From Microbacterium sp. AK009 (lineage in GTDB: Bacteria; Actinomycetota; Actinomycetes; Actinomycetales; Microbacteriaceae): a DNA stretch of 64,000 bases. Of the stretch, positions 1 to 64,000 are shown piece after piece (the first letter of the stretch is position 1; the number at the start of each line of letters is the position of its first letter). A model generated the notes under the pieces. The model was not told the DNA's origin, searched no databases, and saw only the letters and a list, made by a program, of their open reading frames with translations. Where the stretch lies: contig NZ_JACCCG010000003.1 in NCBI RefSeq assembly GCF_013410955.1, forward strand, positions 434,001 through 498,000, in the 5' to 3' direction. Made by a program: the position numbers and the translations under genes.

Positions 1-2
1 TC

Positions 3-1019
3 CTGTGCGCGGCCGATGGCTCCGACTTCCTCGGGGCGCACCCCGAGCTGCGGCTTCCCCGTCCGCGCTGGGATCGACCGGAGGACGCCTCCGACTCGCT
101 GAGTCCCCGTGGACACGAGCGGCGGATGGGTGAGGCGTTCGACCGGGTGCGGCAGCTGCTCGATACCGGGATGCTGCCCGTCGACGTCGTCGACAACCAC
201 AGCCTCCACGGCGACCCGATCCTGTGGTCCCGCGACCTCGGGCTGCCGGTGGTGACGACGCTGCACACCCCTCCGCTGCCCGGGATGGTCGAGGCCTCGC
301 GCCGCCTCTCGGGCCGAGAGCCCCACCGCTTCCTCGCCGTGAGCCAGTTCACGGCCCGGGCCTGGTCGGAGGCGGGCGTCGACTCGTTCGTCTTCCCCAA
401 CGGCGTGGACGCCGATCAGTGGCGTCTCGGCCCGGGCGGGACGGACTGGGCGTGGTTCGGGCGGATCGTTCCTGAGAAGGCGCCGCACCTGGCCATCCGC
501 GCCGCGCGTCGGGCCGGGGCGCGCCTGCGGATCGCGGGCCGGATCGGCGACGTCACCTACTTCGCCAGCGAGATCGAACCTCTCCTCGGCGGCGGGATCG
601 AGTTCCTCGGCCCGACGAGCCTCCCCGGGCTGAGCGCAGTGATCGGCGCATCGGCGGTGGCGATCGTCACCCCGGTGTGGGACGAACCGTTCGGTCTCGT
701 CGCCGCCGAGGCGCTGATGACCGGTACGCCGGTCGCCGCCTTCGACGCGGGCGGCATCGGCGAGGTGATCGCCGGTATGCCCGCCGCGGCCGTCGTGCCG
801 ACCGGCGACGTCAGCGCGCTCGCGCGCGCCGCCGCGGGGCTTGCCGGGCTCTCACGCTGGGGTCTTCCTCGCGGTCGGATCAGGGATGCCGCGGTGGCGC
901 GCTACTCGCTGGAGCAGCGTCACCGCGAGATCGAGCGGGTGCTGTCGGTCGCCGCCTCGGGGTGGGGGGTTTCCGCGCTCGTCTCGGCGGACGTCGTGCC
1001 CTCGGCGGTCGGGGCATGA
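3..1019 (+). CDS. Glycosyltransferase family 4 (5' end outside window)
   Basis: GT-B fold glycosyltransferase that probably adds a sugar from a nucleotide donor to a cell-envelope or secreted glycan. The reading frame is open from base 3, so the N-terminus lies upstream; the first internal ATG is at 126 but residues before it remain in frame without a stop. Visible signs are the acceptor-domain stretch VVTTLHTPPLPGM, the hinge FPNGVDADQW and the donor-site element EPFGLVAAEAL with its conserved E-x7-E pattern, which is typical of GT4 retaining enzymes. Its stop codon overlaps the ATG of the next gene by four bases, so at least three glycosyltransferases are translationally coupled. The acceptor cannot be named from this fragment. 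Confidence 0.85.
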   Translation: MCAADGSDFLGAHPELRLPRPRWDRPEDASDSLSPRGHERRMGEAFDRVRQLLDTGMLPVDVVDNHSLHGDPILWSRDLGLPVVTTLHTPPLPGMVEASRRLSGREPHRFLAVSQFTARAWSEAGVDSFVFPNGVDADQWRLGPGGTDWAWFGRIVPEKAPHLAIRAARRAGARLRIAGRIGDVTYFASEIEPLLGGGIEFLGPTSLPGLSAVIGASAVAIVTPVWDEPFGLVAAEALMTGTPVAAFDAGGIGEVIAGMPAAAVVPTGDVSALARAAAGLAGLSRWGLPRGRIRDAAVARYSLEQRHREIERVLSVAASGWGVSALVSADVVPSAVGA

Positions 1020-2020
1020 TCGGCTGGTACGTCCATCACCACGGATGGGGGCACGCCACCCGCCTCCGGGCGATCCTCCCGCACCTCGGCGACGAGGTCA
1101 CCGTCTTCTCCTCCCTGCCCGAGCCCGCCGGCCTCTCCGCCGGCGTGCGGTGGGTGACCCTCCCCGCGGATGCGGATGACATCGTCGGCGCGGACGGTGT
1201 GCTGCGTTCTGCGCGACACTTCGGCGACGAGACCGCGCGCGGCGCGCTGCACTGGGCACCGATCGCGCACCCCGGGCACCGCAGACGGCTCGCGGTCATC
1301 GCCGACTGGGCCGCCGCGATCGAGGTGTCGGCCTTCGTCATCGACGTGAGCGCGGAAGTGGCGACGTTCGTGCGCCTGCTCGGGATCCCGACGGTGGTCG
1401 TCGCGCAGCCGGGGCGTCGGACGGATCGCCCGCACCGGATGGCGTACGAGATGGCCGACCGCATCCTCGCGCCGTGGGCGGCCGGCACCATCCCGGCCGA
1501 GGGCCTCGCGGGTTTCGACGATCGCGTCCGACGTGTCGGCGGGGTGTCGCGGTACGACGGGTGTGACGTGGGCGGCGCGGCGGGGCAGCGGGTGCTGTTC
1601 CTGGGGCGGACCCTCCCGGAATCCGTGCTGCGACGCGCGGCGACCCTGCTCGGCGACGCCGGGTGGACGGTCGAGACGGCAGGGACCGGCGACGATGATC
1701 GCGTCGACGACGTGTGGCCCATGATCGCCCGGGCGGGCGTCGTCGTCAGCGCGGCCGGGCAGAACAGCGTCGCGGATCTCGCCGCGGCGAATGCGCGGGC
1801 GGTCGTCGTGCCGCAGGAGCGGCCCTTCGACGAGCAGGGCGAGACCGGGCGCGTGCTGGCCGCCGGCGGATGGGCGGAGGTCGCTCCCGCGTCGGCCGAT
1901 GCCGACGAGATCGCGGCGCTCGTCGAGCGCGCCGCGCTGAGGGCGCCTGACTGGCGCGGCTGGCAGGTGCGGGGAGCCGCGGCGCGTGCGGCGGCCGTCA
2001 TCGCCGAGGTGCGGGTGTGA
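1016..2020 (+). CDS. Glycosyltransferase, MurG/GT28-like fold
   Basis: 334-residue protein. Start is the ATG at 1016 in an ATGA overlap with the preceding gene; the frame is open further upstream but that part is shadow. The N-terminus MIGWYVHHHGWGHATR is the glycine/histidine-rich loop seen at the start of MurG/UGT-like GT-B enzymes, and the C-terminal half carries VVVSAAGQNSVADLAAANARAVVVPQ-type sequence (around residues 240-265), the nucleotide-sugar binding site of GT28 C-terminal domains. It is likely cytoplasmic or membrane-peripheral and works with the flanking GT4 and GT2 genes on one glycan. The sugar and the acceptor are not deducible. Confidence 0.75.
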   Translation: MIGWYVHHHGWGHATRLRAILPHLGDEVTVFSSLPEPAGLSAGVRWVTLPADADDIVGADGVLRSARHFGDETARGALHWAPIAHPGHRRRLAVIADWAAAIEVSAFVIDVSAEVATFVRLLGIPTVVVAQPGRRTDRPHRMAYEMADRILAPWAAGTIPAEGLAGFDDRVRRVGGVSRYDGCDVGGAAGQRVLFLGRTLPESVLRRAATLLGDAGWTVETAGTGDDDRVDDVWPMIARAGVVVSAAGQNSVADLAAANARAVVVPQERPFDEQGETGRVLAAGGWAEVAPASADADEIAALVERAALRAPDWRGWQVRGAAARAAAVIAEVRV

Positions 2021-2841
2021 CGCGGCGCGTCGCGGTCGTCACCGCGTGGTCGCGGAACCGTGAGGACCACCTCCGCCGTCAGCGTGCATTCCTCGCGGGC
2101 GTTCGCGCCCCGGGTGCCGAGGTGGTCCGTGTCGAGGTGGGACTGGACGCCGAGGCGGCTCCCGCGTCGCGCGGCATCCTCGGCGCGCACGTTCCGCCGG
2201 GGCGTCACGGAGTCCGGGTCGGGGCGGCGCGGAACGAGGGCGCCCGCATCGCCCTTGCCGAGGGTGTCGACGCGATGGTCTTCCTCGACGTCGACTGTCT
2301 GCCGGGGTCGACGCTGCTCACCCGGTACCTCGAGGCCCTGCGTCGTCATCCGTCCGACCTCTCCTGCGGGCCGGTCACCTATCTCGCCAGTGCGCAGCGC
2401 CCGGAGCGCCTCGCCGAGCTCGATGCGATGACGCGCCCGCATCCCGCGCGACCGAACCCGGCGCCGGGCGACACCGGCTCCGCGGCGCCCGACGAGTACG
2501 ACCTCTTCTGGTCGCTCTCGTTCGCCGTCACCGCCGCCACCTGGCGCCGACTCGACGGCTTCGACGAGGTCTACGAGGGGTACGGCGCGGAGGACACCGA
2601 TTTCGCTCGGCGCGCGCGGGCTGCAGAGGTGGGCCTGCAGTGGGTCGGCGGGGCGCACGCCTACCACCAGTGGCATCCGGCGGGCACGCCGCCGTGGCGT
2701 CACCTCGATGACATCCTGCGAAACGGCGCGCGATTCGCCCGCACGTGGGGGGAGTGGCCGATGCGGGGCTGGATCGACGCCTTCGTCGCCGCCGGCGCGG
2801 TCGAACCGCACGGCGACGGGTTCCGCCGCGTCGCCGCCTGA
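2017..2841 (+). CDS. Glycosyltransferase family 2 / galactosyltransferase-like
   Basis: 274 residues; GTG start at 2017 overlaps the previous stop (GTGA). The GT-A signature is clear: AARNEGARIAL early, then MVFLDVDCLPG around residue 88, where the DVD is the metal-binding DxD motif. A C-terminal segment FDEVYEGYGAEDTDFARRAR resembles the galactosyltransferase C-terminal region in which the ED pair contributes the catalytic base. It closes the three-gene glycosyltransferase run. The product is probably cytoplasmic, building a glycan before export. Specific substrates are unknown. Confidence 0.8.
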   Translation: MTRRVAVVTAWSRNREDHLRRQRAFLAGVRAPGAEVVRVEVGLDAEAAPASRGILGAHVPPGRHGVRVGAARNEGARIALAEGVDAMVFLDVDCLPGSTLLTRYLEALRRHPSDLSCGPVTYLASAQRPERLAELDAMTRPHPARPNPAPGDTGSAAPDEYDLFWSLSFAVTAATWRRLDGFDEVYEGYGAEDTDFARRARAAEVGLQWVGGAHAYHQWHPAGTPPWRHLDDILRNGARFARTWGEWPMRGWIDAFVAAGAVEPHGDGFRRVAA

Positions 2842-2862
2842 CCGCTCAGCGTCGGTGGCAGG

Positions 2863-3132
2863 TCACCAGATGGTGCCGCCCCCGATCGAGATGCCGCCCC
2901 ACGTGAGCAGCACGAAGATCGCCGCGAACACCACGGGGGCGATGCCCTTGCCGCTGCGGGCGAGGCCCTTGAGCAGGGCGATCACCACCAGAACCGCGGC
3001 GACCAGCGACAGACCTCCCCCGAGGATCAGCCCGATGAAGAGGGGGATCGGCATGAGGACGAGGCCGGCGAGCCCGACCCAGAAGGCGGCCCAGGCAGTG
3101 GGGTTGCGGGTGCGTGCGGCGGCGTTCGACAT
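2863..3132 (-). CDS. Small membrane protein, DUF4190-like
   Basis: 89 residues with two to three hydrophobic segments (about 12-36, 38-55 and 66-86), with PTAWAAFWVGLAGLV at the start and a short basic loop ARSGKG between helices. This pattern matches the small DUF4190-type membrane proteins common in actinobacteria, for which no biochemical role is known to me. It is transcribed opposite to the flanking genes; its ATG lies next to the start region of the divergent acetyltransferase-like gene, so the two may share a short promoter region. Confidence 0.65.
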   Translation of the reverse strand: MSNAAARTRNPTAWAAFWVGLAGLVLMPIPLFIGLILGGGLSLVAAVLVVIALLKGLARSGKGIAPVVFAAIFVLLTWGGISIGGGTIW

Positions 3133-3193
3133 GACTCGATACTGTCAGAGCGAGGCCGCCGATGCGCCGGTGGCCGTGACCCGAGGGGGAACG

Positions 3194-3670
3194 GTGAGCG
3201 AAGAGCCGTGGCTGCCGCCGGATTTCGTGCACCCGGGGTCGGTGCCGCTCGTCGACGGGGTGCACCTCCGTCCGATCCGCGCGAGCGACGTCGACATCGA
3301 CATGGTCACCGTCATGGCCAACCGCGACATGCTCTGGCAGATGTACGGCGAGGCGTGGGGGTGGCCGCCGGCGTCGATGACGCATGAGGAGGACGAGGAG
3401 GACCTCGCCCATCACGCCGCCGACATGGAATCGCACACGTCGTTCAACTACGCCGTCCTGACCGACGACGAGGCGCGGCTGCTCGGGTGCGTCTACATCG
3501 ATCCGCTCCCCGACAGGCCTGATGGGGCTGCCGCGGAGGTGTCGTGGTGGATCGCCCAGGATGCCCCCGACGCGTGGCGCGATGCGCTGGACGCCTTCGT
3601 TCCCCGGTGGATCGCGGAGGCGTGGCCGTTCGCCCACGTGAGCACCCCGTTCCAGCTGCCGCGTCCCTAA
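3194..3670 (+). CDS. GNAT-like N-acetyltransferase
   Basis: 158 residues from the GTG at 3194, chosen because GAGGGGGAA sits at ribosome-binding distance; an in-frame ATG at 3131 is possible but would overlap the divergent gene's start. The sequence GVHLRPIRASDVD opens like a GNAT domain, and FNYAVLTDDEARLLGCVYIDP (around residues 80-100) matches the beta4 strand region before the acetyl-CoA site. The canonical Q/RxxGxG/A pyrophosphate loop is not obvious, so activity on acetyl-CoA is inferred from fold only. Substrate unknown. Confidence 0.6.
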   Translation: MSEEPWLPPDFVHPGSVPLVDGVHLRPIRASDVDIDMVTVMANRDMLWQMYGEAWGWPPASMTHEEDEEDLAHHAADMESHTSFNYAVLTDDEARLLGCVYIDPLPDRPDGAAAEVSWWIAQDAPDAWRDALDAFVPRWIAEAWPFAHVSTPFQLPRP

Positions 3671-3741
3671 CTCCTGCACTTCGGGGCCGATCCGGCCCCG
3701 TTCGGCTCTACCAGGGGCTTTCCGCAGATTCTGCAGGAGTT
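3669..3741. repeat. Nested inverted repeat, candidate dispersed intergenic element
   Basis: Outer arms AACTCCTGCA (3669-3678) and TGCAGGAGTT (3732-3741) are perfect complements. Inside lies a second perfect hairpin, CGGGGCCG (3682-3689), loop ATC, CGGCCCCG (3693-3700). The inner hairpin could end transcription of the preceding acetyltransferase gene. The nested design looks like a REP/BIME-type repeat rather than a simple terminator. It begins within the stop region of the preceding gene, and the rest of the gap to 3834 shows nothing else clear. Confidence 0.55.
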
Positions 3742-3834
3742 CGGGACGGCGGGCTGGCCGCGTCAGACGTCAGAGGACCATCGCCGCTAGCGTGTCACCG
3801 ACGACTCCTCGCAGGTGTCGCGGATGGGGGCGGC

Positions 3835-5550
3835 GTGGCACTTCAGGCAGAGGCGACGCCGGAAGGCGTGTACACCGTCGGCGACTATCTGCTCGATCGG
3901 CTCGCGGGCGCCGGTGTGCGGCACCTCTTCGGCGTTCCGGGGGATTTCACCCTGGCCTTCCTCGACCACGTGCAGGCCCACCCCGACATCGAGTGGGTCG
4001 GCTGCGCGAACGAACTGGGCGCAGGCTACGCCGCCGACGGCTACGCCCGACTTCACGGACTGGGGGCGCTGTGCACGACCTTCGGGGTGGGGGAACTGTC
4101 GGCGATCGCCGCACTCGCGGGCAGCCGCGCCGAGCACGTGCCGGTCGTCCACATCGTCGGTGCCCCGACGACCGCCACGCGGGCGGCTGGTCGGGCCACG
4201 CACCACACCCTGGGTGACGGCGACTTCGGACACTTCGCCCGAATGACCGCGGAGGTCGCCGCGGCACACGCGACCGTCACCGCCGGGGGGTACGCCGACG
4301 AGATCGACAGCGTCGTGATGGAGGCCCGCGACCGTCGCCTTCCCGGCTACCTCGTGCTCCCCGCCGATGTCGCCGCCGCACCCGCCACCCCGCCCTCCGC
4401 GCCGCTCCCCGAGCATCCCGGGGTCACTGACGCAGGCGTCGCGGCCGACTTCCGCGCGCGCTTGGTCGAAGGGATGACGTACGCGTCGAGCGTGACGCTG
4501 CTCGCCGACATCCTCGTCTCGCGTCTCGGTGCCGAGGACCACCTGCATCGCGTTACGACCCTCGGCGTGCCCCACGCGACGCTGCTCTGGGGGCGCCGCG
4601 TGGTCGACGAGTCGGCGCCCGGGTACCTCGGTTCGTACCTGGGTGCGTCGAGCGACGAGCACGTGCGGGTCGCGGTGGAAGATGCCGATCTGCTCGTCAT
4701 GGCCGGCGTGCAGTTCACCGATCTGACCAGCGGCTTCTTCTCGCAGCGCATCGATCCGGCCCGGGCGATCGAGATCGGCGGCGAGGCGGTGTCGTGGGAT
4801 GGGCGCATCTTCACGCCCCTGACAATGACCGACGCGCTGGACATCGTCGCCGAGGTCCTCGCCGGAACCGGCGCCGGTGATCGTGCGAGCGCGACGGATG
4901 CTGCGCCCACGCGCGCGACCCTGACGACCTCCAGTGATTGTGAGCCCGGTGTGGACACCCCGCTCGGGCAGGAGGCACTCTGGCGCGAGGTCGCTGACTT
5001 CCTCAGGCCCGGCGACATCGTCTTCGCCGATCAGGGCACATCGTTCTACGGCATGGCCGATCACCGCCTGCCCGGCGGTGTCACCTTCGTCGGGCAGCCC
5101 CTGTGGGCCTCGATCGGCTACACCCTGCCGGCGGTGCTCGGCGCGGCGCTCGCCGTCCCCGATCGGCGGCCGGTGCTCCTCATCGGCGACGGCGCCGCCC
5201 AGATGACCGTGGGCGAACTGGGTACGCTCCTGCGCCGCGGTGTGCCCGCCGTGGTGGTCATCGTCGACAACGCCGGGTACACCGTCGAGCGGGTCATCCA
5301 CGGCGCGAACGAGGCCTACAACGACATCGGCACGTGGGACTGGGTGAAGTTGATGAGGGCGATGGATGCCAGGGGGTCGGCCCGCGGCATCCGTGTCGAC
5401 ACCGCCGCGGGATTGCACGCCGCGCTCTCCGAGGCGCGCGAGTCCACGTCTCTGACGCTCATCCAGGCCGTCGTCCCGCCGCAGGACGTGCCGCCGGTCT
5501 TGCGGACGATCGCCGCCGCCGCGGCGGCCGCGAACCGGCCGAAGGGCTGA
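3835..5550 (+). CDS. Thiamine-diphosphate 2-oxoacid decarboxylase (indolepyruvate/pyruvate decarboxylase family)
   Basis: 571 residues from GTG 3835, preceded by GGATGGGGG; this gives the usual family length (about 550). It removes CO2 from a 2-oxo acid to give an aldehyde using ThDP and Mg2+. Landmarks: N-terminal Pyr domain with YLLDRLAGAGVRHLFGVPGD, the ThDP-activating Glu60 in ELGAGYAADGYAR, the paired histidines of HHTLGDGDF (about 123-124) that mark pyruvate/indolepyruvate/branched-chain decarboxylases, and the GDG...DNAGYTVE cofactor motif starting near residue 451. Candidate roles are Ehrlich-type amino-acid breakdown or indole-acetaldehyde formation; neighbours do not settle which. 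It is a single gene convergent with gluconokinase. Confidence 0.85.
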   Translation: MALQAEATPEGVYTVGDYLLDRLAGAGVRHLFGVPGDFTLAFLDHVQAHPDIEWVGCANELGAGYAADGYARLHGLGALCTTFGVGELSAIAALAGSRAEHVPVVHIVGAPTTATRAAGRATHHTLGDGDFGHFARMTAEVAAAHATVTAGGYADEIDSVVMEARDRRLPGYLVLPADVAAAPATPPSAPLPEHPGVTDAGVAADFRARLVEGMTYASSVTLLADILVSRLGAEDHLHRVTTLGVPHATLLWGRRVVDESAPGYLGSYLGASSDEHVRVAVEDADLLVMAGVQFTDLTSGFFSQRIDPARAIEIGGEAVSWDGRIFTPLTMTDALDIVAEVLAGTGAGDRASATDAAPTRATLTTSSDCEPGVDTPLGQEALWREVADFLRPGDIVFADQGTSFYGMADHRLPGGVTFVGQPLWASIGYTLPAVLGAALAVPDRRPVLLIGDGAAQMTVGELGTLLRRGVPAVVVIVDNAGYTVERVIHGANEAYNDIGTWDWVKLMRAMDARGSARGIRVDTAAGLHAALSEARESTSLTLIQAVVPPQDVPPVLRTIAAAAAAANRPKG

Positions 5551-5552
5551 CC

Positions 5553-6086
5553 CTACGACGCCCGCGCCGCCGCCACCGAGAGCCGCTCGAGGGCGGCGAT
5601 CGCGTCGCGGGTGACCTGTGCGGGGTCGCCCTCGACCGACACCGCGGCGCCAAGCTCATCGGCCTGGAGGGGCTCGAGCGTCTGCAGCTGCGACTCCAGG
5701 AGCGCCGACGGCATGAAGTGCCCGGCCCGATGGCGCAGCCGCTCGGCCACCCGGCCACGGGTGCCGGTGAGATGGATGAAGGCGATGTCGGGCCGCTCGG
5801 CTCTCAGGGCGTCGCGATACGCGCGCTTGAGCGCCGAGCAGGCGATGACGGTGGCCGGCTGGTCGACGTCGGCGAGTCGCGCGGCCACGCGCGCGAGCCA
5901 GGGCCAACGGTCGTCGTCGGTGAGCGGCTCGCCGCGCGCCATCTTCTCTCGGGCGTCGTCGGAGTGCAGGTCGTCCGCGTCGACGAAGGGTGCCCCCAGA
6001 GCGGCCGCCAGCGCGATGCCCACCGTCGTCTTGCCGGCGCCGGAGACGCCCATCACGATGACGGGGGAGTGCAGAGCAGAACTCAC
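5553..6086 (-). CDS. gntK: Gluconokinase
   Basis: 177 residues. Phosphorylates D-gluconate to 6-phosphogluconate with ATP, feeding the pentose phosphate pathway. The Walker A motif GVSGAGKTT lies at about residues 13-21, followed by FVDADDLH and [19 protein letters not shown], which are diagnostic of the GntK family, and [16 protein letters not shown] start overlaps the upstream dehydratase stop by four bases, so the two are co-translated. The linkage suggests that the dehydratase substrate belongs to the same sugar-acid pathway. Confidence 0.93.
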
Positions 6087-7321
6087 CAGTCGTGCACCGT
6101 CCCATCCAGCAGTCGGTTGTAGGGCAGGTACGCCCGCTCGTAAGGGTACTTGCCCGCCTCATCGACATCGAGTTCGACCCCCAGCCCGGGCTGGTCGCCC
6201 GGGTGAAGGTACCCATCGGTCCAGGTGAACGACTGCTGGAAGACCTTGTCGGTCTTCGCGCCGTGGGTCATGTACTCCTGGATCCCGAAGTTGTGGATCG
6301 CGAGCCCCAGGTGCATCGCCGCGGCCATGCCCACCGGCGAGATGTCGGTGGGGCCATGCATGCCCGACTTGATCTGGTACATCGCGGCGTAGTCGAGGGT
6401 CTTCTTCAGCGGTGTGATCCCGCCCATGTGCGTGACGGCGCCGCGGACGTAGTCGATGAGCTGGTCGCGGATGATGTCCTTGAAGTCCCAGATCGTGTTG
6501 AAGATCTCGCCGATCGCGAGCGGGGTGGTGGTGTGCTGGCGCACCAGGCGCAGAGCCTCCTGGTTCTCCGCCGGTGTGCAGTCCTCGAGCCAGAACAGGT
6601 CGTAGGGCTCGAGGTCCTTGCCCAGGCGCGCCGCCTGGATCGGCGTCAACCGGTGGTGACCGTCGTGAAGGAGCGGGATGTCGGGCCCGAATTCGTTCCG
6701 GACCGCCTCGAACACGCCGGGGAGGTGATTCAGATAAGCGCGCGTGTCCCAGTCCTCCTCGACCGGCTTCGCGCCGCGTCGGGCCGGCTCGTGGTCATAG
6801 CGCACGGTCGCATCGCCCACGTCGGCGCCCTGCGCGGCGATGCCGTAGATCGCTTTCAGAGTCGGGACGCCCGTCTGCACGCGGATCGCCTTGTACCCCT
6901 GCTCCTGGTGCGCGCGAATCGAGTCGAACAGCTCGGGCAGCTCCTTGCCCGACGCGTGTCCGTACGCCATCAGCCCGTTGCGGCTCGCTCCTCCCAGCAG
7001 CTGATACACCGGCATCCCGGCCGCCTTGCCCTTGATATCCCACAGGGCCATATCGACCGCCGCGATGGCCGCCATCGTGACGGGGCCCCGGCGCCAGTAC
7101 GCCGACCGGTAGAGGAACTGCCAGGTGTCTTCGATCTTCGAGGCGTCGGCGCCGATGAGGAGCGGCACCACATGCTCGCTGAGGTAGGTGACCACGGCCA
7201 GTTCCCGACCATTCACCGTCGCGTCACCGAGGCCCGTGAGGCCGTCGTCGGTGATGAGCTTGAGCGTCACGAAGTTGCGGTCGGGGCTGGTGACGATGAC
7301 GTCGGCCTTGTCGATGAGCAC
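6083..7321 (-). CDS. ManD/RspA-subgroup sugar-acid dehydratase (enolase superfamily)
   Basis: 412 residues from GTG 7321, preceded by GGAAGG. Family members dehydrate D-mannonate (or weakly D-gluconate) to 2-keto-3-deoxygluconate in the cytoplasm. The sequence keeps the expected set: RVQTGVP with its Arg, a Tyr shortly after, metal ligands in [10 protein letters not shown] (Asp, with the catalytic His two residues later), WLED and IGEIF, and [12 protein letters not shown] near the C-terminus. Position 324 is Pro in HGP; as I recall, high-activity mannonate dehydratases carry Ala here and low-activity or RspA-like members carry Pro. Operon with gluconokinase and divergent LacI regulator. Confidence 0.8.
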
Positions 7322-7383
7322 GGGTCGTCCTTCCGGTTCTGGGGAGGGGAGTGGCATGCTATGGAAACGCGGGCCGCACGTAG

Positions 7384-7409
7384 CGTCAACAAATTGCCAA
7401 TCGTTGCCA
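7384..7409 (-). promoter_or_regulatory. Candidate promoter/operator between dehydratase and LacI gene
   Basis: On the minus strand TGGCAA occurs twice in direct repeat, ten bases apart (7409-7404 and 7399-7394), followed by TTGACG at 7389-7384, which could be the -35 box for the dehydratase-gluconokinase operon. A weak TTCCAT/TCCATA -10 follows after 17-18 bases. The one-turn spacing of the repeats suggests protein contact on one DNA face, with the divergent LacI regulator the obvious candidate. No perfect palindrome is seen here, which is unusual for a LacI operator. Confidence 0.35.
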
Positions 7410-7457
7410 TCCTCTGCGAGCCACCGCTGCACCCCGGCAGAAGGACCGTGAGCACCC

Positions 7458-8444
7458 GTGCGCATCACCGCGAAAGACGTCGCCGAGCGCGCGGGCGTCG
7501 CCGCCTCGACGGTGTCGCGGGCGCTGAACTCACCGGGACGCATCAACGAGCAGACGCGGCAACGCATCCTGGAGGCAGCACGCGAGCTCGGCTATCCGGT
7601 GGCACCGCGCACGATCGAGCGGAAGGGTCTGGTCGGGCTGCTCGTCCCCGACATCACCAACCCGTTCTACTTCGACATCATCCGGTCGACCCAGGAGCAG
7701 CTTCGGACCGCCGGCTTCATGCAACTGCTCATCGACACCGGTGAGTCCGGCCGAACCGAGGCCGAGATCCTCCAGCAGATCTCGCAGGTCGTCGACGGCG
7801 TCATCCTCTCCGCGACCCGCTTGGATGCGGCGGCGCTGGCGAAAGCCGCTGACGCCCTCCCGCTCACCGTGATCAACCGGCAGCAGGAGGAGATCCCGGG
7901 GGTGCTGATCGACATCCGCACCGGCCTCACGCAGGCGGTCGACCATCTGAAGGCTCTGGGTCACCGCACCATCGCCTTCATCTCGGGGCCGCCCGGATCG
8001 TGGCAGAACCGATGGCGCGGGAAGGAGTTCGAGGAGCAGGTTCTCGCCCAGGGCCTCACCCCCGTCCTGGTCGGCCCGTACGCCCCCACCCGGACGGGGG
8101 GAGTGGCAGCGGCCGACGCCCTGCTCGTGACCGAGGCGACGGCGTGTGTGGCCTTCAACGACCTGCTCGCGATCGGCGTCCTCCAGCGACTGCGCCAGCG
8201 CGGCATCCGCGTGCCCGATGACGTGAGCGTCGTCGGCTGCGACGACATCTTCGGGGCCGATTTCAGTGCGCCACCGTTGACCACGATCGCCGGAGACACC
8301 GAGCAGGCCGGTCGACTGGCCGCCAGTCGACTCATCGCGACGCTGAACGGTGAGCCGCCGCGAGGGGGGACGACCCTCATCCCCACGCACCTGCTCGTAC
8401 GCGAGTCGACCGGACCGGTGCGCACGCACACCTCGCTTCGCTGA
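7458..8444 (+). CDS. LacI-family transcriptional regulator (sugar-acid operon)
   Basis: 328 residues from GTG 7458. The N-terminal helix-turn-helix reads [22 protein letters not shown], followed by the hinge helix [11 protein letters not shown] and a periplasmic-binding-like sensor domain beginning [17 protein letters not shown]; effector-domain landmarks include [10 protein letters not shown] and [10 protein letters not shown]. It probably represses the divergent dehydratase-gluconokinase operon until a sugar acid binds. The recognition-helix residues (AASTVSR) are the common LacI type, so the operator sequence cannot be predicted from them alone. Confidence 0.88.
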
Positions 8445-8527
8445 GCCCGACCGATGAGCCTGCGGGACCTTCGTCTCACCACTGCCCAGGGATCGCACGA
8501 CGATGGTGTCGGATCGGAGGTCGGCGA

Positions 8528-9457
8528 ATGACGGGAATCGAGCCGGCGGAAACTCGTCACACTCACGCTGTCGCCGTCGTACGGCGACCATCGGGGGTCG
8601 GACTGTGGATCGTTCGCGTCACCGCGACGCATGTCGTGACTTATCTCGCGGTGGGCCTCATCGCGGCGCTCGCGATCGACTATGAGAGCGTCTTCGCTCA
8701 ACCGGTCATCCGCGACTACATGAGGGAGTTCGGGTCGGTGGCGTCGTTCGTCGGGCCGCTCGTGCAGGTCGCGCGAGGCGTCGTGTTCGCCCTCGTCCTG
8801 CTCCCCTTCCGCTCGGTGATCGGCGCGCGGTGGGGGTGGCTTCGCCTGTGGCTCCTTCTCGTCGGAGTCGGCATCATCTCGACGCCGGCGGCCGCGCCCT
8901 CATCGATCGAGGGTGTCGTGTACAGCACCCTTCCGCTCTGGTATCACGTGCTCGGTCTTCCCGAGGTGCTGGTCCAGCTGCTGCTCTTCAGCGTCGTGGT
9001 CGCGTGGTTCGCCCGCCATCCCGGTCCCGTCGTCGAAGAGCTCCCGGCGCGGGCCGAGAGGGTCCTTCGCGCCGTGGTGGTGGCTTGCCTCTCGTTCGTC
9101 GGCTATGCGGTCGCGTCGGTGCTGTTCGCCGTGGCGGTGTCGGCCCCGATCTCGGCGGAGGGTAGTCTCACCTGGTCGGTGCAGGGGCTGTTCATCGCGC
9201 CGGTGCTCGCCAACGGTGTCATCGCGTTCGTGGCGGCCGGCTCTCGCGCACGGCCGCTGCGGGTGGGGCTGATCGCCGGTGCTTCCGCTTTCGCGGCAGG
9301 CGTCGCCACGATCGCCGTTTACCAGGCCCTGGTCTTCGGGTGGGCGAGCCTCGGCTACGTGATCCTCGCCCCCGTCCTTCCCGCCGCGATCGTCGGCGCG
9401 ATGGTGCGGCCCGCGGGCTCCGCTCGCCCCGGCGCAGGCCGTCCTCTCAGCGGCTGA
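8528..9457 (+). CDS. Polytopic membrane protein of unknown function
   Basis: 309 residues, with GGAGG seven bases before the ATG. About seven to eight hydrophobic segments are visible (for example around 36-52, 72-95, 103-118, 143-162, 180-202, 216-238, 248-268, 275-295). I recognise no catalytic or transport motif. The gene is single, and its last 11 bases overlap the 3' end of the convergent ABC exporter permease gene, which could allow antisense interference between the two transcripts. Confidence 0.6.
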   Translation: MTGIEPAETRHTHAVAVVRRPSGVGLWIVRVTATHVVTYLAVGLIAALAIDYESVFAQPVIRDYMREFGSVASFVGPLVQVARGVVFALVLLPFRSVIGARWGWLRLWLLLVGVGIISTPAAAPSSIEGVVYSTLPLWYHVLGLPEVLVQLLLFSVVVAWFARHPGPVVEELPARAERVLRAVVVACLSFVGYAVASVLFAVAVSAPISAEGSLTWSVQGLFIAPVLANGVIAFVAAGSRARPLRVGLIAGASAFAAGVATIAVYQALVFGWASLGYVILAPVLPAAIVGAMVRPAGSARPGAGRPLSG

Positions 9458-10316
9458 GGGTGGCGAAACGTCTGATGGACAGCGGCACGAACACGACGAG
9501 CATCACGACCGCGAACCCGAGGACGTAGATCGCGGGATGCTGCAGAGGCCACGCATCCGCCACGGGCGCCCCCGCCGGCACATTGCCGAAGAGGACACGC
9601 GCAGCCTGCACGAGCGCCGACACCGGATTCCATTCGGCGAACACCCGCAGCGGGCCGGGGAGGTTCTCGCTCGGAACGAAGGCGTTGGAGATGAACGTGA
9701 GCGGGAAGAGGATCAGGAACGACGCGTTGTTGATCACCTCTGGACTGCGCACCACCAGCCCGAGGAACGCCATCACCCACGAGAAGGCGTAGGAGAACAG
9801 CATCAGCAGCCCGACGCCCGCAAGGAAGCTCGGCACCGACGACTCCACGCGCCAGCCCACGACGAACCCCGTGCCCATCATGACCACGAGGGACAACACG
9901 TTGATGACCAGGTCGCCGACCGTGCGGCCGACCAGCACCGCCGACCCGTTCATCGGCAGCGTGCGGAACCGGTCGATGATGCCGTCCTTGAGGTCCTGCG
10001 CCATCGCCGAGCCGGAGTAGGTCGACCCGAACACGATCGTCTGCGCGAAGATCCCCGCCATGAGGAACGAGGTGTAGTTCTCGCCCGGCACCGCGATCGA
10101 CGAACCGAAGACGAAGGTGAACAGCAGCACGAACATGATCGGCTGGATGAGGGTGAAGACCAGGATGTCGGGGACGCGGACGATCTTCTTGATGTTCCGC
10201 CAGGTCGCGACGTAGCCGTCGGACAGGAAGCGGCTGAAGGGTGTGCCCGGCTCAGCCTGCAGAGTGGTGGAGAGGGCGGCGGTCGACCCGCCGCTCGCGC
10301 GCGCCGTCGTGCTCAT
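9447..10316 (-). CDS. ABC-2 type exporter permease (DrrB-like)
   Basis: 289 residues, about six membrane helices, with the ABC-2 signature features of the daunorubicin-resistance group: LVFTLIQPIMFVLLF, then FLMAGIFAQTIVF and a cytosolic loop DLKDGIIDRFRTLPM, and a C-terminal FVPSENLPGPLRVFAEWNPVS segment typical of DrrB proteins. It forms the channel of an efflux pump with the upstream ATPase, whose stop overlaps this start by four bases. The exported compound cannot be inferred; no biosynthetic genes lie nearby. Confidence 0.88.
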   Translation of the reverse strand: MSTTARASGGSTAALSTTLQAEPGTPFSRFLSDGYVATWRNIKKIVRVPDILVFTLIQPIMFVLLFTFVFGSSIAVPGENYTSFLMAGIFAQTIVFGSTYSGSAMAQDLKDGIIDRFRTLPMNGSAVLVGRTVGDLVINVLSLVVMMGTGFVVGWRVESSVPSFLAGVGLLMLFSYAFSWVMAFLGLVVRSPEVINNASFLILFPLTFISNAFVPSENLPGPLRVFAEWNPVSALVQAARVLFGNVPAGAPVADAWPLQHPAIYVLGFAVVMLVVFVPLSIRRFATLSR

Positions 10317-11290
10317 GCCGCAGCCTCCTCATCGGTGGTGCTCTCGGCGGAATGGCCTGTGAGCTGCAGGAAGACGTCGTCGAGGGTCGGTCGACGCATG
10401 CCGGCGTCGTGAAGCTCGATTCCCGCCGCCGCCACGTCGGCCATGACCCCGCTGAGGGCTGCCGATCCGTCGGCCACCGGCGCGACGAGCGTGCGCTCGC
10501 CGTCGGCCACGACGGCCCCGGTGCCCCGGCGCCGGAGGATCTCGGTGACCGCGTCGGCGTCGCGTCCATCGACGAGGGTGACCGCCACGCGCTGGCCGCC
10601 GACCGAGGCCTTCAGCTCATCGGCGGTGCCCTCGGCGATCACCTTTCCGGTGTCGATGATCGAGATCGAATCAGCCAGGCGGTCGGCCTCCTCGAGGTAC
10701 TGGGTCGTCAGCAGGAGGGTCGTACCGCCCGCGACGAGAGACTCGATGACATCCCAGAGCGCCAGTCTGCTCCGCGGATCCAGCCCGGTCGTCGGCTCGT
10801 CGAGGAACAGCACGGGAGGATTGATGACCAGCGCGCCCGCCAGGTCGATCCGCCGTCTCATGCCGCCCGAGAACCCCTTGACCGGGCGGTTCTGCGCGTC
10901 GACGAGGTCGAATAGCTCGATCAGCTCACGAGCGCGCTGCGTCGCGCGGCGCCTCCCGAGGTGGTAGAGCAGGCCCACCATCAGCAGATTCTCGAACCCC
11001 GTGAGGTTCTCATCCACCGCGGCGTACTGCCCGCTCGCGCCGCTCATCCGGCGGATCGCCTGAGGGTCGGCCAGAACGTCGACGCCGTTGATGCTCGCCT
11101 GACCGGAGTCAGGGCGGATCAGGGTCGTGAGCACTTTCACAGTGGTGGTCTTGCCCGCGCCGTTCGGGCCGAGGAGGGCGGTGACCGTCCCCTCCGGCAC
11201 CTGCAGGGTCAGGCCGTCGAGTGCGCGGACCTCGGGCGCGCCCTTGGGCCGGTACGTCTTGACGAGGTCTCGGGCCTCGATGAATGCCAT
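10313..11290 (-). CDS. ABC exporter ATP-binding protein (DrrA-like)
   Basis: 325 residues. Energises the DrrB-like permease encoded immediately downstream. Walker A GPNGAGKTT at about 41-49, signature GFSGGMRRR near 139-147, Walker B VLFLDEPTTGLD near 160-171, then a switch-histidine region in which LLLTTQYLEEAD replaces the usual His by Gln, as is normal in the DrrA family. The C-terminal extension ending in LDDVFLQLTGHSAE is also typical of drug-export ATPases. Translationally coupled to the permease; divergent from the methionine-type importer. Confidence 0.9.
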   Translation of the reverse strand: MAFIEARDLVKTYRPKGAPEVRALDGLTLQVPEGTVTALLGPNGAGKTTTVKVLTTLIRPDSGQASINGVDVLADPQAIRRMSGASGQYAAVDENLTGFENLLMVGLLYHLGRRRATQRARELIELFDLVDAQNRPVKGFSGGMRRRIDLAGALVINPPVLFLDEPTTGLDPRSRLALWDVIESLVAGGTTLLLTTQYLEEADRLADSISIIDTGKVIAEGTADELKASVGGQRVAVTLVDGRDADAVTEILRRRGTGAVVADGERTLVAPVADGSAALSGVMADVAAAGIELHDAGMRRPTLDDVFLQLTGHSAESTTDEEAAA

Positions 11291-11388
11291 GGCCGGATGG
11301 TACTCCTCGCGTGTGACATCCCGTCACCCTGAAACATGACGCCGTGCGACGCCGTATGACGCACCCTTGCGAACCGTGACGACACACG

Positions 11389-11418
11389 TTGCGACCCGCC
11401 GCGGGCGGCCCGTTTACT
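11389..11418 (+). promoter_or_regulatory. Candidate sigma-A-type promoter for the metQNI operon
   Basis: TTGCGA (11389-11394), an 18-base spacer and TTTACT (11413-11418) lie about 45 bases before the metQ-like start. Just upstream, GACGCCGT occurs twice (around 11339 and 11349), a possible regulator site. I see no S-box or other methionine riboswitch in the leader, so any sulfur control would have to be by a protein. Confidence 0.35.
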
Positions 11419-11460
11419 GACTGCCCACAGGCCACGTCCGCAGCATCCAGGAGACCGATC

Positions 11461-12456
11461 ATGTCTGAAGAGATTCCCACCCCGTCCGGCGAAAGCGACC
11501 TTCGCACCGCCCTCACCGCGCAGAAGAAGAAGCGCCGCACCGTCGCCATCGCGGTCGGTGCCGTCGCCGTCGTCGGCCTCGTCGCCGGAGCCGTCGCGAT
11601 CGTCGCGAACCTCGGCAGCACCGAGCCGGCCGCGAACGCCGCGGAAGCCTCGGCCGCGCCCGACGATCTGAGCGTCACCATCGCCACCGCCGAAGACAGT
11701 GTGTTCCAGGACACCATCGCCGAGGTCGCCGCCGAGAAGGGTCTCGAGGTGCAGTGGCTGAACGTGGATGACTGGGTGCTCCCCAACACCGAGCTCGTGG
11801 CCGGAACGGTGGACGCCAACGCGTTCCAGCACATCCTGTACCTGAGCGCCTTCAACACCGAGAACGACGCGGACATCACGCCGGTCTTCTCCACGGTCAT
11901 CACCCAGTGGGGCATCTTCTCGGCCACCCTCGACGACGTCGACGGCCTGGACGACGGCGCTCGGATCGGGATCCCCGATGACCCGTCGAACGGCGGCCGG
12001 GCCCTGAACATCCTCGAGTCGGCCGGGCTCATCGAGCTCTCCGACGACGCCGGTGACTTCCCGACCGTGGACGACATCGAGTCGAACGAGCGGAACCTGC
12101 AGTTCGTGCCGCTCCCCGCCCGAGACATTCCGCTCCAGTTCGAAGACCCGAGCTTGGCCGCCGTGATCGTCGGCACCTCGTACTTCGACCCGTCGCAGGG
12201 GATCGGAGCAGACGACGCGCTCTTCCTCGACGACTCGCTCGACGAGAAGAACCTGCCCTACGTCAACGTCGTCGCCACCCGTGCCGACGACGTCGACAAC
12301 CCGGCGTGGGACATCCTGCAGGAGGCGTACGCCGACCCGCGCGTCGCCGAGGCCCTGGAGGAGGAGTACTTCGGCAACACCGTCCTGGTCGACGTCGACA
12401 TCGACGACCTCCGCGCCAAGCTCGCCGACCTGGAAGCCGCGGCCGCGCAGGGCTGA
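11461..12456 (+). CDS. metQ: NlpA/MetQ-family substrate-binding protein, membrane-anchored
   Basis: 331 residues from ATG 11461, preceded by AGGAGA. It captures the substrate for the MetNI importer on the outer face of the membrane. The NlpA core is recognised in VTIATAEDSVFQDTIAEVA, YLSAF, IGIPDDPSNGGRALNILE and the C-terminal VNVVATRADDVDNPAW. Unlike a classical MetQ lipoprotein there is no lipobox Cys: about 25 charged residues (QKKKRR) precede one membrane helix (about 27-49), so the protein is tethered by an uncleaved anchor. Substrate may be methionine or another sulfur compound, given the downstream monooxygenases. Confidence 0.85.
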   Translation: MSEEIPTPSGESDLRTALTAQKKKRRTVAIAVGAVAVVGLVAGAVAIVANLGSTEPAANAAEASAAPDDLSVTIATAEDSVFQDTIAEVAAEKGLEVQWLNVDDWVLPNTELVAGTVDANAFQHILYLSAFNTENDADITPVFSTVITQWGIFSATLDDVDGLDDGARIGIPDDPSNGGRALNILESAGLIELSDDAGDFPTVDDIESNERNLQFVPLPARDIPLQFEDPSLAAVIVGTSYFDPSQGIGADDALFLDDSLDEKNLPYVNVVATRADDVDNPAWDILQEAYADPRVAEALEEEYFGNTVLVDVDIDDLRAKLADLEAAAAQG

Positions 12457-12485
12457 GCCCGGCGGTGCGCAGAGAGGACAGCGAC

Positions 12486-13541
12486 ATGACGACCGCCATC
12501 TCCTTCGAGGATGTGTCGAAGACCTTCACGGTCAGGGGACGCCGCATCGATGCCCTCCGCTCGGTCGACCTCACCGTCGACAGCGGTGAGATCTTCGGGA
12601 TCGTCGGGTACTCCGGAGCCGGCAAGTCCACCCTCCTGCGCACCGTCAACGCCCTGGAGCGTCCGACCTCCGGACGCGTGGTCGTCGACGGTGTGGAGAT
12701 CTCCTCCCTCACGGGCCGCGAGCTCTACGCCGCTCGCCGGAACATCGGAATGATCTTCCAGCAGCAGTTCAACCTGCTGCGCTCGCGCACGGTGTTCAAG
12801 AACATCGCGTACCCGCTGAAGCTCGCGGGCTACACGGCCGAGCAGATCGTCGACCGCGTCGAGGAGCTGCTGGAGTTCGTCGGCCTCTCCGACAAGGCGC
12901 TCGCCTACCCCTCGCAGCTCTCGGGCGGGCAGAAGCAGCGGGTGGGCATCGCCCGGGCGCTGGCGACGGGCCCCGACATCCTCATCTCCGACGAATCCAC
13001 CAGCGCCCTGGACCCGCAGACGACGGGCGAGGTGCTCGAGCTCCTCACGCGGATCAATCGGGAGCAGGGCGTGACCATCGTGCTCGTCACCCACGAGGTC
13101 GACGTGGTGCGCGAGATCGCCCACCGCGTCGCGGTCATGGACGGCGGCCGGGTCGTCGAGACGGGAAGCGTCTACGACGTCTTCTCGAACCCCCGGAATC
13201 CGACCTCGCGACGGTTCGTGTCGTCGGTGCTCCGCCACGTCCCTTCCGCCGAGACGCTCGACCGACTGCGTGCGCGCCACCCGGGTCGGCTGGTGCAGGT
13301 GCGGATCGCCGACGACGACGGTGCGGGGACGGTGCTCTCCCGGGTCGCGCGTGACCACGGCGTCGACGCGAACGTGATCTACGGCGGTGTGGACGAACTG
13401 CAGGGCCGCACCTTCGGCACGCTGACGGTCGAGCTCGTGGGCCTGCCGTCCGATGTCGACGACGCCCTCGACGGCCTTCGCGCCGTGACCACCGTGTCGG
13501 AGCTGACCGGCACCCGAGTCCTGGAGGCCGCGCATGCGTGA
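12486..13541 (+). CDS. metN: Methionine-type ABC importer ATP-binding protein
   Basis: 351 residues. Walker A GYSGAGKST (41-49), a Q-loop in MIFQQQFNLL, signature LSGGQKQR (145-152), Walker B ILISDE (165-170) and the switch His in LVTHEVD. A C-terminal NIL/ACT-like domain (about 265-345) is present; in MetN this domain binds methionine and inhibits transport when the cell is replete, so the transporter is probably feedback controlled. ATG 12486 follows GAGAGGACAG. Eight bases overlap the permease gene. Confidence 0.93.
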   Translation: MTTAISFEDVSKTFTVRGRRIDALRSVDLTVDSGEIFGIVGYSGAGKSTLLRTVNALERPTSGRVVVDGVEISSLTGRELYAARRNIGMIFQQQFNLLRSRTVFKNIAYPLKLAGYTAEQIVDRVEELLEFVGLSDKALAYPSQLSGGQKQRVGIARALATGPDILISDESTSALDPQTTGEVLELLTRINREQGVTIVLVTHEVDVVREIAHRVAVMDGGRVVETGSVYDVFSNPRNPTSRRFVSSVLRHVPSAETLDRLRARHPGRLVQVRIADDDGAGTVLSRVARDHGVDANVIYGGVDELQGRTFGTLTVELVGLPSDVDDALDGLRAVTTVSELTGTRVLEAAHA

Positions 13542-14196
13542 CTTCGACCTCGAGGCGTTCCTCCCTCGCTTCTTCCGGGCGCTCGCCGAGACTGGGCTGA
13601 TGGTCTCCGTCGCGTTCCTCGGCGCCGCGGTCATCGGGATCCTCCTGGGACTCCTGCTGTACGCCTCACGGCCGGGGAATCTGCTGGAGAACCGGGTGAT
13701 CTTCGGGGTGATGAACGTCGTGATCAACGTGATCCGGCCGATCCCGTTCCTCATCGTCGCGATCGCGCTGATCCCCCTCACCCGGCTCGTGTTCGGAACT
13801 GGCATCGGCCCGCTCCCGGCCACGCTGCCGCTCGTGCTGGTCGCGAGCGTCGCGATCGCGCGCGTCGCGGAGTCGAATCTGGTCGCCGTCGATCCGGGAT
13901 CGATCGAGGCGGGAGCGGCGATGGGTGCGAGTCCCGCACGCGTGCTCTTCACGATCGTGGTGCCCGAGGCGCTCGGGCCGCTGACGCTCGGGCTCACCTA
14001 CATCCTCGTCGCCCTCGTCGATGCCACGGCTGTCGCGGGCGTCGTCGGGGGAGGGGGGCTCGGTGACCTGGCGCTGAAGTTCGGCTACGCGCGGTTCGAC
14101 TGGATCACGGTGCTGATCGTCGTGGTCACCCTCATCGTGCTGGTGCAGCTGGCACAGCTCATCGGCAACGCCGTCGCGAAGCGGGTGCTGCATTGA
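13534..14196 (+). CDS. metI: Methionine-type ABC importer permease
   Basis: 220 residues with five predicted membrane helices and the EAA loop SIEAGAAMGASPARVLFTIV at about 123-142, where the permease contacts MetN. It begins inside the metN 3' end behind its own ribosome-binding sequence TGGAGG and ends in a TTGA overlap with the next gene, so transport and flavoenzyme genes are physically coupled. Confidence 0.93.
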   Translation: MRDFDLEAFLPRFFRALAETGLMVSVAFLGAAVIGILLGLLLYASRPGNLLENRVIFGVMNVVINVIRPIPFLIVAIALIPLTRLVFGTGIGPLPATLPLVLVASVAIARVAESNLVAVDPGSIEAGAAMGASPARVLFTIVVPEALGPLTLGLTYILVALVDATAVAGVVGGGGLGDLALKFGYARFDWITVLIVVVTLIVLVQLAQLIGNAVAKRVLH

Positions 14197-15398
14197 GCGC
14201 CGTGGACGCCGCGGCGATCCCGAGCGCCCGGGCACAGGAGGACGATCCGCGGGATGACCGCTTCGCCGCCTTTCTCGAGCGGGTCGCCGCGGGCGCGGTG
14301 GACCGCGAGCGCGACCGGCAACTGCTCTTCAACGAGGTCGCCGAGCTCCGCGCCCTGGGGTTCGGCGCGCTCCGGGTGCCGGCGGCGCACGGGGGCGAAG
14401 ACCTCGCCTTCGCGGAGGTCATCGAGCGCGTCATCCGCCTGTCCGCCGCCGACGCGAGCCTCGGGCACCTTTGGCGCGGCCACGTCGCCTTCGTCGAGGA
14501 CCTCCGCGCGCAGGGTGGGGGAGCGGATGACCGGTGGTGGCGTCGCATCCTCGCCGGCGACCTGATCGGCAACGCCCAGTCCGAGCGGCAGAGCACCGCG
14601 CGCCTGGACACCCGCATCGACAGGGTCGGCGACGAGCTGCTGCTCACCGGCACGAAGTACTACACCACCGGCAGCATCTACGCCGACTGGATCCACCTCG
14701 CCGCGCTCGACGGCGACGAGCGCGTCGCGGTCACCGTGGCAGCGGCGCACCCGGGCGTTCGTCCGGTCGACGACTGGGACGGCTTCGGCCAGCTCCTCAC
14801 CGGCAGCGGCACCACGACCTTCGATCGGGTGCCGGTCGATCCGCGCGATGTGATCGCGTCGGTCGACGACGCGCGGCGATGGGCGGCGCTCGGGAGCGTC
14901 TTCCAGCTCACCCTCCTGGCCGTCGTCGCCGGCATCGCCCAGCGCGCGCTCGACGACACCGTCGCGTTCGTGCGGCCGAGGCGACGGACCTTCGGCTTCG
15001 CGGGTGAGACGCTCCCCGCCGACGACCCCCTCGTCCAGCTCGTCGTCGGCGAGGTGAGTGCCGCGGCCGCAGCGGCGCGGCGCCTCGTGCTGTCGGTCGC
15101 CGCCGAGCTCGGCGAGGCGCTTGATGACCACGTCGGCGCGGATGCCGATCGGTTCCGCGCGCTGCAGCTCGAGGTCTACCGGCTGCAGGAGGTCGTTCCT
15201 CGGCTGATCCTGGATGCCGCGACACGGCTCTTCGAGGTCGGCGGGGCCTCGGCGGTGAGTGCGAACGCCGCGCTCGACCGTCACTGGCGGAACGTGCGGA
15301 CGATCGCCTCGCACAACCCGACCGTCCAGCGCACACGCGCGATCGGTCAGTGGGAGCTGCGGGGCACGCTGCCCGAGTGGAAGGCGCCCGGGCGATGA
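14193..15398 (+). CDS. Flavin-dependent monooxygenase of the acyl-CoA dehydrogenase fold (SfnC/DszC type)
   Basis: 401 residues, TTG start in a four-base overlap with metI. It has the acyl-CoA dehydrogenase fold (FGALRVPAAHGGE, then TGTKYYTTGSIYADW in the middle beta domain and a helical C-terminus with FEVGGASAVS and RHWRN-type RNVRTIASHNP). DszC and SfnC use this fold as reduced-flavin monooxygenases that oxidise sulfur compounds, and the genetic linkage to a MetNIQ importer and a DszA-type enzyme supports that role over fatty-acid oxidation; the catalytic Glu of true dehydrogenases is not evident. A close paralogue follows immediately. Confidence 0.78.
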   Translation: MSAVDAAAIPSARAQEDDPRDDRFAAFLERVAAGAVDRERDRQLLFNEVAELRALGFGALRVPAAHGGEDLAFAEVIERVIRLSAADASLGHLWRGHVAFVEDLRAQGGGADDRWWRRILAGDLIGNAQSERQSTARLDTRIDRVGDELLLTGTKYYTTGSIYADWIHLAALDGDERVAVTVAAAHPGVRPVDDWDGFGQLLTGSGTTTFDRVPVDPRDVIASVDDARRWAALGSVFQLTLLAVVAGIAQRALDDTVAFVRPRRRTFGFAGETLPADDPLVQLVVGEVSAAAAAARRLVLSVAAELGEALDDHVGADADRFRALQLEVYRLQEVVPRLILDAATRLFEVGGASAVSANAALDRHWRNVRTIASHNPTVQRTRAIGQWELRGTLPEWKAPGR

Positions 15399-16611
15399 CG
15401 CCGCCGTCTCGCGTGCTCGAGAACCACGCGGAGCCGCGCACGGACACCCGCGATATCGTCGAGCGCTACCGGGCGGTCTTCGACGAGATCGGCGCCGGTG
15501 CTGTCTCGCGGGAGAACGAGCGGCGGCTGCCGTTCGCCGAGGTCGAGCTTCTGCGGGCGTCCGGCTTCACGCGGGTCACGCTGCCCGCGACCTCGGCGGA
15601 GAGGCGGTCGACCATCTCACGCTCTTCGAGCTCCTCGCCGAGCTCGCCCGCCGCGACCCGAATCTCTCCCAGCTTCTCCGCTCGCACTTCTCGTTCATCG
15701 ATCGCACCCTCCACGGCGCGGATGCCGCGACCGCTCGCGCTCGCCTCGCGCGTGTCGCGAACGGCGCGATCCACGGCAACGCGACCTTCGAGCGGGGCCC
15801 GGCGGGCGTCGGCTCGTATGCGACGACGCTGTCCCGCGACGAGCGCGGTCTGCGCCTGGACGGGCGCAAGTTCTACAGCACCGGAACCCTCTTCGCCGAC
15901 GTGGTCGGCGTCCTCGCCACTCCCGATCCCTCACTCGGCTTCGGCGCCGATCCGGTCAGCGTGCTCGTCGCGACGGACGCCGCCGGGGTGACCCGGGTGG
16001 ACGACTGGGACGGGTTCGGACAGCGGATGACCGGCAGCGGCACCACGATCTTCGACGGCGTCCGGGTGGAAGCGGACGACGTCCTCGCCCGCCCCGCGGC
16101 GCCCGGTCACGCGGGCGCGTTCGTTCAGCTGGTGCTGCTCGCCGCGCTCACCGGCATCGGGCGCGCCGTCGTCGACGACGCCGCGCGGTACGTCAGGGAA
16201 CGCACCCGCTCCTTCTCCCACGCGAGCGCCGACCTGCCGCGTCACGATCCCCTCGTGCAGGAGGTCGTCGGCGATCTGTCCGCCGCCTCCTTCGCCGCCG
16301 ACGCGGCGCTCGGCCGCGCGGTCGCGGCGCTCCAGCGGGCGGCCGAGGCGCAGCATCCGGATTCCACCGCTGATCTCGCGACCGCGCAGGCCCAGCTCGT
16401 CATCGTCCCGACCGTGCTGCGGGCAGCGACCGAACTGTTCGAGGTCGGCGGAGCGAGCGCCCTGGGCGAGTCGCTCGCGCTCGACCGGCACTGGCGGAAC
16501 GCCCGCGCCCTGTCTTCGCACAACCCCGCGCGCTACAAGGCCCGCATCGTCGGCGACCACATCGTCAACAGCACCCCGATCGTCGCCTGGTGGACCAGCG
16601 GCGAAGCCTGA
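15395..16611 (+). pseudogene. Second SfnC/DszC-like flavoenzyme, interrupted by a frameshift near 15587
   Basis: The ATG at 15395 (ATGA overlap with the previous stop) opens a frame encoding MTPPSRVLENHAEPRTD through GFTRVTLPA, then homology moves to another frame as GGEAVDHLTLFELLAELAR and continues to the stop at 16611. Comparison with the upstream paralogue shows that the change occurs at about 15586-15590, consistent with loss of one base in a GC-rich stretch; restoring one G would give LPADLGGEA. The rest is intact, including FYSTGTLFADVV, WDGFGQRMTGSGTTIFD and FEVGGASALGE, so decay is recent or this is a sequencing error. Intact, it would be about 405 residues and a partner of the paralogue. 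Confidence 0.8.
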
Positions 16612-16628
16612 CCCGGAAGAATTCCCTC

Positions 16629-18044
16629 ATGACCTCTGCGTCCCGCGAGAAGAAGCCGCTCATCCTGAACCTGTTCGAGATGAACACCGTCAGCCACATC
16701 ACCCACGGGCTGTGGACGCTTCCCGACAACAACCGTCACCGGCACGGTGAGATCGGGTACTGGACCGAGCTCGCCCAGATCCTCGAGGAGGGCGGCTTCG
16801 ACGGCGTCTTCCTCGCCGACGTCATCGGCGCGTACGACACCTTCCGCGGCGGGCCCGACACCGCGGTGAAGGAGGGGCTGCAGATCCCGTCGCACGACCC
16901 GCTGCTGGTGATTCCGCTCATGGCGGCCGTCACGCGGCACCTCGGATTCGGGGTGACGTTCTCTACCAGCTACGAGCCGCCGTTCTCCTTCGCGCGGCGC
17001 ATGTCGACGCTCGACCACCTGACGAGCGGGCGCGTGGGGTGGAACATCGTCACCTCCTACCTGCCCAACGCCGCCCGCAACTTCGGCCTGGCCGAGGAGA
17101 TCCCGCACGACGAGCGCTACGAGATCGCCGACGAGTTCCTCGAGGTCGTCTACAAGCTGTGGGAAGGGTCATGGGATGACGACGCCGTCGTCGCCGACCA
17201 GGAGAACGGGGTGTTCGCCAGGCCCGAGATGGTGCGCTACGTCGACCACGTCGGCGAGCACTTCCGGGTGGCGGGGCCGCACCTGGTCGAACCGTCTCCA
17301 CAGCGGACGCCGGTCCTCTATCAGGCGACGCAGTCACCCGCGGGGATCGCGTTCGCGGGGCGGCACGCCGAACTCGTCTTCACCGGCGGCCGCACCGCCG
17401 AAGACTTCCGCCGCCACGCCGCCGACATGCGGGCGGCCGCCGAGGAGAGCGGCCGATCGGGCGACGATGTGAAGTTCATCGTGCAGGCGGGCGTCGTGGT
17501 CGGGCGCACCGAGGAGGAGGCGGCCGACAAGTGGCGTCGCTATCGGGAGCGGCAGAGCCTCGAGGGGATCCTCGCGCACGCGAGCCTGCCCCTGGATCTT
17601 CCCCGCCTGCAGCGGGAGCAGACGATCGCTGCGGCGCTCGCCGAGGCGGGGCTGGCGCCCGGGGCGATGGGTCCGATCGACGGGTCGTCGACCGTCGGCG
17701 CGGTGCTCGATCGCTTCGCCGCACAGCGGGAGGGACGCTTCTTCGTCGCCGGCACCCCCGCCGTGGTGGCCGACGAGATCGAGCGCTGGCTCGACGAGGA
17801 CGGGGTGGACGGCATCAACCTGCGTCAGTACCACTCCTTCGACACCGCGCGGGATTTCGTCGAGCTGGTGGTGCCGGAGCTGCGGCGCCGCGGGCGCATC
17901 CGGGAGCGGCCCGCCGAGCCGCAGACGCTCCGGGAGCGACTGTTCGGGAAGGGGCCGCGGCTCGCCGCCCCCCATCCGGCGGCCGCGTACCGCGGGGCTG
18001 CCGGGGTGCGGTCGAGCCGCGAGCCGCTGCGGTTCTCGGTGTGA
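16629..18044 (+). CDS. FMN-dependent monooxygenase, NtaA/SnaA/DszA family
   Basis: 471 residues; GGAAGA lies eight bases before ATG 16629. Luciferase-like TIM-barrel enzyme using FMNH2 from a separate reductase. Hallmarks of the NtaA/SnaA/DszA branch: LNLFEMNTVSHITHGLW near the N-terminus, GFDGVFLADVIG, VTFSTSYEPPFSFARRMSTLDHLT, SGRVGWNIVTSYLPNAARNFG and LYQATQSPAG. Family members cleave C-S or C-N bonds (dibenzothiophene sulfone, EDTA, S-modified cysteines). Following an importer and SfnC-like genes, it probably performs the desulfurising step. No flavin reductase is in the operon. Confidence 0.85.
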   Translation: MTSASREKKPLILNLFEMNTVSHITHGLWTLPDNNRHRHGEIGYWTELAQILEEGGFDGVFLADVIGAYDTFRGGPDTAVKEGLQIPSHDPLLVIPLMAAVTRHLGFGVTFSTSYEPPFSFARRMSTLDHLTSGRVGWNIVTSYLPNAARNFGLAEEIPHDERYEIADEFLEVVYKLWEGSWDDDAVVADQENGVFARPEMVRYVDHVGEHFRVAGPHLVEPSPQRTPVLYQATQSPAGIAFAGRHAELVFTGGRTAEDFRRHAADMRAAAEESGRSGDDVKFIVQAGVVVGRTEEEAADKWRRYRERQSLEGILAHASLPLDLPRLQREQTIAAALAEAGLAPGAMGPIDGSSTVGAVLDRFAAQREGRFFVAGTPAVVADEIERWLDEDGVDGINLRQYHSFDTARDFVELVVPELRRRGRIRERPAEPQTLRERLFGKGPRLAAPHPAAAYRGAAGVRSSREPLRFSV

Positions 18045-18078
18045 GGCGCGCACCGGTTCGCGGTGTCGCCCGCACACC

Positions 18079-18143
18079 GGAGGAGATCGACGCAGGGGAG
18101 GATGGCAGCGGAGGCAGCGTCCTCCCGTGCGTCGATCTCCTCC
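18079..18143. terminator. Very long hairpin after the organosulfur operon
   Basis: Arms GGAGGAGATCGACGCA (18079-18094) and TGCGTCGATCTCCTCC (18128-18143) pair perfectly over 16 bases. After one mismatch the stem continues for about nine more pairs (18096-18104 with 18118-18126, including one G-T), leaving a loop of about 13 bases. No T-run follows, as is common for actinobacterial terminators. The length is far beyond what a terminator needs, so a repeat element or an RNase/processing structure is also possible. Confidence 0.55.
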
Positions 18144-18163
18144 CATGTGCCGCTCACGAACCC

Positions 18164-18169
18164 TAGAAT
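18164..18169 (+). promoter_or_regulatory. -10 box for a leaderless decarboxylase transcript
   Basis: TAGAAT lies six bases before the GTG at 18176, which puts the transcription start at or beside the start codon. No ribosome-binding sequence is present. This arrangement is the standard leaderless promoter of actinobacteria. Confidence 0.6.
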
Positions 18170-18175
18170 CGCCGG

Positions 18176-19600
18176 GTGACCCCCGAAACCCCCGCCCGGG
18201 GCGGCCTCCCCGACGGCGCCCCCGGCAGTGACGCCGCGCGGATGCACGCCATCACCCCGCAGACCACCGCCGTCGTCGACCAGGTGCTCGAGTACGCCCG
18301 CCGCCGGGCGCTGTACCCCGACGTCCCGCTCGATCGGGCGATGCGCCTCGCCGATCTCCGACGGCTCGCCGGCGACTCGATCCGCCCCGACGGCATGGGG
18401 TCCGAGCGCGCGCTCGCCCTCTTCGAGCACGTGCTCGCTCCGGCGTGCCTGTCCACCGACCACCCCGGATACCTCTCCTTCATCCCGTCCGCACCGTCGA
18501 AGGCCGCCCTCGCGTTCGACGTCGTCGTGTCGGCATCCGCGATCTACGGGGGCTCGTGGATGGAGGGGTCCGGCGCCGTCTTCGCCGAGAACGAGGTGCT
18601 GCGCTGGCTCGCCGGCGAGTTCGGCCTTCCCGCCTCGGCGGGCGGGGTGTTCGTGCAGGGCGGCACGATCGGCAATCTCTCAGCCCTCGTCACCGCGCGG
18701 GATCACGCGCGCCGTCGAGCCGTCGACGCCGAGCGCCCGGCACCCGCCCGCTGGGCCGTCGTCTGCAGCGCCGAGGCGCACTCGTCGATCGCCTCGGCGG
18801 CGGCGGTCATGGATGTCGATGTGCTCACCGCCGAGGTGGGGGACGACGGCAGGCTGCGGGGCGACGCGGTGCGCGCGGTGCTCGACGCGCACGGTGATCG
18901 GGTCTTCGCCGTGGTCGCCACCGCCGGCACGACCAACTTCGGCATCGTTGACGACATCGCCTCGGTCGCCGCCGCGGCGCGCGAGGCGGGGGTGTGGTTC
19001 CACGTCGACGGCGCCTACGGACTCGCGGCGATGCTGTCCCCGGAGTTGCGACCGCTGTTCGCCGGAGTGGAGCAGGCCGATTCGGTCATCGTCGATCCGC
19101 ACAAGTGGCTGTTCGCGCCCTTCGACGCCTGCGCGCTCATCTACCGCGACCCGGTGCCGGCGATCCAGGCGCACACGCAGAAGGCCGAGTACCTCGACAC
19201 CCTCACCGATTCGCTCGACTGGAACCCGTCCGACCTCGCCATCCAGCTGACCCGCCGGGCGCGCGGTCTGCCGCTGTGGTTCTCCCTCGCCGTGCACGGC
19301 ACCGAGCAGTACCGGGTGACGATCGCCGATGCGGTCTCGCGCGCGAAGCGCCTCGCCGATGACATCCGCCGTCGTCCCGAGCTGTCGCTCGTGCGCGAGC
19401 CCGACCTGTCGGTGGTGGTGTTCCGTCGTGAGGGATGGTCGCTCGCAGAGTACGAGGCGTGGTCCGACCGGCTGCTCGATGAGCAGCGCGCCTTCGTCGT
19501 GCCCAGCTCGCACCGCGGCGAACCTGTGCTGCGCATCGCCCTCATCTCACCACTCACGACCGACGAGCTGCTGGGCGAGATCCTCGACTCGCTGGCCTGA
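18176..19600 (+). CDS. PLP-dependent group II amino-acid decarboxylase-like protein
   Basis: 474 residues from GTG 18176. Fold-type I PLP enzyme of the aromatic-amino-acid/glutamate decarboxylase group. The cofactor Lys310 is in VDPHKWLFAPFD, preceded by FHVDGAYG (the Asp that contacts the pyridine nitrogen) and TAGTTNFGIVDDI. The substrate-domain opening HPGYLSFIPSAPSKAAL is typical of this group. It would release CO2 from an amino acid to make an amine, or act on a related substrate such as tyrosine, tryptophan or aspartate; specificity cannot be read. It stands alone behind a leaderless promoter, although close enough to the preceding operon to be functionally linked. Confidence 0.82.
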   Translation: MTPETPARGGLPDGAPGSDAARMHAITPQTTAVVDQVLEYARRRALYPDVPLDRAMRLADLRRLAGDSIRPDGMGSERALALFEHVLAPACLSTDHPGYLSFIPSAPSKAALAFDVVVSASAIYGGSWMEGSGAVFAENEVLRWLAGEFGLPASAGGVFVQGGTIGNLSALVTARDHARRRAVDAERPAPARWAVVCSAEAHSSIASAAAVMDVDVLTAEVGDDGRLRGDAVRAVLDAHGDRVFAVVATAGTTNFGIVDDIASVAAAAREAGVWFHVDGAYGLAAMLSPELRPLFAGVEQADSVIVDPHKWLFAPFDACALIYRDPVPAIQAHTQKAEYLDTLTDSLDWNPSDLAIQLTRRARGLPLWFSLAVHGTEQYRVTIADAVSRAKRLADDIRRRPELSLVREPDLSVVVFRREGWSLAEYEAWSDRLLDEQRAFVVPSSHRGEPVLRIALISPLTTDELLGEILDSLA

Positions 19601-19697
19601 CCGCGACGCCCCGGGCCCCGAAACAGACCTCCCCCGCCGACACCGACCGCGGCGCGCTGCGTCTCGACGGCACAGGTGGGTCTCGGCGCGGTGACCG

Positions 19698-19994
19698 TCA
19701 ACCGCCGGAGGCCCGGGGGCCGGGCTTGGTGAGCGTCGCCAGCAGCTCGCCGATCAGATGGTCGCTCTCGATCGGATGCCGCAGCGGCAGGTCTTCCACG
19801 CACTCGTAGCGATTGCGCCGGCCCGACTTCTCTCGCCGCAGGTAACCGGCATCGACGAGGTCGCTGAGGATCCCCTGGGCCGTGCGCTCGGTGATGCCGA
19901 CGGCGTCGGCGATGTCGCGCACCCGCGCGCCGGGATCGCGGGCGACGTAGATCAGCACGTGAGCGTGATTGGTCATGAAGGTCCATCCGCTCAT
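19698..19994 (-). CDS. Small winged-helix (MarR/ArsR-like) regulator next to the dab genes
   Basis: 98 residues with a single winged-helix domain: NHAHVLIYVARDPGARVRDIADAVG, recognition helix ITERTAQGILSDLVDAGYL, wing RREKSGRRNRYECV. There is no metal-binding Cys pair of the ArsR type and no added sensor domain; the tail DLPLRHPIESDHLIGELLATL may dimerise. Divergent from dabB across a 90-base region that contains a palindrome over the dabB -10 box, so it is the likely regulator of the carbon-uptake operon. The signal it senses is unknown. Confidence 0.75.
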   Translation of the reverse strand: MSGWTFMTNHAHVLIYVARDPGARVRDIADAVGITERTAQGILSDLVDAGYLRREKSGRRNRYECVEDLPLRHPIESDHLIGELLATLTKPGPRASGG

Positions 19995-20046
19995 GATCCG
20001 ATCCTACCCGCGGGGCCCGGAAGGGCGGCGGTCTAAAACGGGTGCT

Positions 20047-20076
20047 TTGACACCGGTAATCAAATACAGGTATTGT
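20047..20076 (+). promoter_or_regulatory. dabB promoter with overlapping palindrome
   Basis: TTGACA (20047-20052), 18-base spacer, TATTGT (20071-20076), then seven bases to ATG 20084, i.e. a near-consensus and probably leaderless promoter. The palindrome AATACAGGTATT (arms AATAC/GTATT, about 20063-20074) covers the -10 box, so a protein bound there would block polymerase. The divergent winged-helix protein is the natural candidate. A second palindromic core ACCGGT lies just upstream in the spacer. Confidence 0.6.
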
Positions 20077-20083
20077 GCGACGC

Positions 20084-21460
20084 ATGACTTGGCCGACCCT
20101 CCGCTCTCTCGCGCCGACTCTGGTGCTGGTCGTCACCCTCCTCGCCGGGCTCGGCGTCGCCGTGGCCCGCGGTGACGTCGTCGGGGCCGTGCTCACTGTG
20201 CTGGTCGTCGGCCTCACGGGGGTGGTGCAGTCCTTCAGCAGGCGGCACCTGCGCGGCGACCCGCGTGCCGGCCGGTTCCTGGCCTATTCCACGGCATTCG
20301 CCGGGGCGAGCGTCGTCGCCGTCACCGCATCGACGCTGGTCGTCCTGGCCGCGGGGTGGAGCGCGGCGAGTGTCTTCATGGCGCTCCTGCTCGCGACGGG
20401 TGGAGCGCCGCAGACCGCGGTGGCCGTCCGTCGGGCCGGTGTCGCCTTCGTCGTCGGCGACCTCGCCCTCTGGGGCGCCGTCGCCCTCACCGTGGCGTCG
20501 CTCGGCACCACGGGATTCGCCGACCTCGCCGACCTCGGCCCCGTCGCCGCTGCTGCCGTCGGCGCACTGATCGCGGTCGCCGCGGTGGCCCGCGCCGCCT
20601 CGGTGCCCTTCCACGGCTGGCTGTCCGCGACGGTCGCGAGCACGACACCGGTCTCCGCCCTCCTCCACGCCGGATTCGTCAACGCCGGAGCTCTGCTGCT
20701 GCTGCGCACCGACGCCGTCCCCTCGTTCGCCGGGCCCCTCGTCGTCGGCGTGTCCGGCGCCCTCACCGTCGTCATCGCCGGTGCGGCGATGCTCACCCGA
20801 AGCGACGTCAAGGGCAGACTCGTCCAGTCCACGGCGGCGCAGATGGGCTTCATGCTCGTCGCCTGCAGCCTCGGGGCCTTCGCCGTCGCCCTGGTGCATG
20901 TGGTCGGGCACGCGCTGTTCAAGGCGAGCCTCTTCCTCGGTGCCGGGTCGGCCATGGAGCGGGCGGTCTCCGGACGCGCCGCCCCGCGCACAGACCGGGA
21001 CCCTCGGATGCCGCTGCTCGCCGCCCTCGCGGTGATCGCCGTCGCCGTCGCCGCGGTGATCGGCACGGCGGCGTGGACGAGCCCCTCGGCGGTGCTCCTG
21101 CTGTTCGTCGTCACCACCGCCGCGGTCGCCGCCGCGCAGCTCGCCGGGGGCGCGCTTTCCTCCGCAGCACGGCTGGCCGGTGTCGCACTCGTCGGGGGCG
21201 CCGTGGTGACCTACGTCTTCGCCGTGGGCGGCCTGGGCGGGCTCCTCGGCCTTCCGCCCGCCGCTGCGGCCATGCCGCCCGCGCTCGCCGTCGCGACCTT
21301 CGCCGCAGGCCTCGCCGTCGCGTTCCTCGCGCAGACGCGGGGAGCGCTCGCGGATCGCGCGTACGTCTTCGCCCTCGGCTGGGGGCGTCCGCCCCTGCCG
21401 GTCTCCTCGTCCGTTCCCGCCGGATCGTCCGGCCCTCGTGAATACCGGAGCGCGTCATGA
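20084..21460 (+). CDS. dabB: DabB: proton-conducting membrane subunit of an inorganic-carbon uptake complex
   Basis: 458 residues of the NuoL/MrpA antiporter-like family (Proton_antipo_M), with about 13 hydrophobic helices. Recognisable core: VPFHGWLSATVASTTPVSALLHAGFVNAGALLL and the helix with MLTRSDVKGRLVQSTAAQMGFML, then LVHVVGHALFKASLFLGAGS, which carries the conserved Lys and His of the proton path. ATG 20084 was chosen over an earlier in-frame codon because of the promoter position. A lone NuoL-like gene followed directly by a DUF2309 gene is the DAB arrangement, not a complex I fragment; it is thought to couple cation flow to DabA-catalysed CO2 hydration. Confidence 0.9.
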   Translation: MTWPTLRSLAPTLVLVVTLLAGLGVAVARGDVVGAVLTVLVVGLTGVVQSFSRRHLRGDPRAGRFLAYSTAFAGASVVAVTASTLVVLAAGWSAASVFMALLLATGGAPQTAVAVRRAGVAFVVGDLALWGAVALTVASLGTTGFADLADLGPVAAAAVGALIAVAAVARAASVPFHGWLSATVASTTPVSALLHAGFVNAGALLLLRTDAVPSFAGPLVVGVSGALTVVIAGAAMLTRSDVKGRLVQSTAAQMGFMLVACSLGAFAVALVHVVGHALFKASLFLGAGSAMERAVSGRAAPRTDRDPRMPLLAALAVIAVAVAAVIGTAAWTSPSAVLLLFVVTTAAVAAAQLAGGALSSAARLAGVALVGGAVVTYVFAVGGLGGLLGLPPAAAAMPPALAVATFAAGLAVAFLAQTRGALADRAYVFALGWGRPPLPVSSSVPAGSSGPREYRSAS

Positions 21461-24048
21461 CCGTCCCCTCCCTGCACGACAGCGTCCTCGAGCAGCGCGC
21501 CACGATCCGCGGCATGGTCGCCGCCGCGGCGCGCGCGATCTCGCCGCACTACCCGCTCGAGACCTTCATCGCGCGAAACCCCGTCGCCGACTACGAGCGC
21601 CTGCGCTTCGAAGACGCCATCCGGGCCGTCGCGGCCGATCACGATGCGGGCCTCACTCACCCCGAGCCCGTGTTCCGGCAGCTCTTCGACGCGGGAAGGA
21701 TCACCGAAGACGACCTTCGCCACGCGATCGCGTTCCACGTCGCCGAGGCGCGGAGCCGTCGCATCCTCTGCTGCGGCGAGAAGGAGGTGACGGTCGGTGA
21801 GCTGCTCCTGCTCGACCTGTGCCACGCGCCCGAGGGCCCCTCACCGCACCCGACGCTGCGGACGCCGGCGGCGCTGCGCTCGCCGAAGGTGCATGCGCGC
21901 ATCGACGAACACGTCGGCCGTTGGCTCAGCGCCGCCTTCGCCGACGCCTCGTGGTCACGGCGAACGGAGGACGTCGGCCTGTGGGAGGCGTGGCGCCGGC
22001 TGGCCCCGCTCGACCTGCGTCTTCCGCGACGCGTGCGCTCCGGCATCCGCTGGTCGCCGACCCACCCCGAAGACGCCATCGCCGACGTGCTCGGGCAGTG
22101 GGAGTGGGACGACGCGACCGCGACGCAGTACCTGCGGGCGCACGTGCTCGCGCAGCCCGGGTGGACGGCGGCGGTGCGACACGCTGCGATGACGGGGAAC
22201 GAGCGGATGTCGGTGACCGCCCTCATCGCCCTGAGGGTCACCCTCGAATCCCTCCTCCTCGACGATCACGACATCACCCCCGAAGAGCTCGGGTACACCC
22301 GCCGGACGGCGGATCCGCCGGCGCCCGACGACGACAGGATCGACGTCGTCGGCCGGGCGGCGGGTGTGGATGTCACGGATCCCGCGGTGCGGCAGGGGCT
22401 GTCCCGCGTGCTGAGCCTCGTCGACCCGGCGAGTCGGCGGGCGATCTGGCAGGAGGCCTATGAGCGCGGGGTCGCCCGTCGGCTCGCCCCCGCGATCGCC
22501 CCGGTGCTCCGGCCCGTCGGTCCCTCCGCAGAGCGACCGATCGCCCAGGCGGTGTTCTGCATCGACCCGCGGTCCGAGGGCATCCGCCGCCACCTCGAGG
22601 CAGCCGGGCGTGTCGAGACGCTCGGCTTCGCCGGCTTCTTCGCCGTGCCGATCTGGTTCCGCAGCGCCGCGGGCGGGCCGGCCGTCGCATCCTGCCCGGT
22701 GCTCCTGACCCCGAGGCGCGCCGTGTCGGAGTCCTCCTCAGACCACGAGCCCCTCGCTCGCTGGCAGGGGCGACTCGCCTGCGGTCATGCCCTGCGCGGC
22801 ACCTTCGGGCGGGTCAAGGACTCGACGATCGCGCCCTTCGCTCTGGCCGAGACCGCCGGGTGGCTCATGGGCCCCGCGATGGCTGCCCGGACCGTCAGCC
22901 CGACCGGGTGGCGGGCGCTCGTGGAGCAGGTCGGTCGGCTGCTGCCGGCGAAACCGGCGACCCGGCTCGACGCGGATGTCGCGATGAACCTCGACGAGCG
23001 GGTGCTCTACGCCGAGGCGGCCCTGCGCATGATGGGCCTCGTCGACGGCTTCGCGCGCCTCGTCGTGCTCGCCGGTCATGGCGCGGCGGTGACGAACAAC
23101 CCCTACGCGTCGGCGCTGCAGTGCGGCGCCTGCGGCGGACACGAGGGCGCACCCAACGCCCGGGCGGCCGCCCTTGTCTTCAACGACCCGCCCACCCGTG
23201 CCCGGTTGGCAGAGCGCGGCATCGCTATTCCCGACGACACCCTCTTCGTCGCGGCCCAGCACGACACCGTCACCGACGCCGTGCGGCTGCTCGAACCGTG
23301 GGCGATCCCCGCCACCCACGCCGACGACGTCGAAGTGCTGGAGGCCGTGTTCGACCGCGCTCGCGCAGGGCACGCCGCGGAACGGCTGGCGGTGCTGCCC
23401 GGCGCCGCCGGCGCGGACCCGCTGCGGGAGACCGCACGTCGCGGGGCTGACTGGGCGGAGGTGTACCCGGAGTGGGGCCTTGCGGGCAACGCCGCCTTCA
23501 TCGTGGGGCCGCGCAGCATCACCGCCGGACACGACCTCGGCCGCCGAGCCTTCCTCCACAGCTATGACGCCGACGCCGACCCCGACGGCTCGGGACTGGA
23601 GACGATCCTCACCGCCCCGATGATCGTCGCGCAGTGGATCAACGCGCAGTACGCAGCATCCGCTCTCTCACCCGACCGATTCGGTGCCGGGCCGAAGCCC
23701 CTCCACAACGTCGTCGGGACCATCGGCGTGCTCTCGGGGTACGGCGGCGACCTGCGGATCGGCCTGCCGTGGCAGTCGGTCGGGGTGGGCGGCGAACTCG
23801 CGCACGAGCCGGTGCGCCTGCAGGTGTTCGTGCAGGCGCCGTTCGCCCGCCTCAACCTCCTTCTGGAGTCGGCGGAGGTCGTCCGCGACCTCGTCGACAA
23901 GGAGTGGATCACGCTGCGCGCCCGCGAGCATGACACCGACCGTTGGCTCCGCTTCGGACCCTACGGCTGGGTGGCCGAACCCGACCTCAACGCCGTTCCC
24001 GCCGACACCCCCGCGTCCACCCTCGAGAACCTGGAGGCTTCACGATGA
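21457..24048 (+). CDS. dabA: DabA: carbonic-anhydrase-like subunit of the DAB CO2/bicarbonate uptake system (UPF0753/DUF2309)
   Basis: 863 residues, close to the usual size. Cytoplasmic, membrane-bound partner of DabB that hydrates CO2 to bicarbonate at a zinc site resembling beta-carbonic anhydrases. The four ligands described for Halothiobacillus DabA (C351, D353, H524, C539) have exact counterparts here with identical spacing: C368 and D370 in VFCIDPRSEGIRRHLE, H541 in LAGHGAAVTNNPYASALQ and C556 in CGACGGHEGAPNA. The N-terminal PLETFIARNPVADYE is also family-typical. It overlaps dabB and the downstream PII-like gene by four bases each, so the three are one translation unit. Full active-site conservation argues for a working enzyme. 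Confidence 0.93.
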   Translation: MTVPSLHDSVLEQRATIRGMVAAAARAISPHYPLETFIARNPVADYERLRFEDAIRAVAADHDAGLTHPEPVFRQLFDAGRITEDDLRHAIAFHVAEARSRRILCCGEKEVTVGELLLLDLCHAPEGPSPHPTLRTPAALRSPKVHARIDEHVGRWLSAAFADASWSRRTEDVGLWEAWRRLAPLDLRLPRRVRSGIRWSPTHPEDAIADVLGQWEWDDATATQYLRAHVLAQPGWTAAVRHAAMTGNERMSVTALIALRVTLESLLLDDHDITPEELGYTRRTADPPAPDDDRIDVVGRAAGVDVTDPAVRQGLSRVLSLVDPASRRAIWQEAYERGVARRLAPAIAPVLRPVGPSAERPIAQAVFCIDPRSEGIRRHLEAAGRVETLGFAGFFAVPIWFRSAAGGPAVASCPVLLTPRRAVSESSSDHEPLARWQGRLACGHALRGTFGRVKDSTIAPFALAETAGWLMGPAMAARTVSPTGWRALVEQVGRLLPAKPATRLDADVAMNLDERVLYAEAALRMMGLVDGFARLVVLAGHGAAVTNNPYASALQCGACGGHEGAPNARAAALVFNDPPTRARLAERGIAIPDDTLFVAAQHDTVTDAVRLLEPWAIPATHADDVEVLEAVFDRARAGHAAERLAVLPGAAGADPLRETARRGADWAEVYPEWGLAGNAAFIVGPRSITAGHDLGRRAFLHSYDADADPDGSGLETILTAPMIVAQWINAQYAASALSPDRFGAGPKPLHNVVGTIGVLSGYGGDLRIGLPWQSVGVGGELAHEPVRLQVFVQAPFARLNLLLESAEVVRDLVDKEWITLRAREHDTDRWLRFGPYGWVAEPDLNAVPADTPASTLENLEASR

Positions 24049-24368
24049 GCACGACCGCCCTCACCCCGATGACCAAGATCGAGATCGTCGTGCCGGGAGA
24101 CGACGCCGCCGACGTCGCCGAGCTCATCCGCTCCGTCGGCGCCCGCGGGTACACCTCGGTCTCGGGCGTCTCGGGCTTCGGCCACCACGGCGTCCGTGGT
24201 GGACGGATGCTCTTCAACGAACACGACGCGCTGACGCTCCTCATCACGGTGGTGCCGGATCATCGGGCGGATGCGATCGTCGCGGGCATCCGACCGATCC
24301 TCGACCGCACCTCGGGGGTGATGTTCGTCTCGCCGACCGCCGTGAGCCGCCCCGACTACTTCGCGTGA
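24045..24368 (+). CDS. PII-like signalling protein linked to dabAB
   Basis: 107 residues from ATG 24045. The beta-alpha-beta arrangement is that of PII: TKIEIVVPGDDAADVAELIRSVG, then GYTSVSGVSGFGHHG where classical PII has VKGFGRQKG, a shortened T-loop region RGGRMLFNEHDA, a second strand LTLLITVVPDHRADAIVAGI, and the C-terminal TSGVMFVSPTAVSR. The uridylylated T-loop Tyr of GlnB/GlnK is missing, so it is not a nitrogen PII. In this respect it resembles SbtB and carboxysome-associated PII-like proteins that respond to adenine nucleotides or bicarbonate. Inferred role: gate DabAB activity. Confidence 0.8.
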   Translation: MSTTALTPMTKIEIVVPGDDAADVAELIRSVGARGYTSVSGVSGFGHHGVRGGRMLFNEHDALTLLITVVPDHRADAIVAGIRPILDRTSGVMFVSPTAVSRPDYFA

Positions 24369-24430
24369 CCGGCGCGTGCGGGGGCGGTCAGCCCGCCGAG
24401 GGGCGCGTGTCGAGCACCGACACGGGACGC

Positions 24431-24451
24431 CGGGGCCGTCAGCCGGCCCCG
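24431..24451. terminator. Hairpin between convergent dab operon and sigma-factor gene
   Basis: CGGGGCCG (24431-24438), five-base loop, CGGCCCCG (24444-24451), a perfect eight-pair stem. It overlaps the 3' end of the sigma-factor gene and can serve both directions. No T-run is present. Confidence 0.55.
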
Positions 24452-25668
24452 CCGAGGAGGTGGGCGCGCACGCGCGGGTCGGTCGTAAGGCCCACCGCGC
24501 GGCGGGTCGCGTCCGCCGCCTCGGCGACCCGTCCGCGTGCCGCTTCGACCCGCGCGAGGCAGACCCAGTACGGCTGATGGTCGGCGACCACGGATGACGG
24601 GAGCACGGCCAGTGCGCGAGCCGCAGCGTCGGCCTCGCCTACCTCGACGAGTGCCGCGGCGGAGCCGATCCTCGCGCCGGTCGACGGCGCGATCTGCAGG
24701 AGGCCGCGATACAGAGCGACCACCGCCCGCCAGTCGGTGGTGCCGGTCTCGGCGCGCGCCGAATGGACGGCACTGATGGCCGCCTCGAGCTGGAATCGCC
24801 CCAGGCGGCCCTGCGCCGCCGCGCGGCGGAGCTCGTCATCGCCGCGCGCACGGAGCACCGCCGACCACAGCCGCGTGTCCTGAGCCCCGAGCGGGACGAA
24901 CCAACCGTTGACGAAGCGCGCCGCGCGCCTGCTCTCGGTGTGGAGCAGGAGCGCGAAGAGTCCCCGCGCTTCTGGGTCGTCGGGGACAAGGGTCGTCATC
25001 ATCTCGGCCAGGCGCAGTGCCTCGGTGCGCAGGGCCGGGCGATCGCCGCCGAGCTCGTCGATGAGCGCATCGGATGCCCCGTACGCCGCGTAGATCGCTC
25101 GCAGCACCGCTCCCACCCGCGTCGGAAGGTCTTCGGGTGACGGCACGCGGTAGCGGATTCCCGCGTCGCGGATCTTCGTCTTCACCCGACTGAGACGCTG
25201 GCCCATGGTGGACGGCGGCACGAGAAAAACCGCGGCGATCCGCGCCGCGTCGACCCCGAGCACGGCCTGCAGCATCAGCGGGGCGTGCATCCTCTCGTCG
25301 ATCGCCGGGTGCGCGCACACGAAGAGCAGGGTGAGGACGTCGTCCTGGGTGGGGGCCGATTCGGTGAGCTCGTCATCGGTCACCGCCATGACGATCATCT
25401 CCTCGGGGGCGACGAGGACGTCCCGGGTGCGGCGGCGCGCTGCGCTGATCGCGGCGTTACGCGCCGCGACCCGGAGCCAGGCCTCGGGAGACCGCGGCAC
25501 CCCGCCCTCCCGCCAGGCGGTGATCGCCTGCGCGAATGCTGTCGCCACGGCATCCTCGGCAGCCTGCAGGTCGCCGTTGCGGCGGAAGAGCCAGCCGACG
25601 AGACGCCCGAAGAGCTCTCGGTGAGCGTCGGCGAGCGCCTCGTCGGGCTGCACGGGGAGGTGTGTCAT
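24439..25668 (-). CDS. ECF42-type RNA polymerase sigma factor with long C-terminal extension
   Basis: 409 residues, twice the size of a simple ECF sigma. Region 2 contains LFGRLVGWLFRRNGDLQAAEDAVATAFAQA and EAWLRVAARNAAISAARR; region 4 contains LMLQAVLGVDAARIAAVFLVPPSTMGQRLSRVKTKIRDAG. A roughly 200-residue C-terminal part (AVLRAIYAAYGASDAL, and later repeats rich in Ala-Leu-Glu such as VALYRGLLQIAPSTG) has the TPR-like character described for group ECF42, which controls activity in place of an anti-sigma factor. Downstream of a DGPF gene and an SRPBCC gene, which is the usual ECF42 context. Confidence 0.85.
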   Translation of the reverse strand: MTHLPVQPDEALADAHRELFGRLVGWLFRRNGDLQAAEDAVATAFAQAITAWREGGVPRSPEAWLRVAARNAAISAARRRTRDVLVAPEEMIVMAVTDDELTESAPTQDDVLTLLFVCAHPAIDERMHAPLMLQAVLGVDAARIAAVFLVPPSTMGQRLSRVKTKIRDAGIRYRVPSPEDLPTRVGAVLRAIYAAYGASDALIDELGGDRPALRTEALRLAEMMTTLVPDDPEARGLFALLLHTESRRAARFVNGWFVPLGAQDTRLWSAVLRARGDDELRRAAAQGRLGRFQLEAAISAVHSARAETGTTDWRAVVALYRGLLQIAPSTGARIGSAAALVEVGEADAAARALAVLPSSVVADHQPYWVCLARVEAARGRVAEAADATRRAVGLTTDPRVRAHLLGGAG

Positions 25669-25689
25669 CCGAACTCCTGGGCGCAGAGG

Positions 25690-26046
25690 TCAGGACATCG
25701 GCGGCAGTACAGGGCGGACCTCGACCGAGCCCCGCGCGGCGGCCGGGCAGCGCGCCGCCCATACCATCGCCTCATCGAGGTTGGGGACGTCGATGAGGAA
25801 GATCCCGCCCAGGTGCTCCTTGACTTCGGCGAAGGGCCCGTCCTGCACCTCGACGTCGCCGCCCCGCATCCGGAGGGTGGTCGCCGTTCCCGGCGGCTGC
25901 AGGCCCGCGGCCGCCGACAGGACCCCGCTCTGCTCCAGGGCCACGACGTACCCGGCCCACGAGGCCCAGTAGGCATCTGCGGCGACCGGATCGGTGCGGT
26001 CTGCGTAATCGGCCTCGGCCTCCATGGCCAGGATCGCGAACTGCAT
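25690..26046 (-). CDS. DGPF/YCII-family protein linked to the ECF42 sigma factor
   Basis: 118 residues with a ferredoxin-like YCII fold: MQFAILAMEAEADYADR at the start, EVQDGPFAEVKEHLGGIFLIDVPNLDEA in the middle (the DGPF motif that names the group), and SVEVRPVLPP at the end. These proteins are the standard partners of ECF41/ECF42 sigma factors; their biochemical role is not established. It sits 21 bases upstream of the sigma gene and 12 bases downstream of the SRPBCC gene, in one operon. Confidence 0.88.
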   Translation of the reverse strand: MQFAILAMEAEADYADRTDPVAADAYWASWAGYVVALEQSGVLSAAAGLQPPGTATTLRMRGGDVEVQDGPFAEVKEHLGGIFLIDVPNLDEAMVWAARCPAAARGSVEVRPVLPPMS

Positions 26047-26058
26047 GGGGTTTCCCTT

Positions 26059-26508
26059 CTAGGCGACGGGTGCCGGCACGAGCGACGCCGAGGTCTCGAG
26101 CAGGGTCTTCAGTCCGGACAGGATCAGCACCCAGCCGCGCTCGATGTCGTCGGCGGCGGGGCCGGCGGGCAGGTCCTCGTGGATGAGGGTGAGCTGGGTG
26201 AGTCCGGGTATCGCCATCGCGGTGTCGGTGAGGACGTAGGTCACGCGGCTTTCGGGCAGCTCGGCGACGCTCGGTGTCCACGCTCCACGGAACGTCATGC
26301 TCAGCCGCTCTCCCTCGACGAGATCGGTGACGGTGCCGGTGATGACCTCGCGACCGTTCGACACGTACGAGTATGGCGACCCGGCGCCCCGGGGGAAATG
26401 CGCTTCGAAGCCGTAATAGTAGGCAGGCGAGATCGCCGGGTCGGTGAGTGCTCGCCAGACCTCTGCGGGCGAAGCCTTGATGGCGAGCTGGATCTTCTGG
26501 GTCGACAT
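26059..26508 (-). CDS. SRPBCC (AHSA1-like) ligand-binding protein
   Basis: 149 residues from ATG 26508, preceded by AGAGGACATC. START/Bet v1-type fold that encloses a hydrophobic ligand: IQLAIKASPAEVWRALTDPAISPAYYYG at the start, EVITGTVTDLVEGERLSMTF in the middle and a C-terminal helix RGWVLILSGLKTLLET. First gene of the sigma-factor operon, behind a promoter of the type that the sigma factor itself should read. Ligand unknown; these proteins often accompany ECF41/42 genes. Confidence 0.85.
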   Translation of the reverse strand: MSTQKIQLAIKASPAEVWRALTDPAISPAYYYGFEAHFPRGAGSPYSYVSNGREVITGTVTDLVEGERLSMTFRGAWTPSVAELPESRVTYVLTDTAMAIPGLTQLTLIHEDLPAGPAADDIERGWVLILSGLKTLLETSASLVPAPVA

Positions 26509-26546
26509 GATGTCCTCTCTGCGCGCCACGGTGGCGCTAACGGGAA

Positions 26547-26573
26547 GACGTGCGGACCTTCTCCGTTTCGACA
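26547..26573 (-). promoter_or_regulatory. Candidate ECF42-dependent (autoregulated) promoter
   Basis: On the minus strand TGTCGA (26573-26568) is followed after exactly 17 bases by CGTC (26550-26547), about 40 bases before the SRPBCC start. As I recall from the published ECF42 work, the target motif is TGTCGA at -35 and CGA/TC at -10, so this would make the SRPBCC-DGPF-sigma operon self-activating. Confidence 0.6.
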
Positions 26574-26631
26574 AAGGCCCGGGAAGAACCTCTTCGCGGG
26601 TAGTGTGTGCCGGGTTACGGAAAGGTGAGCG

Positions 26632-27357
26632 GTGAACGATCGAGCAGGAGACCAGCCCGAGCGCCGTGCGCTCATCGTGCGCGGAGGATGGGAGGGGCAT
26701 CAGCCAGTCGCGGCGACCGACCTCTTCGTGCCCTTCCTGCGTGATCAGGGTTTCGCGGTGCGCATCGAAGACTCCAACGCCGTCTACGCCGATGCCGAGG
26801 CGATGGCCGAGACCGACCTCATCGTGCAGAGCGTCACGATGTCGGAGATCTCCGCCGAGGCGCTCCGGGGACTCCGCGACGCCGTGGCGGCGGGTACCGG
26901 ACTCGCCGGCTGGCACGGCGGGATCGCCGACTCGTACCGGGGCAGCTCGGACTACCTGCAGCTCATCGGGGGCCAGTTCGCGACGCACCCTGCAAAGGCC
27001 CCCGCCGAGCGCGCCGGCAACGAGAGCGACAACTTCCTGCCGCACACGATCGAGATCACGCCGCTCGGGCGCGATCACGAGATCACCCGCGGCATCGGCG
27101 ACATCGACCTCGTCACCGAGCAGTACTGGGTGCTCCACGACGACCTCAACGACGTCCTGGCGACCACCACCCACCCGGTGCAGCCGCATCACCCGTGGCA
27201 CCGGCCCATCACGTCGCCCGCGGTGTGGACGCGAGCGTGGGGGAGCGGCCGGGTGTTCGTGGCCACCCCCGGTCACAGCGTCGACGTGCTGCAGGACGAA
27301 CGCGTGCGCACCATCGTCGAGCGCGGCATGACGTGGGCCGCGCGCGAGCGCGCCTGA
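26632..27357 (+). CDS. ThuA-domain protein
   Basis: 241 residues from GTG 26632, with GGAAAGGTGAG upstream. The class I glutamine-amidotransferase-like ThuA fold is recognised from LIVRGGWEGHQP, LIVQSVTMSEIS, GLAGWHGGIADSY, YLQLIGGQFATHP and RVFVATPGHSVDVL. ThuA proteins occur with sugar or sugar-acid catabolism genes and are sometimes trehalose-linked, but the enzymatic function is not settled. Divergent from the sigma-factor operon; promoter space is about 120 bases. Confidence 0.82.
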   Translation: MNDRAGDQPERRALIVRGGWEGHQPVAATDLFVPFLRDQGFAVRIEDSNAVYADAEAMAETDLIVQSVTMSEISAEALRGLRDAVAAGTGLAGWHGGIADSYRGSSDYLQLIGGQFATHPAKAPAERAGNESDNFLPHTIEITPLGRDHEITRGIGDIDLVTEQYWVLHDDLNDVLATTTHPVQPHHPWHRPITSPAVWTRAWGSGRVFVATPGHSVDVLQDERVRTIVERGMTWAARERA

Positions 27358-27837
27358 TCAGAAGGACGTCGCTTCGCGCGACCGCACCCGGAACCACAGG
27401 CTGAGCTCCCGCGCCGCGCGGACCGTCGGGGCGGCGCCCTGGGCGTCATCCAGATCGTCGAACGTGCTGCGGAACCCGACGGGAACGGCCTCCTCATGAT
27501 CGGCAACGCGCTCGAACCCCATCGTCCATTCGCCGAAGTGGCGCTCGTCGACGCGATCTTCGACGAGGGTGCGCACCGAGTGGTGACGCGGGTCGGCGAC
27601 GATCCGGTCGTAGAGGGTGCGGACCACGGCGGCCGGGCCCTCGATCACCTGGAAGAAGCGCCCCGCCCGGTAGACCAGGAGCCCGGTGATGCCGGCAGCG
27701 GCGTTCTTCGCACGGCTCGTCGCGAGGAGCTCCGTGAGCTGACCGTCGTCCATCGGCTCACGGGATGTGCTGGTGTAGAGCACCGACAGAAGGTCGTCGG
27801 ACGGGTCGTGCCCACGCGTGGCTGTGCTTTCCCTCAC
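27358..27837 (-). CDS. BLUF-domain blue-light photoreceptor
   Basis: 159 residues, GTG start. The N-terminal part is a complete FAD-binding BLUF domain: Tyr21 in LLSVLYTS, Asn45 in RAKNAAAGITGLLVY, Gln63 in GRFFQVIEG, Trp104 and Met106 in GEWTMGF. These residues form the hydrogen-bond switch of BLUF proteins and fall on the same numbers as in the photoreceptor AppA. About 45 residues follow the domain with no recognised output domain, so it acts through a protein partner. A 77-residue gene of unknown function lies 10 bases upstream on the same strand. Confidence 0.9.
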   Translation of the reverse strand: MRESTATRGHDPSDDLLSVLYTSTSREPMDDGQLTELLATSRAKNAAAGITGLLVYRAGRFFQVIEGPAAVVRTLYDRIVADPRHHSVRTLVEDRVDERHFGEWTMGFERVADHEEAVPVGFRSTFDDLDDAQGAAPTVRAARELSLWFRVRSREATSF

Positions 27838-27847
27838 CCGATCTCCC

Positions 27848-28081
27848 TCATCTGCGGTCGTAGCCGATCCCGAGTGTCACCGCCGCCAGCCCGTGCATGG
27901 CCTCGGTCAGGTCGGGGTACTTCCCGACCGGCCGGGAGCGCATGTCGTAGGCGGTGAACCGGCGGTCGCGCTCCCGGATGATGTACCCGAGGAGTGCGCC
28001 GTTGCGGCTTCCGACATGGAATCCGTCTTCCACGCGCGACCAGATGACGCCGGCGCCAGGACTGGTGCCTCGATGATTCAC
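27848..28081 (-). CDS. Hypothetical protein upstream of the BLUF gene
   Basis: 77 residues, GTG start at 28081. I do not recognise a family. The sequence is mixed alpha/beta in character: GVIWSRVEDGFHVGSRNGALLGYIIRERD suggests a small beta meander, then YDMRSRPVGKYPDLTEAMHGLAAV a closing helix. The closeness to the BLUF gene (10 bases, same strand) points to co-transcription; a partner of the light sensor is possible but unproven. Confidence 0.55.
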   Translation of the reverse strand: MNHRGTSPGAGVIWSRVEDGFHVGSRNGALLGYIIRERDRRFTAYDMRSRPVGKYPDLTEAMHGLAAVTLGIGYDRR

Positions 28082-28242
28082 GAGCCTGCCTACTCATCCT
28101 GTTGCGCGCCGGTGGATCCACGCGTGACCCTCAGCGTGTCACACCTGGAGCGCATCCGGTAGCCGTGCGGTGGCTGTGCCACGTGGGACCGGTGACATGG
28201 CAAGGTGGGGAGGGTTCGATCCACAGGCGAAGGGGCGCATCG

Positions 28243-29358
28243 ATGGCGACCGGCAGCGACGCGGGCACTCCCGCTGGCCCCCACGGGATAGGGATCGTGG
28301 GCCTCGGGGTGATCTCGGGTCAGTACCTCACCACCTTCCGAGGGCGCGATGATGTGGCCGTCGTGGCCGTCGCCGACCTCGACGTCGACCGGGCCGAGAC
28401 CGTGGCCCGTGACATCCCGGGATGTCGGGCCGTCTCCGTTGCCGAATTGATGAGCGACCCACGGGTCGACACGGTGCTGAACCTCACGATCCCCGCGGCG
28501 CACGCGGAGATCGCCCTGCAGGCGCTCGCCGCGGGGAAGAACATCTACGGCGAGAAACCGCTCGCAGCCACCCTGGTGGACGCGAAGACCGTCGTCGACG
28601 CCGTTCCGGCCGGTGCGTGGCTCGGCGGGGCACCCGACACGGTTCTGGGCACCGGCATTCAGACCGCGCGCGCCGCCGTGGACGCCGGCCTCATCGGCCG
28701 GCCGGTCGCGGCGATCGCGACGTGGACCTCGGGCGGACACGAGTCGTGGCATCCGCACCCCGACTTCTACTACCGCGAAGGGGGCGGGCCGCTGCTGGAC
28801 ATGGGCCCGTACTACCTCACCTCCCTCGTCCAGCTGCTCGGTCCGGTCGTGCGGGTGAGTGGGGCCTCATCGCGCTCGCGCGACATCCGACGCATCGCCA
28901 CGGGCCCGCGAGCGGGTGAGGAGATCCCGGTCGAGGTCGACACGCACGTCACGGGCACCCTCGTTCACGAGGGCGGCGCGATCTCGACGGTGACCTTCAG
29001 CTTCGACGGGGGGCAGACCGCAGCGCCGCCGATCGAGGTCCACGGCGAGGCCGGAAGCCTGCAGGCTCCCGACCCGAATCACTTCGACGGGCAGGTGCGG
29101 ATGCGACGCCACGGCGCGCAGGAGTGGGCCGACGTTCCCACGGGTGCCGGCTACGTCGGTGCGGGTCGCGGCGTAGGACTCATCGACTTCCTGCGGCCGG
29201 ACGGTGGACGCGCGAGCGGCGCGATGGCGCTGCATGTGCTGGAGATCATGACGTCGCTGCTCGAGGCTGCCGCCGAGCGGAGCTGGGTCGAGCTCGCGAC
29301 GACCGTCGAACGACCCGCACCGGTGCCGCTGACGCGTTTCGGCGCGCTGCCGCGCTGA
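28243..29358 (+). CDS. Gfo/Idh/MocA-family oxidoreductase
   Basis: 371 residues from ATG 28243. N-terminal Rossmann domain GIGIVGLGVISGQYLTTF, VVAVADLDVDRAE, then LNLTIPAAHAEIALQALAAGKNIYGEKPLAAT, where the EKP lysine is the usual catalytic residue. The C-terminal alpha/beta domain has GGGPLLDMGPYYLTSL with the conserved Asp. NAD(P)-dependent sugar or polyol dehydrogenase; followed 43 bases later by an aldo/keto reductase, likely one sugar-oxidation unit. Substrate unknown. Confidence 0.86.
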   Translation: MATGSDAGTPAGPHGIGIVGLGVISGQYLTTFRGRDDVAVVAVADLDVDRAETVARDIPGCRAVSVAELMSDPRVDTVLNLTIPAAHAEIALQALAAGKNIYGEKPLAATLVDAKTVVDAVPAGAWLGGAPDTVLGTGIQTARAAVDAGLIGRPVAAIATWTSGGHESWHPHPDFYYREGGGPLLDMGPYYLTSLVQLLGPVVRVSGASSRSRDIRRIATGPRAGEEIPVEVDTHVTGTLVHEGGAISTVTFSFDGGQTAAPPIEVHGEAGSLQAPDPNHFDGQVRMRRHGAQEWADVPTGAGYVGAGRGVGLIDFLRPDGGRASGAMALHVLEIMTSLLEAAAERSWVELATTVERPAPVPLTRFGALPR

Positions 29359-29401
29359 GCAGGCGATGTCACCCATCCCCTCGAGAGAAGGAGAAAGCCT
29401 C

Positions 29402-30295
29402 ATGAAGTACCGTTCACTCGCCGGTCGCACCGTCTCGGCGATCGGACTGGGGGCGATGCCCCTGTCGATGAACAACGACCGGGTGTTCCCGACACGCGAA
29501 GATGCGGTCGCCACCGTCCACGCCGCCCTCGACGCCGGGGTGACCCTCATCGACACCGCCGACATCTACGCCCCGCAGTGGGACCAGATGGGTCACAACG
29601 AGGAGATCGTGGCCGAGGCGCTGCGCACCTGGGACGGCGACGCGTCGACGGTCTTCGTCACCACCAAGGGCGGGATCACGCGGTCGGAGGGTGAGACGTG
29701 GGGTCGCGACGGTTCGCTCGCGTACCTGCGCGGCGCCGTGGAGCGGTCGCTGCGGATCCTGGGCGTCGACGCCATCGAGCTCTACCAGTACCACCGGCCC
29801 GACCGCTGGGTGGTCTACGGCGAGATCATGCAGAACCTGAAGGTCTTGCAGGAGGAGGGCCTGATCCGCCACATCGGCATCTCGAACGCGAGTGTGGAGG
29901 AGATCGACATTGCCGTGGAGGTGCTGGGCGAGGGCAACCTGGCGAGCGTCCAGAACGAGTTCTCGCCGAAGCATCCGGGTTCGATCGACGAGCTGCGTCA
30001 CTGCGCGCGACAGGGAATCGCCTTCCTGCCCTGGAGTCCGCTGGGCGGCACGGGCGGGGGAGCGCGCACCGTCGGCGACCGGTTCTCGGCCTTCGCCGAG
30101 GTCGCAGCGGCGCACGATGTGAGCCCGCAGCGCGTCGTCCTCGCGTGGGAGCTCGCGCTCGCCGACAACGTCATCCCGATCCCCGGTGCCCGTCGTGCGG
30201 CATCCATCGTGGACTCGGCGGCTGCGGCCGATCTCGAGCTCACCGCCGACGAGGTCGAACGGCTGTCGTACTCGGTCGGCATCGACCCGGAGTGA
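29402..30295 (+). CDS. Aldo/keto reductase
   Basis: 297 residues; GAGAAGGAGAAAG precedes the ATG at 29402. NADPH-dependent TIM-barrel oxidoreductase with the full tetrad: Asp51 and Tyr56 in DTADIYAP, Lys89 in TTKGG, His131 in YQYHRPD. Also GLIRHIGISNAS and LADNVIPIPGARR near the NADP site. The run of insertions after Tyr56 (APQWDQMGHNEEI) is typical of AKRs acting on sugars. Co-oriented with the upstream Gfo/Idh gene. Confidence 0.88.
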   Translation: MKYRSLAGRTVSAIGLGAMPLSMNNDRVFPTREDAVATVHAALDAGVTLIDTADIYAPQWDQMGHNEEIVAEALRTWDGDASTVFVTTKGGITRSEGETWGRDGSLAYLRGAVERSLRILGVDAIELYQYHRPDRWVVYGEIMQNLKVLQEEGLIRHIGISNASVEEIDIAVEVLGEGNLASVQNEFSPKHPGSIDELRHCARQGIAFLPWSPLGGTGGGARTVGDRFSAFAEVAAAHDVSPQRVVLAWELALADNVIPIPGARRAASIVDSAAAADLELTADEVERLSYSVGIDPE

Positions 30296-30324
30296 CGCGG
30301 TCGGAACGCAGCGGGCGTTCCGGT

Positions 30325-30352
30325 CGTTGAGCGGGCGGAACGAGACGAAACG
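30325..30352 (+). repeat. Intergenic repeat, upstream copy (inverted partner at 31924)
   Basis: Begins CGTTGAGCGGGCGG and ends ACGAGACGAAACG. Both ends match the inverted copy downstream of the HNH gene; the middle is shorter by about six bases. I recall this GTTGAGCG...GAGACGAAACG sequence as a frequent intergenic repeat in Microbacteriaceae genomes. Confidence 0.6.
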
Positions 30353-30404
30353 CGAGCGGGGGTGGGCCGCGACGTCCGCTGAAGGCGATGTCGGAGGTGT
30401 CTCG

Positions 30405-30410
30405 TAGATT
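30405..30410 (+). promoter_or_regulatory. -10 box of leaderless DUF222-HNH gene
   Basis: TAGATT followed by six bases (TGTTCT) and ATG 30417; no ribosome-binding sequence lies in the short gap. Confidence 0.6.
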
Positions 30411-30416
30411 TGTTCT

Positions 30417-32015
30417 ATGACCGATGCAGACCTCGCCCCGGCCCAGCGGATGCTGGATGCCGCGGCGCGGGTCGCCGGTCGCGTGGGCGTGACGGGGGCT
30501 GTGCCCGAGGTCGTCGGCGGGCTCGGCGACGAGGATCTGCTGGCCGTGTTGTCAGACGCGGCGGAGGTCCGAGCGGCGGTGGACGTGATCGTCGCGGCTG
30601 CCGCGGTCGAGGCGAACAGGCGGTCGGCGCGGGAGCTGGGGTATGACGGGTTGGCGCAGCGGAAGGGGCACCGCAACGGGGCGTCGCTGGTGCAGACGAT
30701 CACGGGGCAGACGCGGGCGGATGTGAACCGGGCGGTCAAGACCGGTGAGGACCTGACTCCGAGTGTCCCGCCGCCGGCGGCCCCGGGCACGGATCTCGCG
30801 CCAGCGGTTCCGGCGACCCCGGAGTGGCTGCGGTTGCTACGAGAGGCGTTGACCGGCGGGATGGTGACGCAGGCGCAGTTCCGGGCGATCCGCGACGGCC
30901 TCGGCGACCCGCCGATCGAGCGGTACCCGGACCTGGACCCGGGGTTTCTTCCGGCGGCGTGGGCGACCGCGGTGGAGATGCTGCTGGAGGAGGCGGAGGT
31001 GTTCCCCGTCGAGGAGCTGCGGAACGCCGCCCGGATCGCCAGGGACCGGCTGGACCCGGTCGGGGTCACCATCCGGTTCGAGGAACGGTTCGCAGAGCGG
31101 TCGTTTCGGACGTGGACGGATGAGCGCGGGCAGCATCACGCGAAGATCGCGTTCGATGACGACGGGGCCGCGTGGGTGCAGTCGATCCTGTTCGCGGCTC
31201 TCCGCCCCCGCCGCGGCCCCCGGTTCGTAGAGTCCTCCGCGGCCGCGGGAGCTGAGTCTGCGCGGGATGACCGCTCGAACGAGCAGGTGCAGTACGACAC
31301 GGTGCTGACAGTCCTGCGCACCGGTGCCGCCGCGGACCCTGCCCAGTCGTTCGGGGACCGGCAACCGGGGGTGCGGATCCTCGTCACCGCCGACACACTG
31401 ACCGCCACGACCGACCCCGACGGCGTCACCCGGATCCGGGCCACCGGAGTCGGGCGCCTCGAAGACGGTGGCGCCGCCCTTCCCGGCGGAGTCGTCGAGT
31501 CGTACCTGTGCGACGCGGGAAGAATCCCGGTCATCCACGACGGCACCGGAAGGCCCCTCGATGTCGGGAGAGAACAGCGCCTCTTCACACGGAAACAACG
31601 TCTTGCGATCGCCTCCCGCCACGGCGGGTGCATCGGAGAGCACTGCACCGCCCCGATGAGCTGGACCGAGATCCATCACCTCACCCACTGGTCCCACGGT
31701 GGACGCACGGACGTCGATGACGGTGTGCCCCTGTGTCGTAACTGCCACCTGGGCCTTCATAACCGCGGCCAATGGATCACGCGTGAACGCGCCCCCGACG
31801 GCACCGACACGTACTGGCTGCACACACCGACCGACCCCCTCACCGGGAAGAAGCCGCCACCCGTGCAGCTGCGATCACGCAGCCCCCCTCCGCTTCACCG
31901 CAGCCCGACCAGGTGCCTCGGGGCGTTTCGTCTCGTCGCTGCGCTCCTCGCTCAACGAAACGACGGGCGGCTCGGCGGGCCACAGCACGTTCGAGGCGGG
32001 CGCGTCAACACGTGA
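30417..32015 (+). CDS. DUF222 and HNH-endonuclease domain protein (13E12-repeat type)
   Basis: 532 residues. N-terminal DUF222 region (about 1-330; VDVIVAAAAVEANRRSA, QFRAIRDGLGD, VGVTIRFEERF) and a C-terminal HNH nuclease motif around 410-445: CTAPMSWTEIHHLTHWSHGG with the HH pair, then VPLCRNCHLGLHN with the zinc-type CxxC...CxxH pattern. Such genes are present in many copies in actinobacterial genomes and are suspected mobile or recombination-associated elements, although their function is not established. The last about 45 residues (PPPLHRSPTRCLG onward) read through the flanking repeat and look like non-native tail. Inverted repeats lie on both sides. Confidence 0.85.
   Translation: MTDADLAPAQRMLDAAARVAGRVGVTGAVPEVVGGLGDEDLLAVLSDAAEVRAAVDVIVAAAAVEANRRSARELGYDGLAQRKGHRNGASLVQTITGQTRADVNRAVKTGEDLTPSVPPPAAPGTDLAPAVPATPEWLRLLREALTGGMVTQAQFRAIRDGLGDPPIERYPDLDPGFLPAAWATAVEMLLEEAEVFPVEELRNAARIARDRLDPVGVTIRFEERFAERSFRTWTDERGQHHAKIAFDDDGAAWVQSILFAALRPRRGPRFVESSAAAGAESARDDRSNEQVQYDTVLTVLRTGAAADPAQSFGDRQPGVRILVTADTLTATTDPDGVTRIRATGVGRLEDGGAALPGGVVESYLCDAGRIPVIHDGTGRPLDVGREQRLFTRKQRLAIASRHGGCIGEHCTAPMSWTEIHHLTHWSHGGRTDVDDGVPLCRNCHLGLHNRGQWITRERAPDGTDTYWLHTPTDPLTGKKPPPVQLRSRSPPPLHRSPTRCLGAFRLVAALLAQRNDGRLGGPQHVRGGRVNT
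31924..31957 (-). repeat. Intergenic repeat, downstream inverted copy
   Basis: Read on the minus strand it begins CGTTGAGCGAGGAGCGCAGC and ends ACGAGACGAAACG. It lies inside the last codons of the HNH gene, which explains that protein's odd C-terminus. Confidence 0.6.
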
Positions 32016-32035
32016 CCGGCGCGAGACCGGAGGGA

Positions 32036-32041
32036 TACCGT
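32036..32041 (+). promoter_or_regulatory. -10 box before the DUF1206 gene
   Basis: TACCGT stands six bases before ATG 32048, compatible with leaderless transcription. GGAGGGA upstream (about 32028) is an alternative ribosome-binding site at a longer distance. Confidence 0.45.
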
Positions 32042-32047
32042 TTCGGC

Positions 32048-32857
32048 ATGAGCACGGCGAAGCAGGCGGCGCGGTCGGCGCACTCATCATCCGCGTTCCG
32101 CGCAGTGGCCCGCGTCGGGTACGCGGTCCTCGGACTCCTCCACATCATCATCGGCAGCATCGCGATCACCATCGCCACCGGCGCCGGGGGCGCCTCCGCC
32201 GACCAGAGCGGCGCGATGTCGCAGATCCGAGAGACTCCGTTCGGCCTGGTCGTTCTCTGGATCATCGTCATCGGACTGGCCGCCCTCGCCCTGTTCGAGA
32301 TCGCCCAGGCGTTCTTCGCCGCGGATTCCGACGGCGACAGCAAGAAGAAGTGGGGCAGGCGCGTGAAGCACCTCGGCACGGCCGCGGCCTACATCGCGAT
32401 CGCCGTGACCGCCCTCATCTACGCGCTGGGCGGAAGCACCTCATCGTCGGGATCGACGCAGTCGCTCAGCGCTCAGCTGCTCGCCGCCCCCGGCGGAGTC
32501 TTCGTGCTCGTCCTCATCGGGCTGGTGGTCCTCGCGATCGGCGGCGCCTTCGTCTACAAGGGCGCCACGAAGAAGTTCGAAGAGAAGCTGGATCTGCCGA
32601 GCGCGAAGGTCCGGAAGGCGATCGTCGCTTTCGGCATCGCCGGGTACATCGCCAAGGGCATCGCCGTCGGCGTCGCCGGCATCCTCTTCGTCGTCGCCGC
32701 TTTGACCCACGACCCCGAGGCCGCGGGCGGGCTCGACGGAGCGCTCCAGAGCCTCGCACAGCTGCCGTTCGGGCAGATCATCCTCTGGATCGTCGGCGCG
32801 GGACTGATCCTCTACGGCCTGTTCTGCTTCGCGCGCGCCCGCTACGCCCGCATGTGA
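32048..32857 (+). CDS. DUF1206 membrane protein
   Basis: 269 residues with six membrane helices arranged as three similar two-helix units; each starts with a motif like AVARVGYAVLGLLHIIIG, HLGTAAAYIAIAVTALIYA or FGIAGYIAKGIAVGVAGILF, the internal repeat that defines DUF1206. A charged cytoplasmic loop DSDGDSKKKWGRR separates units one and two. Function unknown. It is convergent with the alpha-galactosidase gene. Confidence 0.85.
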   Translation: MSTAKQAARSAHSSSAFRAVARVGYAVLGLLHIIIGSIAITIATGAGGASADQSGAMSQIRETPFGLVVLWIIVIGLAALALFEIAQAFFAADSDGDSKKKWGRRVKHLGTAAAYIAIAVTALIYALGGSTSSSGSTQSLSAQLLAAPGGVFVLVLIGLVVLAIGGAFVYKGATKKFEEKLDLPSAKVRKAIVAFGIAGYIAKGIAVGVAGILFVVAALTHDPEAAGGLDGALQSLAQLPFGQIILWIVGAGLILYGLFCFARARYARM

Positions 32858-32875
32858 CGCCGCCCTGACGCAGCG

Positions 32876-35005
32876 TCAATCCGCCGCGGTCACATCCACG
32901 ACGATCGCCTGCTGCGGCTGCTGAACCATCGGCCGTAGTCCCACCACCGACAGCTGCCGCCCGGTCAGCACCGTGTCCGATATCGCCCACTCCAGCGGCG
33001 ACTGCCCCGCGCCCTGCCCGCCGGTGAGCGGAGACACCGCCACCCGGTAGAGGCGGTCGTCGTCGAGCCCCGGCATCCGCACGCGCCCGGGTGGCCACGC
33101 GGCATCCGTCACCGTCTGCACGATCGTGAACATGGCCCGCGAACGATCGGCGGCGACGACACCGCGCACGTCCACCCCCGGGTCAGCGCCGTCGACGTGC
33201 ACCGTCCGTCCGGTGGCGATCATGTCCCGGAGCGATTTCGCATACGCCACCCACCCCGCGATGCGCGCACGCGTCGGCGCGTCGGTGGCCGTGAGGTCCC
33301 ACTCGATGCCGAAGTGCCCGATGAGTGCCACCGCGGCGCTCAGCTCGAGATCGACGGTCCGGCCCGAAGTGTGCAGGTGCGGGGTCGTCAGGTGCGCGCC
33401 CATCATCTCCGGGGGCACCACGAGCCCCGTGTACCGCTGGTTGGGGAGGCGCTCGAGCGGGTCGAGGCTGTCGCTCGTCCAGATCCGGTCGGTGCGATCG
33501 AGGATCCCGAGATCGACCCGTGCCCCGCCCGACGCGCAGCTCTCGATCTCGAGCGCGGGATGCGCGGCCTTCAGCTCGTCGAGCAGCCGGTAGAGCGCGA
33601 GCGTGGTCGCGCGCACCCGTGCCGCCCCACCGGGGCCGGCGGCAGCGTCCACGAGATCACGGTTGTGGTCCCACTTCAGGTACGCGATCGGATACTCCTC
33701 GAGCAGGGTGTGCAGGCGCTCGGAGATGTAGCGATACGCGTCGGGGTGCGCGAGGTTCAGCACCTGCTGCTGCCGCGCCGACGGGGGCAGGTCGGCCCGG
33801 CCGCGGAGTATCCAGTCCGGATGCCGGCGGGCCAGCTCGCTGTCGGGATTGACCATCTCAGGCTCGACCCAGAGGCCGAACTCCATCCCGAGGCCGCGCA
33901 CGTGATCGACGAGCGGATGCAGCCCCCGGGGCCAGACGTCCGGATCGACGATCCAGTCGCCGAGCCCCGCGGTGTCGTCGCGCCGCCCCAGGAACCAGCC
34001 GTCATCGAGCACGAAGCGCTCCACTCCCACCTCGGCGGCGGCGTCGGCGAGGGCGGTCAGCCGGGCGAGGTCGTGGTCGAAGTACACCGCCTCCCACGTG
34101 TTGAGGGTGATCGGACGAGGACGGGCCGGATGCTGCGGCCGCGCCCGCCACTCGTCGTGGAAGCGGTGGGAGAGCTCGCTGAGACCCTCGCCCCACGACC
34201 CCATCACGGGGGGTGTCGTGACCTCCTCGCCCGGAGCGAGCACGACCTCCCCCGGGAGGAACAGCTCGCCGCCGGCGAGGAACGCGTCGCCGTTGCTCGT
34301 GCGCTCGGCGAGCACGCGGTGGTTGCCGCTCCACGCGACGTGGAGGCCGTGCACCTGACCGGTCTCGAATCCGAAGCCCGGCCGCCCGGCGGCAAGCAGC
34401 ACGGTGGCGTCGGCACCCGGCCGGCCCCGCCGGCTCTCGCGCAGGTGAGTGCCGAGGGCGATCGGCCGGCGCTGCGGCGCGCGTTCGCGCAGATGGTGAC
34501 CGGTGGTGTCGAGGATCTCGGTCGCATCCCAGGGCAGCGGGAAGGTCGCCTGCAGCCGATCGACGGTGAACGCCGTGTCGCCGGTGTTGCGCAGGGTCAC
34601 CCGCTGGGTGAACACTCCCGCGCCGCCCAGGGTCAGTTCGACCCGCGCGGACAGGCCCGCTTCGGCGTCGACGAGCTCGAGCGTCGCCGAGTGATGGTCC
34701 GCGGTGACCTCGGCCAGAGTGAACAGGATGCTGCTGCCTGCGCCGCTCCGGTGACCCTCGATGGCGGGCGTGAACCCCCACCCCGCCGCTTCGGTGGGGA
34801 CGACCGTGAGTCGCGGCGTGGCGTCGAGGCCGCCGGAGACGCGCTGCGGGCGGGCCGCGATCGCGAGCGAGGAGAGCGCCGCAGTGGCAAGCTCGCCGAG
34901 GTCGGCGCCCCAGTGCACGATCGCCGGGGCAGGGGCGGTCGACAGATCGAGGACGACGCTCGTGCCGCCGCGTCGGAGGTGAAGGACGTCAGCCGGGGGG
35001 TTCAT
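32876..35005 (-). CDS. GH36 alpha-galactosidase
   Basis: 709 residues, the usual length of family GH36. Hydrolyses terminal alpha-galactosides (melibiose, raffinose, galactomannan side chains); no signal peptide, so it is intracellular. Nucleophile Asp446 in YLKWDHNRDL and acid/base Asp512 in IWTSDSLDPLERL are both present, with the substrate loop SCASGGARVDLGIL between. N-terminal beta-sandwich, central barrel starting near NTWEAVYFDHD, FGLWVEPEMVNPDS. The ATG at 35005 has no ribosome-binding sequence and lies at the edge of an inverted repeat that probably is the operator of the divergent ROK regulator. Confidence 0.93.
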   Translation of the reverse strand: MNPPADVLHLRRGGTSVVLDLSTAPAPAIVHWGADLGELATAALSSLAIAARPQRVSGGLDATPRLTVVPTEAAGWGFTPAIEGHRSGAGSSILFTLAEVTADHHSATLELVDAEAGLSARVELTLGGAGVFTQRVTLRNTGDTAFTVDRLQATFPLPWDATEILDTTGHHLRERAPQRRPIALGTHLRESRRGRPGADATVLLAAGRPGFGFETGQVHGLHVAWSGNHRVLAERTSNGDAFLAGGELFLPGEVVLAPGEEVTTPPVMGSWGEGLSELSHRFHDEWRARPQHPARPRPITLNTWEAVYFDHDLARLTALADAAAEVGVERFVLDDGWFLGRRDDTAGLGDWIVDPDVWPRGLHPLVDHVRGLGMEFGLWVEPEMVNPDSELARRHPDWILRGRADLPPSARQQQVLNLAHPDAYRYISERLHTLLEEYPIAYLKWDHNRDLVDAAAGPGGAARVRATTLALYRLLDELKAAHPALEIESCASGGARVDLGILDRTDRIWTSDSLDPLERLPNQRYTGLVVPPEMMGAHLTTPHLHTSGRTVDLELSAAVALIGHFGIEWDLTATDAPTRARIAGWVAYAKSLRDMIATGRTVHVDGADPGVDVRGVVAADRSRAMFTIVQTVTDAAWPPGRVRMPGLDDDRLYRVAVSPLTGGQGAGQSPLEWAISDTVLTGRQLSVVGLRPMVQQPQQAIVVDVTAAD

Positions 35006-35008
35006 GCC

Positions 35009-35031
35009 AATATTTCTATCAGGAAACTATT
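35009..35031. promoter_or_regulatory. Candidate ROK-regulator operator in the galactosidase/ROK intergenic region
   Basis: AATATTTC (35009-35016), six-base centre TATCAG, GAAACTATT (35023-35031): arms AATA(G)TTTC pair with one extra base. This A/T-rich island stands out in a GC-rich genome and has the TTTC...GAAA character of NagC/XylR-type ROK sites. It abuts the galactosidase start codon. Confidence 0.5.
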
Positions 35032-35066
35032 CCCTCACCGAGGTGAGGCCCGGTCGAGGAGGCACC

Positions 35067-36212
35067 GTGCTGACCGCAAGCGAGTCCGCTCTGGCGCGCG
35101 CCGTCCTGGTGCACGGACCGATCGCCCGGAGCGCGCTGGCACAGCGCCTCGCTCTGTCGCCGGCGAGCCTGACCCGCCTGGTGAAGCCGTTCCTCGACCA
35201 CGGTGTGTTCCTCGAACGAGCGCATACCGCCGACGGCCTCGTCGGCCGCCCCGTCACGCCCCTCGACGTCGCCCCCGAGTGGGGTCGGTTCGCGGGGGTG
35301 AAGCTGACGGGCGACCGAGCCTACGCCGTCGTCACCGATGCGCGTGCCGAGGTACTCGTCGGCGGAGAGCGACCCCTCGCCGCCACCGACGCCGAGGCGG
35401 TGTGCGCGCTCATCGCCGACCTCGTCGGCGGCCTCCTCGCCGACCTTCCCGGGGCCGACGTCGTGCACCTTCGCGCGGTCGGCGTGAGCCTCGGCGGCGT
35501 CGTGCGCGAGGGTCGCGCGGAATTCGCGCCGTTCCTGGACTGGGCAGACGTCGATCTCGCTCCGCGGCTGGCCCCCCGCCTGGGCGTGCCGGTGACGGTC
35601 GAGAACGACGTCATCGCGCTCACCGAGGCCGAACACTGGTTCGGTCATGGCCGCGGCATCCCCGGGTTCTCGCTCCTCACCATCGGTGCGGGGATCGGGC
35701 ATGGTCTGGTCGTCGGTGACCGCGTGGTGCGTTCCGCGGCCGGCGCCGACCTCGTGGGACACGTACCGGTCGCGGCATCGGGCCCGGTCTGTCCGCTCGG
35801 GCATCGCGGCTGCGCGCAGATGCTGACCACTGCGTCGATCCTCGCCGTATGCGCCCGCGCGCTCGGCCGCCCCGCAGCCTCCGACGAGCTCGCCGCCCTG
35901 GCGCTCGCCGGTGATGAGCGCATCGCCCCGATCGTCGACGCATGGGCCGACGCGCTCGGGCGCCTCATCGCGCTCGTCGCGGGTCTTACCCAGCAGCGTG
36001 CGGTCGTGCTCGCCGGGGAGGGGGTCGGCCTCTTCGCCGCCGCCGAGGAGCACGTTCGGGCGGCGATCGCCGCGGCCCGGGATCCGCGGGCCGATCCCGT
36101 CGCGCTGCACATCGACGACAGCGGCTTTGCGGCGTGGGCGCGCGGAGCGGCCGCGGTCGCCATCCAGGCGGCGGTCGATCGGATCGATCTCGGCGGAGGT
36201 TCTGCCGTCTGA
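35067..36212 (+). CDS. ROK-family transcriptional regulator
   Basis: 381 residues from GTG 35067, selected because GAGGAGG precedes it; an ATG at 35004 would put the operator inside the gene. N-terminal winged helix (ALARAVLVHGPIARSALAQRLALSPASLTRLVKPFLDHGV), then a ROK sugar-kinase-like domain with VENDVIALTEAEHWFG and the zinc-type motif VCPLGHRGCAQML (the usual CxCGxxGCxE is reduced to one early Cys plus GC, so metal binding may be altered). Probably represses or activates the divergent GH36 gene in response to a galactoside-derived sugar. Confidence 0.85.
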   Translation: MLTASESALARAVLVHGPIARSALAQRLALSPASLTRLVKPFLDHGVFLERAHTADGLVGRPVTPLDVAPEWGRFAGVKLTGDRAYAVVTDARAEVLVGGERPLAATDAEAVCALIADLVGGLLADLPGADVVHLRAVGVSLGGVVREGRAEFAPFLDWADVDLAPRLAPRLGVPVTVENDVIALTEAEHWFGHGRGIPGFSLLTIGAGIGHGLVVGDRVVRSAAGADLVGHVPVAASGPVCPLGHRGCAQMLTTASILAVCARALGRPAASDELAALALAGDERIAPIVDAWADALGRLIALVAGLTQQRAVVLAGEGVGLFAAAEEHVRAAIAAARDPRADPVALHIDDSGFAAWARGAAAVAIQAAVDRIDLGGGSAV

Positions 36213-36215
36213 GCG

Positions 36216-37304
36216 CTACCAGCCGCTGCGGGTGGGCGTGTGGCCTTCTCGGGCACCATCCGGCATGGCCATCTCCGCCCGCATCCCGAGCAGCCGCACC
36301 GGCCGGTCGGGTTCGATCTTGACAAGAAGAGCGGATGCTTCGGCGATCACCCTCTCGCGGTCGTGCGTCTCGGGGATCTTGCGGGTGAAGGTCTTGGTGA
36401 CGAACGGGGCATAGCGCACCTTCAGCCCGAGGCCGACGACGGGGCGCCCCTCGGCGGCGACATCGTCGAGCACCTGCGCGAGCAGCTCGAGCGCGGCGGC
36501 CTCGACCTCCTCCCGCGCGACGAGGTTCTGCTGGTACGTCGTCTCGCGGCTGTGACCCCGTGCGACCCAGGGGGTGTCGTCGACGACGTCCGACCCGTCG
36601 CCGCGCCCGAGCTGGCGGTACCAGGGCCCCATCTTCGGTCCGAACTCCGCCGCGAGGGGCGCGGTCTCGGCGACCGCGAGGTCGCGCACCGTTCGGATGC
36701 CGAGCGCCTCGAGGCGCTGGGAGATCTTCTTCCCCACACCCCACAGGTCGATCGTGGGCCGGTCGCCCATCACCTCGAGCCAGTTGTCCGCCGTGAGGCG
36801 GAAGCGGCCGCGCGGCTTGCCGAACCCGGTGGCGTTCTTCGCGCGCACGAGGGTGTCGCCGATGCCCACGCTGCAGTGGAGCCGGGTGCGTTCGAGCACC
36901 GCCCGCTGCAGGTTCTCGGCGTACCGCTCGGGGTCGGCGGTGGTGATGCCCACGAAGGCCTCGTCCCATCCGAGCACCTGCACCACGGCGCCCGGCTGGG
37001 CGCGAAGCGTGGCCATCACGTCCGCCGAGGCGGCGGCGTACGCGTCGTGATCGACCGGCAGGATCACCGCGTCGGGCACCTTCCGTGCGGCGATGCGCAG
37101 CGGCATCCCCGATCCGACGCCGAACGCACGCGCTTCGTACGACGCGGTCGAGACGACCGCGCGCTCGGTGGGGTCGCCCCGGCCGCCGACGATCACGGGC
37201 TTCCCTGCCAGCTCGGGGTGGCGGAGCACTTCGACGGCCGCGATGAACTGGTCGAGATCGACGTGCAGCACCCAGCGCCGCGTCCCCGCATCGCCCCCGG
37301 CCAT
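36216..37304 (-). CDS. dinB: Y-family DNA polymerase IV, DinB2-like, with aliphatic steric-gate residue
   Basis: 362 residues from ATG 37304. Translesion DNA polymerase. Catalytic carboxylates Asp16 (HVDLDQFI) and Asp114-Glu115 (GWDEAFVG) are kept; VIVGGRGDPTERAVVSTASYEARAFGVGSGMPLR is the fingers region; helix-hairpin-helix DLWGVGKKISQRLEALGI follows. The residue that aligns with the aromatic steric gate of E. coli DinB (Phe13) is Ile21. Mycobacterial DinB2 has Leu at this site and readily inserts ribonucleotides, so the same can be predicted here. No obvious C-terminal clamp-binding motif. Convergent with the ROK gene at three bases. Confidence 0.88.
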   Translation of the reverse strand: MAGGDAGTRRWVLHVDLDQFIAAVEVLRHPELAGKPVIVGGRGDPTERAVVSTASYEARAFGVGSGMPLRIAARKVPDAVILPVDHDAYAAASADVMATLRAQPGAVVQVLGWDEAFVGITTADPERYAENLQRAVLERTRLHCSVGIGDTLVRAKNATGFGKPRGRFRLTADNWLEVMGDRPTIDLWGVGKKISQRLEALGIRTVRDLAVAETAPLAAEFGPKMGPWYRQLGRGDGSDVVDDTPWVARGHSRETTYQQNLVAREEVEAAALELLAQVLDDVAAEGRPVVGLGLKVRYAPFVTKTFTRKIPETHDRERVIAEASALLVKIEPDRPVRLLGMRAEMAMPDGAREGHTPTRSGW

Positions 37305-37321
37305 CGGTGCGCCCCGACCGA

Positions 37322-38242
37322 TCAGACCTGGCTCACGGGCGGCGGAAACCCGAGCCGTGCGTGGCGTTCGCGGGCGAAATCCTGCGCACGGGGCCCGGCG
37401 CCGAGGGCGCGGGTGGATGCCGCCAGCGCGAACCGCGCGAGCGTGATCACCGGCAGCGGCAGCCGGCGGAGCCCCAGCAGCTTCCGGTACTCCCGGGGGA
37501 GGCTCGCCACGGCAGCGGCGAACAGCAGTCGATAGCTCACGCCCATCGAGCCGGGGAGCGGCACGCGCCGGAGGAACCGCACGACCTCGTCCACCCGCTC
37601 GTCCCGTCGCAGTTCGCCGGTGAACGCCGCGAGGCGCTCGCGCAGTGCGGCCTCGGTCTCGGGGGGATGAGCGACGCGCATCAGCCGGCCCGCCTGCGCC
37701 CACTCCCGCACGTAGGCGTCGCTGCCGCCGGGGATGGGGCCGCCCCAGATCTTGTGCGCGCCGAGGAAGGCCTCGGTGAAGGCCAGATGCACCCACTCGA
37801 CGAGATCGGCGTCGGCGGCGGTGTAGGTGCGCTCACCCTCGGCGGCGTCGTAGGTGCCCCGCACCCGCTGGTGGAGGCGTCCGACCCGCGCCGTCTCGCG
37901 CCTCGCCTGCTCGGTCGAGCCGTAGGTCACGCACAGGATCCACCGCACGGTGCCCGACAGGCGTCCCATGGGATCGTCGCGATACCGCGAGTGGTCGTGG
38001 ACGCCCGCGAGTGCACCCGGGTGGAGCGCCTGGATGAGCAGCGCACGGATCCCCGCGATGAGCGTGCTCGTGCCGGCGTGCACGGTCCATACGGCTCCGC
38101 CGTCGGCGAAGTACCCGGCGTCCTCGCCATCGGCGAGCGCCCGCACCCAGGGAGGGGTGCCGTTGGGGTCGCCCGAGAGGGCGGTGAGCAGGCGAGATCG
38201 CAGCGTCGACGAACGCGGGGGAGCGAGCGATCCGGTGCCCAT
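37322..38242 (-). CDS. MpaB-type oxygenase (DUF2236)
   Basis: 306 residues. Member of the DUF2236/MpaB group, which includes latex-clearing heme oxygenases and fungal MpaB oxygenases. Seen motifs: LIAGIRALLIQALHPGALAGVHDHSRYRDDPMGRL, in which HPG and the Arg are family-conserved, VTYGSTEQARRETARVGRLHQ and DLVEWVHLAFTEAFL. The likely role is oxidation of a hydrophobic substrate, but substrates are unknown for bacterial relatives of this size. Same strand as dinB and 18 bases upstream of it. Confidence 0.78.
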   Translation of the reverse strand: MGTGSLAPPRSSTLRSRLLTALSGDPNGTPPWVRALADGEDAGYFADGGAVWTVHAGTSTLIAGIRALLIQALHPGALAGVHDHSRYRDDPMGRLSGTVRWILCVTYGSTEQARRETARVGRLHQRVRGTYDAAEGERTYTAADADLVEWVHLAFTEAFLGAHKIWGGPIPGGSDAYVREWAQAGRLMRVAHPPETEAALRERLAAFTGELRRDERVDEVVRFLRRVPLPGSMGVSYRLLFAAAVASLPREYRKLLGLRRLPLPVITLARFALAASTRALGAGPRAQDFARERHARLGFPPPVSQV

Positions 38243-38269
38243 GCTTCCAGCGTGCCACGCCTCCGGAGG

Positions 38270-39526
38270 CTAGAGACCCAGTCGCGCGAGGTAGTCGCCG
38301 ACGAACCGGCGGTCGGGGTCCAGCTGCGCCCGCAGCGCCGCGAAGTCGTCGAACCGCGGATAGCGGCGACGGACCTCGTCGCCGGGCATGGTGAAGACCT
38401 TTCCCCAGTGCGGACGGGCAGAGGCCGGGAGGGCGGCCTCGAGCGAGGGGAGGAGGGCGCGCACGGCTGCTTCATCACGCTGCCAGGTGAAATGGATGCC
38501 GACGGTCGGACGCCCGTACGCGGGAGACAGCCACAGATCGTCAGCGGCCATCGTGCGCACCTCGCAGGTGAGCAGGAGCGGCGATATGCGGTCGGCGAGA
38601 TGCCGCACGGCCTGGATCGCCGCCACGGCGTCAGCCCGGGCGACGAGGTACTCCGACTGCAGCTCTTCACCCGCCGAGGGGGTGAACGCCAGCCGGAAGT
38701 GGGGGAGGCGGTCGTACCAGGGCCCGGGGACACCCTCCTGCGCCGTGCACGGGGTCGGGTCGATGCCGGGGATCGGGTGACGGGGACCGTCGGCAGCTCG
38801 GGCGCCGAACGCCGACAGGTCGTCGGGAGTCGATGTGGTCCGGGCCTTCACCCACACCTGGTCGATGACGTCGGAATCGGTCCACCGGGTGAACAGGCTC
38901 ACGCTGTCGCCCGCACCGGTGAGCTCGTCGAAACGGCTCAGCGCGTCATCCCACCGCACGCCCTCGAAGACCGTCTGCGCGACGGTGTAGTGCGGTTCGA
39001 CGTCGAGGTGCAGGTGGGTGACGATGCCGAGCGCGCCGAGCCCGACGACGGCGCCGTCGAAGCCGTCCTCGCCCCGGGTCAGCGTGATCCGCTTTCCGGC
39101 GGCGGTGAGGAGTTCGACGGCGGCGACCTGGGTGCCGAGGGCTCCGACACGATCACCCGATCCGTGCGTGCCGGTCTGCACGGCGCCGGCGACGGAGATG
39201 TGCGGGAGGGAGGCGAGGTTCGCGAGGGCCAGACCTTCGCCCTCGAGGACGGGCACCAGGTCGCCGTAGCGGATGCCTGCGGGGATCCGCACGGTCTCGC
39301 GGTCGGGCGCGACCCGCACCGGATCTGCCGCGGCGAGACCGGCGAGGGAGATGATCACCCCGTCGGTGTCGGCGACGTCGTTGAAGGAGTGCCGGCTGCC
39401 CAGCACCCGGACGGTGGTGCCGTCGTTCCCCGCCCGGTCGAGGAGGGCGATCAGTTCGGCCTCATCGGCGGGTTCGACGATGTGCGCGGCGCGGTACGTG
39501 AGGTTTCCTGCCCAGTTGGTCGTCAC
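38270..39526 (-). CDS. FAD-dependent alditol oxidase
   Basis: 418 residues, GTG start. Oxidises the terminal CH2OH of polyols (xylitol, sorbitol) with O2, giving the aldose and H2O2. The sequence follows Streptomyces AldO closely: TNWAGNLTYRA at the start, VLGSRHSFNDVADTDG in which the His is the covalent FAD attachment site of AldO, LASLPHISVAGAVQTGTHGSG for FAD binding, VSLFTRWTDSD and the C-terminal D-arabinono-lactone-oxidase domain ending in FDDFAALRAQLDPDRRFV. No signal peptide is visible, so it is probably cytoplasmic. Upstream of the MpaB-like gene on the same strand. Confidence 0.85.
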   Translation of the reverse strand: MTTNWAGNLTYRAAHIVEPADEAELIALLDRAGNDGTTVRVLGSRHSFNDVADTDGVIISLAGLAAADPVRVAPDRETVRIPAGIRYGDLVPVLEGEGLALANLASLPHISVAGAVQTGTHGSGDRVGALGTQVAAVELLTAAGKRITLTRGEDGFDGAVVGLGALGIVTHLHLDVEPHYTVAQTVFEGVRWDDALSRFDELTGAGDSVSLFTRWTDSDVIDQVWVKARTTSTPDDLSAFGARAADGPRHPIPGIDPTPCTAQEGVPGPWYDRLPHFRLAFTPSAGEELQSEYLVARADAVAAIQAVRHLADRISPLLLTCEVRTMAADDLWLSPAYGRPTVGIHFTWQRDEAAVRALLPSLEAALPASARPHWGKVFTMPGDEVRRRYPRFDDFAALRAQLDPDRRFVGDYLARLGL

Positions 39527-39535
39527 CCCACAGGT

Positions 39536-40513
39536 CTACCCCAGATCGGCGACCGTCCGGGCCAGCGTCACCGCATCGGCGGCCAGGGCGGCCGACGTGT
39601 CGGCGTCCCGCATCCATAGGGGAACCGCTCGGGCGACGATCCCCGCCGACTCGACACCCGGCACCGCCGGTGCGTCCTCCTCGCCCACCAGCCAGCCGTC
39701 CAGCACGCCACCCGCGCCGCGCGCGCCGTAGTGCCGGGCGACGGCGCCCGCGTCGGCATCGACGCCGATCACGGCCAGGCACGCCTCGGCCATTCCCCTC
39801 ACCGCGGCGCCGCCGATGATCGGCGAGACGCCGACGATCGGCGCCGAGGCGGCGGCCAGCGCGTCGCGGAACCCGGGGATCTGCAGCACAGGTCCGATCG
39901 ACACCACGGGGTTCGAGGGCGCGATGAGGATGACATCGGCGGCGGCGATCGCGGCCAGCGCAGCCGCGGCGGGGCGCGCCTCGTCGATGCCCTGCTGCTC
40001 GAATCGCGCGACGGGAAGACGGGCGCGATGCCGGGTCCACCATTCCTGAAAATGCAGGCGCTCGCCGTCCGGCGTCACGATGTGGGTGTCGATCTCGTCG
40101 TCAGTCGCGGGGTGCAGGGTCACGCCGAGGTCCCATCGGGCGCCGAGGCGCCCGGCCACCTCCGTCGGGGTCTTCCCGGCGCGAAGCCAGGCCGTGCGGG
40201 CGATGTGCGTCCCCAGGTCGAGGTCGCCGAGGGTGAACCACTCGGGGGTGACGCCCCAGGTGCGAAGCTCGGCCGACACGCGCTCGCTCTCGCCGCGCCG
40301 ACCCCACCCGCGCTCCTCGTCGTTCTGCCCGGCGAGGGTGTAGAGGATGCTGTCGTGGTCGGGCCAGATGCGAAGACCAGCCAGCCACCAGTCATCCCCG
40401 GTGTTCACGACCACCTCCACGGTGTGGTCCTCGGCGCTGCGGCGAATGTGCTCGCGGACGCCGCGCACGAATCGGGCGCCGCCGACGCCCCCTGCGATGA
40501 CGGTGATCCTCAC
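39536..40513 (-). CDS. cofD: 2-phospho-L-lactate transferase (coenzyme F420 biosynthesis)
   Basis: 325 residues. CofD/FbiA transfers the phospholactyl or phosphoenolpyruvyl group to the deazaflavin Fo, making F420-0 or dehydro-F420-0. Family marks are ITVIAGGVGGARFVRGVRE, VVVNTGDDWWLAGLRIWPDHDSILYTLAG, FTLGDLDLGTHIAR and ILIAPSNPVVSIGPVLQIPG. FbiB/FbiC are not in the window. Its presence says the organism makes F420. It reads toward the alditol oxidase, nine bases away, but no functional link is known. Confidence 0.92.
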   Translation of the reverse strand: MRITVIAGGVGGARFVRGVREHIRRSAEDHTVEVVVNTGDDWWLAGLRIWPDHDSILYTLAGQNDEERGWGRRGESERVSAELRTWGVTPEWFTLGDLDLGTHIARTAWLRAGKTPTEVAGRLGARWDLGVTLHPATDDEIDTHIVTPDGERLHFQEWWTRHRARLPVARFEQQGIDEARPAAAALAAIAAADVILIAPSNPVVSIGPVLQIPGFRDALAAASAPIVGVSPIIGGAAVRGMAEACLAVIGVDADAGAVARHYGARGAGGVLDGWLVGEEDAPAVPGVESAGIVARAVPLWMRDADTSAALAADAVTLARTVADLG

Positions 40514-40607
40514 CCGTCAACGTTACCCGCGCGGTCCGCCGTCAACCCCCTCGGCGTCGATGCGGATGCGGGAGAGCATGGGCTGACATCCGAGAGAGGA
40601 GATCGAC

Positions 40608-40730
40608 ATGTCCGATCCCAACAAGCCGAGCCAGGCCGAAGGCGAAGATCCCGACCGCCCCGCCGACGGAGAGGTGCTGCCTCAGGAGGGTCACCCGTCG
40701 CAGGCCGAAGGTGAGGACCCGGAAGCGTAG
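40608..40730 (+). CDS. Short acidic peptide with internal duplication
   Basis: 40-residue open frame with GAGAGGAG at a good distance before ATG 40608. The sequence contains PSQAEGEDP twice (residues 7-15 and 30-38) and is strongly acidic, lacking Cys, aromatic and hydrophobic-core residues, so it is probably disordered. I do not recognise a named family. The frame, the ribosome-binding site and codon usage with GC-rich third positions support a real gene. Confidence 0.6.
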   Translation: MSDPNKPSQAEGEDPDRPADGEVLPQEGHPSQAEGEDPEA

Positions 40731-40768
40731 AGCATGACGCGTGGTGGCCCTCGCCGCTCTCGACGGAC

Positions 40769-41263
40769 TCAGAGCTCGACGAGGGTCACCGCACGGACGG
40801 CACGGTCATCGACCATCGCGGTCATGAGGGTGTGGTGCGGCTGCCGCCGACGGTCGGTGGGTGAGCCGGGATTGAGCAGGCGCAGCCCCGAGTCGGTGGT
40901 GCTGTCCCACGGGATGTGGCTGTGCCCGAACACGAGCACGTCGAGTTCGGGGTAGCGCAGCGACATCCGCTTCTCGCGGCCCTTCGCGTCACCGGTCTCA
41001 TGCACGACACCGAAGCGCACCCCCTCGATCGTCCGTGCCGCGAACTCGGGGAGGAGCGCGCGCAGGTCATCACCGTCGTTGTTGCCGTGCACGCCCAGAA
41101 CCTCACCGTGGCCCCGGAGGTCGTCGAGCACGCCGACGGACACCCAGTCACCGGCGTGGATGATCAGATCGGCGGCGTCGGCCTCGCCCCGCACGGCGTC
41201 GGGCAGGCTACGCGCCCGGCCGGGGATGTGGGTGTCGGAGATCAGCAGCAGGCGCGTCGGCAT
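40769..41263 (-). CDS. Metallophosphoesterase, YfcE/MJ0936 type
   Basis: 164 residues. Calcineurin-like phosphodiesterase with the dinuclear metal ligands in order: LLISDTH (Asp, His), IIHAGDW (Asp), VHGNNDGDD (Asn), FGVVHETGD (His) and VFGHSHIPW (His-x-His). The family acts on phosphodiesters such as bis-pNPP in vitro; the natural substrate is not known. Cytoplasmic, single gene. Confidence 0.88.
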   Translation of the reverse strand: MPTRLLLISDTHIPGRARSLPDAVRGEADAADLIIHAGDWVSVGVLDDLRGHGEVLGVHGNNDGDDLRALLPEFAARTIEGVRFGVVHETGDAKGREKRMSLRYPELDVLVFGHSHIPWDSTTDSGLRLLNPGSPTDRRRQPHHTLMTAMVDDRAVRAVTLVEL

Positions 41264-41348
41264 GCGTCGATTCTGACCGACCGTCGCCGGAGGGGGCGGC
41301 TGTGCCTACGATGGGCTCATCCTCGCCGTCGACATCGAGGAGGTCGGC

Positions 41349-41855
41349 ATGGTCCAGGTTCGTGTGATCGGGGTGGCGCTCGACGCGGCGCGCCAGTACG
41401 TGATCCTGCTGCGGCCGATCACCGAAGGGGCGGACGGCCCCCGGATGCTCCCCATCTGGATCGGCGCCCAGGAGGCGACCTCGATCGCGATCGCGGTCGA
41501 GGGCGCCGAACCTCCGCGCCCGCTCGCGCACGACCTAATGAAGACGCTGCTCGAGACGGTGTCGGCGGAGGTCGAACGGGTGGAGATCACCCGCATCGAC
41601 GACGGGACCTTCTACGCCGAGATCACCCTGCGGCTTCCGAGCGGGAAGCGCGTCCTCGACGCTCGTCCCTCCGACGCCATTGCGCTGGCTTCCCGCGTCG
41701 GCGCACCCATCTGGGTGGCCGACGAGGTGCTCGCCGACGCCGGCATCCCTGTGTCGGCGATGGAGTTCGACGACGACGCCGGTCTCGAGGAGGAGAAGCT
41801 CGAGGAGTTCAAGCGCTTCCTCGACGAGGTCGATCCGGAGGATTTCCAGGGCTGA
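41349..41855 (+). CDS. Bifunctional nuclease domain protein (DUF151)
   Basis: 168 residues from ATG 41349 behind GAGGAGG; a TACGAT -10-like box is at about 41308. BFN/DUF151 domain with VILLRPITEGADGPRMLPIWIGAQEATSIAIAVEG and the conserved SDAIALASRVGAPIWVADEVL. An acidic tail (DDDAGLEEEKLEEFKRFLDEVDPEDFQG) follows, as in mycobacterial homologues. Thermotoga and plant members show RNase/DNase activity; the bacterial role is unclear. Confidence 0.88.
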   Translation: MVQVRVIGVALDAARQYVILLRPITEGADGPRMLPIWIGAQEATSIAIAVEGAEPPRPLAHDLMKTLLETVSAEVERVEITRIDDGTFYAEITLRLPSGKRVLDARPSDAIALASRVGAPIWVADEVLADAGIPVSAMEFDDDAGLEEEKLEEFKRFLDEVDPEDFQG

Positions 41856-41869
41856 CGCGCGCGACCGCC

Positions 41870-43327
41870 TCAGGGGGCCAGGTTGGGCAGGATGCGGGTG
41901 CCGAACTCGTGGCGCAGGGCGCTGCGGGCCGCCAGCCATCCGGCCATCCCGTGCACCCCTGGCCCCGGACTCGTCGACGCGCCGCAGAGGTACACCCCCG
42001 GCATCGCGGTGCGCCAGGGCTCGGGCGACAGCGTCGGGCGGCCCAGGAGCTGGCGCACATCCGGCAGGCCCGCCGCGATGTCGCCGCCGGGGTAGTTCGG
42101 ATTGTGCCGCTCCATGTCGACGGCCGTGAGCGTGGAGGTGGCGACGATGACGTCGCGGAAGCCGGGGGCGAATCGCTCGATCTGGGAGATGACGGCCTCG
42201 GTGGCGTCCACGGTCGATCCCGCCGGCACGTGCGTGTACGTCCAGAGCGTGTGCATGCCCTCCGGCGCGCGGCTGTCATCGAAGGTGCTGGGCTGGGCCA
42301 CCAGCACGTAGGGCCGCTCGGGCACCCCGCCGCGCGCCACGGTGTTCTCGGCCGCCGCCACCTCCGCCCGGGTGCCGCCGACGTGCACCGTCCCGGCGCG
42401 ACGGACGGCCCCGTTCGTCCACGGCACCGGGCCCGAAAGGGCGAAGTCCACCTTGAGGACGCCGTTGCCGTACCGGAACCGCTCCAGCGCACGGCGGTAC
42501 GCCGCGGGCATCCGCCCGCCGGCGAGCCGGATGAGCGCGGCCGGAGTGACATCGAGCAGGATGGCGCGGGCAGGCGGGAGCTCGTCGAGGCTCGTGACCT
42601 CGGTGTCGGTGAGAATCTCGCCGCCGTGGGCGAGGAGATCGTCGGCGAGGGCGTCGGCGATCGCCTGGCTGCCGCCGATCGGGATCGGCCAGCCGCGCGC
42701 GTGCGCATGGGTCGTGAGGGCGAGTCCCGCCGCCGCCGACGCCAGGCTCGGCAGGGGGAGGATGGTGTGGGCCGACACGCCGGTGATCATGGACGGCGCG
42801 AGGTCTTCGGCGAAGGGGGCGTTCCACCAGCCACCGGCTTGCGACAGCGCGGCGAGACCGAACGCCACAGGCGCGGTCACGTGCGGGGGGACACGTACGA
42901 GCGGGTGGGTGGTGAAGTCGGCGATCTGATCCGACGCGGCGACGAGGGGTCCGAGGAGGGCGCGATACGCCGCGCCGTCGCGACCGAGGTCCTCGACCGT
43001 CCGGTCGAGGTCGCGGTAGGCGACGCCCGCGCGGCCGCCGTCCAGGGGATGGGCGAAGGAGATCTCGGGCACCTCGAACCGGATGCGGTCGCCGAGCCCG
43101 AACTCGCGGAAGAACGGTGACGCGAGAGCCAGGGGGTGAACCGCTGAGCAGACGTCGTGGCGGAACCCCGGGAGGGTGAGTTCGGATGTCGCGGTGCCGC
43201 CGCCGACGGCCCCTGATCGCTCGTAGACACGGACCCCGAGTCCCGCCCGGGCGAGCGTGACGGCGGCCGCCAGGCCGTTGGGTCCGGCGCCGACGACGAT
43301 GGCGTCGAGGTCGCCCGCCCGCCTCAT
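41870..43327 (-). CDS. FAD-dependent oxidoreductase of the phytoene-desaturase type
   Basis: 485 residues. N-terminal dinucleotide fold DAIVVGAGPNGLAAAVTLARAGLGVRVYERSG, then a helix with SELTLPGFRHDVCSAVHPLALASPFF; C-terminal GVYLCGASTSPGPGVHGMAGWLAARSAL is the FAD-closing segment of CrtI/COG1233 enzymes. No other carotenoid genes are nearby, and many actinobacterial COG1233 proteins are not carotenoid desaturases, so the substrate is open. Overlaps the SRPBCC gene upstream by four bases, suggesting a lipid or hydrophobic substrate carried by that protein. Confidence 0.8.
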   Translation of the reverse strand: MRRAGDLDAIVVGAGPNGLAAAVTLARAGLGVRVYERSGAVGGGTATSELTLPGFRHDVCSAVHPLALASPFFREFGLGDRIRFEVPEISFAHPLDGGRAGVAYRDLDRTVEDLGRDGAAYRALLGPLVAASDQIADFTTHPLVRVPPHVTAPVAFGLAALSQAGGWWNAPFAEDLAPSMITGVSAHTILPLPSLASAAAGLALTTHAHARGWPIPIGGSQAIADALADDLLAHGGEILTDTEVTSLDELPPARAILLDVTPAALIRLAGGRMPAAYRRALERFRYGNGVLKVDFALSGPVPWTNGAVRRAGTVHVGGTRAEVAAAENTVARGGVPERPYVLVAQPSTFDDSRAPEGMHTLWTYTHVPAGSTVDATEAVISQIERFAPGFRDVIVATSTLTAVDMERHNPNYPGGDIAAGLPDVRQLLGRPTLSPEPWRTAMPGVYLCGASTSPGPGVHGMAGWLAARSALRHEFGTRILPNLAP

Positions 43328-43890
43328 CCGCGCGCCGCTTCCGCCGCGTCGGCCGCCTCGGCGGCCTGCTCGGCTTCATGATCATCGGCGACGTCGGGGG
43401 AGGAGGGGCGCCCCGCCTCGTCGTTCTCCTCCTCGGCGGTGGTCTCGCGCGTGCGGGCATGGCGTCCCTCCGCCAGATACGCCAGGCGGTGCAGTGTCTC
43501 GGCATTGCGCCGATGCAGCAGCAGATCGAGCAGAAGATCGGGAAGGTAGCGGGGAGGACCTGCGATGGCCTCCTCCTGCAGGCGGACGACACAGCCCTCG
43601 CCGCGCGGCTTGACGTCGATGGAGATGCGGGCCTCGCCGATCGGCCAGCCGGTCGCGACCATCACCGCGCGCCGAGGCGGGCTCCATTCGGTCGACACCG
43701 TCTCGTCGTTGATCAGGACGGGCCAGGCGCCGAAGGAGTGGTGAAGACGCGAACCCACCGCGGGCCAATCGGCGTCGACGTCCCGCATGCGGGACGCGCC
43801 GACCACCCACGTCGGGAAGAGCCATCCCTCGGCCAGCACTTCGAAGACGCTCTCGGGCGCGCACGTCATCTCCCGCACGTTGCGTGACAT
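43324..43890 (-). CDS. SRPBCC family protein coupled to the FAD oxidoreductase
   Basis: 188 residues from ATG 43890, behind GGAGGCCGAG. Polyketide-cyclase/START-like fold: REMTCAPESVFEVLAEGWLFPTWVVGASRMRDVDADWPAVGSR, VLINDETVSTEWSPPRRAVM, RISIDVKPRGEGCVVRLQEEA. The C-terminal 45 residues are highly charged and Ala/Glu-rich (AEEENDEAGRP, EAEQAAEAADAAEAARG) and probably disordered. Translationally coupled with the desaturase-type oxidoreductase; a substrate-presenting role is plausible but unproven. Confidence 0.8.
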   Translation of the reverse strand: MSRNVREMTCAPESVFEVLAEGWLFPTWVVGASRMRDVDADWPAVGSRLHHSFGAWPVLINDETVSTEWSPPRRAVMVATGWPIGEARISIDVKPRGEGCVVRLQEEAIAGPPRYLPDLLLDLLLHRRNAETLHRLAYLAEGRHARTRETTAEEENDEAGRPSSPDVADDHEAEQAAEAADAAEAARG

Positions 43891-43970
43891 CTCGGCCTCC
43901 TTCGGGCGGTCTCCTCCCGGATGCTTCGACCGTAGGGGCATCCGGGCGGGCCGCGCACCCGGTTGACAGG

Positions 43971-44531
43971 TCATCGCCTCGGTCTGCGCCACCACGGTCG
44001 CGCGGGTGGGACCTCGTCGGGGGCGGGCATCCGCGCCCGACGGCGCGCCGCCCACTCCGCGACTTCGGCGTCGACGTCGCGGAGTGCGGTGACGACGGGC
44101 GGTCCGCCGAGCAGCTGCATCCGCGCGAGTTTCACCCGTCGGTTGAAGTCCTCCACGGCCTCCCGCACATCCTCCTCCCGCGAGAGGGCGTCCAGCCTCC
44201 CCGTCAGCTCGGCGTCCTCGACCCGCAGAGTCAGCGCCGGTGGTCCGAGCCCGGTCAGCTGCTCGCGTTCGATCTTGCGACGGATCCACCAGTTCGGGTC
44301 GTGGGCACGTCCGAGATCGGGGAGGGGCTTGCCGGCGCCGGGGAGGTCGTCGAAATCCCCGCGCCGGATCGCCTGCTCGATGGCGACGTCGACGTAGGCG
44401 GCACGGGCTCGGGCGTGGGCCGTGGGTGTGGCTGGAGGCTCCTCGACAGCCTCGGGTGCCGCATCCGCGGACTCCTCCTGCTGCAGCCGCTCGACGCGAT
44501 ACCGTGCCGCGCGAAGTCGGGGATCCTCCAT
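43971..44531 (-). CDS. DUF1992 (DnaJ-homologue subfamily C28-like) protein
   Basis: 186 residues from ATG 44531, preceded by AGGAGG. The DUF1992 core is VDVAIEQAIRRGDFDDLPGAGKPLPDLGRAHDPNWWIRRKIERE, with the GDFDDLPGAGKP signature, then a helical part with FNRRVKLARMQLL. No J-domain HPD motif is present, so no Hsp70 stimulation is predicted. Function unknown; downstream of a strong terminator that separates it from the sugar importer operon. Confidence 0.85.
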   Translation of the reverse strand: MEDPRLRAARYRVERLQQEESADAAPEAVEEPPATPTAHARARAAYVDVAIEQAIRRGDFDDLPGAGKPLPDLGRAHDPNWWIRRKIEREQLTGLGPPALTLRVEDAELTGRLDALSREEDVREAVEDFNRRVKLARMQLLGGPPVVTALRDVDAEVAEWAARRRARMPAPDEVPPARPWWRRPRR

Positions 44532-44563
44532 CCGCACCTCCTGTTTCCACGGTACGCACCCGC

Positions 44564-44591
44564 GGTGAGACCGGCTCGATCCGGTCTCACC
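44564..44591 (-). terminator. Terminator of the sugar ABC operon
   Basis: GGTGAGACCGG (44564-44574), six-base loop, CCGGTCTCACC (44581-44591): perfect 11-pair stem 14 bases after the stop of the binding-protein gene. No T-run follows. Confidence 0.7.
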
Positions 44592-44604
44592 ATGGGTGCT
44601 GCTC

Positions 44605-45966
44605 TCAGCCCCCCGTGACGTTGTCGTAGGCGCGCATCGCCGCTGCCTGCGCGTCGGCGAGTGCTTCCTCCGCGTTCTTGTCGCCCAGGAGCGCCGCGGT
44701 CACGGCGTTGTTCAACTCGTTCTGGATCTCCTGACCGACGGGGGAGGAGCCGAACGATTGGCCGTAGTCGAGGACGTCGTAGTAGGTGGCGATGACCTGG
44801 TCGAAGTCGTCGTTGCCCGACGGCACGACGTACTGATCACGGATGGCTTGATCTGGACCCGGGGCTCCGGTGAACAGGCCGGTGTTGATGCCGCCGTCGG
44901 CCTCGCGGGTCGCCGCTCGCGCCTCGGCCGCGGCCATCCACGCGTTCTCGCTCGTCACCTCGACGAGCCACTCGCACGCCGCAGCGGCGTTCGCGGCTCC
45001 CGCGGGGATGACGAAGGCCTGACCACCGGTGACCGAGAACGGGTTCCCTTCGCTGTCGAGGAACGGCACGGCCTGGATGGCGATGTCGTCGATGTAGGGC
45101 GAGAGGACGTTCGGGTACCACTGCGCGTTCACCTGTGCGCCGACCTGGTCGGCGACGAACTGATTCTGGTCTCCGAAGGTGTCGAAGGAGTCGGTGAAGC
45201 TCTTCACCTCCGCGAAGCCGCCCTGCGCGTCACTGATCTGCTGGAGCATCTCGATGCCCGCGATGTTGGACGGGTCGTCGAGGGTCGGCACGCCGTCCGC
45301 GTCGGTCAGCTGACCGCCCATGCCGAGGATCCACAGCGGCGCCTGGCCGGTGGCCACCGGGTCGAAGCCGAGGCGCGTGGGCACGCCGCCGGACTCCTGG
45401 TAGACCTTCGCGATCGCCTCGAGCAGGACGTCCGGCTGCGAGGTGTCGATCTCCTCGTTCGCCACGCCCGCCTCATCCAGCACCGCGCGGTTCACGATGA
45501 TCGCCGGCGGCTGGTAGAACTGCGGCACGCCCCAGACCTGGTCCTCGTAGCGAACGTCGTCGACGACGAACGGGTACCAGTAGTCATCGGGGGTGACGTC
45601 CTGTTCGGCGAAGCAGTCGTCCATCGGCAGCACGAGGCCCTGGGCTGCGTAGGTGGTGACGAAGCGCCGGTCCATCTGCACGACGTCCGGCACATCGCCG
45701 CTCGCGATACGCGTCGTGAATTTCTGGGCGTCGAAAGCGGTGGCGTCGAGGTCGACCTCGACGTCCGAGACCTCGCCGGCGGCGTAGTCCAAACGCGCCT
45801 GTCCGACGTCGTCGGCGTTCTCGAACCCCCACACACTGAGAGTGCCCGCGGCGTCGGCGCCGAAGTCGACGTCTTCGGCCGTCGCGCCGCCTCCGCCGCC
45901 GCAACCGGTGATCATGAGGAGGGATGCCGCGCCGAGAACGGCGATGCCTGTGCGCTGTCGAGACAT
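44605..45966 (-). CDS. Sugar ABC importer substrate-binding lipoprotein
   Basis: 453 residues from ATG 45966 behind AAAGGAA. Signal sequence SRQRTGIAVLGAASLLMITGC ending in a lipobox (ITGC, lipidated Cys22), a Gly-rich linker, then a family-1 solute-binding fold (LSVWGFENADDVG, FTTRIASGDVPDVVQMDRRF, VWGVPQFYQPPAIIVNRAVLDEAGV, WILGMGGQL). Captures an oligosaccharide outside the cell and hands it to the two permeases upstream in the operon. Sugar not predictable; no glycosidase is in the operon. Last gene, closed by a perfect hairpin. Confidence 0.9.
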   Translation of the reverse strand: MSRQRTGIAVLGAASLLMITGCGGGGGATAEDVDFGADAAGTLSVWGFENADDVGQARLDYAAGEVSDVEVDLDATAFDAQKFTTRIASGDVPDVVQMDRRFVTTYAAQGLVLPMDDCFAEQDVTPDDYWYPFVVDDVRYEDQVWGVPQFYQPPAIIVNRAVLDEAGVANEEIDTSQPDVLLEAIAKVYQESGGVPTRLGFDPVATGQAPLWILGMGGQLTDADGVPTLDDPSNIAGIEMLQQISDAQGGFAEVKSFTDSFDTFGDQNQFVADQVGAQVNAQWYPNVLSPYIDDIAIQAVPFLDSEGNPFSVTGGQAFVIPAGAANAAAACEWLVEVTSENAWMAAAEARAATREADGGINTGLFTGAPGPDQAIRDQYVVPSGNDDFDQVIATYYDVLDYGQSFGSSPVGQEIQNELNNAVTAALLGDKNAEEALADAQAAAMRAYDNVTGG

Positions 45967-46022
45967 GAGATTCCTTTCCCTTGGTGGTACACGTGGTGCA
46001 TCCGGCGAGGATCGCTCCGACG

Positions 46023-46976
46023 TCATCCCTTCCGCCCCTGGGTGGCGACGCCCTCGATGAAGTAGCGCTGCCCGAAGGCGAAGAGGATCAGCATCGGAAG
46101 TGTGACGAGGAGGGAGGCCACCATCACGTACTGGTAGTCGCCCTGGCCTCCCGCGGTGGGGCTGTACTTCGTCATGGCGTAGGCGATGCCGAGCGGCGCC
46201 GTGAAGTCCTCCACCCCGCCGGCGTTGAGATAGATCAGCGCGGCCTGGAGGTTGTTCCAGCTCGCCTGGAACTCGAAGAGGAACACGATGATGAAGGACG
46301 GGATCGACAGTGGCATCGCGATGCGCCAGAACAGGCCCCAGTTGTTGACGCCGTCGAGCTTGGCCGCCTCGAACAGCTCACGCGGAAGCCCGAGGTAGAA
46401 CTGACGCTGCAGGAAGATGTAGAACGCCGACCCGAACAGGTTCATCCCCCACAGCGGCACCCAGGTGCCGAGGAACCCGGTCTCTTTCCAGATCAGGTAG
46501 ATCGGGATCATCGTCACCGCGCCGGGAAGCATCATCGTCGCGAGGACCAGCCCGAACAGCACCCCCCGGCCGGGGAAGCGGAAGTACGCGAACCCGAACG
46601 CCACGATCGAGCTCGAGATCGCCACGGCGGTCGCCGCAAGAAGCGCAATGGCGATGCTGTTCCACATCCAGCTGAGGAGCGGCAGCTGATTCCACACCTC
46701 GACGTAGTTCTCGGGCACGAAGGTGCGCGGGATGAGCGCGTTGTCGAAGACCTCGCCGCGAGGCTTCAGGCTTGCGGCGACGAGCCAGACGAACGGATAC
46801 AGGAACAGCAGTGAGAAGAGGATCAGCGCGACGGCGAGGACGACTCTGCCCGCCAGCGTCTTCGGCTGCGACACCGCGCGGCGCCACCGAGAGCGGGGGG
46901 CGGGTGCACCTTCTGCTGCCGCCGCGAGTTCCGGCGTGGGACGAGCGACGCCGGGCGTCTGAAGTGTCGCCGACAT
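46023..46976 (-). CDS. Carbohydrate ABC permease, MalG type
   Basis: 317 residues from ATG 46976. Six membrane helices with a hydrophilic, Ala/Pro-rich N-terminus. The coupling-helix EAA motif is RELFEAAKLDGVNNWGLFWRIAMPLSIP. Also MLPGAVTMIPIYLIWKETGFLGTWVPL, characteristic of MalG/UgpE-like permeases. ATG overlaps the previous permease stop by one base (TGATG). With its partner it forms the channel, but an ATPase of the MsmK/UgpC type must come from elsewhere. Confidence 0.92.
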   Translation of the reverse strand: MSATLQTPGVARPTPELAAAAEGAPAPRSRWRRAVSQPKTLAGRVVLAVALILFSLLFLYPFVWLVAASLKPRGEVFDNALIPRTFVPENYVEVWNQLPLLSWMWNSIAIALLAATAVAISSSIVAFGFAYFRFPGRGVLFGLVLATMMLPGAVTMIPIYLIWKETGFLGTWVPLWGMNLFGSAFYIFLQRQFYLGLPRELFEAAKLDGVNNWGLFWRIAMPLSIPSFIIVFLFEFQASWNNLQAALIYLNAGGVEDFTAPLGIAYAMTKYSPTAGGQGDYQYVMVASLLVTLPMLILFAFGQRYFIEGVATQGRKG

Positions 46977-47908
46977 CAGCGGTCCCCCTCGTAGTAGACG
47001 AATCGGTTGCCGAACTTCACCTGGATGAGCGTGATGACCATGATGATGACGAACAGCAGCCATGCCATCGCCGCGGCGAAGCCGAAGTTGAACTGTCGGA
47101 ACGCCTGTTGGAACAGGTAGATGGCGTAGAAGAGCGAGGCCTCCGGTGAGGAATTGCTCTGGTCGCGCCAGAACAGCAGGTACGCCTGGTCGAAGATCTG
47201 GAATGCCGCGATCGACAGGACGATGACGTTGAAGAACATCGCGCCCGAGATCATCGGCAGGGTGATGGAGAAGAACTTCCGCACGGGTCCCGCGCCGTCG
47301 AGGGAGGCGACCTCGTACAGCTCGACGGGGACGTTCTTCAGAGCCGCGAGGAAGATCACCATCGTCCCCGCGACCGTCCACAGCGTCATCAGGACGATGC
47401 TCGGCTTGACCCAGGCCGGGTCGACCAGCCACTGAGGCCCCTGGATGCCGAAGATGCGCAGAAACTGGTTGATCGCGCCGGAGTTGCCGTTCAGCAGGAG
47501 GAAGAACACCGCTGCCGTCGCTACGGCGGGGGTCATCTTCGGCAGGTAGTAGAGCGTCCGGAAGATCCCTGCGCCGCGGCTCGCGCGTGCGAGCAGCATC
47601 GCCAGGAAGAGGGCGAAGATGATCTCCAGCGGCACCGCCATCACCACGTAGAAGAGCGTGTTGGCGAGCGAAACGCCGACCCTGGGGTCTTCGAACAGGT
47701 TGGCGTAGTTGTCGAAACCGACCGGCCGGGCGCTGTTCGTGGCGAGGTTGTAATTGCTGAAGGAGATGTAAAGGCTGTACGCCATCGCCCCAGCCGTGAA
47801 GATCAGGAATCCGATGATCCACGGGGAGATGAACAGGTAGCCCGCGATCGCCTCGCGCCGGTTGTACCGGTCGCGTGCTGCGGGCGCGCGCCGCGTGATG
47901 ACGCTCAT
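46976..47908 (-). CDS. Carbohydrate ABC permease, MalF/UgpA type
   Basis: 310 residues, six membrane helices; first gene of the operon. AGYLFISPWIIGFLIFTAG opens helix 1, YLPKMTPAVATAAVFFLLL precedes the EAA loop VELYEVASLDGAGPVRKFFSITLPMIS. The QFNFGFAAAMAWLLFVIIM helix ends the protein. An inverted repeat about 80 bases upstream is a candidate operator for this operon. Confidence 0.92.
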   Translation of the reverse strand: MSVITRRAPAARDRYNRREAIAGYLFISPWIIGFLIFTAGAMAYSLYISFSNYNLATNSARPVGFDNYANLFEDPRVGVSLANTLFYVVMAVPLEIIFALFLAMLLARASRGAGIFRTLYYLPKMTPAVATAAVFFLLLNGNSGAINQFLRIFGIQGPQWLVDPAWVKPSIVLMTLWTVAGTMVIFLAALKNVPVELYEVASLDGAGPVRKFFSITLPMISGAMFFNVIVLSIAAFQIFDQAYLLFWRDQSNSSPEASLFYAIYLFQQAFRQFNFGFAAAMAWLLFVIIMVITLIQVKFGNRFVYYEGDR

Positions 47909-47987
47909 GGCCGCACCCGCGGCATCCGTCGATGATGCATCGGTCCTCCTCTGAGATCCTTCGGACCGTAGGCGCCCGGAGAGTCCG

Positions 47988-48006
47988 TCGGCAATGTGCT
48001 TGCCAA
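47988..48006. promoter_or_regulatory. Candidate operator of the sugar importer operon
   Basis: TCGGCAA (47988-47994), TGTGC, TTGCCAA (48000-48006): a seven-base inverted repeat with one mismatch and a five-base centre. On the minus strand TTGCCG inside it can act as -35, with TACGGT 18 bases further as -10, so bound protein would block the promoter. No regulator gene is adjacent. Confidence 0.45.
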
Positions 48007-48022
48007 CGAGGAGAAGTTGTGT

Positions 48023-49261
48023 CTAGTTGCCGAACCGTACTTGCCGTCGGGGGCTCATCAGTGCATCGACGACGCCCGCCAGCAGCACGACCGTCGCGGC
48101 GAGGAACGGCAGCGTCAGCGCGGCATCCGTCCCCACGTATTCCGCAACGATCCCGGCGACGGCGGTCGAGGCTGATTGGCCGACCACGATGCCGGAGCCG
48201 AGCATCGTCATCACCGTCGACGAGCGCCCGAGAGGGCTGCGACGGGCGGCGAGGCTGTATTGCGTGACGAGGGTCGGGCCGATCCCTACACCGATGACGA
48301 GGAGGGTGAGGGTCATGGCCATCACGCTCGTCACGAACGGCAGCGCCAGGGTGCCGGCGACGAGGATGGCGGCGAAGACGATCCAGCGCGCACCGAGGCT
48401 GAACCGAGCGGGGAAGGCCGCGACACCCAGGGCCAGCGCCGCCGAGCCGAGACCCATGGCGCCGTAGACGACACCCGCCTGCTCAGCGATGCCGCGGTCG
48501 GCCATGAACGAGGTCAGCGAGGTGAGCATCGTGCCGAAGAACAGGCCCATTCCGAGAGCGCCCACGACGGGTGCGGCGACCCGGGTGAGCTCGCGCACGG
48601 GAGCCGGCGCAGGAGTGCCGCCACGCACACCGGCCTCGACACGGGCGGACGGATGCAGCGCGAAGGCAGATACGAAGATCACCGCCAGGCCGGCAGCGCC
48701 GAGGACCGGTGCGACGGGATCGAGCGTAGCGGCGAGGACGCCGACGATCACGGGGCCGAACACGAAGACGATCTCGTCCGCGGCGGACTCGTAGGCCATG
48801 GTACCGCTGACCACGGCGTCACGGCGGGCCGGGTCGATGGCCCGGGCGATGATCCCCACGAGGCGGCTCCTCGACAGCGGGGCGACCTGGGGCGTGGACG
48901 CGCCGATCAGGAAGCCGGCGGCCAGCACTGCCACATCGGGGACCGGCGCGAACGCCAGCCACGCGATCGCGACGAGAAGCAGGCTGTTGACGAGCCCCGC
49001 GCACAGGAGCACCCGTCGCTGGCCGAACCGGTCGGCGGCGGCCCCGAGGAGCGGGCCGAACATCGCGGTGCCGAGGCCGGTCACCGCGGCGGTCACGCCC
49101 CCGAGGGCGAGCGATTCGCGGGCCGAGACGACGAGAGTCAGAAGCCCGACGACCACCATCGCGAACGGCAGACGCGCCACGAGCGCGATCGGGAAGTACG
49201 ACAGGCCCGCGGCCCGGATCAGTGTCATCGGGCGGCGCGCGGCAGAAGAAGTCATGTGCAT
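48023..49261 (-). CDS. Major facilitator superfamily transporter
   Basis: 412 residues, 12 predicted helices in two halves (about 14-180 and 215-405). MFS loop 2-3 motif appears as GPLLGAAADRFGQRRVLL, where DRFGQRR is the conserved element; second-half counterpart is less clear. The N-terminal part resembles drug- or metabolite-efflux MFS proteins. No cargo can be assigned. Its leader contains a strong hairpin, and its 3' end comes close to the operator of the sugar importer. Confidence 0.82.
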   Translation of the reverse strand: MHMTSSAARRPMTLIRAAGLSYFPIALVARLPFAMVVVGLLTLVVSARESLALGGVTAAVTGLGTAMFGPLLGAAADRFGQRRVLLCAGLVNSLLLVAIAWLAFAPVPDVAVLAAGFLIGASTPQVAPLSRSRLVGIIARAIDPARRDAVVSGTMAYESAADEIVFVFGPVIVGVLAATLDPVAPVLGAAGLAVIFVSAFALHPSARVEAGVRGGTPAPAPVRELTRVAAPVVGALGMGLFFGTMLTSLTSFMADRGIAEQAGVVYGAMGLGSAALALGVAAFPARFSLGARWIVFAAILVAGTLALPFVTSVMAMTLTLLVIGVGIGPTLVTQYSLAARRSPLGRSSTVMTMLGSGIVVGQSASTAVAGIVAEYVGTDAALTLPFLAATVVLLAGVVDALMSPRRQVRFGN

Positions 49262-49546
49262 CAGGTCGATTCGGTCGGCCGCCGGATCGTCCGGCGGCGT
49301 TTCGTGCCGCCTTTGCGCGAAGCGCGAGGTGATGCACAGAGCACCTCGAGTCTACCAAGGGCGCCCGCGACGCAGCATCCGCGGCGGTCAGGGAACTCCC
49401 AGGATGCCGCGGCAACCGCGGAATCACGCGCGTTCGTCGCGTCGTCGGACCGCGCACGCAAGCCAGGGCGCCATCCGATCGAAGGGACTCTCCGGATCAC
49501 CCCACGTGCGGCGGAAGTCGCACACGACAGATGGAAGGAAATGAGA
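49262..49546. other. 285-base intergenic region with two hairpins
   Basis: Between the divergent MFS and secreted-protein genes. It holds a perfect nine-pair hairpin GCCGCCGGA-TCG-TCCGGCGGC (49278-49298), 17 bases before the MFS start codon on the minus strand, and a seven-pair hairpin CGAGGTG...CACCTCG (49325-49348). No open frame with a convincing ribosome-binding site is seen on either strand. Confidence 0.5.
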
Positions 49547-50104
49547 ATGCGTAAGAACATCACTCGCGCCGGAGTCCTCACCGCAGGCCTCGGCATCGCC
49601 GCTCTGACCGTGACCGGCTTGGCGCTTCCGGCCAACGCCGACACCGTGTCGAGTGCCGACGAGACGCAGACCACCGTGTCGGCTCTGACGACCCTCGAGG
49701 CCTTCCAGGACATCCTGAACGACGCGCTGCAGGCCAGCGGCAATGCGACCGAGACCGGCGACCTCAGCATCGACGGTGTCGACGGCGGACTGATCAACGG
49801 CCCGATCGTGAGCGGCTCGGTGATCGATGACGTGGCCAACGGCCCCATCCTGTCGGGCAACGACACCCCGGTCGTCTCGGGCAACGAGGTGCAGGCTCCG
49901 GTCGCTTCGGGCAACGAGACCTCGGTCGACGCTCCGGTCGCCTCGGGCAACGAGGTCGCCTCGGGCAATGACACCGACACGTCGGTCGGCGACGTGGGTG
50001 CGTCGGTGGGCGGTGTCGTGGGTGACGTGGGGGCCTCGGTCGGCGACGTCGTCGGCGATGTCTCCGGTGAGGTCGACGGCCTCGTCAGCGGCCTGCTCGA
50101 CTGA
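49547..50104 (+). CDS. Secreted low-complexity protein with SGN repeats, mature part free of basic residues
   Basis: 185 residues from ATG 49547; GGAAGGAA lies six bases before it, while an ATG at 49541 is too close to that site. Signal peptide MRKNITRAGVLTAGLGIAAL...ALPANA, cleavage expected after NADT-proximal Ala. The mature chain has no Lys, Arg, His, Cys, Tyr or Trp and is rich in Asp, Glu, Gly, Val and Ser. SGN followed by Asp, Glu or Ala occurs six times, then a GDVGASVG-type tract repeats to the end. I recognise no domain; a disordered, acidic, possibly calcium-binding or cell-surface protein is suggested. Single gene with a strong terminator. Confidence 0.75.
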   Translation: MRKNITRAGVLTAGLGIAALTVTGLALPANADTVSSADETQTTVSALTTLEAFQDILNDALQASGNATETGDLSIDGVDGGLINGPIVSGSVIDDVANGPILSGNDTPVVSGNEVQAPVASGNETSVDAPVASGNEVASGNDTDTSVGDVGASVGGVVGDVGASVGDVVGDVSGEVDGLVSGLLD

Positions 50105-50140
50105 ACCCCCTGAACGGACGCTCCTCCTGGGCGTCATGAC

Positions 50141-50170
50141 GAAGCGGCGCCGGCGATCCGGCGCCGCTTC
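50141..50170. terminator. Bidirectional terminator after the secreted-protein gene
   Basis: GAAGCGGCGCCGG (50141-50153), loop CGAT, CCGGCGCCGCTTC (50158-50170): perfect 13-pair stem between convergent genes. Confidence 0.75.
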
Positions 50171-50194
50171 GGCGTGTTGTGACGGCGGACCGCG

Positions 50195-51043
50195 TCAGGA
50201 GACCTCGTCCCGCCACGAGTGGCGAGGCTCGTAGCCGAGCATCCGACGCGCCCTGTCGATCGACAGCAGAGTGTCGTTCACACCGACCTCGCCGCGCACC
50301 TCGACGTCGGGGAACACCTCCGCGAGCAGCTCGGCGTTCGGGCGGCTCATCACAGTGTCGGCCGCGGCGATGATGAACGCCTCGAAACCGGGTTCGGCCA
50401 CACGAAGGGCCCGTTCGATCGCCTGGGCGCCGTCGCGCGCGTCGATGTACCCCCAGAGGTTCCACTTCCGGAGCCGGGCGTCGGCGTCGAACGAGGGGAA
50501 CTCGGCGTAGTCCTCGGGAACCATGACGTTCGAGAACCGCAGCGCGGTGATGGACAGCTCGGGGTGCCAGCGCACGAGCTCCCGCGCCATCCGCTCCTCG
50601 AGGGTCTTCACCAGCGAGTAGATGCTCTCGGGGCGCGGCTCGTACTCCTCGTCGACCGGGGCGTACGGCGGCGGCACGTCGAAGGGGAGGCCGAGCACGG
50701 TCTCGCTCGATGCCGCGACGATCCGGCGCACGCCCACGCGGATGGCGGCGTGGAAGACGTTGAAGGTGGCCGTCATGTTGTTGTGGAAGGTCGCCACGTC
50801 GCTGCGAAGTCCCGGTGCGGGGATCGCGCCGAGGTGCACCACGGCGTCGACGCCGTCGTGCTGGTCGTTCACCGAGCCGAGGGCGTCGACGACCTGGCCG
50901 TAGTCGGTGAGGTCGACCTGGACGAACCCGGGGCCGCGGACGCCCGCGACGTCGAGGCCGATGACCTCGATATCGCCGGCGCGCAGCTCACGGGCGACGA
51001 CCGTGCCGAGCTTGCCGGAGGAACCAGTGAGTGCGATGCGCAT
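50195..51043 (-). CDS. NAD-dependent epimerase/dehydratase (extended SDR)
   Basis: 282 residues. Rossmann motif TGSSGKLGTVVARELRAG at the start, VDAVVHLGAIPAPG, and the catalytic Tyr-Lys pair in YSLVKTLEER preceded by ASSETVLG. ALRFSNVMVPEDYAEFPSF follows. The length and the loop composition fit uronate dehydrogenases or small UDP-sugar epimerases. Given the adjacent arabinose operon, an oxidative sugar role is plausible. Divergent from the LacI gene. Confidence 0.83.
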   Translation of the reverse strand: MRIALTGSSGKLGTVVARELRAGDIEVIGLDVAGVRGPGFVQVDLTDYGQVVDALGSVNDQHDGVDAVVHLGAIPAPGLRSDVATFHNNMTATFNVFHAAIRVGVRRIVAASSETVLGLPFDVPPPYAPVDEEYEPRPESIYSLVKTLEERMARELVRWHPELSITALRFSNVMVPEDYAEFPSFDADARLRKWNLWGYIDARDGAQAIERALRVAEPGFEAFIIAAADTVMSRPNAELLAEVFPDVEVRGEVGVNDTLLSIDRARRMLGYEPRHSWRDEVS

Positions 51044-51103
51044 CTGATCACCTTGCCACGGCCGGCGATGGCGACGGCACCCGACGACGCGCGACCCGCC
51101 CGG

Positions 51104-51109
51104 TAACCT
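51104..51109 (+). promoter_or_regulatory. -10 box before the ara LacI gene
   Basis: TAACCT eight bases before ATG 51118. The GGTAACCTCGGTTGCC block around it is an imperfect palindrome related to the GTTACCGGTAAC operator of the next operon, so the regulator may also control itself. Confidence 0.4.
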
Positions 51110-51117
51110 CGGTTGCC

Positions 51118-52128
51118 ATGACCGCTCCCGACGACCAGCGCGCTCGCCTCGGCATGCGCGAGGTCGCAGCCGAAGCCGGCGTCTCTCCGCAGACGGTGTC
51201 GCGGGTGCTCAGCGGTCACCCCCATATCCGCCCCGAGACGCGCGCGCGGGTGCTCGAGACCGTGAGCCGCCTCGGCTACCGGGTGAACAACGCCGCCCGC
51301 GCGCTCGGCACGCGATCCACCCGAACGCTCGGTGTGCTCGCCTCCGACGCCGCCCTCTACGGACCCGCGGTCGGCATCGCCGCGCTCGACGCCGCCGCCC
51401 GCGAGCGAAGCCGCTGGATCGCGACCGCGTATGCGGACGCCGACAGCGAGGCATCCGTGATCGCCGCCGCCGACCGCCTTCTGACGCAGGGGGTCGACGG
51501 AATCATCGTGCTGGCTCCGCATCTGACGACCTCGGCGGCGTTGCGGGACGCTCATCCCGACGTACGCGTGGCCGCCCTCCACGAGGGGCCGGGCGCGAAG
51601 CGACAGGCCGAGGGTGCGGCCGCGGCCGTCCGCCACCTCGTCGGCCTCGGCCATCGCCGGATCGCACGGCTCGCCGGTCCTGCGGCGTGGAGCGAAGCGG
51701 TCAGCCGCGAGGCGGGCGCGGTCGCTGCCCTCGACGAGGCTGGTCTGGACACGACGGTGCGCTGGGAGGGGGATTGGACCGCTGCCACGGGGGCGGCACT
51801 CGGTGAGGTGATCGCGGCCGCGGCGCAGAAGCCCGACGGGCCGACGGCGATCGTGGCCGCCAACGACCAGATGGCGCTGGGCCTGATCTCGGGGCTCCGC
51901 GCGGCGGGTGTGGAGGTTCCCGGCAACGTGAGCGTGACCGGGTTCGACGACAATCCCGATGCGGCGTTCTATCTTCCCGCCCTCACCACCGTGCGTCTGG
52001 ACGTCGCGGGCGAGGCGCGGCGTGCTGTCGCGGAGGTCCTGGGAGGGGTCGACGCGCCGGCACATCCGGCTGCTCCCACCCTCGTACCGCGGGCGTCGAC
52101 CACCCAGCCCCCGGCGCCGACGCCGTAA
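51118..52128 (+). CDS. LacI-family regulator of the arabinose operon
   Basis: 336 residues from ATG 51118. Helix-turn-helix GMREVAAEAGVSPQTVSRVLS, hinge VLETVSRLGYRVNNAARALGT, sensor domain from TLGVLASDAALYGPAVGI onward, with AANDQMALGLISGLR and NVSVTGFDDNPDA. The gene is directly upstream of and in the same direction as araD-araB-araA, and a perfect 14-base palindrome lies between. Effector is likely arabinose or a derivative. Confidence 0.88.
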   Translation: MTAPDDQRARLGMREVAAEAGVSPQTVSRVLSGHPHIRPETRARVLETVSRLGYRVNNAARALGTRSTRTLGVLASDAALYGPAVGIAALDAAARERSRWIATAYADADSEASVIAAADRLLTQGVDGIIVLAPHLTTSAALRDAHPDVRVAALHEGPGAKRQAEGAAAAVRHLVGLGHRRIARLAGPAAWSEAVSREAGAVAALDEAGLDTTVRWEGDWTAATGAALGEVIAAAAQKPDGPTAIVAANDQMALGLISGLRAAGVEVPGNVSVTGFDDNPDAAFYLPALTTVRLDVAGEARRAVAEVLGGVDAPAHPAAPTLVPRASTTQPPAPTP

Positions 52129-52163
52129 GCGGATCAGGGTCGCGGGCTCTGTACCCGCACGAG

Positions 52164-52177
52164 TGTTACCGGTAACA
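52164..52177. promoter_or_regulatory. LacI-type operator of the arabinose operon
   Basis: TGTTACCGGTAACA, a perfect 14-base palindrome, 44 bases before the araD start. Central CG and dyad symmetry fit LacI-family sites. Confidence 0.8.
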
Positions 52178-52221
52178 TGGCATGCCTGCGCTCTCGCGCA
52201 TCCGCCACCGAGGGAGGAATC

Positions 52222-52965
52222 GTGCCCCGCACCGATGCTGCGACACCGTCTTTCGACCCAGACGTCCACGACGCCATCGAAACCGTCCGTGCTGACGTCG
52301 CCCGCCTCCACGGCGAACTCGTCCGGTACGGGCTCGTCGTCTGGACGGGTGGGAACGTCTCCGGCCGGGTGCCGGGCGCCGATCTCTTCGTCATCAAGCC
52401 GTCCGGTGTCTCGTACGACGACCTCGACGCGCAGAACATGATCCTGTGCGATCTCGAGGGCAACGTCGTGCCGGGGTCGTCGGGGAGCGAGCGAAGCCCG
52501 TCGAGCGACACCGCCGCGCACGCGTACGTGTATCGGAACATGCCGGAGGTCGGCGGTGTGGTCCACACCCACTCGACCTACGCCGTCGCGTGGGCCGCGC
52601 GCGGGGAGGAGATCCCGTGCGTCATCACCGGCATGGCCGACGAGTTCGGAGGTCCGATACCGGTCGGCCCGTTCGCCATCATCGGCGACGACTCGATCGG
52701 CCGCGGGATCGTCGAGACGCTTCGCGGGCATCGCTCCCGAGCGGTCCTGATGCGCAACCACGGCCCCTTCACCATCGGCGTCTCCGCCAAGGACGCGGTG
52801 AAGGCCGCCGTCATGGTCGAGGACGCCGCGCGGACGATCCACATCGCACGACAGGGTGGTCCCGTCATCCCGATCCCGCAGGACTCGATCGACCGGCTCT
52901 ACGACCGATATCAGAACGTCTACGGCCAGAGCACCGACGAGCGCCGTGACGAGGATGCCCGATGA
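52222..52965 (+). CDS. araD: L-ribulose-5-phosphate 4-epimerase (class II aldolase family)
   Basis: 247 residues from GTG 52222 with AGGGAGGA at the right distance; an ATG at 52177 overlaps the operator. Converts L-ribulose 5-phosphate to D-xylulose 5-phosphate. Zinc-site motif VVHTHSTYAVAWAARG and later MRNHGPFTIG supply the histidines; VWTGGNVSGRVPGADLFVIKPSGVSYDDL is the phosphate-binding part. ATGA overlap with the kinase gene. First enzyme gene of the ara operon. Confidence 0.9.
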   Translation: MPRTDAATPSFDPDVHDAIETVRADVARLHGELVRYGLVVWTGGNVSGRVPGADLFVIKPSGVSYDDLDAQNMILCDLEGNVVPGSSGSERSPSSDTAAHAYVYRNMPEVGGVVHTHSTYAVAWAARGEEIPCVITGMADEFGGPIPVGPFAIIGDDSIGRGIVETLRGHRSRAVLMRNHGPFTIGVSAKDAVKAAVMVEDAARTIHIARQGGPVIPIPQDSIDRLYDRYQNVYGQSTDERRDEDAR

Positions 52966-54548
52966 GCGCGGATGCCGTCACCGCCGGTCGGACGGCGCTC
53001 GGCATCGAGCTCGGCTCGACCCGGATCAAGGCGTGCCTCGTCGACGCCGACGATCCGACGCGGGTGCTCGCGGTCGGCTCGCACGCCTGGGTGAACCGCT
53101 TCGAGGGGCGCATCTGGACATACGCGCTCGACGACGTCTGGGAGGGCGTGCGCGGCGCCTACGCCGACCTGGCGGCGGATGTCGAGAGGCGGCACGGCGT
53201 CGCCCTCGAGACGGTGGGCGCCATCGGCATCTCAGCCATGATGCACGGCTACCTCGCCTTCGATGGCGAAGGCGAGCTGCTGACTCCGTTCCGCACGTGG
53301 CGCAACACCACGACCGGACCCGCCGCCGAAGCGCTCTCCGCGGCGTTCGGGCAGAACATCCCGCTCCGGTGGTCGGTCGCCCACCTCTACCAGGCGGTTC
53401 TGGACGGTGAACCCCACGTCCCCGAGATCCGCTCCCTCACGACCCTCGCGGGATACGTCCACGGGCAGCTGACGGGTGAGCGGGTGCTGGGCGTGGGAGA
53501 CGCGTCCGGGATGTTCCCCATCGACCCCGCGACCCGCGACTACGACCTCGGACTCATCGCGATTTTCGACGAGATGGTCGCCGAGACGGCCCCGGGCCTT
53601 CGCATCGCCGAGCTCCTCCCGCGGGTCCTGAGAGCGGGTGAGCGCGCCGGCGCACTCACCGACGCCGGGGCGGCCCGGCTCGATCCCACCGGGCGGCTGC
53701 GTCCTGGCATCCCGTTCTGTCCTCCCGAAGGCGATGCCGGAACCGGGATGGTGGCGACGAACGCCGTCGCGCCGCGCACCGGGAATGTGAGCGCCGGCAC
53801 GAGCATCTTCGCCATGGTCGTGCTCGAGGGCGCGCTCGCGGCCGCGCACCACGAGATCGACATCGTCACCACGCCCGCCGGCGACCCGGTGGCGATGGTG
53901 CACTGCAACAACGGCGCGAGCGAGCTCGCGGCGTGGGCGGGGATGTTCGGCGACTTCGCCGAGCGCGCCGGGACGCCGCTCTCCTCCGATGAGGTCTTCG
54001 AGAGCCTCCTCCGCGAGGCGGAGACCGGCGATCCCGACGCCGGCGGCCTGATCGCCTTCAACCACCTCTCCGGTGAGCCGATCGTCGGTCTCGACGAGGG
54101 GCGGCCGCTGTTCGTGCGGACGCCCGACAGCAGGTTCACGCTCGCGAACGCGATCCGCGCGCAGCTCTACGGCATGTTCGGCACGCTCGCTCTCGGAATG
54201 CGCGTGCTCTCGGACGAGGGTGTCGCGATCGACCGCATGTTCGCCCACGGCGGGGTGTTCCGCACCGCCGGAGTCGCCCAGCGGTTCCTCGCCGCCGCGA
54301 TCGACACCCCCGTCGCCGTCGGCGAGACCGCGAGCGAAGGGGGCCCGTGGGGGATGGCGGTGCTCGCCGCCCAGCTCCTGCGCGCCGACGGAGCGACTCT
54401 CTCCGACTACCTCGGCAGGCACGTCTTCGCCGACGCGGAGACGGTGACCGTCGATCCCCGACCCGAGGATGTCGCCGGGTTCGCCCGATACCTCGGCCGA
54501 TACGAGGCGGCGCTCGCCGTCGAGCGCGCCGCTGTCGCCGCCCTCTGA
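52962..54548 (+). CDS. araB: FGGY-family carbohydrate kinase, L-ribulokinase role
   Basis: 528 residues. Phosphorylates L-ribulose. FGGY features: ALGIELGSTRIKACLVD (phosphate loop 1), ISAMMHGYLAFDGEGELLTPFRTWRNTTT, NVSAGTSIFAMVV and the C-terminal FAHGGVFRTAGVAQRFLAAA, GETASEGGPWGMAVLAAQLL. It belongs to the shorter FGGY type rather than E. coli-type AraB, and the ribulokinase call rests on its place between araD and araA. Confidence 0.88.
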   Translation: MSADAVTAGRTALGIELGSTRIKACLVDADDPTRVLAVGSHAWVNRFEGRIWTYALDDVWEGVRGAYADLAADVERRHGVALETVGAIGISAMMHGYLAFDGEGELLTPFRTWRNTTTGPAAEALSAAFGQNIPLRWSVAHLYQAVLDGEPHVPEIRSLTTLAGYVHGQLTGERVLGVGDASGMFPIDPATRDYDLGLIAIFDEMVAETAPGLRIAELLPRVLRAGERAGALTDAGAARLDPTGRLRPGIPFCPPEGDAGTGMVATNAVAPRTGNVSAGTSIFAMVVLEGALAAAHHEIDIVTTPAGDPVAMVHCNNGASELAAWAGMFGDFAERAGTPLSSDEVFESLLREAETGDPDAGGLIAFNHLSGEPIVGLDEGRPLFVRTPDSRFTLANAIRAQLYGMFGTLALGMRVLSDEGVAIDRMFAHGGVFRTAGVAQRFLAAAIDTPVAVGETASEGGPWGMAVLAAQLLRADGATLSDYLGRHVFADAETVTVDPRPEDVAGFARYLGRYEAALAVERAAVAAL

Positions 54549-54572
54549 CCACCCACCCGAAGGAACACCGTC

Positions 54573-56078
54573 ATGCCGTCACTGTCCACCTCTCTCGACG
54601 CCTACGAAGTGTGGTTCGTCACCGGAAGTCAGACGCTTTACGGCGAGGAGACGCTCCGCCAGGTCGCCGAACAGTCGCAGGCGGTCGCCGGGGGGCTGGA
54701 CGGCCTCCCCGTCCGTGTCGTCTGGAAGCCCGTGCTGAAAGACGCCGACGCGATCCGCCGGCTTGCGCTCGAGGTGAACGCGCGGGACGAGGTCGTCGGC
54801 ATCATCGCCTGGATGCACACGTTCAGCCCGGCGAAGATGTGGATCGCGGGGCTCGACGCCCTGCAGAAGCCGCTGCTGCACCTGCACACCCAGGCGAACG
54901 TCGAGCTGCCCTGGGCGAACATCGACTTCGACTTCATGAACCTGAACCAGGCCGCCCACGGCGACCGCGAGTTCGGCTACATCCAGACCCGACTCGGCGT
55001 TGCACGCAAGACCGTCGTCGGGCACGTGTCGAACCCGGCCGTCCGTCAGCAGGTCGAGGACTGGCAGCGGGCCGCGGCGGGCTGGGCGGCCGTCCGCTCG
55101 CTGAAACTCGCGCGCTTCGGCGACAACATGCGCTACGTCGCCGTCACCGAAGGCGACAAGACCGAAGCCGAGGTGCGCTTCGGCGTGCAGGTCAACACGT
55201 GGGGCGTCAACGAGCTCGCCGAAGCTGTTGCCGACGCCTCGGCGGCCGACATCGACGCGCTCGTCGACGAGTACATGGCTGCCTACGATGTCGCCGCCGA
55301 CCTGCTCCCGGGCGGCGACCGCCATCAGAGCCTCCGTGATGGCGCCGCGATCGAGGTCGGTCTCCGCTCCTTCCTCGAGGCGGGTGGCTTCGGCGCGTTC
55401 ACCACCTCCTTCGAAGACCTGGGCGCGCTCACGCAGCTCCCCGGCCTCGCCGTGCAGCGGCTCATGGCCGAGGGCTACGGCTTCGGGGCAGAGGGAGATT
55501 GGAAGACCGCCATCCTCGTCCGGCTGGCGAATGTCATGGGCGCCGGACGGCCCGGTGGCGCGAGCCTGATGGAGGACTACACCTACGACCTCGTCCCGGG
55601 GTCCGAACGCATCCTCGGTGCGCACATGCTCGAGGTCGCACCGTCGCTGACCACACAGAGGCCGCGCCTTGAGGTGCATCCCCTGGGGATCGGCGGCAAG
55701 GCCGATCCCGTCCGGCTCGTGTTCACCGCCGACCCGGGACCAGCCCTTGTCGTCGCGATGAGCGACATGCGGGATCGGTTCCGCCTGGTTGCCAACGTCG
55801 TGGAGAACGTCGGTGCCCCAGACCTTCCGCGGCTGCCCGTCGGCCGCGCGGTGTGGAAGCCGGCTCCCGACTTCGCCACCTCGGCGGCCTGCTGGCTTGC
55901 GGCGGGCGCCGCGCACCATACTGTGATGACGACGGCTGTGGGCGTGGAGGTCTTCCGCGACTTCGCTGAGATCGCCCGCACCGAGCTCGTCGTGATCGAC
56001 GAGCACACCACCGTCCGCGACTTCCAGCGGGAGCTCCGGTGGAACCAGGCCTACTACCGACTCGCGCAGGGAATCTGA
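54573..56078 (+). CDS. araA: L-arabinose isomerase
   Basis: 501 residues, the canonical size. Isomerises L-arabinose to L-ribulose with Mn2+. Opening [25 protein letters not shown] and [31 protein letters not shown] are diagnostic; metal-site residues are in [41 protein letters not shown] and [20 protein letters not shown] lies before the ATG. Third enzyme of the ara operon. Confidence 0.96.
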
Positions 56079-56083
56079 CTTCT

Positions 56084-57028
56084 ATGGCATCGCACCCCGT
56101 TTCCGGCACGCAGCACTCCCTTCGCGCGGGCGATTACGAGGCGTGCATCGCCAGCGTCGGCGCGACCCTGCGGTGCCTGACCTTCCAGGGCCGCGACCTC
56201 GTCGTCCCCTTCGGCGCCGACGAGGTGCGTCCCTCCTACCGCGGGGCGACGCTCGCACCCTGGCCGAACCGCGTCGTCGACGGCATCTTCACCTTCCGTG
56301 GCGTCGAGCGCCGGGTCGCGCTGACCGAGCCCGCGCGAGGGCACGCCCTGCACGGCCTGGCGTCGTGGCTCGACTTCGAGGCGATCGACAAGGGGCCGAG
56401 CCACGTCACCCTGGCGGCGACCGTTGTCGCGCAGACCGGCTACCCGTGGGAGCTGGGGATGGAGACGACCTTCCAGCTCTCCGCCGACGGTCTCACCCAG
56501 ACCGTTCGCGTGCACAACCACAGTGACGAGCCGGCGCCGTGGGGCACGGGCCCCCACCCCTACCTCGTCGCCGGCCCGGGCCTCGTCGACGAGTGGACCC
56601 TCGAGCTCCCCGCCGACGAGGTCCTCACTGTCACCCACGACCGGCTGATCCCGATCTCGCTCGAACCGGTCGAGACCGCCGACGGCGAGCGGTTCGACTT
56701 CCGTCGTGCGCGGCGGATCGGCCAGATCGAGATCGATCACGCCTACACCGGCTTCGCCCGCGACGACGACGGCTTCGCCACGGTCCGGGTGACCTCGGCC
56801 GACGGCACCGGGGTTGCGATGACGTGGGACACCGCCTGTCCGTGGGCGCAGATCCACACCGCCGACAAGCCCGACAGGGCGGTCTCGCGCCTGGGGCTCG
56901 CCGTCGAACCGATGACGTGCGCCCCCGACGCGTTCAACGCCGACCGCTACGACTTCGACGCCGGTCTCATCGAGCTGGCGCCGGGGGCGTCATCCGAAGC
57001 ATCCTGGCGGATCTTCGCGCTCGCCTGA
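56084..57028 (+). CDS. Aldose 1-epimerase (mutarotase)
   Basis: 314 residues from ATG 56084, five bases after araA. Interconverts alpha and beta anomers of the sugar so that the isomerase receives its preferred form. GalM-fold residues: LAPWPNRVVDGIFTF (Arg), GHALHGLASW (first catalytic His), GPHPYLVAG (second His), DHAYTGFARDD and AVEPMTCAPDAFN, where the Glu is the base. Last gene of the ara operon by spacing. Confidence 0.9.
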   Translation: MASHPVSGTQHSLRAGDYEACIASVGATLRCLTFQGRDLVVPFGADEVRPSYRGATLAPWPNRVVDGIFTFRGVERRVALTEPARGHALHGLASWLDFEAIDKGPSHVTLAATVVAQTGYPWELGMETTFQLSADGLTQTVRVHNHSDEPAPWGTGPHPYLVAGPGLVDEWTLELPADEVLTVTHDRLIPISLEPVETADGERFDFRRARRIGQIEIDHAYTGFARDDDGFATVRVTSADGTGVAMTWDTACPWAQIHTADKPDRAVSRLGLAVEPMTCAPDAFNADRYDFDAGLIELAPGASSEASWRIFALA

Positions 57029-57049
57029 GCGCGCGTCGGCCGCGAGCCA

Positions 57050-57583
57050 TCAATGACCGTGGCCCCTAGGGGCGGGCACGGTGACGGTTCCGCCGGAGTC
57101 TGCGCTGATCCTTGCGACCTCTGACGCAGCGAGCGCCGGTGTGGTGATCCCCGCGACGAGCACCGCCGCGACGATGATGCCGAGGATTCCGGCGTTGCGT
57201 CGCGGCCGAGAGGGCCGGCGTGCGGCGATCGAGGTCCACACGGCGACAGCCGTCAGAAGAAGTGCCGTCGCTGCGACGGACAGCACGCTGTTGCCCACGG
57301 GATCGAGGATGAATGCCGCAGTGAGGGCGCCCAGTGCCGTCAGGGCAGCGGCGCCCACACCCCGCTGCATGATCAGCCGACCTCGCACGAGCGAGATCCC
57401 GCCCCAGGCGAGGGCGCCCAAGCCGGCAACGGCCAACGCCAACCCCAGCGCGCGGCTGCCGACGTCTCCCGTGTCTGCGGTCAGGGCGCCGGCGCCGAGT
57501 GCGATCAGCAGCAGCCCGGCTCCCCAGGCTGCGATCGCAGGCCCCGCCGGAATGAGCGCTCCGACGGAGCCCGTCGTCGTCAC
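57050..57583 (-). CDS. Hypothetical membrane protein
   Basis: 177 residues from GTG 57583, two bases after the stop of the DUF4383 gene, so co-transcribed. Four hydrophobic helices (about 7-30, 40-65, 72-115 in two segments, 133-152) and a short extracytoplasmic tail VARISADSGGTVTVPAPRGHGH. No family recognised. Confidence 0.6.
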   Translation of the reverse strand: MTTTGSVGALIPAGPAIAAWGAGLLLIALGAGALTADTGDVGSRALGLALAVAGLGALAWGGISLVRGRLIMQRGVGAAALTALGALTAAFILDPVGNSVLSVAATALLLTAVAVWTSIAARRPSRPRRNAGILGIIVAAVLVAGITTPALAASEVARISADSGGTVTVPAPRGHGH

Positions 57584-57585
57584 GC

Positions 57586-58047
57586 TCAGACGGTGCGGCC
57601 GGCGGTCGTGGCCCGGACGCTCCGGTCGGCGGCGAGGCCCACGCCCAGCAGGATGATCGCGCTGGCCAGGTGCAGGAAGTGGTCGGGGGTGTTCAGCGCA
57701 AGGATGTTGGCCGGCGTGTCGACCAGGAAGAACCCGACGATTCCGAGGAGCAGATACGCCGCGCCCACGACGATGTTGACGGCCTTGGCGGCGCGCACCG
57801 AGGCCAGGCCGCCGATGAGCAGGGCTGCGCCGATCAGCAGGTGCGCGACGTTGTGCAGAGGGTTGACCTCGAAGATGCCGAGTAGCAGGTTGCCGTCGGT
57901 GGCGAGGAAGTCCACGCCTCCGGTGACGAAGAACCCGAGCAGGCCGACGAGGAGGTAGACGATACCGAAGATCGTCGCGACGAGGCGGTTGGGTGACGAC
58001 GCGAGACGGTGAGAAGTGGCGGTGCGGTGGTCGGGTGAGGAAGTCAT
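57586..58047 (-). CDS. DUF4383 membrane protein
   Basis: 153 residues, four membrane helices. The DUF4383 signature is VATIFGIVYLLVGLLGFFVTGGVDFLATDGNLLLGIFEVNPLHNVAHLLIGAAL, notably the FEVNPLHNVAHLLIG stretch, and DHFLHLASAIILL repeats the His pattern. Function unknown; some relatives occur near stress and light-response genes. Confidence 0.85.
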   Translation of the reverse strand: MTSSPDHRTATSHRLASSPNRLVATIFGIVYLLVGLLGFFVTGGVDFLATDGNLLLGIFEVNPLHNVAHLLIGAALLIGGLASVRAAKAVNIVVGAAYLLLGIVGFFLVDTPANILALNTPDHFLHLASAIILLGVGLAADRSVRATTAGRTV

Positions 58048-58221
58048 CGGGTCTCCTGGCTGTGGATGAACGGTTCGGTGGTGATGTCGAGCGCCCGACG
58101 CTAGCGGCGGTTGCGGCGCTCGCGGAGGGGCCTTGCAAGGGTGATCCGCCCTTTGCTATGCATCTCGGCCCGCCCACGAGCGCGGCCATCCGACCGGTAG
58201 CCTGGAGCGAGGGGGGTGACG

Positions 58222-58782
58222 ATGGGTAAGACCGCCGAAGCCATCGGCGAGGGGGTCTCGATCGCCGCCGCTGCCGCCCGCCTCACCGTACGCAATCGCA
58301 TCCTCGTCGAGACGATCGCCAACGGCGAGACGTTCCACTACGAACCGTTCGAGCGGTTCGCCCGGACGACGCTGCTCGCCCTGGCCGACGAACAGGCCGC
58401 CGCAGCCGATCTCGCCCGGCGCCAGCGCAAGAAGGCCTGGGGGAAGTTCTCTGACCCCGACGGCACACACGATTACCGCGACCGTGACACCCGCAACCTC
58501 CGCCGACGCCGTCGGCAGTACGAGGGGGTGGCGAAGCGTCTGCGCGAGATGGCGAATGATGCGGAGGCGGTGCGCGATCTCGTCGAGAATGCGCGGGATG
58601 CCGCGTGGGGCGACGTCGAATCGAACCTGCAGCGCCGGTTGCGGGTCGAGGCGATGCGTCCCGACCTCGACCCCGATTACGCGACGATGCGGGGAGCGCG
58701 GATGCAGGCGCTGCGTCTGGTCGACCTCCCACGCCTGTCGGCGCATCGGCGGGCGCGCGAGCGGAAGGACGACCCGTCGTGA
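58222..58782 (+). CDS. Hypothetical charged protein
   Basis: 186 residues from ATG 58222 with GAGGGGGG upstream; a GTG at 58216 sits on that site and is unlikely. The protein is mostly helical and rich in Arg and Asp (LARRQRKKAWGKFSDPDGTHDYRDRDTRNLRRRRRQYEGVAKRLREMAND), without Cys or transmembrane segments. I do not recognise the family. Strong basic tracts allow nucleic-acid binding as a guess only. tRNA-Arg follows 85 bases later. Confidence 0.65.
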   Translation: MGKTAEAIGEGVSIAAAAARLTVRNRILVETIANGETFHYEPFERFARTTLLALADEQAAAADLARRQRKKAWGKFSDPDGTHDYRDRDTRNLRRRRRQYEGVAKRLREMANDAEAVRDLVENARDAAWGDVESNLQRRLRVEAMRPDLDPDYATMRGARMQALRLVDLPRLSAHRRARERKDDPS

Positions 58783-58867
58783 TCCGGCCGTCGCTCGATT
58801 CGCGGCGCCGCCCCCGGTGGGGTATTCTCATGTGGTGCTCGCGCGCCGGATCCGGCTGTGAGCGCGG

Positions 58868-58940
58868 GCGCCCGTAGCTCAATGGATAGAGCATCTGACT
58901 ACGGATCAGAAGGTTAGGGGTTCGAGTCCCTTCGGGCGCG
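58868..58940 (+). tRNA. tRNA-Arg (anticodon ACG)
   Basis: 73 bases. Acceptor GCGCCCG pairs with CGGGCGC, D-arm GCTCAATGGATAGAGC, anticodon arm TCTGA-CTACGGA-TCAGA with ACG at the wobble-first position (reads CGU/CGC after A-to-I editing), T-arm AGGGGTTCGAGTCCCTT, discriminator G. The CCA end is not encoded. An Arg-ACG tRNA is a frequent attachment site, but no integrase lies nearby. Confidence 0.95.
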
Positions 58941-58960
58941 CACTGTGTTGAGACAGTAAG

Positions 58961-58988
58961 GAAAAGGTCCCCATCGGGGGCCTTTTTC
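58961..58988 (+). terminator. Rho-independent terminator after tRNA-Arg
   Basis: AAAAGGTCCCC, loop ATC, GGGGGCCTTTTT: stem of ten or more pairs followed by a T-run, the clearest intrinsic terminator in the window. Confidence 0.85.
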
Positions 58989-59016
58989 TGTTCCGTGCTC
59001 GCGGGCCGGGGGCGGG

Positions 59017-59514
59017 TCAGTGCTGGGCGGAGGCAGCCGTCCGCCCCTCAGCGAAACGAGCGCGCGCCCGATCGTGGCGGCCCGCGACCGGTACAGGAGA
59101 GGTGGCGGCGGCCAGTCCCATCGGTCTCGTCGAGACGTACATGCTCTCTGCGCGTTCGACGAGGAACGTCTCGTGCCAGATGCCGACGGCCTCCGGCGCT
59201 TTCCGGGCGCGCTGGTTGAAGGCCGTCCACGCAGGCCGGTGCAGGTGGTCCATCGATGATGCATAGGCGTAGAGCTTCTCGATCGACGACCAGTACTGCA
59301 CGACGTACGGCCCTCCTGCCCCGATGAGCAGCTGCGAGCCGAGCATGCCCGACTCCTCCTCGGCCATCTGCTCTCGGAGCATCCGCGGCATGGCGAAGAA
59401 CACCGGCAGCCACTGGTCGAACCGCCACCAGCGGTTGATCTGCATCCCGATGTGGAAGACCACGAGCTCTCCCTCGTGGTGATGCGTCATCCGTCCTGCG
59501 ACGACTCTGCTCAT
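59017..59514 (-). CDS. DUF4188 protein (monooxygenase-like dimeric alpha/beta barrel)
   Basis: 165 residues. DUF4188 core: VVFHIGMQINRWWRFDQWLPVFFAMPRMLREQMAEEESGMLG, then PYVVQYWSSIEKLYAYASS and GIWHETFLV, which match small heme-containing or aldoxime-dehydratase-like/monooxygenase proteins. Divergent from a MerR regulator across a highly symmetrical operator, so it is inducible. Substrate unknown. Confidence 0.8.
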   Translation of the reverse strand: MSRVVAGRMTHHHEGELVVFHIGMQINRWWRFDQWLPVFFAMPRMLREQMAEEESGMLGSQLLIGAGGPYVVQYWSSIEKLYAYASSMDHLHRPAWTAFNQRARKAPEAVGIWHETFLVERAESMYVSTRPMGLAAATSPVPVAGRHDRARARFAEGRTAASAQH

Positions 59515-59528
59515 GGTGCGATCCTCTC

Positions 59529-59565
59529 GATAGTGACGCTATCCAGTATGGATAGTCGTACTATC
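59529..59565. promoter_or_regulatory. Double-dyad operator between DUF4188 and MerR genes
   Basis: GATAGT-GACG-CTATCC (59529-59544), AGTAT, GGATAG-TCGT-ACTATC (59550-59565). Outer and inner six-base arms pair perfectly across the centre, and each half is itself an imperfect inverted repeat. It lies immediately upstream of both start codons. Confidence 0.75.
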
Positions 59566-59581
59566 TAATGCAAGGGGGGAT

Positions 59582-60193
59582 ATGCGCATCTCTGAGCTCG
59601 CGGCCACGACGGATGTCGCTGTGCCGACCATCAAGTACTACCTGCGTGAGGGGCTGCTCCCCGAGGGGGTCCGGACGGCGGCCACGCAGGCGGAGTACGG
59701 TCCTCGGCACATCGAACGACTGCGCGTGATCCGCGCTCTGGTCGCCGCCGGAGTGAGCGTCGCCGAGATCCGCAAAGTGGTCACGGCCCTCGACGCGCCC
59801 CCGGCGGGTGCCTACGACCTGCTCGGCGTCGCCCACGCAGCGGTCACGCCCGCCGCACCCGACGACATCGACACCGGCTCCGCCGAGGCGCTGTACGAGC
59901 GGCTCGGCGGGAGACCCGGCACCTGTGAGCCCCGACTCCTCGGTGGTCTCGCCGTGGCGCTGGCGACCGTCGAGCAAGCCGGCTTCACCGTGCCATCCGA
60001 TGTCATGGACGAGTACGTCGCGTCAGCGCGTCGGATCGCCGAGGCGGAGATCGCGGGAATCCCTGGCGATTCGCTCGAGAGCGCGGTTCGTTACGTCGTC
60101 CTCGGTACCGTCCTCACCGAACCCCTGCAGCTTGCTCTCCGCCGCGCCGCGCAGCAGATCGTGTCGTCGGACCGGTTCTCCGGCGGCGTCTGA
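59582..60193 (+). CDS. MerR-family transcriptional regulator
   Basis: 203 residues from ATG 59582. Winged-helix DNA-binding part RISELAATTDVAVPTIKYYLREGLLPEGVRTAATQAEYGPRHIERLRVIRALVAAGVSV with the MerR Tyr-Tyr pair, then a dimer helix. The 120-residue effector domain has no conserved metal Cys and no obvious GyrI-like fold, so a small-molecule inducer is likely. Controls itself and the divergent DUF4188 gene through the double-dyad site. Confidence 0.88.
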   Translation: MRISELAATTDVAVPTIKYYLREGLLPEGVRTAATQAEYGPRHIERLRVIRALVAAGVSVAEIRKVVTALDAPPAGAYDLLGVAHAAVTPAAPDDIDTGSAEALYERLGGRPGTCEPRLLGGLAVALATVEQAGFTVPSDVMDEYVASARRIAEAEIAGIPGDSLESAVRYVVLGTVLTEPLQLALRRAAQQIVSSDRFSGGV

Positions 60194-60206
60194 GTCTCGC
60201 GGCTGC

Positions 60207-61250
60207 TCAGGCGATGTCGGAGTCGGGGAACCCGGTCGACTCGCGGCGCACCACCCGGAAATCGGGCTTATAGGTCTCGGGGGGCCGCCGCTCGATCTTC
60301 TCCGTGATGCGCTCGATGAGCCGGTCCACCGCGATCACGGCGATCTCTTCCCGACCCGTGTCGATGGTCGACATCGACGGGATGGAGTACTGGCTCTCGT
60401 CGATGTTGTCGAAGCCGATGACCGCGATGTCGTCGGGTACGCGCAGCCCCTGTTCGCCGAGCGCCCGCAGGACGCCGAGCCCGAGGGTGTCGGTGAGGGC
60501 GAAGACGGCGTCGAAGTCCACCCCGTCCGCAAGGAGGCGGTGCGTGGCTGCGGCGCCGCCCGCCCGATTCCAGTCCGACATCACGGCCGGCCGCACGAGG
60601 GCGGGATCGAAGGGAATACCCGCCTGCTCGAGGGCGCGCTGATACCCGCGCAGCCGCAGATTCGCTGAATTGGCCTCATCGTCCCGATAGCGCGGGTCGG
60701 CACCGATGAGCGCGATCCGACGTCTGCCGATCTCGATGAGATGATCGGTGGCCGCCTGGGCGGATGACATGTTGTGCATGGTCACGTGGTCGGTCGGTCC
60801 ACCGAAGATCCGTTCCCCGAGAAGCACGAGGGGGCCGTCCACCGCGAGGAGCTCGGCGTCCTCCTGGCCGAGGCTGACGGGGCTGAAGAGCAGTCCATCG
60901 AGGAAACGCGGACGACGGCGCGAGACGGCGCCTATCTCGGCATCCCGCCGCCCGCCGGTCTGCTCGACCATGACTCCGAGCCCGCGCTTCTCGGCGGCGC
61001 GGATCACCGCGTCGGCCAGCTCGGCGAAGTAGCTCTCCCGCAGCGACGGGACGGCGAGCCCGATGACCCCGGTGCGTCCGGACCGCAGCCCACGGGCCGA
61101 GAGGTTGGGGCGGTAGTCGAGCTGCGTGATCGCATCATTGACCCGGTCGCGTGTTCCGGGCCGCACGTGCGGGTGGTCGTTGATGACGTTGGACACCGTC
61201 TTGATCGACACGCCGGCGACGCGGGCGACGTCGTGCAATGTGGGACTCAC
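60207..61250 (-). CDS. LacI-family regulator of the arabinofuranosidase gene
   Basis: 347 residues. HTH HDVARVAGVSIKTVSNVINDHPHV, hinge INDAI-type VNDAITQLDYRPNLSARGLRSGRTGVIGL, sensor LAVPSLRESYFAELADAVI, and VFALTDTLGLGVLRAL, DIAVIGFDNIDESQYSIPSMST. Divergent from GH51 with a perfect 12-base palindrome between. It is distinct from the ara-operon LacI (different recognition helix: VSIKTVSNV against VSPQTVSRV), so polymer release and sugar breakdown appear to be under separate repressors. Confidence 0.9.
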   Translation of the reverse strand: MSPTLHDVARVAGVSIKTVSNVINDHPHVRPGTRDRVNDAITQLDYRPNLSARGLRSGRTGVIGLAVPSLRESYFAELADAVIRAAEKRGLGVMVEQTGGRRDAEIGAVSRRRPRFLDGLLFSPVSLGQEDAELLAVDGPLVLLGERIFGGPTDHVTMHNMSSAQAATDHLIEIGRRRIALIGADPRYRDDEANSANLRLRGYQRALEQAGIPFDPALVRPAVMSDWNRAGGAAATHRLLADGVDFDAVFALTDTLGLGVLRALGEQGLRVPDDIAVIGFDNIDESQYSIPSMSTIDTGREEIAVIAVDRLIERITEKIERRPPETYKPDFRVVRRESTGFPDSDIA

Positions 61251-61290
61251 CGGATCAGCCTCCCGTCATCCCCGTCTTCCCCGTCATCTT

Positions 61291-61320
61291 GACATGCCGA
61301 GCGCGGTCGATCATCGTATG
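61291..61320 (+). promoter_or_regulatory. Promoter of the arabinofuranosidase gene
   Basis: TTGACA (61291-61296) with a weak -10, CATCGT after 17 bases (61314-61319). The palindrome at 61332-61343 falls just beyond the start of transcription, where a repressor would block elongation or open-complex formation. Confidence 0.5.
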
Positions 61321-61331
61321 AGCGAAGGCAT

Positions 61332-61343
61332 TACAACGTTGTA
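61332..61343. promoter_or_regulatory. LacI-type operator of the arabinofuranosidase gene
   Basis: TACAACGTTGTA, a perfect 12-base palindrome with central CG, 13 bases before the GH51 start codon. Confidence 0.8.
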
Positions 61344-61356
61344 CACCAGGAGAAGA

Positions 61357-62871
61357 ATGCCCCGCGCACATCTCACCATCGACCCGCACTTCACCGTCGG
61401 GCCCATCGACCGGCGTCTGTTCGGGTCCTTCGTCGAGCACCTCGGACGGTGCGTCTACGACGGCATCTACGAGCCGGGTCACCCCTCGGCTGACGACGAG
61501 GGTTTCCGCGCCGATGTCATCGACCTGGTGCGAGAACTCGGGGTGTCCACGATCCGCTATCCCGGCGGCAACTTCGTCTCGGGCTACCGGTGGGAGGACG
61601 GTGTGGGACCGCGGGAGGAGCGGCCGCGCCGTCTGGACCTGGCGTGGCACTCGACCGAGACGAACGAGATCGGCCTCGACGAGTTCGCGTCATGTATGAA
61701 GAAGGTCGACGGTGAGCTGATGTACGCGGTGAATCTCGGCACACGCGGGGTGCTCGAGGCTCTCGACGTTCTCGAGTACGCCAACATCCGCTCCGGTACC
61801 CGGCTCTCGGATCAGCGCGCCGCCAACGGGCATCCTGAACCCCACGACATCCGCATGTGGTGCCTGGGGAACGAGATGGACGGGCCGTGGCAGCTCGGCT
61901 ACAGCACCGCGGAGAACTACGCGCGGCTCGCCGCGACGACCGCGCGCGCGATGCGTCAGATCGACCCCGATCTCGAGCTCGTCGTCTGCGGCAGCTCGGG
62001 TGCAGGGATGCCGACGTTCGGCGAGTGGGAGCGAGTGGTCCTCGAGCACACGTACGACAACGTCGACTACATCTCCTGCCACGCGTACTACGAACCCGAG
62101 GGAGACGACCTCGCGAGCTTCCTCGCGTCGGGCGTCGACATGGACCGCTTCATCGACGCGGTCGTGGCCACCGCCGACCACGTCAAAGCGATCCGGCGCA
62201 GCGAGAAGACGATCAACATCTCCTTCGATGAGTGGAACGTCTGGTATCAGTCCCGCTACAACGAGGTCGACAAGATCACGGATGTCGCGGACTGGCCGGT
62301 CGCACCGAGGCTGCTCGAAGATCGATACACCGTGCTCGACGCGGTCGTCTTCGGGAGCCTCATGATCTCGCTCATCCGGCACGCCGACCGAGTGACCTCG
62401 GCCAGCCTCGCGCAGCTGGTGAATGTCATCGCACCGATCATGACCGAGCCCGGCGGTCCGGCTTGGCGGCAGACGACGTTCTATCCCTTCTCGCTCACCG
62501 CGCAGCTCGCCCGCGGCGTGGCCCTGGAGCTCAAGCTCGACAGCCCCACCTACACGACGGTGAAGTTCGGCGAGGTCCCGGTCGTCGACGCCGTCGCGAC
62601 GATCGACCCTGACAGCGGCGCCGTCACGGTCTTCGCCGTCAACCGCAGCCTCACGGACGACGTCACCCTCGACATCGACTCCGCCGCGCTCGCAGGTTCC
62701 GTGTCGTCCGCGACGGCGACGTCGATCTTCGACGACGACATCCATGCAGCGAACACGCTCGAGCAGCCCGACCGGGTGAGGCCGAAGACCAACGATTCGG
62801 TGACGCTCGGCGATGGGGCGATCGCCGTCACCCTGCCGCCCTGCTCGTGGACGGTCCTCACCACCGAGTGA
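61357..62871 (+). CDS. abfA: GH51 alpha-L-arabinofuranosidase
   Basis: 504 residues from ATG 61357 behind AGGAGAAG. Releases L-arabinose from arabinan and arabinoxylan oligosaccharides; no signal peptide, so it works on imported oligosaccharides. Acid/base Glu173 in WCLGNEMDGPW and nucleophile Glu292 in SFDEWNVWY are present, along with RYPGGNFVSGYRWEDGVGP and ISCHAYYEP. C-terminal beta domain VFAVNRSLTDDVTLDI. Its product is the substrate of the AraA-AraB-AraD pathway encoded 5 kb upstream. Confidence 0.95.
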   Translation: MPRAHLTIDPHFTVGPIDRRLFGSFVEHLGRCVYDGIYEPGHPSADDEGFRADVIDLVRELGVSTIRYPGGNFVSGYRWEDGVGPREERPRRLDLAWHSTETNEIGLDEFASCMKKVDGELMYAVNLGTRGVLEALDVLEYANIRSGTRLSDQRAANGHPEPHDIRMWCLGNEMDGPWQLGYSTAENYARLAATTARAMRQIDPDLELVVCGSSGAGMPTFGEWERVVLEHTYDNVDYISCHAYYEPEGDDLASFLASGVDMDRFIDAVVATADHVKAIRRSEKTINISFDEWNVWYQSRYNEVDKITDVADWPVAPRLLEDRYTVLDAVVFGSLMISLIRHADRVTSASLAQLVNVIAPIMTEPGGPAWRQTTFYPFSLTAQLARGVALELKLDSPTYTTVKFGEVPVVDAVATIDPDSGAVTVFAVNRSLTDDVTLDIDSAALAGSVSSATATSIFDDDIHAANTLEQPDRVRPKTNDSVTLGDGAIAVTLPPCSWTVLTTE

Positions 62872-62912
62872 GACGGTCGCGCATCGTTCGCTCACGGCGA
62901 ACACTCCGCTCC

Positions 62913-62939
62913 TTAGCACTCGGCACCCGAGAGTGCTAA
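62913..62939. promoter_or_regulatory. CIRCE element (HrcA operator) before hsp20
   Basis: TTAGCACTC (62913-62921), nine-base spacer, GAGTGCTAA (62931-62939): exact CIRCE consensus. TAATCT at its right edge may be the -10 box. Confidence 0.93.
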
Positions 62940-62949
62940 TCTGGACGTA

Positions 62950-62970
62950 CTTGAGTCAAGGAGGCTCAAG
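62950..62970. promoter_or_regulatory. HAIR element (HspR operator) before hsp20
   Basis: CTTGAGT (62950-62956), seven-base spacer, GCTCAAG (62964-62970): one mismatch from the HAIR consensus CTTGAGT-N7-ACTCAAG. Confidence 0.88.
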
Positions 62971-63003
62971 TTACGGATTTTCGTTCAGTGAAGGAGACCG
63001 AAC

Positions 63004-63477
63004 ATGGCAACGTATGACCCGTTCCGTGACCTCGACCGTCTCGCGACGAGCTTCTTCGACGCCCGTCGCGGCCCGCGCCGTATGCCGATGGACCTCTACC
63101 GCGACGGCGACCACTACGTGCTGACCGCTGACCTGCCCGGTATCGACCCCGGTTCGGTCGACATCGACGTGGACGGCCAGCTGCTGACCATCCGAGCTGA
63201 GCGGACGCTCAGTGCCGGTGACGGCGTGAAGTGGATCACCCGCGAACGCGAGGCCGCCAGCTTCGTGCGGCAGCTGAACCTCGGCCAGGGCATCGACACC
63301 GACCGCATCTCGGCGAGCTACAGCAACGGCGTGCTCAGCGTCACCATCCCGGTGAGCGAGAAGGCCAAGCCGCGCAAGATCGAGGTCGCCACCGAGAGCG
63401 GTGCGCAGGTCCTGCAGGCGCACGAAAGCGGTTCCGCTTCGAGCGCGGCGGATCACCCGCAGCCGGTCGAGCAGTAA
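63004..63477 (+). CDS. Hsp20/alpha-crystallin small heat-shock protein
   Basis: 157 residues from ATG 63004 with GAAGGAGA upstream. ATP-independent holdase for unfolding proteins. Alpha-crystallin domain: MDLYRDGDHYVLTADLPGIDPGSVDIDVDGQLLTIRAERT, then RQLNLGQGIDTDRISASYSNGVLSVTIPVSE, with the conserved A-x-x-x-n-GVL element. N-terminus MATYDPFRDLDRLA is typical of actinobacterial Hsp18-class proteins; the C-terminal tail is Ser/Ala-rich and lacks a clear IxI/V motif except IPV. Under dual CIRCE and HAIR control. Confidence 0.95.
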   Translation: MATYDPFRDLDRLATSFFDARRGPRRMPMDLYRDGDHYVLTADLPGIDPGSVDIDVDGQLLTIRAERTLSAGDGVKWITREREAASFVRQLNLGQGIDTDRISASYSNGVLSVTIPVSEKAKPRKIEVATESGAQVLQAHESGSASSAADHPQPVEQ

Positions 63478-63508
63478 CGCGCTCCCGCAGAGAGAACACC
63501 TCGCGATG

Positions 63509-63536
63509 CCCCCGTCGGGTCCTCACCCGGCGGGGG
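63509..63536. terminator. Bidirectional terminator between hsp20 and marR-like genes
   Basis: CCCCCGTCGGGT, loop CCTC, ACCCGGCGGGGG: 12-base arms with one mismatch. It overlaps the stop region of the MarR gene. Confidence 0.65.
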
Positions 63537-63966
63537 TGTCGTGCGTGCGGAGCTTGGTGGTCAGCTCCCGAAGCTGAGCGAGCTCGGCCTCACTCAGCGC
63601 GGACATCCGCTCCGCGATGTGAGCGGCATGCACGCGTGCCACGTCGCGGAAGGCGCGGGCGCCGGCGTCCGTCGCGCGGACGAGCGATCCTCGTCCGTCG
63701 TCGGGGTCGGGGCACTTCGTGACGAACCCGCGCGCGACCATCCGATCGACCAGGCGCGACACCGAGGGCTGACTGACCAGCATCAAGCGGGTGATGTCAC
63801 GCAGTCGCGCCGTCATGTCGGGCGCCCGCGTCACCGTCAGAAGCACATCGTACTCGCCCTGTTGCAGCGGCGCGTCGGTGAAGTCGCGGCCGAGGTCGGC
63901 GAACAGCTCGTGCTGCGCACGAAAGAGGCTCTCCCACGCCTCGACGGCAAGGCGACGATCGTTCAC
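63523..63966 (-). CDS. MarR-family transcriptional regulator
   Basis: 147 residues, GTG start at 63966, so the gene is complete and its promoter lies off the end of the window. Winged helix with LRDITRLMLVSQPSVSRLVDRMVARGFVTKCPDPDDGRGSLVRATDAGARAF, in which DPDDGRGSLV is the wing. The N-terminal helix QHELFADLGRDFTDAPLQQGEYDVLLTV forms the dimer. Ligand unknown; the target is probably its own gene or a divergent gene outside the window. Confidence 0.9.
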   Translation of the reverse strand: MNDRRLAVEAWESLFRAQHELFADLGRDFTDAPLQQGEYDVLLTVTRAPDMTARLRDITRLMLVSQPSVSRLVDRMVARGFVTKCPDPDDGRGSLVRATDAGARAFRDVARVHAAHIAERMSALSEAELAQLRELTTKLRTHDTPAG

Positions 63967-64000
63967 GGCAACAGGGTATCCGGTGGCGGCGCCGCCGCCA

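Follow-up and report, generated by a model that had tools for sequence, protein, structure and literature searches.

Why is a DAB-type inorganic-carbon pump kept alongside a carbonic anhydrase in an actinomycete? This question is raised by a four-gene locus at positions 19698–24368 of the window, that is, the whole stretch of 64,000 nucleotides of Microbacterium sp. AK009 DNA that was analysed, and tight regulation is one possible answer. In the available portions of two reports, the coexistence of DAB and carbonic anhydrase is called senseless in principle (PMC8552792) and rare (PMC8567241). The core DAB system and the gene order nuoL-DUF2309-PII have already been published, and it is the regulatory side that is new. 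The literature examined, as far as its accessible parts go, gives no account of how heterotrophs time PMF expenditure on DAB pumps. What the locus offers is a candidate regulator, a sensor whose structural type is known and a candidate operator of defined geometry. It is probably a switchable inorganic-carbon uptake operon, namely a conditional CO2-to-bicarbonate pump that would be repressed by a small winged-helix (wHTH) protein and gated by a CPII-like protein.

Gene content and layout of the locus

The gene set, its order, the four-base overlaps and the divergent regulator described in the earlier note are all present, with the 98-aa wHTH gene facing dabB-dabA-PII on the opposite strand (Table 1). 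Both junctions within the operon are formed by the overlap ATGA. In Pfam searches, DabA covered the whole PF10070 model (734 bits), the adjacent NuoL-like DabB matched PF00361 (91.5 bits) and the PII protein matched PF00543 (70.7 bits). The order nuoL-ybcC-PII is that of clade B in the COGNAT survey of nuoL-ybcC operons; in the part of this survey available, the divergent regulator is of LysR type and belongs to another clade, and a small wHTH is unmentioned (PMC5700660).

Table 1. Features of the locus, in window positions.
Feature	Position	Strand	Remark
Small winged-helix regulator, 98 aa	19698..19994	-	divergent from operon; perhaps leaderless
Operator unit 1 (predicted), AAAACGGGTGCTTT	20035..20048	+	
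Operator unit 2 (predicted), GACACCGGTAATCA	20049..20062	+	
Operator unit 3 (predicted), AATACAGGTATTGT; palindrome AATACnnGTATT	20063..20076	+	
Promoter TTGACA-18-TATTGT	20047..20076	+	inside predicted operator array
dabB alternative GTG form, 461 aa	start 20075	+	
dabB, NuoL/Mrp-like membrane subunit, 458 aa from ATG	20084..21460	+	
dabA, DUF2309/PF10070, 863 aa	21457..24048	+	4-bp overlap with dabB
CPII-like PII protein, 107 aa	24045..24368	+	4-bp overlap with dabA

The ATG is the likelier start of dabB, since the -10 hexamer (20071–20076) overlies the alternative GTG. The transcript is predicted to start at about 20083–20084, and because this coincides with the ATG at 20084, the dabB mRNA would be leaderless. 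Before the wHTH gene, a -10-like TAGGAT was noted by eye at 20006–20001.

A predicted operator array over the promoter

A single sigma70-like site was reported in 19500–24700, with a mean of 0.1 in shuffled sequences. Near-palindromic units with a 14-bp period cover both its -35 and its -10 hexamers. The pair formed by units 2 and 3 is the unique zero-mismatch match in the genome of its own two-unit pattern; with up to one mismatch the pattern was found genome-wide at 4 places, 2 of them being the window array, and the backwards control gave 0. The other two matches, C1:712131 and C2:142536, were checked for open frames only and are possibly due to chance. A repeat search of 19990–20100 found nothing.

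In the window alone the 14-bp signal is weak (z 2.2). The period recurs between wHTH and dabB in different genera of actinomycetes: a first set of gaps (8 sequences kept of 19) gave z values of 9.2 at d=14 and 8.1 at d=28, and a second (19 kept of 21) gave 10.1 and 5.0, respectively. Taken locus by locus, the 14-bp z values were 1.5 and 1.3 for the SbtA-linked L164 and L167 and -0.7 for each of the DAB-linked L152 and L169; no 14-bp period was seen at the carbonic-anhydrase-linked L151 (z -0.8). A PWM-pair test was applied to SbtA loci with wHTH in other families, and L164 (p 0.004) and L167 (p 0.001) were significant in this test alone, not by their 14-bp z. The operator PWM was trained on Microbacterium loci, and the score of L183 is therefore not independent. 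At the five SbtA loci of Microbacterium the operator gave no significant score (p 0.09–0.51); in two of them, beside wHTH, a different site, GGTGAAG..CTTCACC, was recognised by eye.

A candidate winged-helix regulator and its relatives

The best Pfam match of the wHTH was MarR_2 (36.2 bits, cut-off 27), and since TrmB, HTH_IclR and HTH_24 also exceed their own cut-offs, several subfamilies come into question. Neither by sequence nor by fold did its 98 residues give more than weak matches, which were to AspA, MarR and ArsR chains. No paper on this small wHTH was found in a search of open-licence literature, an absence that is no proof that none exists.

Among the family DAB loci having enough flanking sequence, wHTH was divergent to dabB in all 37. 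By a profile search (E<=1e-25) in 366 genomes of the genus, it was found in 29 of the 30 genomes that carry DabA or SbtA and in 7 of the 336 that carry neither, these being raw genome counts. All five SbtA genes in these 366 genomes adjoin a member of the wHTH family, and none of the five genomes has DabA. The earlier note had proposed a dedicated regulator; the tie to the operon stands, and exclusivity does not, the wHTH family not being confined to DAB loci. Elsewhere, according to scanned ORFs and tblastn matches, its neighbours are genes for SbtA, carbonic anhydrase (in one sampled genome), TerC, STAS/ANTAR, LigD and DUF4192. The TerC, STAS/ANTAR, LigD and DUF4192 neighbourhoods count against the model, as does the Arthrobacter locus L100, outside the family, where a search of about 0.9 kb on the 5' side of dabB gave no wHTH. 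The idea that the DAB-linked wHTH genes form one clade was unsupported (6 label changes, shuffled mean 20.9), with few columns and many unresolved forks.

In the mechanism proposed, wHTH would sit on the three sites spaced by 14 bp over the -35 and -10 hexamers and thereby repress dabB-dabA-PII, and a drop in inorganic carbon would lift this repression. It is rather unlikely that wHTH instead activates the operon or controls itself alone, the periodic sites belonging to another factor. The predicted nature of its binding would allow for this, as would the lack of support for a single clade of DAB-linked wHTH genes and the other site at two Microbacterium SbtA loci; however, the periodic sites lie between wHTH and dabB in different genera, in the window they span -35 to -10, where binding would block polymerase, and they recur at the SbtA loci L164 and L167 of other families. 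Repression by wHTH is thus preferred here. More tentatively, actinomycetes may possess a control module in which a wHTH of about 95 aa assembles on 14-bp palindromes in phase with one another; these would overlie promoters of bicarbonate systems that are unrelated yet exchangeable (DAB, SbtA and, in one sampled genome, carbonic anhydrase). We hold this proposal to be a reasonable possibility, short of a likely one. If it is true, low-CO2 uptake in heterotrophs would be a regulated, swappable response.

DabA, DabB and a probable supply of bicarbonate

DabA C368, D370, H541 and C556 align with C351, D353, H524 and C539 of DabA2 from Halothiobacillus neapolitanus (9rd0_A) with identical spacing, and R372, S373, E465, H602, D607, W673 and L675 are also kept. 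All four had been taken as zinc ligands; the residues and their spacing hold, but D370 is the counterpart of D353, a member of an Asp-Arg dyad and no zinc ligand in the structure of DabA2 (PMC13144422). The zinc-site set Cys/Asp-Arg/His/Cys is complete. Equivalents of the DabA2 finger Glu444 and of DabB2 S256, H260, K310, S316, H339, H343 and K347 are kept. The residues at which alanine mutation impairs DAB2 are retained in 6 of 6 cases in DabA and in 7 of 7 cases for the proton path in DabB. The zinc ligands, Asp-Arg dyad, finger Glu, a conserved Leu and the DabB proton-path residues are common to this DabA-family system and DAB2/DAC (PDB 9rd0, 9rd8, 9rd9; PMC13144422), whereas the window differs in its shorter DabB (458 residues against 551), its CPII-like and wHTH partners and a genome without RuBisCO.

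Among the ion-pair residues of DabB2 (D185/K235; R182), D129 is kept, K235 is replaced by Arg173 and R182 by Val126; further substitutions are S96 for DabB I151 and Y670 for DabA R653. The loss of the K235, R182 and R653 equivalents counts against the model. Alanine mutants of the ion-pair residues in DAB2 lost 30–60% of growth yield and retained complementation (PMC13144422).

A profile search of the genome with PF00016 gave no match to the RuBisCO large subunit, in agreement with the earlier note, which had seen no sign of autotrophy and advised such a search; this covers RuBisCO only. The occurrence of the locus outside autotrophs is not a surprise, since DAB/MpsAB in non-autotrophs and an anaplerotic role are already described in the part of a published report available (PMC6689103).

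The genome encodes PEP carboxylase and one beta-carbonic anhydrase. Carbonic anhydrase (PF00484) was found in 244 of the 249 genomes of the family sample to which this count refers, including 15/15 with DabA; among the 25 DabA genomes of the genus, that of the window was the one examined. The idea that DAB stands in for a missing carbonic anhydrase was therefore rejected. DabB, as the proton-conducting membrane subunit, and DabA, with a buried zinc like that of beta-carbonic anhydrases, would form a PMF-driven one-way CO2 hydratase, and under CO2 scarcity the bicarbonate left in the cytoplasm would feed PEP carboxylase and biotin carboxylases. Such a supply of carboxylases, already suggested before this analysis, gains from the DAB residues, the lack of a RuBisCO match and the presence of PEP carboxylase, but beta-carbonic anhydrase is an alternative source. 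DAB is therefore not the sole possible origin of bicarbonate, and a dabA deletion with no phenotype between air and 5% CO2 would be no disproof of function. Counting against the pump reading, beta-carbonic anhydrase could both supply bicarbonate and dissipate a bicarbonate gradient.

The locus could also be a cation/proton or Na+/HCO3- transport complex, whose task would be membrane energetics or the balance of sodium or pH, and not the provision of carbon. DabB is indeed NuoL/Mrp-like, MpsAB was proposed to be a Na+/HCO3- symporter, and the need for bicarbonate may already be met by beta-carbonic anhydrase; nevertheless, such a role is improbable, given the DabA2 active-site residues kept in DabA, the argument against sodium coupling made for DAB2 (PMC13144422), and a partner regulator and PII type that point towards inorganic carbon. 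MpsAB of staphylococci is likewise DAB-type in a non-autotroph; by contrast, the window has PII and wHTH neighbours and a carbonic anhydrase, and the likeness is one of description, from the available parts of the reports, and not of sequence (PMC6689103, PMC8552792).

Distribution and possible decay

DabA is borne by 25 of 366 genomes in the genus and 15 of 249 in the family. Its gene is split in genomes G593 and G603 and shortened in G517, and deletion scars are found at the locus in G436 and G250. Sporadic presence together with split and deleted copies indicates that the locus is often dispensable, and might suggest that the operon is an accessory one in decay, of little use where a carbonic anhydrase is present. 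This is very improbable for the window, whose copy has reading frames open throughout and keeps the key residues, the promoter and the predicted sites, and three close relatives carry DabA at 82–90% identity in a matching layout.

The PII protein

The signalling protein of the earlier note was confirmed as PII-type and can be further specified as CPII-like. CPII is its closest solved relative by sequence profile and by predicted fold, with an E value of 7e-26 in the profile search against 0.015 for the best SbtB; in a second fold comparison CPII came first, with 2cz4_C tied within 1 Z. Identity to CPII of Thiomonas intermedia is 31–38%, depending on chain and method, with the SGxGxHG and FN motifs in common. 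No GlnB/GlnK-type chain was a full-length best match; such chains gave E values of 2e-5 or weaker, the best over 31–42 profile positions. CPII was solved with adenylates and bicarbonate (PDB 5d4l, 5d4n-p, 5drk, 5ds7), and binding of these ligands is predicted here by homology; the window protein differs in that its gene belongs to a DAB operon and its genome lacks RuBisCO. The cyanobacterial SbtA-SbtB pair likewise joins a bicarbonate importer to a PII-like partner, and the wHTH family also adjoins SbtA, but SbtA is of another transporter family and the window PII is nearer to CPII than to SbtB.

It is highly improbable that this protein is the general nitrogen/carbon PII of the cell, merely parked in the operon, since, although the genome has no other PF00543 match, it is closer to CPII than to GlnK, its gene lies 3' of dabA across genera in loci where that part was within the sampled sequence, and 341 of the 366 genus genomes are without DabA (a count that covers DabA, not PII elsewhere). 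The CPII-like protein, whose translation would be coupled to that of DabA, may rather sense adenylates and bicarbonate and act on DabBA, a gating that would save PMF whenever bicarbonate is ample or energy short. At locus L186, the idea that a PII-like stretch was due to chance was checked and dropped.

Known machinery and a regulatory layer

DAB is a PMF-driven CO2 hydratase (PMC13144422), and further sources place DAB/MpsAB in non-autotrophs (PMC6689103), describe nuoL-ybcC operons with a PII gene at the 3' end or with a divergent LysR gene (PMC5700660), and report a PII/SbtB gene adjoining DUF2309 in Halothiobacillus (PMC4633670). The core machine is already known, and its heterotroph setting is ordinary given the known heterotroph DABs. 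No description of a small winged-helix regulator (wHTH), of 14-bp sites or of sharing between DAB and SbtA was found in the open-licence literature searched; the regulatory layer appears to be the new part, with good comparative support.

The window corresponds to G000:C3:434001-498000. The order and place of wHTH, dabB, dabA and the PII gene proved to be as the earlier note gave them, with ATGA at both junctions. No terminator-like site was reported within window positions 19500-24700. Given the place of the sole sigma70-like promoter reported there, ATG 20084 is the likelier dabB start, and transcription would begin at about this codon, yielding a leaderless mRNA.

Features of the DAB locus in the window
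Feature	Position	Strand	Remark
wHTH	19698-19994	-	98-aa regulator
Predicted operator	20035-20076	+	three units; both promoter hexamers lie inside
Promoter	20047-20076	+	TTGACA-18-TATTGT; sole sigma70-like site reported in 19500-24700; shuffles mean 0.1
dabB	20084-21460	+	
dabA	21457-24048	+	
PII	24045-24368	+	

Across 37 rows, the window among them, dabB and dabA stand at a spacing of -4 or -1 in 33, a count biased towards overlap by the rule used, which chose whichever dabA start came closest to a 4-base overlap; the dabA-PII spacing, with the PII start chosen as the one closest to the aligned start, was -4 or -1 in 30.

Pump and sensor

The window DabA matches PF10070 over its full length (Pfam) and the solved DabA2 of Halothiobacillus neapolitanus at E 1.9e-98. 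It is identical at 15 of 16 DabA2 positions checked, the sole change being R653 to Y670, and it retains C351, D353, R355, H524, C539 and E444, the mutation of any of which impairs DAB2 (PMC13144422). In DabB, 8 of 11 positions checked are identical to DabB2 (D185, S256, H260, K310, S316, H339, H343, K347), the changes being K235 to Arg, R182 to Val and I151 to Ser; NuoL carries Glu at the I151 position, whereas DabB2, and likewise the window DabB, lacks it. Judged by these residues, the window DabBA probably pumps.

The closest relative of the 107-aa PII protein, the only PF00543 match in the window genome, is CPII of Thiomonas (profile E 7e-26), followed at a distance by the best GlnB/GlnK-type chain (2e-5) and the best SbtB (0.015). 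Comparisons based on its AlphaFold model (mean pLDDT 79.9; T-loop below 50) point the same way: the top 14 Foldseek matches were all CPII chains, and in VIA-align CPII led with Z 14.7, 2cz4_C being tied at 14.3 and SbtB next at 12.7. According to their PDB titles, CPII structures include ADP, AMP and bicarbonate.

Carbonic anhydrase (PF00484) was found in 244 of 249 Microbacteriaceae genomes, among them all 15 with DabA; that of the window genome is an open 217-aa protein. In three genomes of one genus (G235, G074, G189; loci L068, L072, L073) a beta-carbonic anhydrase gene follows the DAB operon at a distance of about 1.5-1.7 kb, encoded on the opposite strand. Published sources call such coexistence rare (PMC8567241), state that owning both makes little sense in principle (PMC8552792), and record some species with both (PMC6689103). 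Regulation by wHTH and CPII would restrain futile cycling between the two.

A regulator linked to DAB loci

In 36 of the 38 enlarged family loci (L045-L081, L195) wHTH stands divergent to dabB, and in the other two, L079 and L081, the contig stops before it; with the window included, this makes 37 of 37 family loci with enough flank. The G502 locus, on a 4.7-kb contig terminating within dabB, was left out, and duplicate records of one genome were counted once. Outside the family, wHTH lies upstream of dabB in a Solirubrobacterales MAG (L095), Rhodococcus (L096), Promicromonospora (L097, L133), Arthrobacter (L099) and Tessaracoccus (L101); in Arthrobacter L100 none was found within about 0.9 kb of sequence. 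By tblastn, which could miss distant members, 0 of 41 loci outside Actinomycetota (L104-L132, L134-L145), some of them short, carried wHTH and one (L108, E 0.01) carried PII.

Relatives whose DabA shares only 82-90% identity with that of the window have a wHTH 99% identical to the window's, which points to the regulator being more tightly constrained than the pump. Near-identical wHTH genes and promoter regions occur in L050/L103, L097 and L101, records named Microbacterium, Promicromonospora and Tessaracoccus, reflecting either recent transfer or contamination. L097 and L133 come from one assembly, Promicromonospora umidemergens DSM 22081, which seems to contain two different DAB loci.

Candidate operator

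After near-copies were dropped, 8 of 19 Microbacterium wHTH-dabB gaps and 19 of 21 others (three from the same genus) were tested for periodicity against shuffles preserving local composition. The Microbacterium set matched itself at distance 14 in 0.399 of cases versus 0.254 expected (z 9.2), with z 8.1 at distance 28; the others gave z 10.1 and 5.0, respectively. The unit, nnTAC[CA][GT]GTAATTT, is near-palindromic about TACnnGTA, and in the window three units covering both promoter hexamers suggest the geometry of a repressor. The pair formed by units 2 and 3 is the sole zero-mismatch match to its own pattern in the window genome. The spaced pair also scores upstream of the wHTH gene at two SbtA loci from other families (L167, p 0.001; L164, p 0.004). 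None of the five SbtA loci in Microbacterium scored for it, a different inverted motif being visible by eye at two of them, and the 14-bp period was absent from the carbonic anhydrase-linked wHTH locus.

The regulator beyond DAB

Among the best 30 wHTH loci in 118 class genomes, the gene adjoins a DabB-like gene in 6 (window counted), SbtA in 2 and carbonic anhydrase in 1, further neighbours identified being TerC, STAS/ANTAR, LigD and DUF4192 genes. Within Microbacterium, where up to 13 candidates were scored per genome and genomes may have been missed, the profile (E<=1e-25) matched at least 36 of 366 genomes: at least 24 of 25 with DabA, 5 of 5 with SbtA and at least 7 of 336 with neither. 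In the remaining DabA genome, G526, the contig that carries the locus is 5.9 kb long; DabA and SbtA occurred together in none of the 366. With kinship ignored, Fisher p is 3e-35 for wHTH with DabA or SbtA, and 2e-8 for wHTH with SbtA among DabA-free genomes. SbtA is divergent from wHTH in four genomes and in tandem in one, and the intergenic sequences of G335 and G336 are almost identical. The window genome also holds a wHTH paralogue downstream of a TerC-like gene (L176, G000:C3:236352-246618, about 4990-5285) and a weaker one at G000:C3:63707-63904; a TerC match lies near wHTH in several genomes of the genus too.

Two of the seven wHTH genomes with neither transporter can be read as loss scars. 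In G436 (L183, 3011-3505), wHTH, the 14-bp sites and about 48 dabB codons are left, with 90% DNA identity to G397 across 495 bp, and another gene follows, the remainder of dabB-dabA-PII being missing. In G250 (L186, 3372-3593), where no match to dabB or dabA was found, the final half of a second wHTH abuts the stretch of a PII gene that encodes its C-terminal 30 residues, which looks like the outcome of a deletion of the whole intervening region. Elsewhere, dabA gives two separate matches in each of G603 (L042/L043) and G593 (L041/L044), and it is shortened in G517 (L040).
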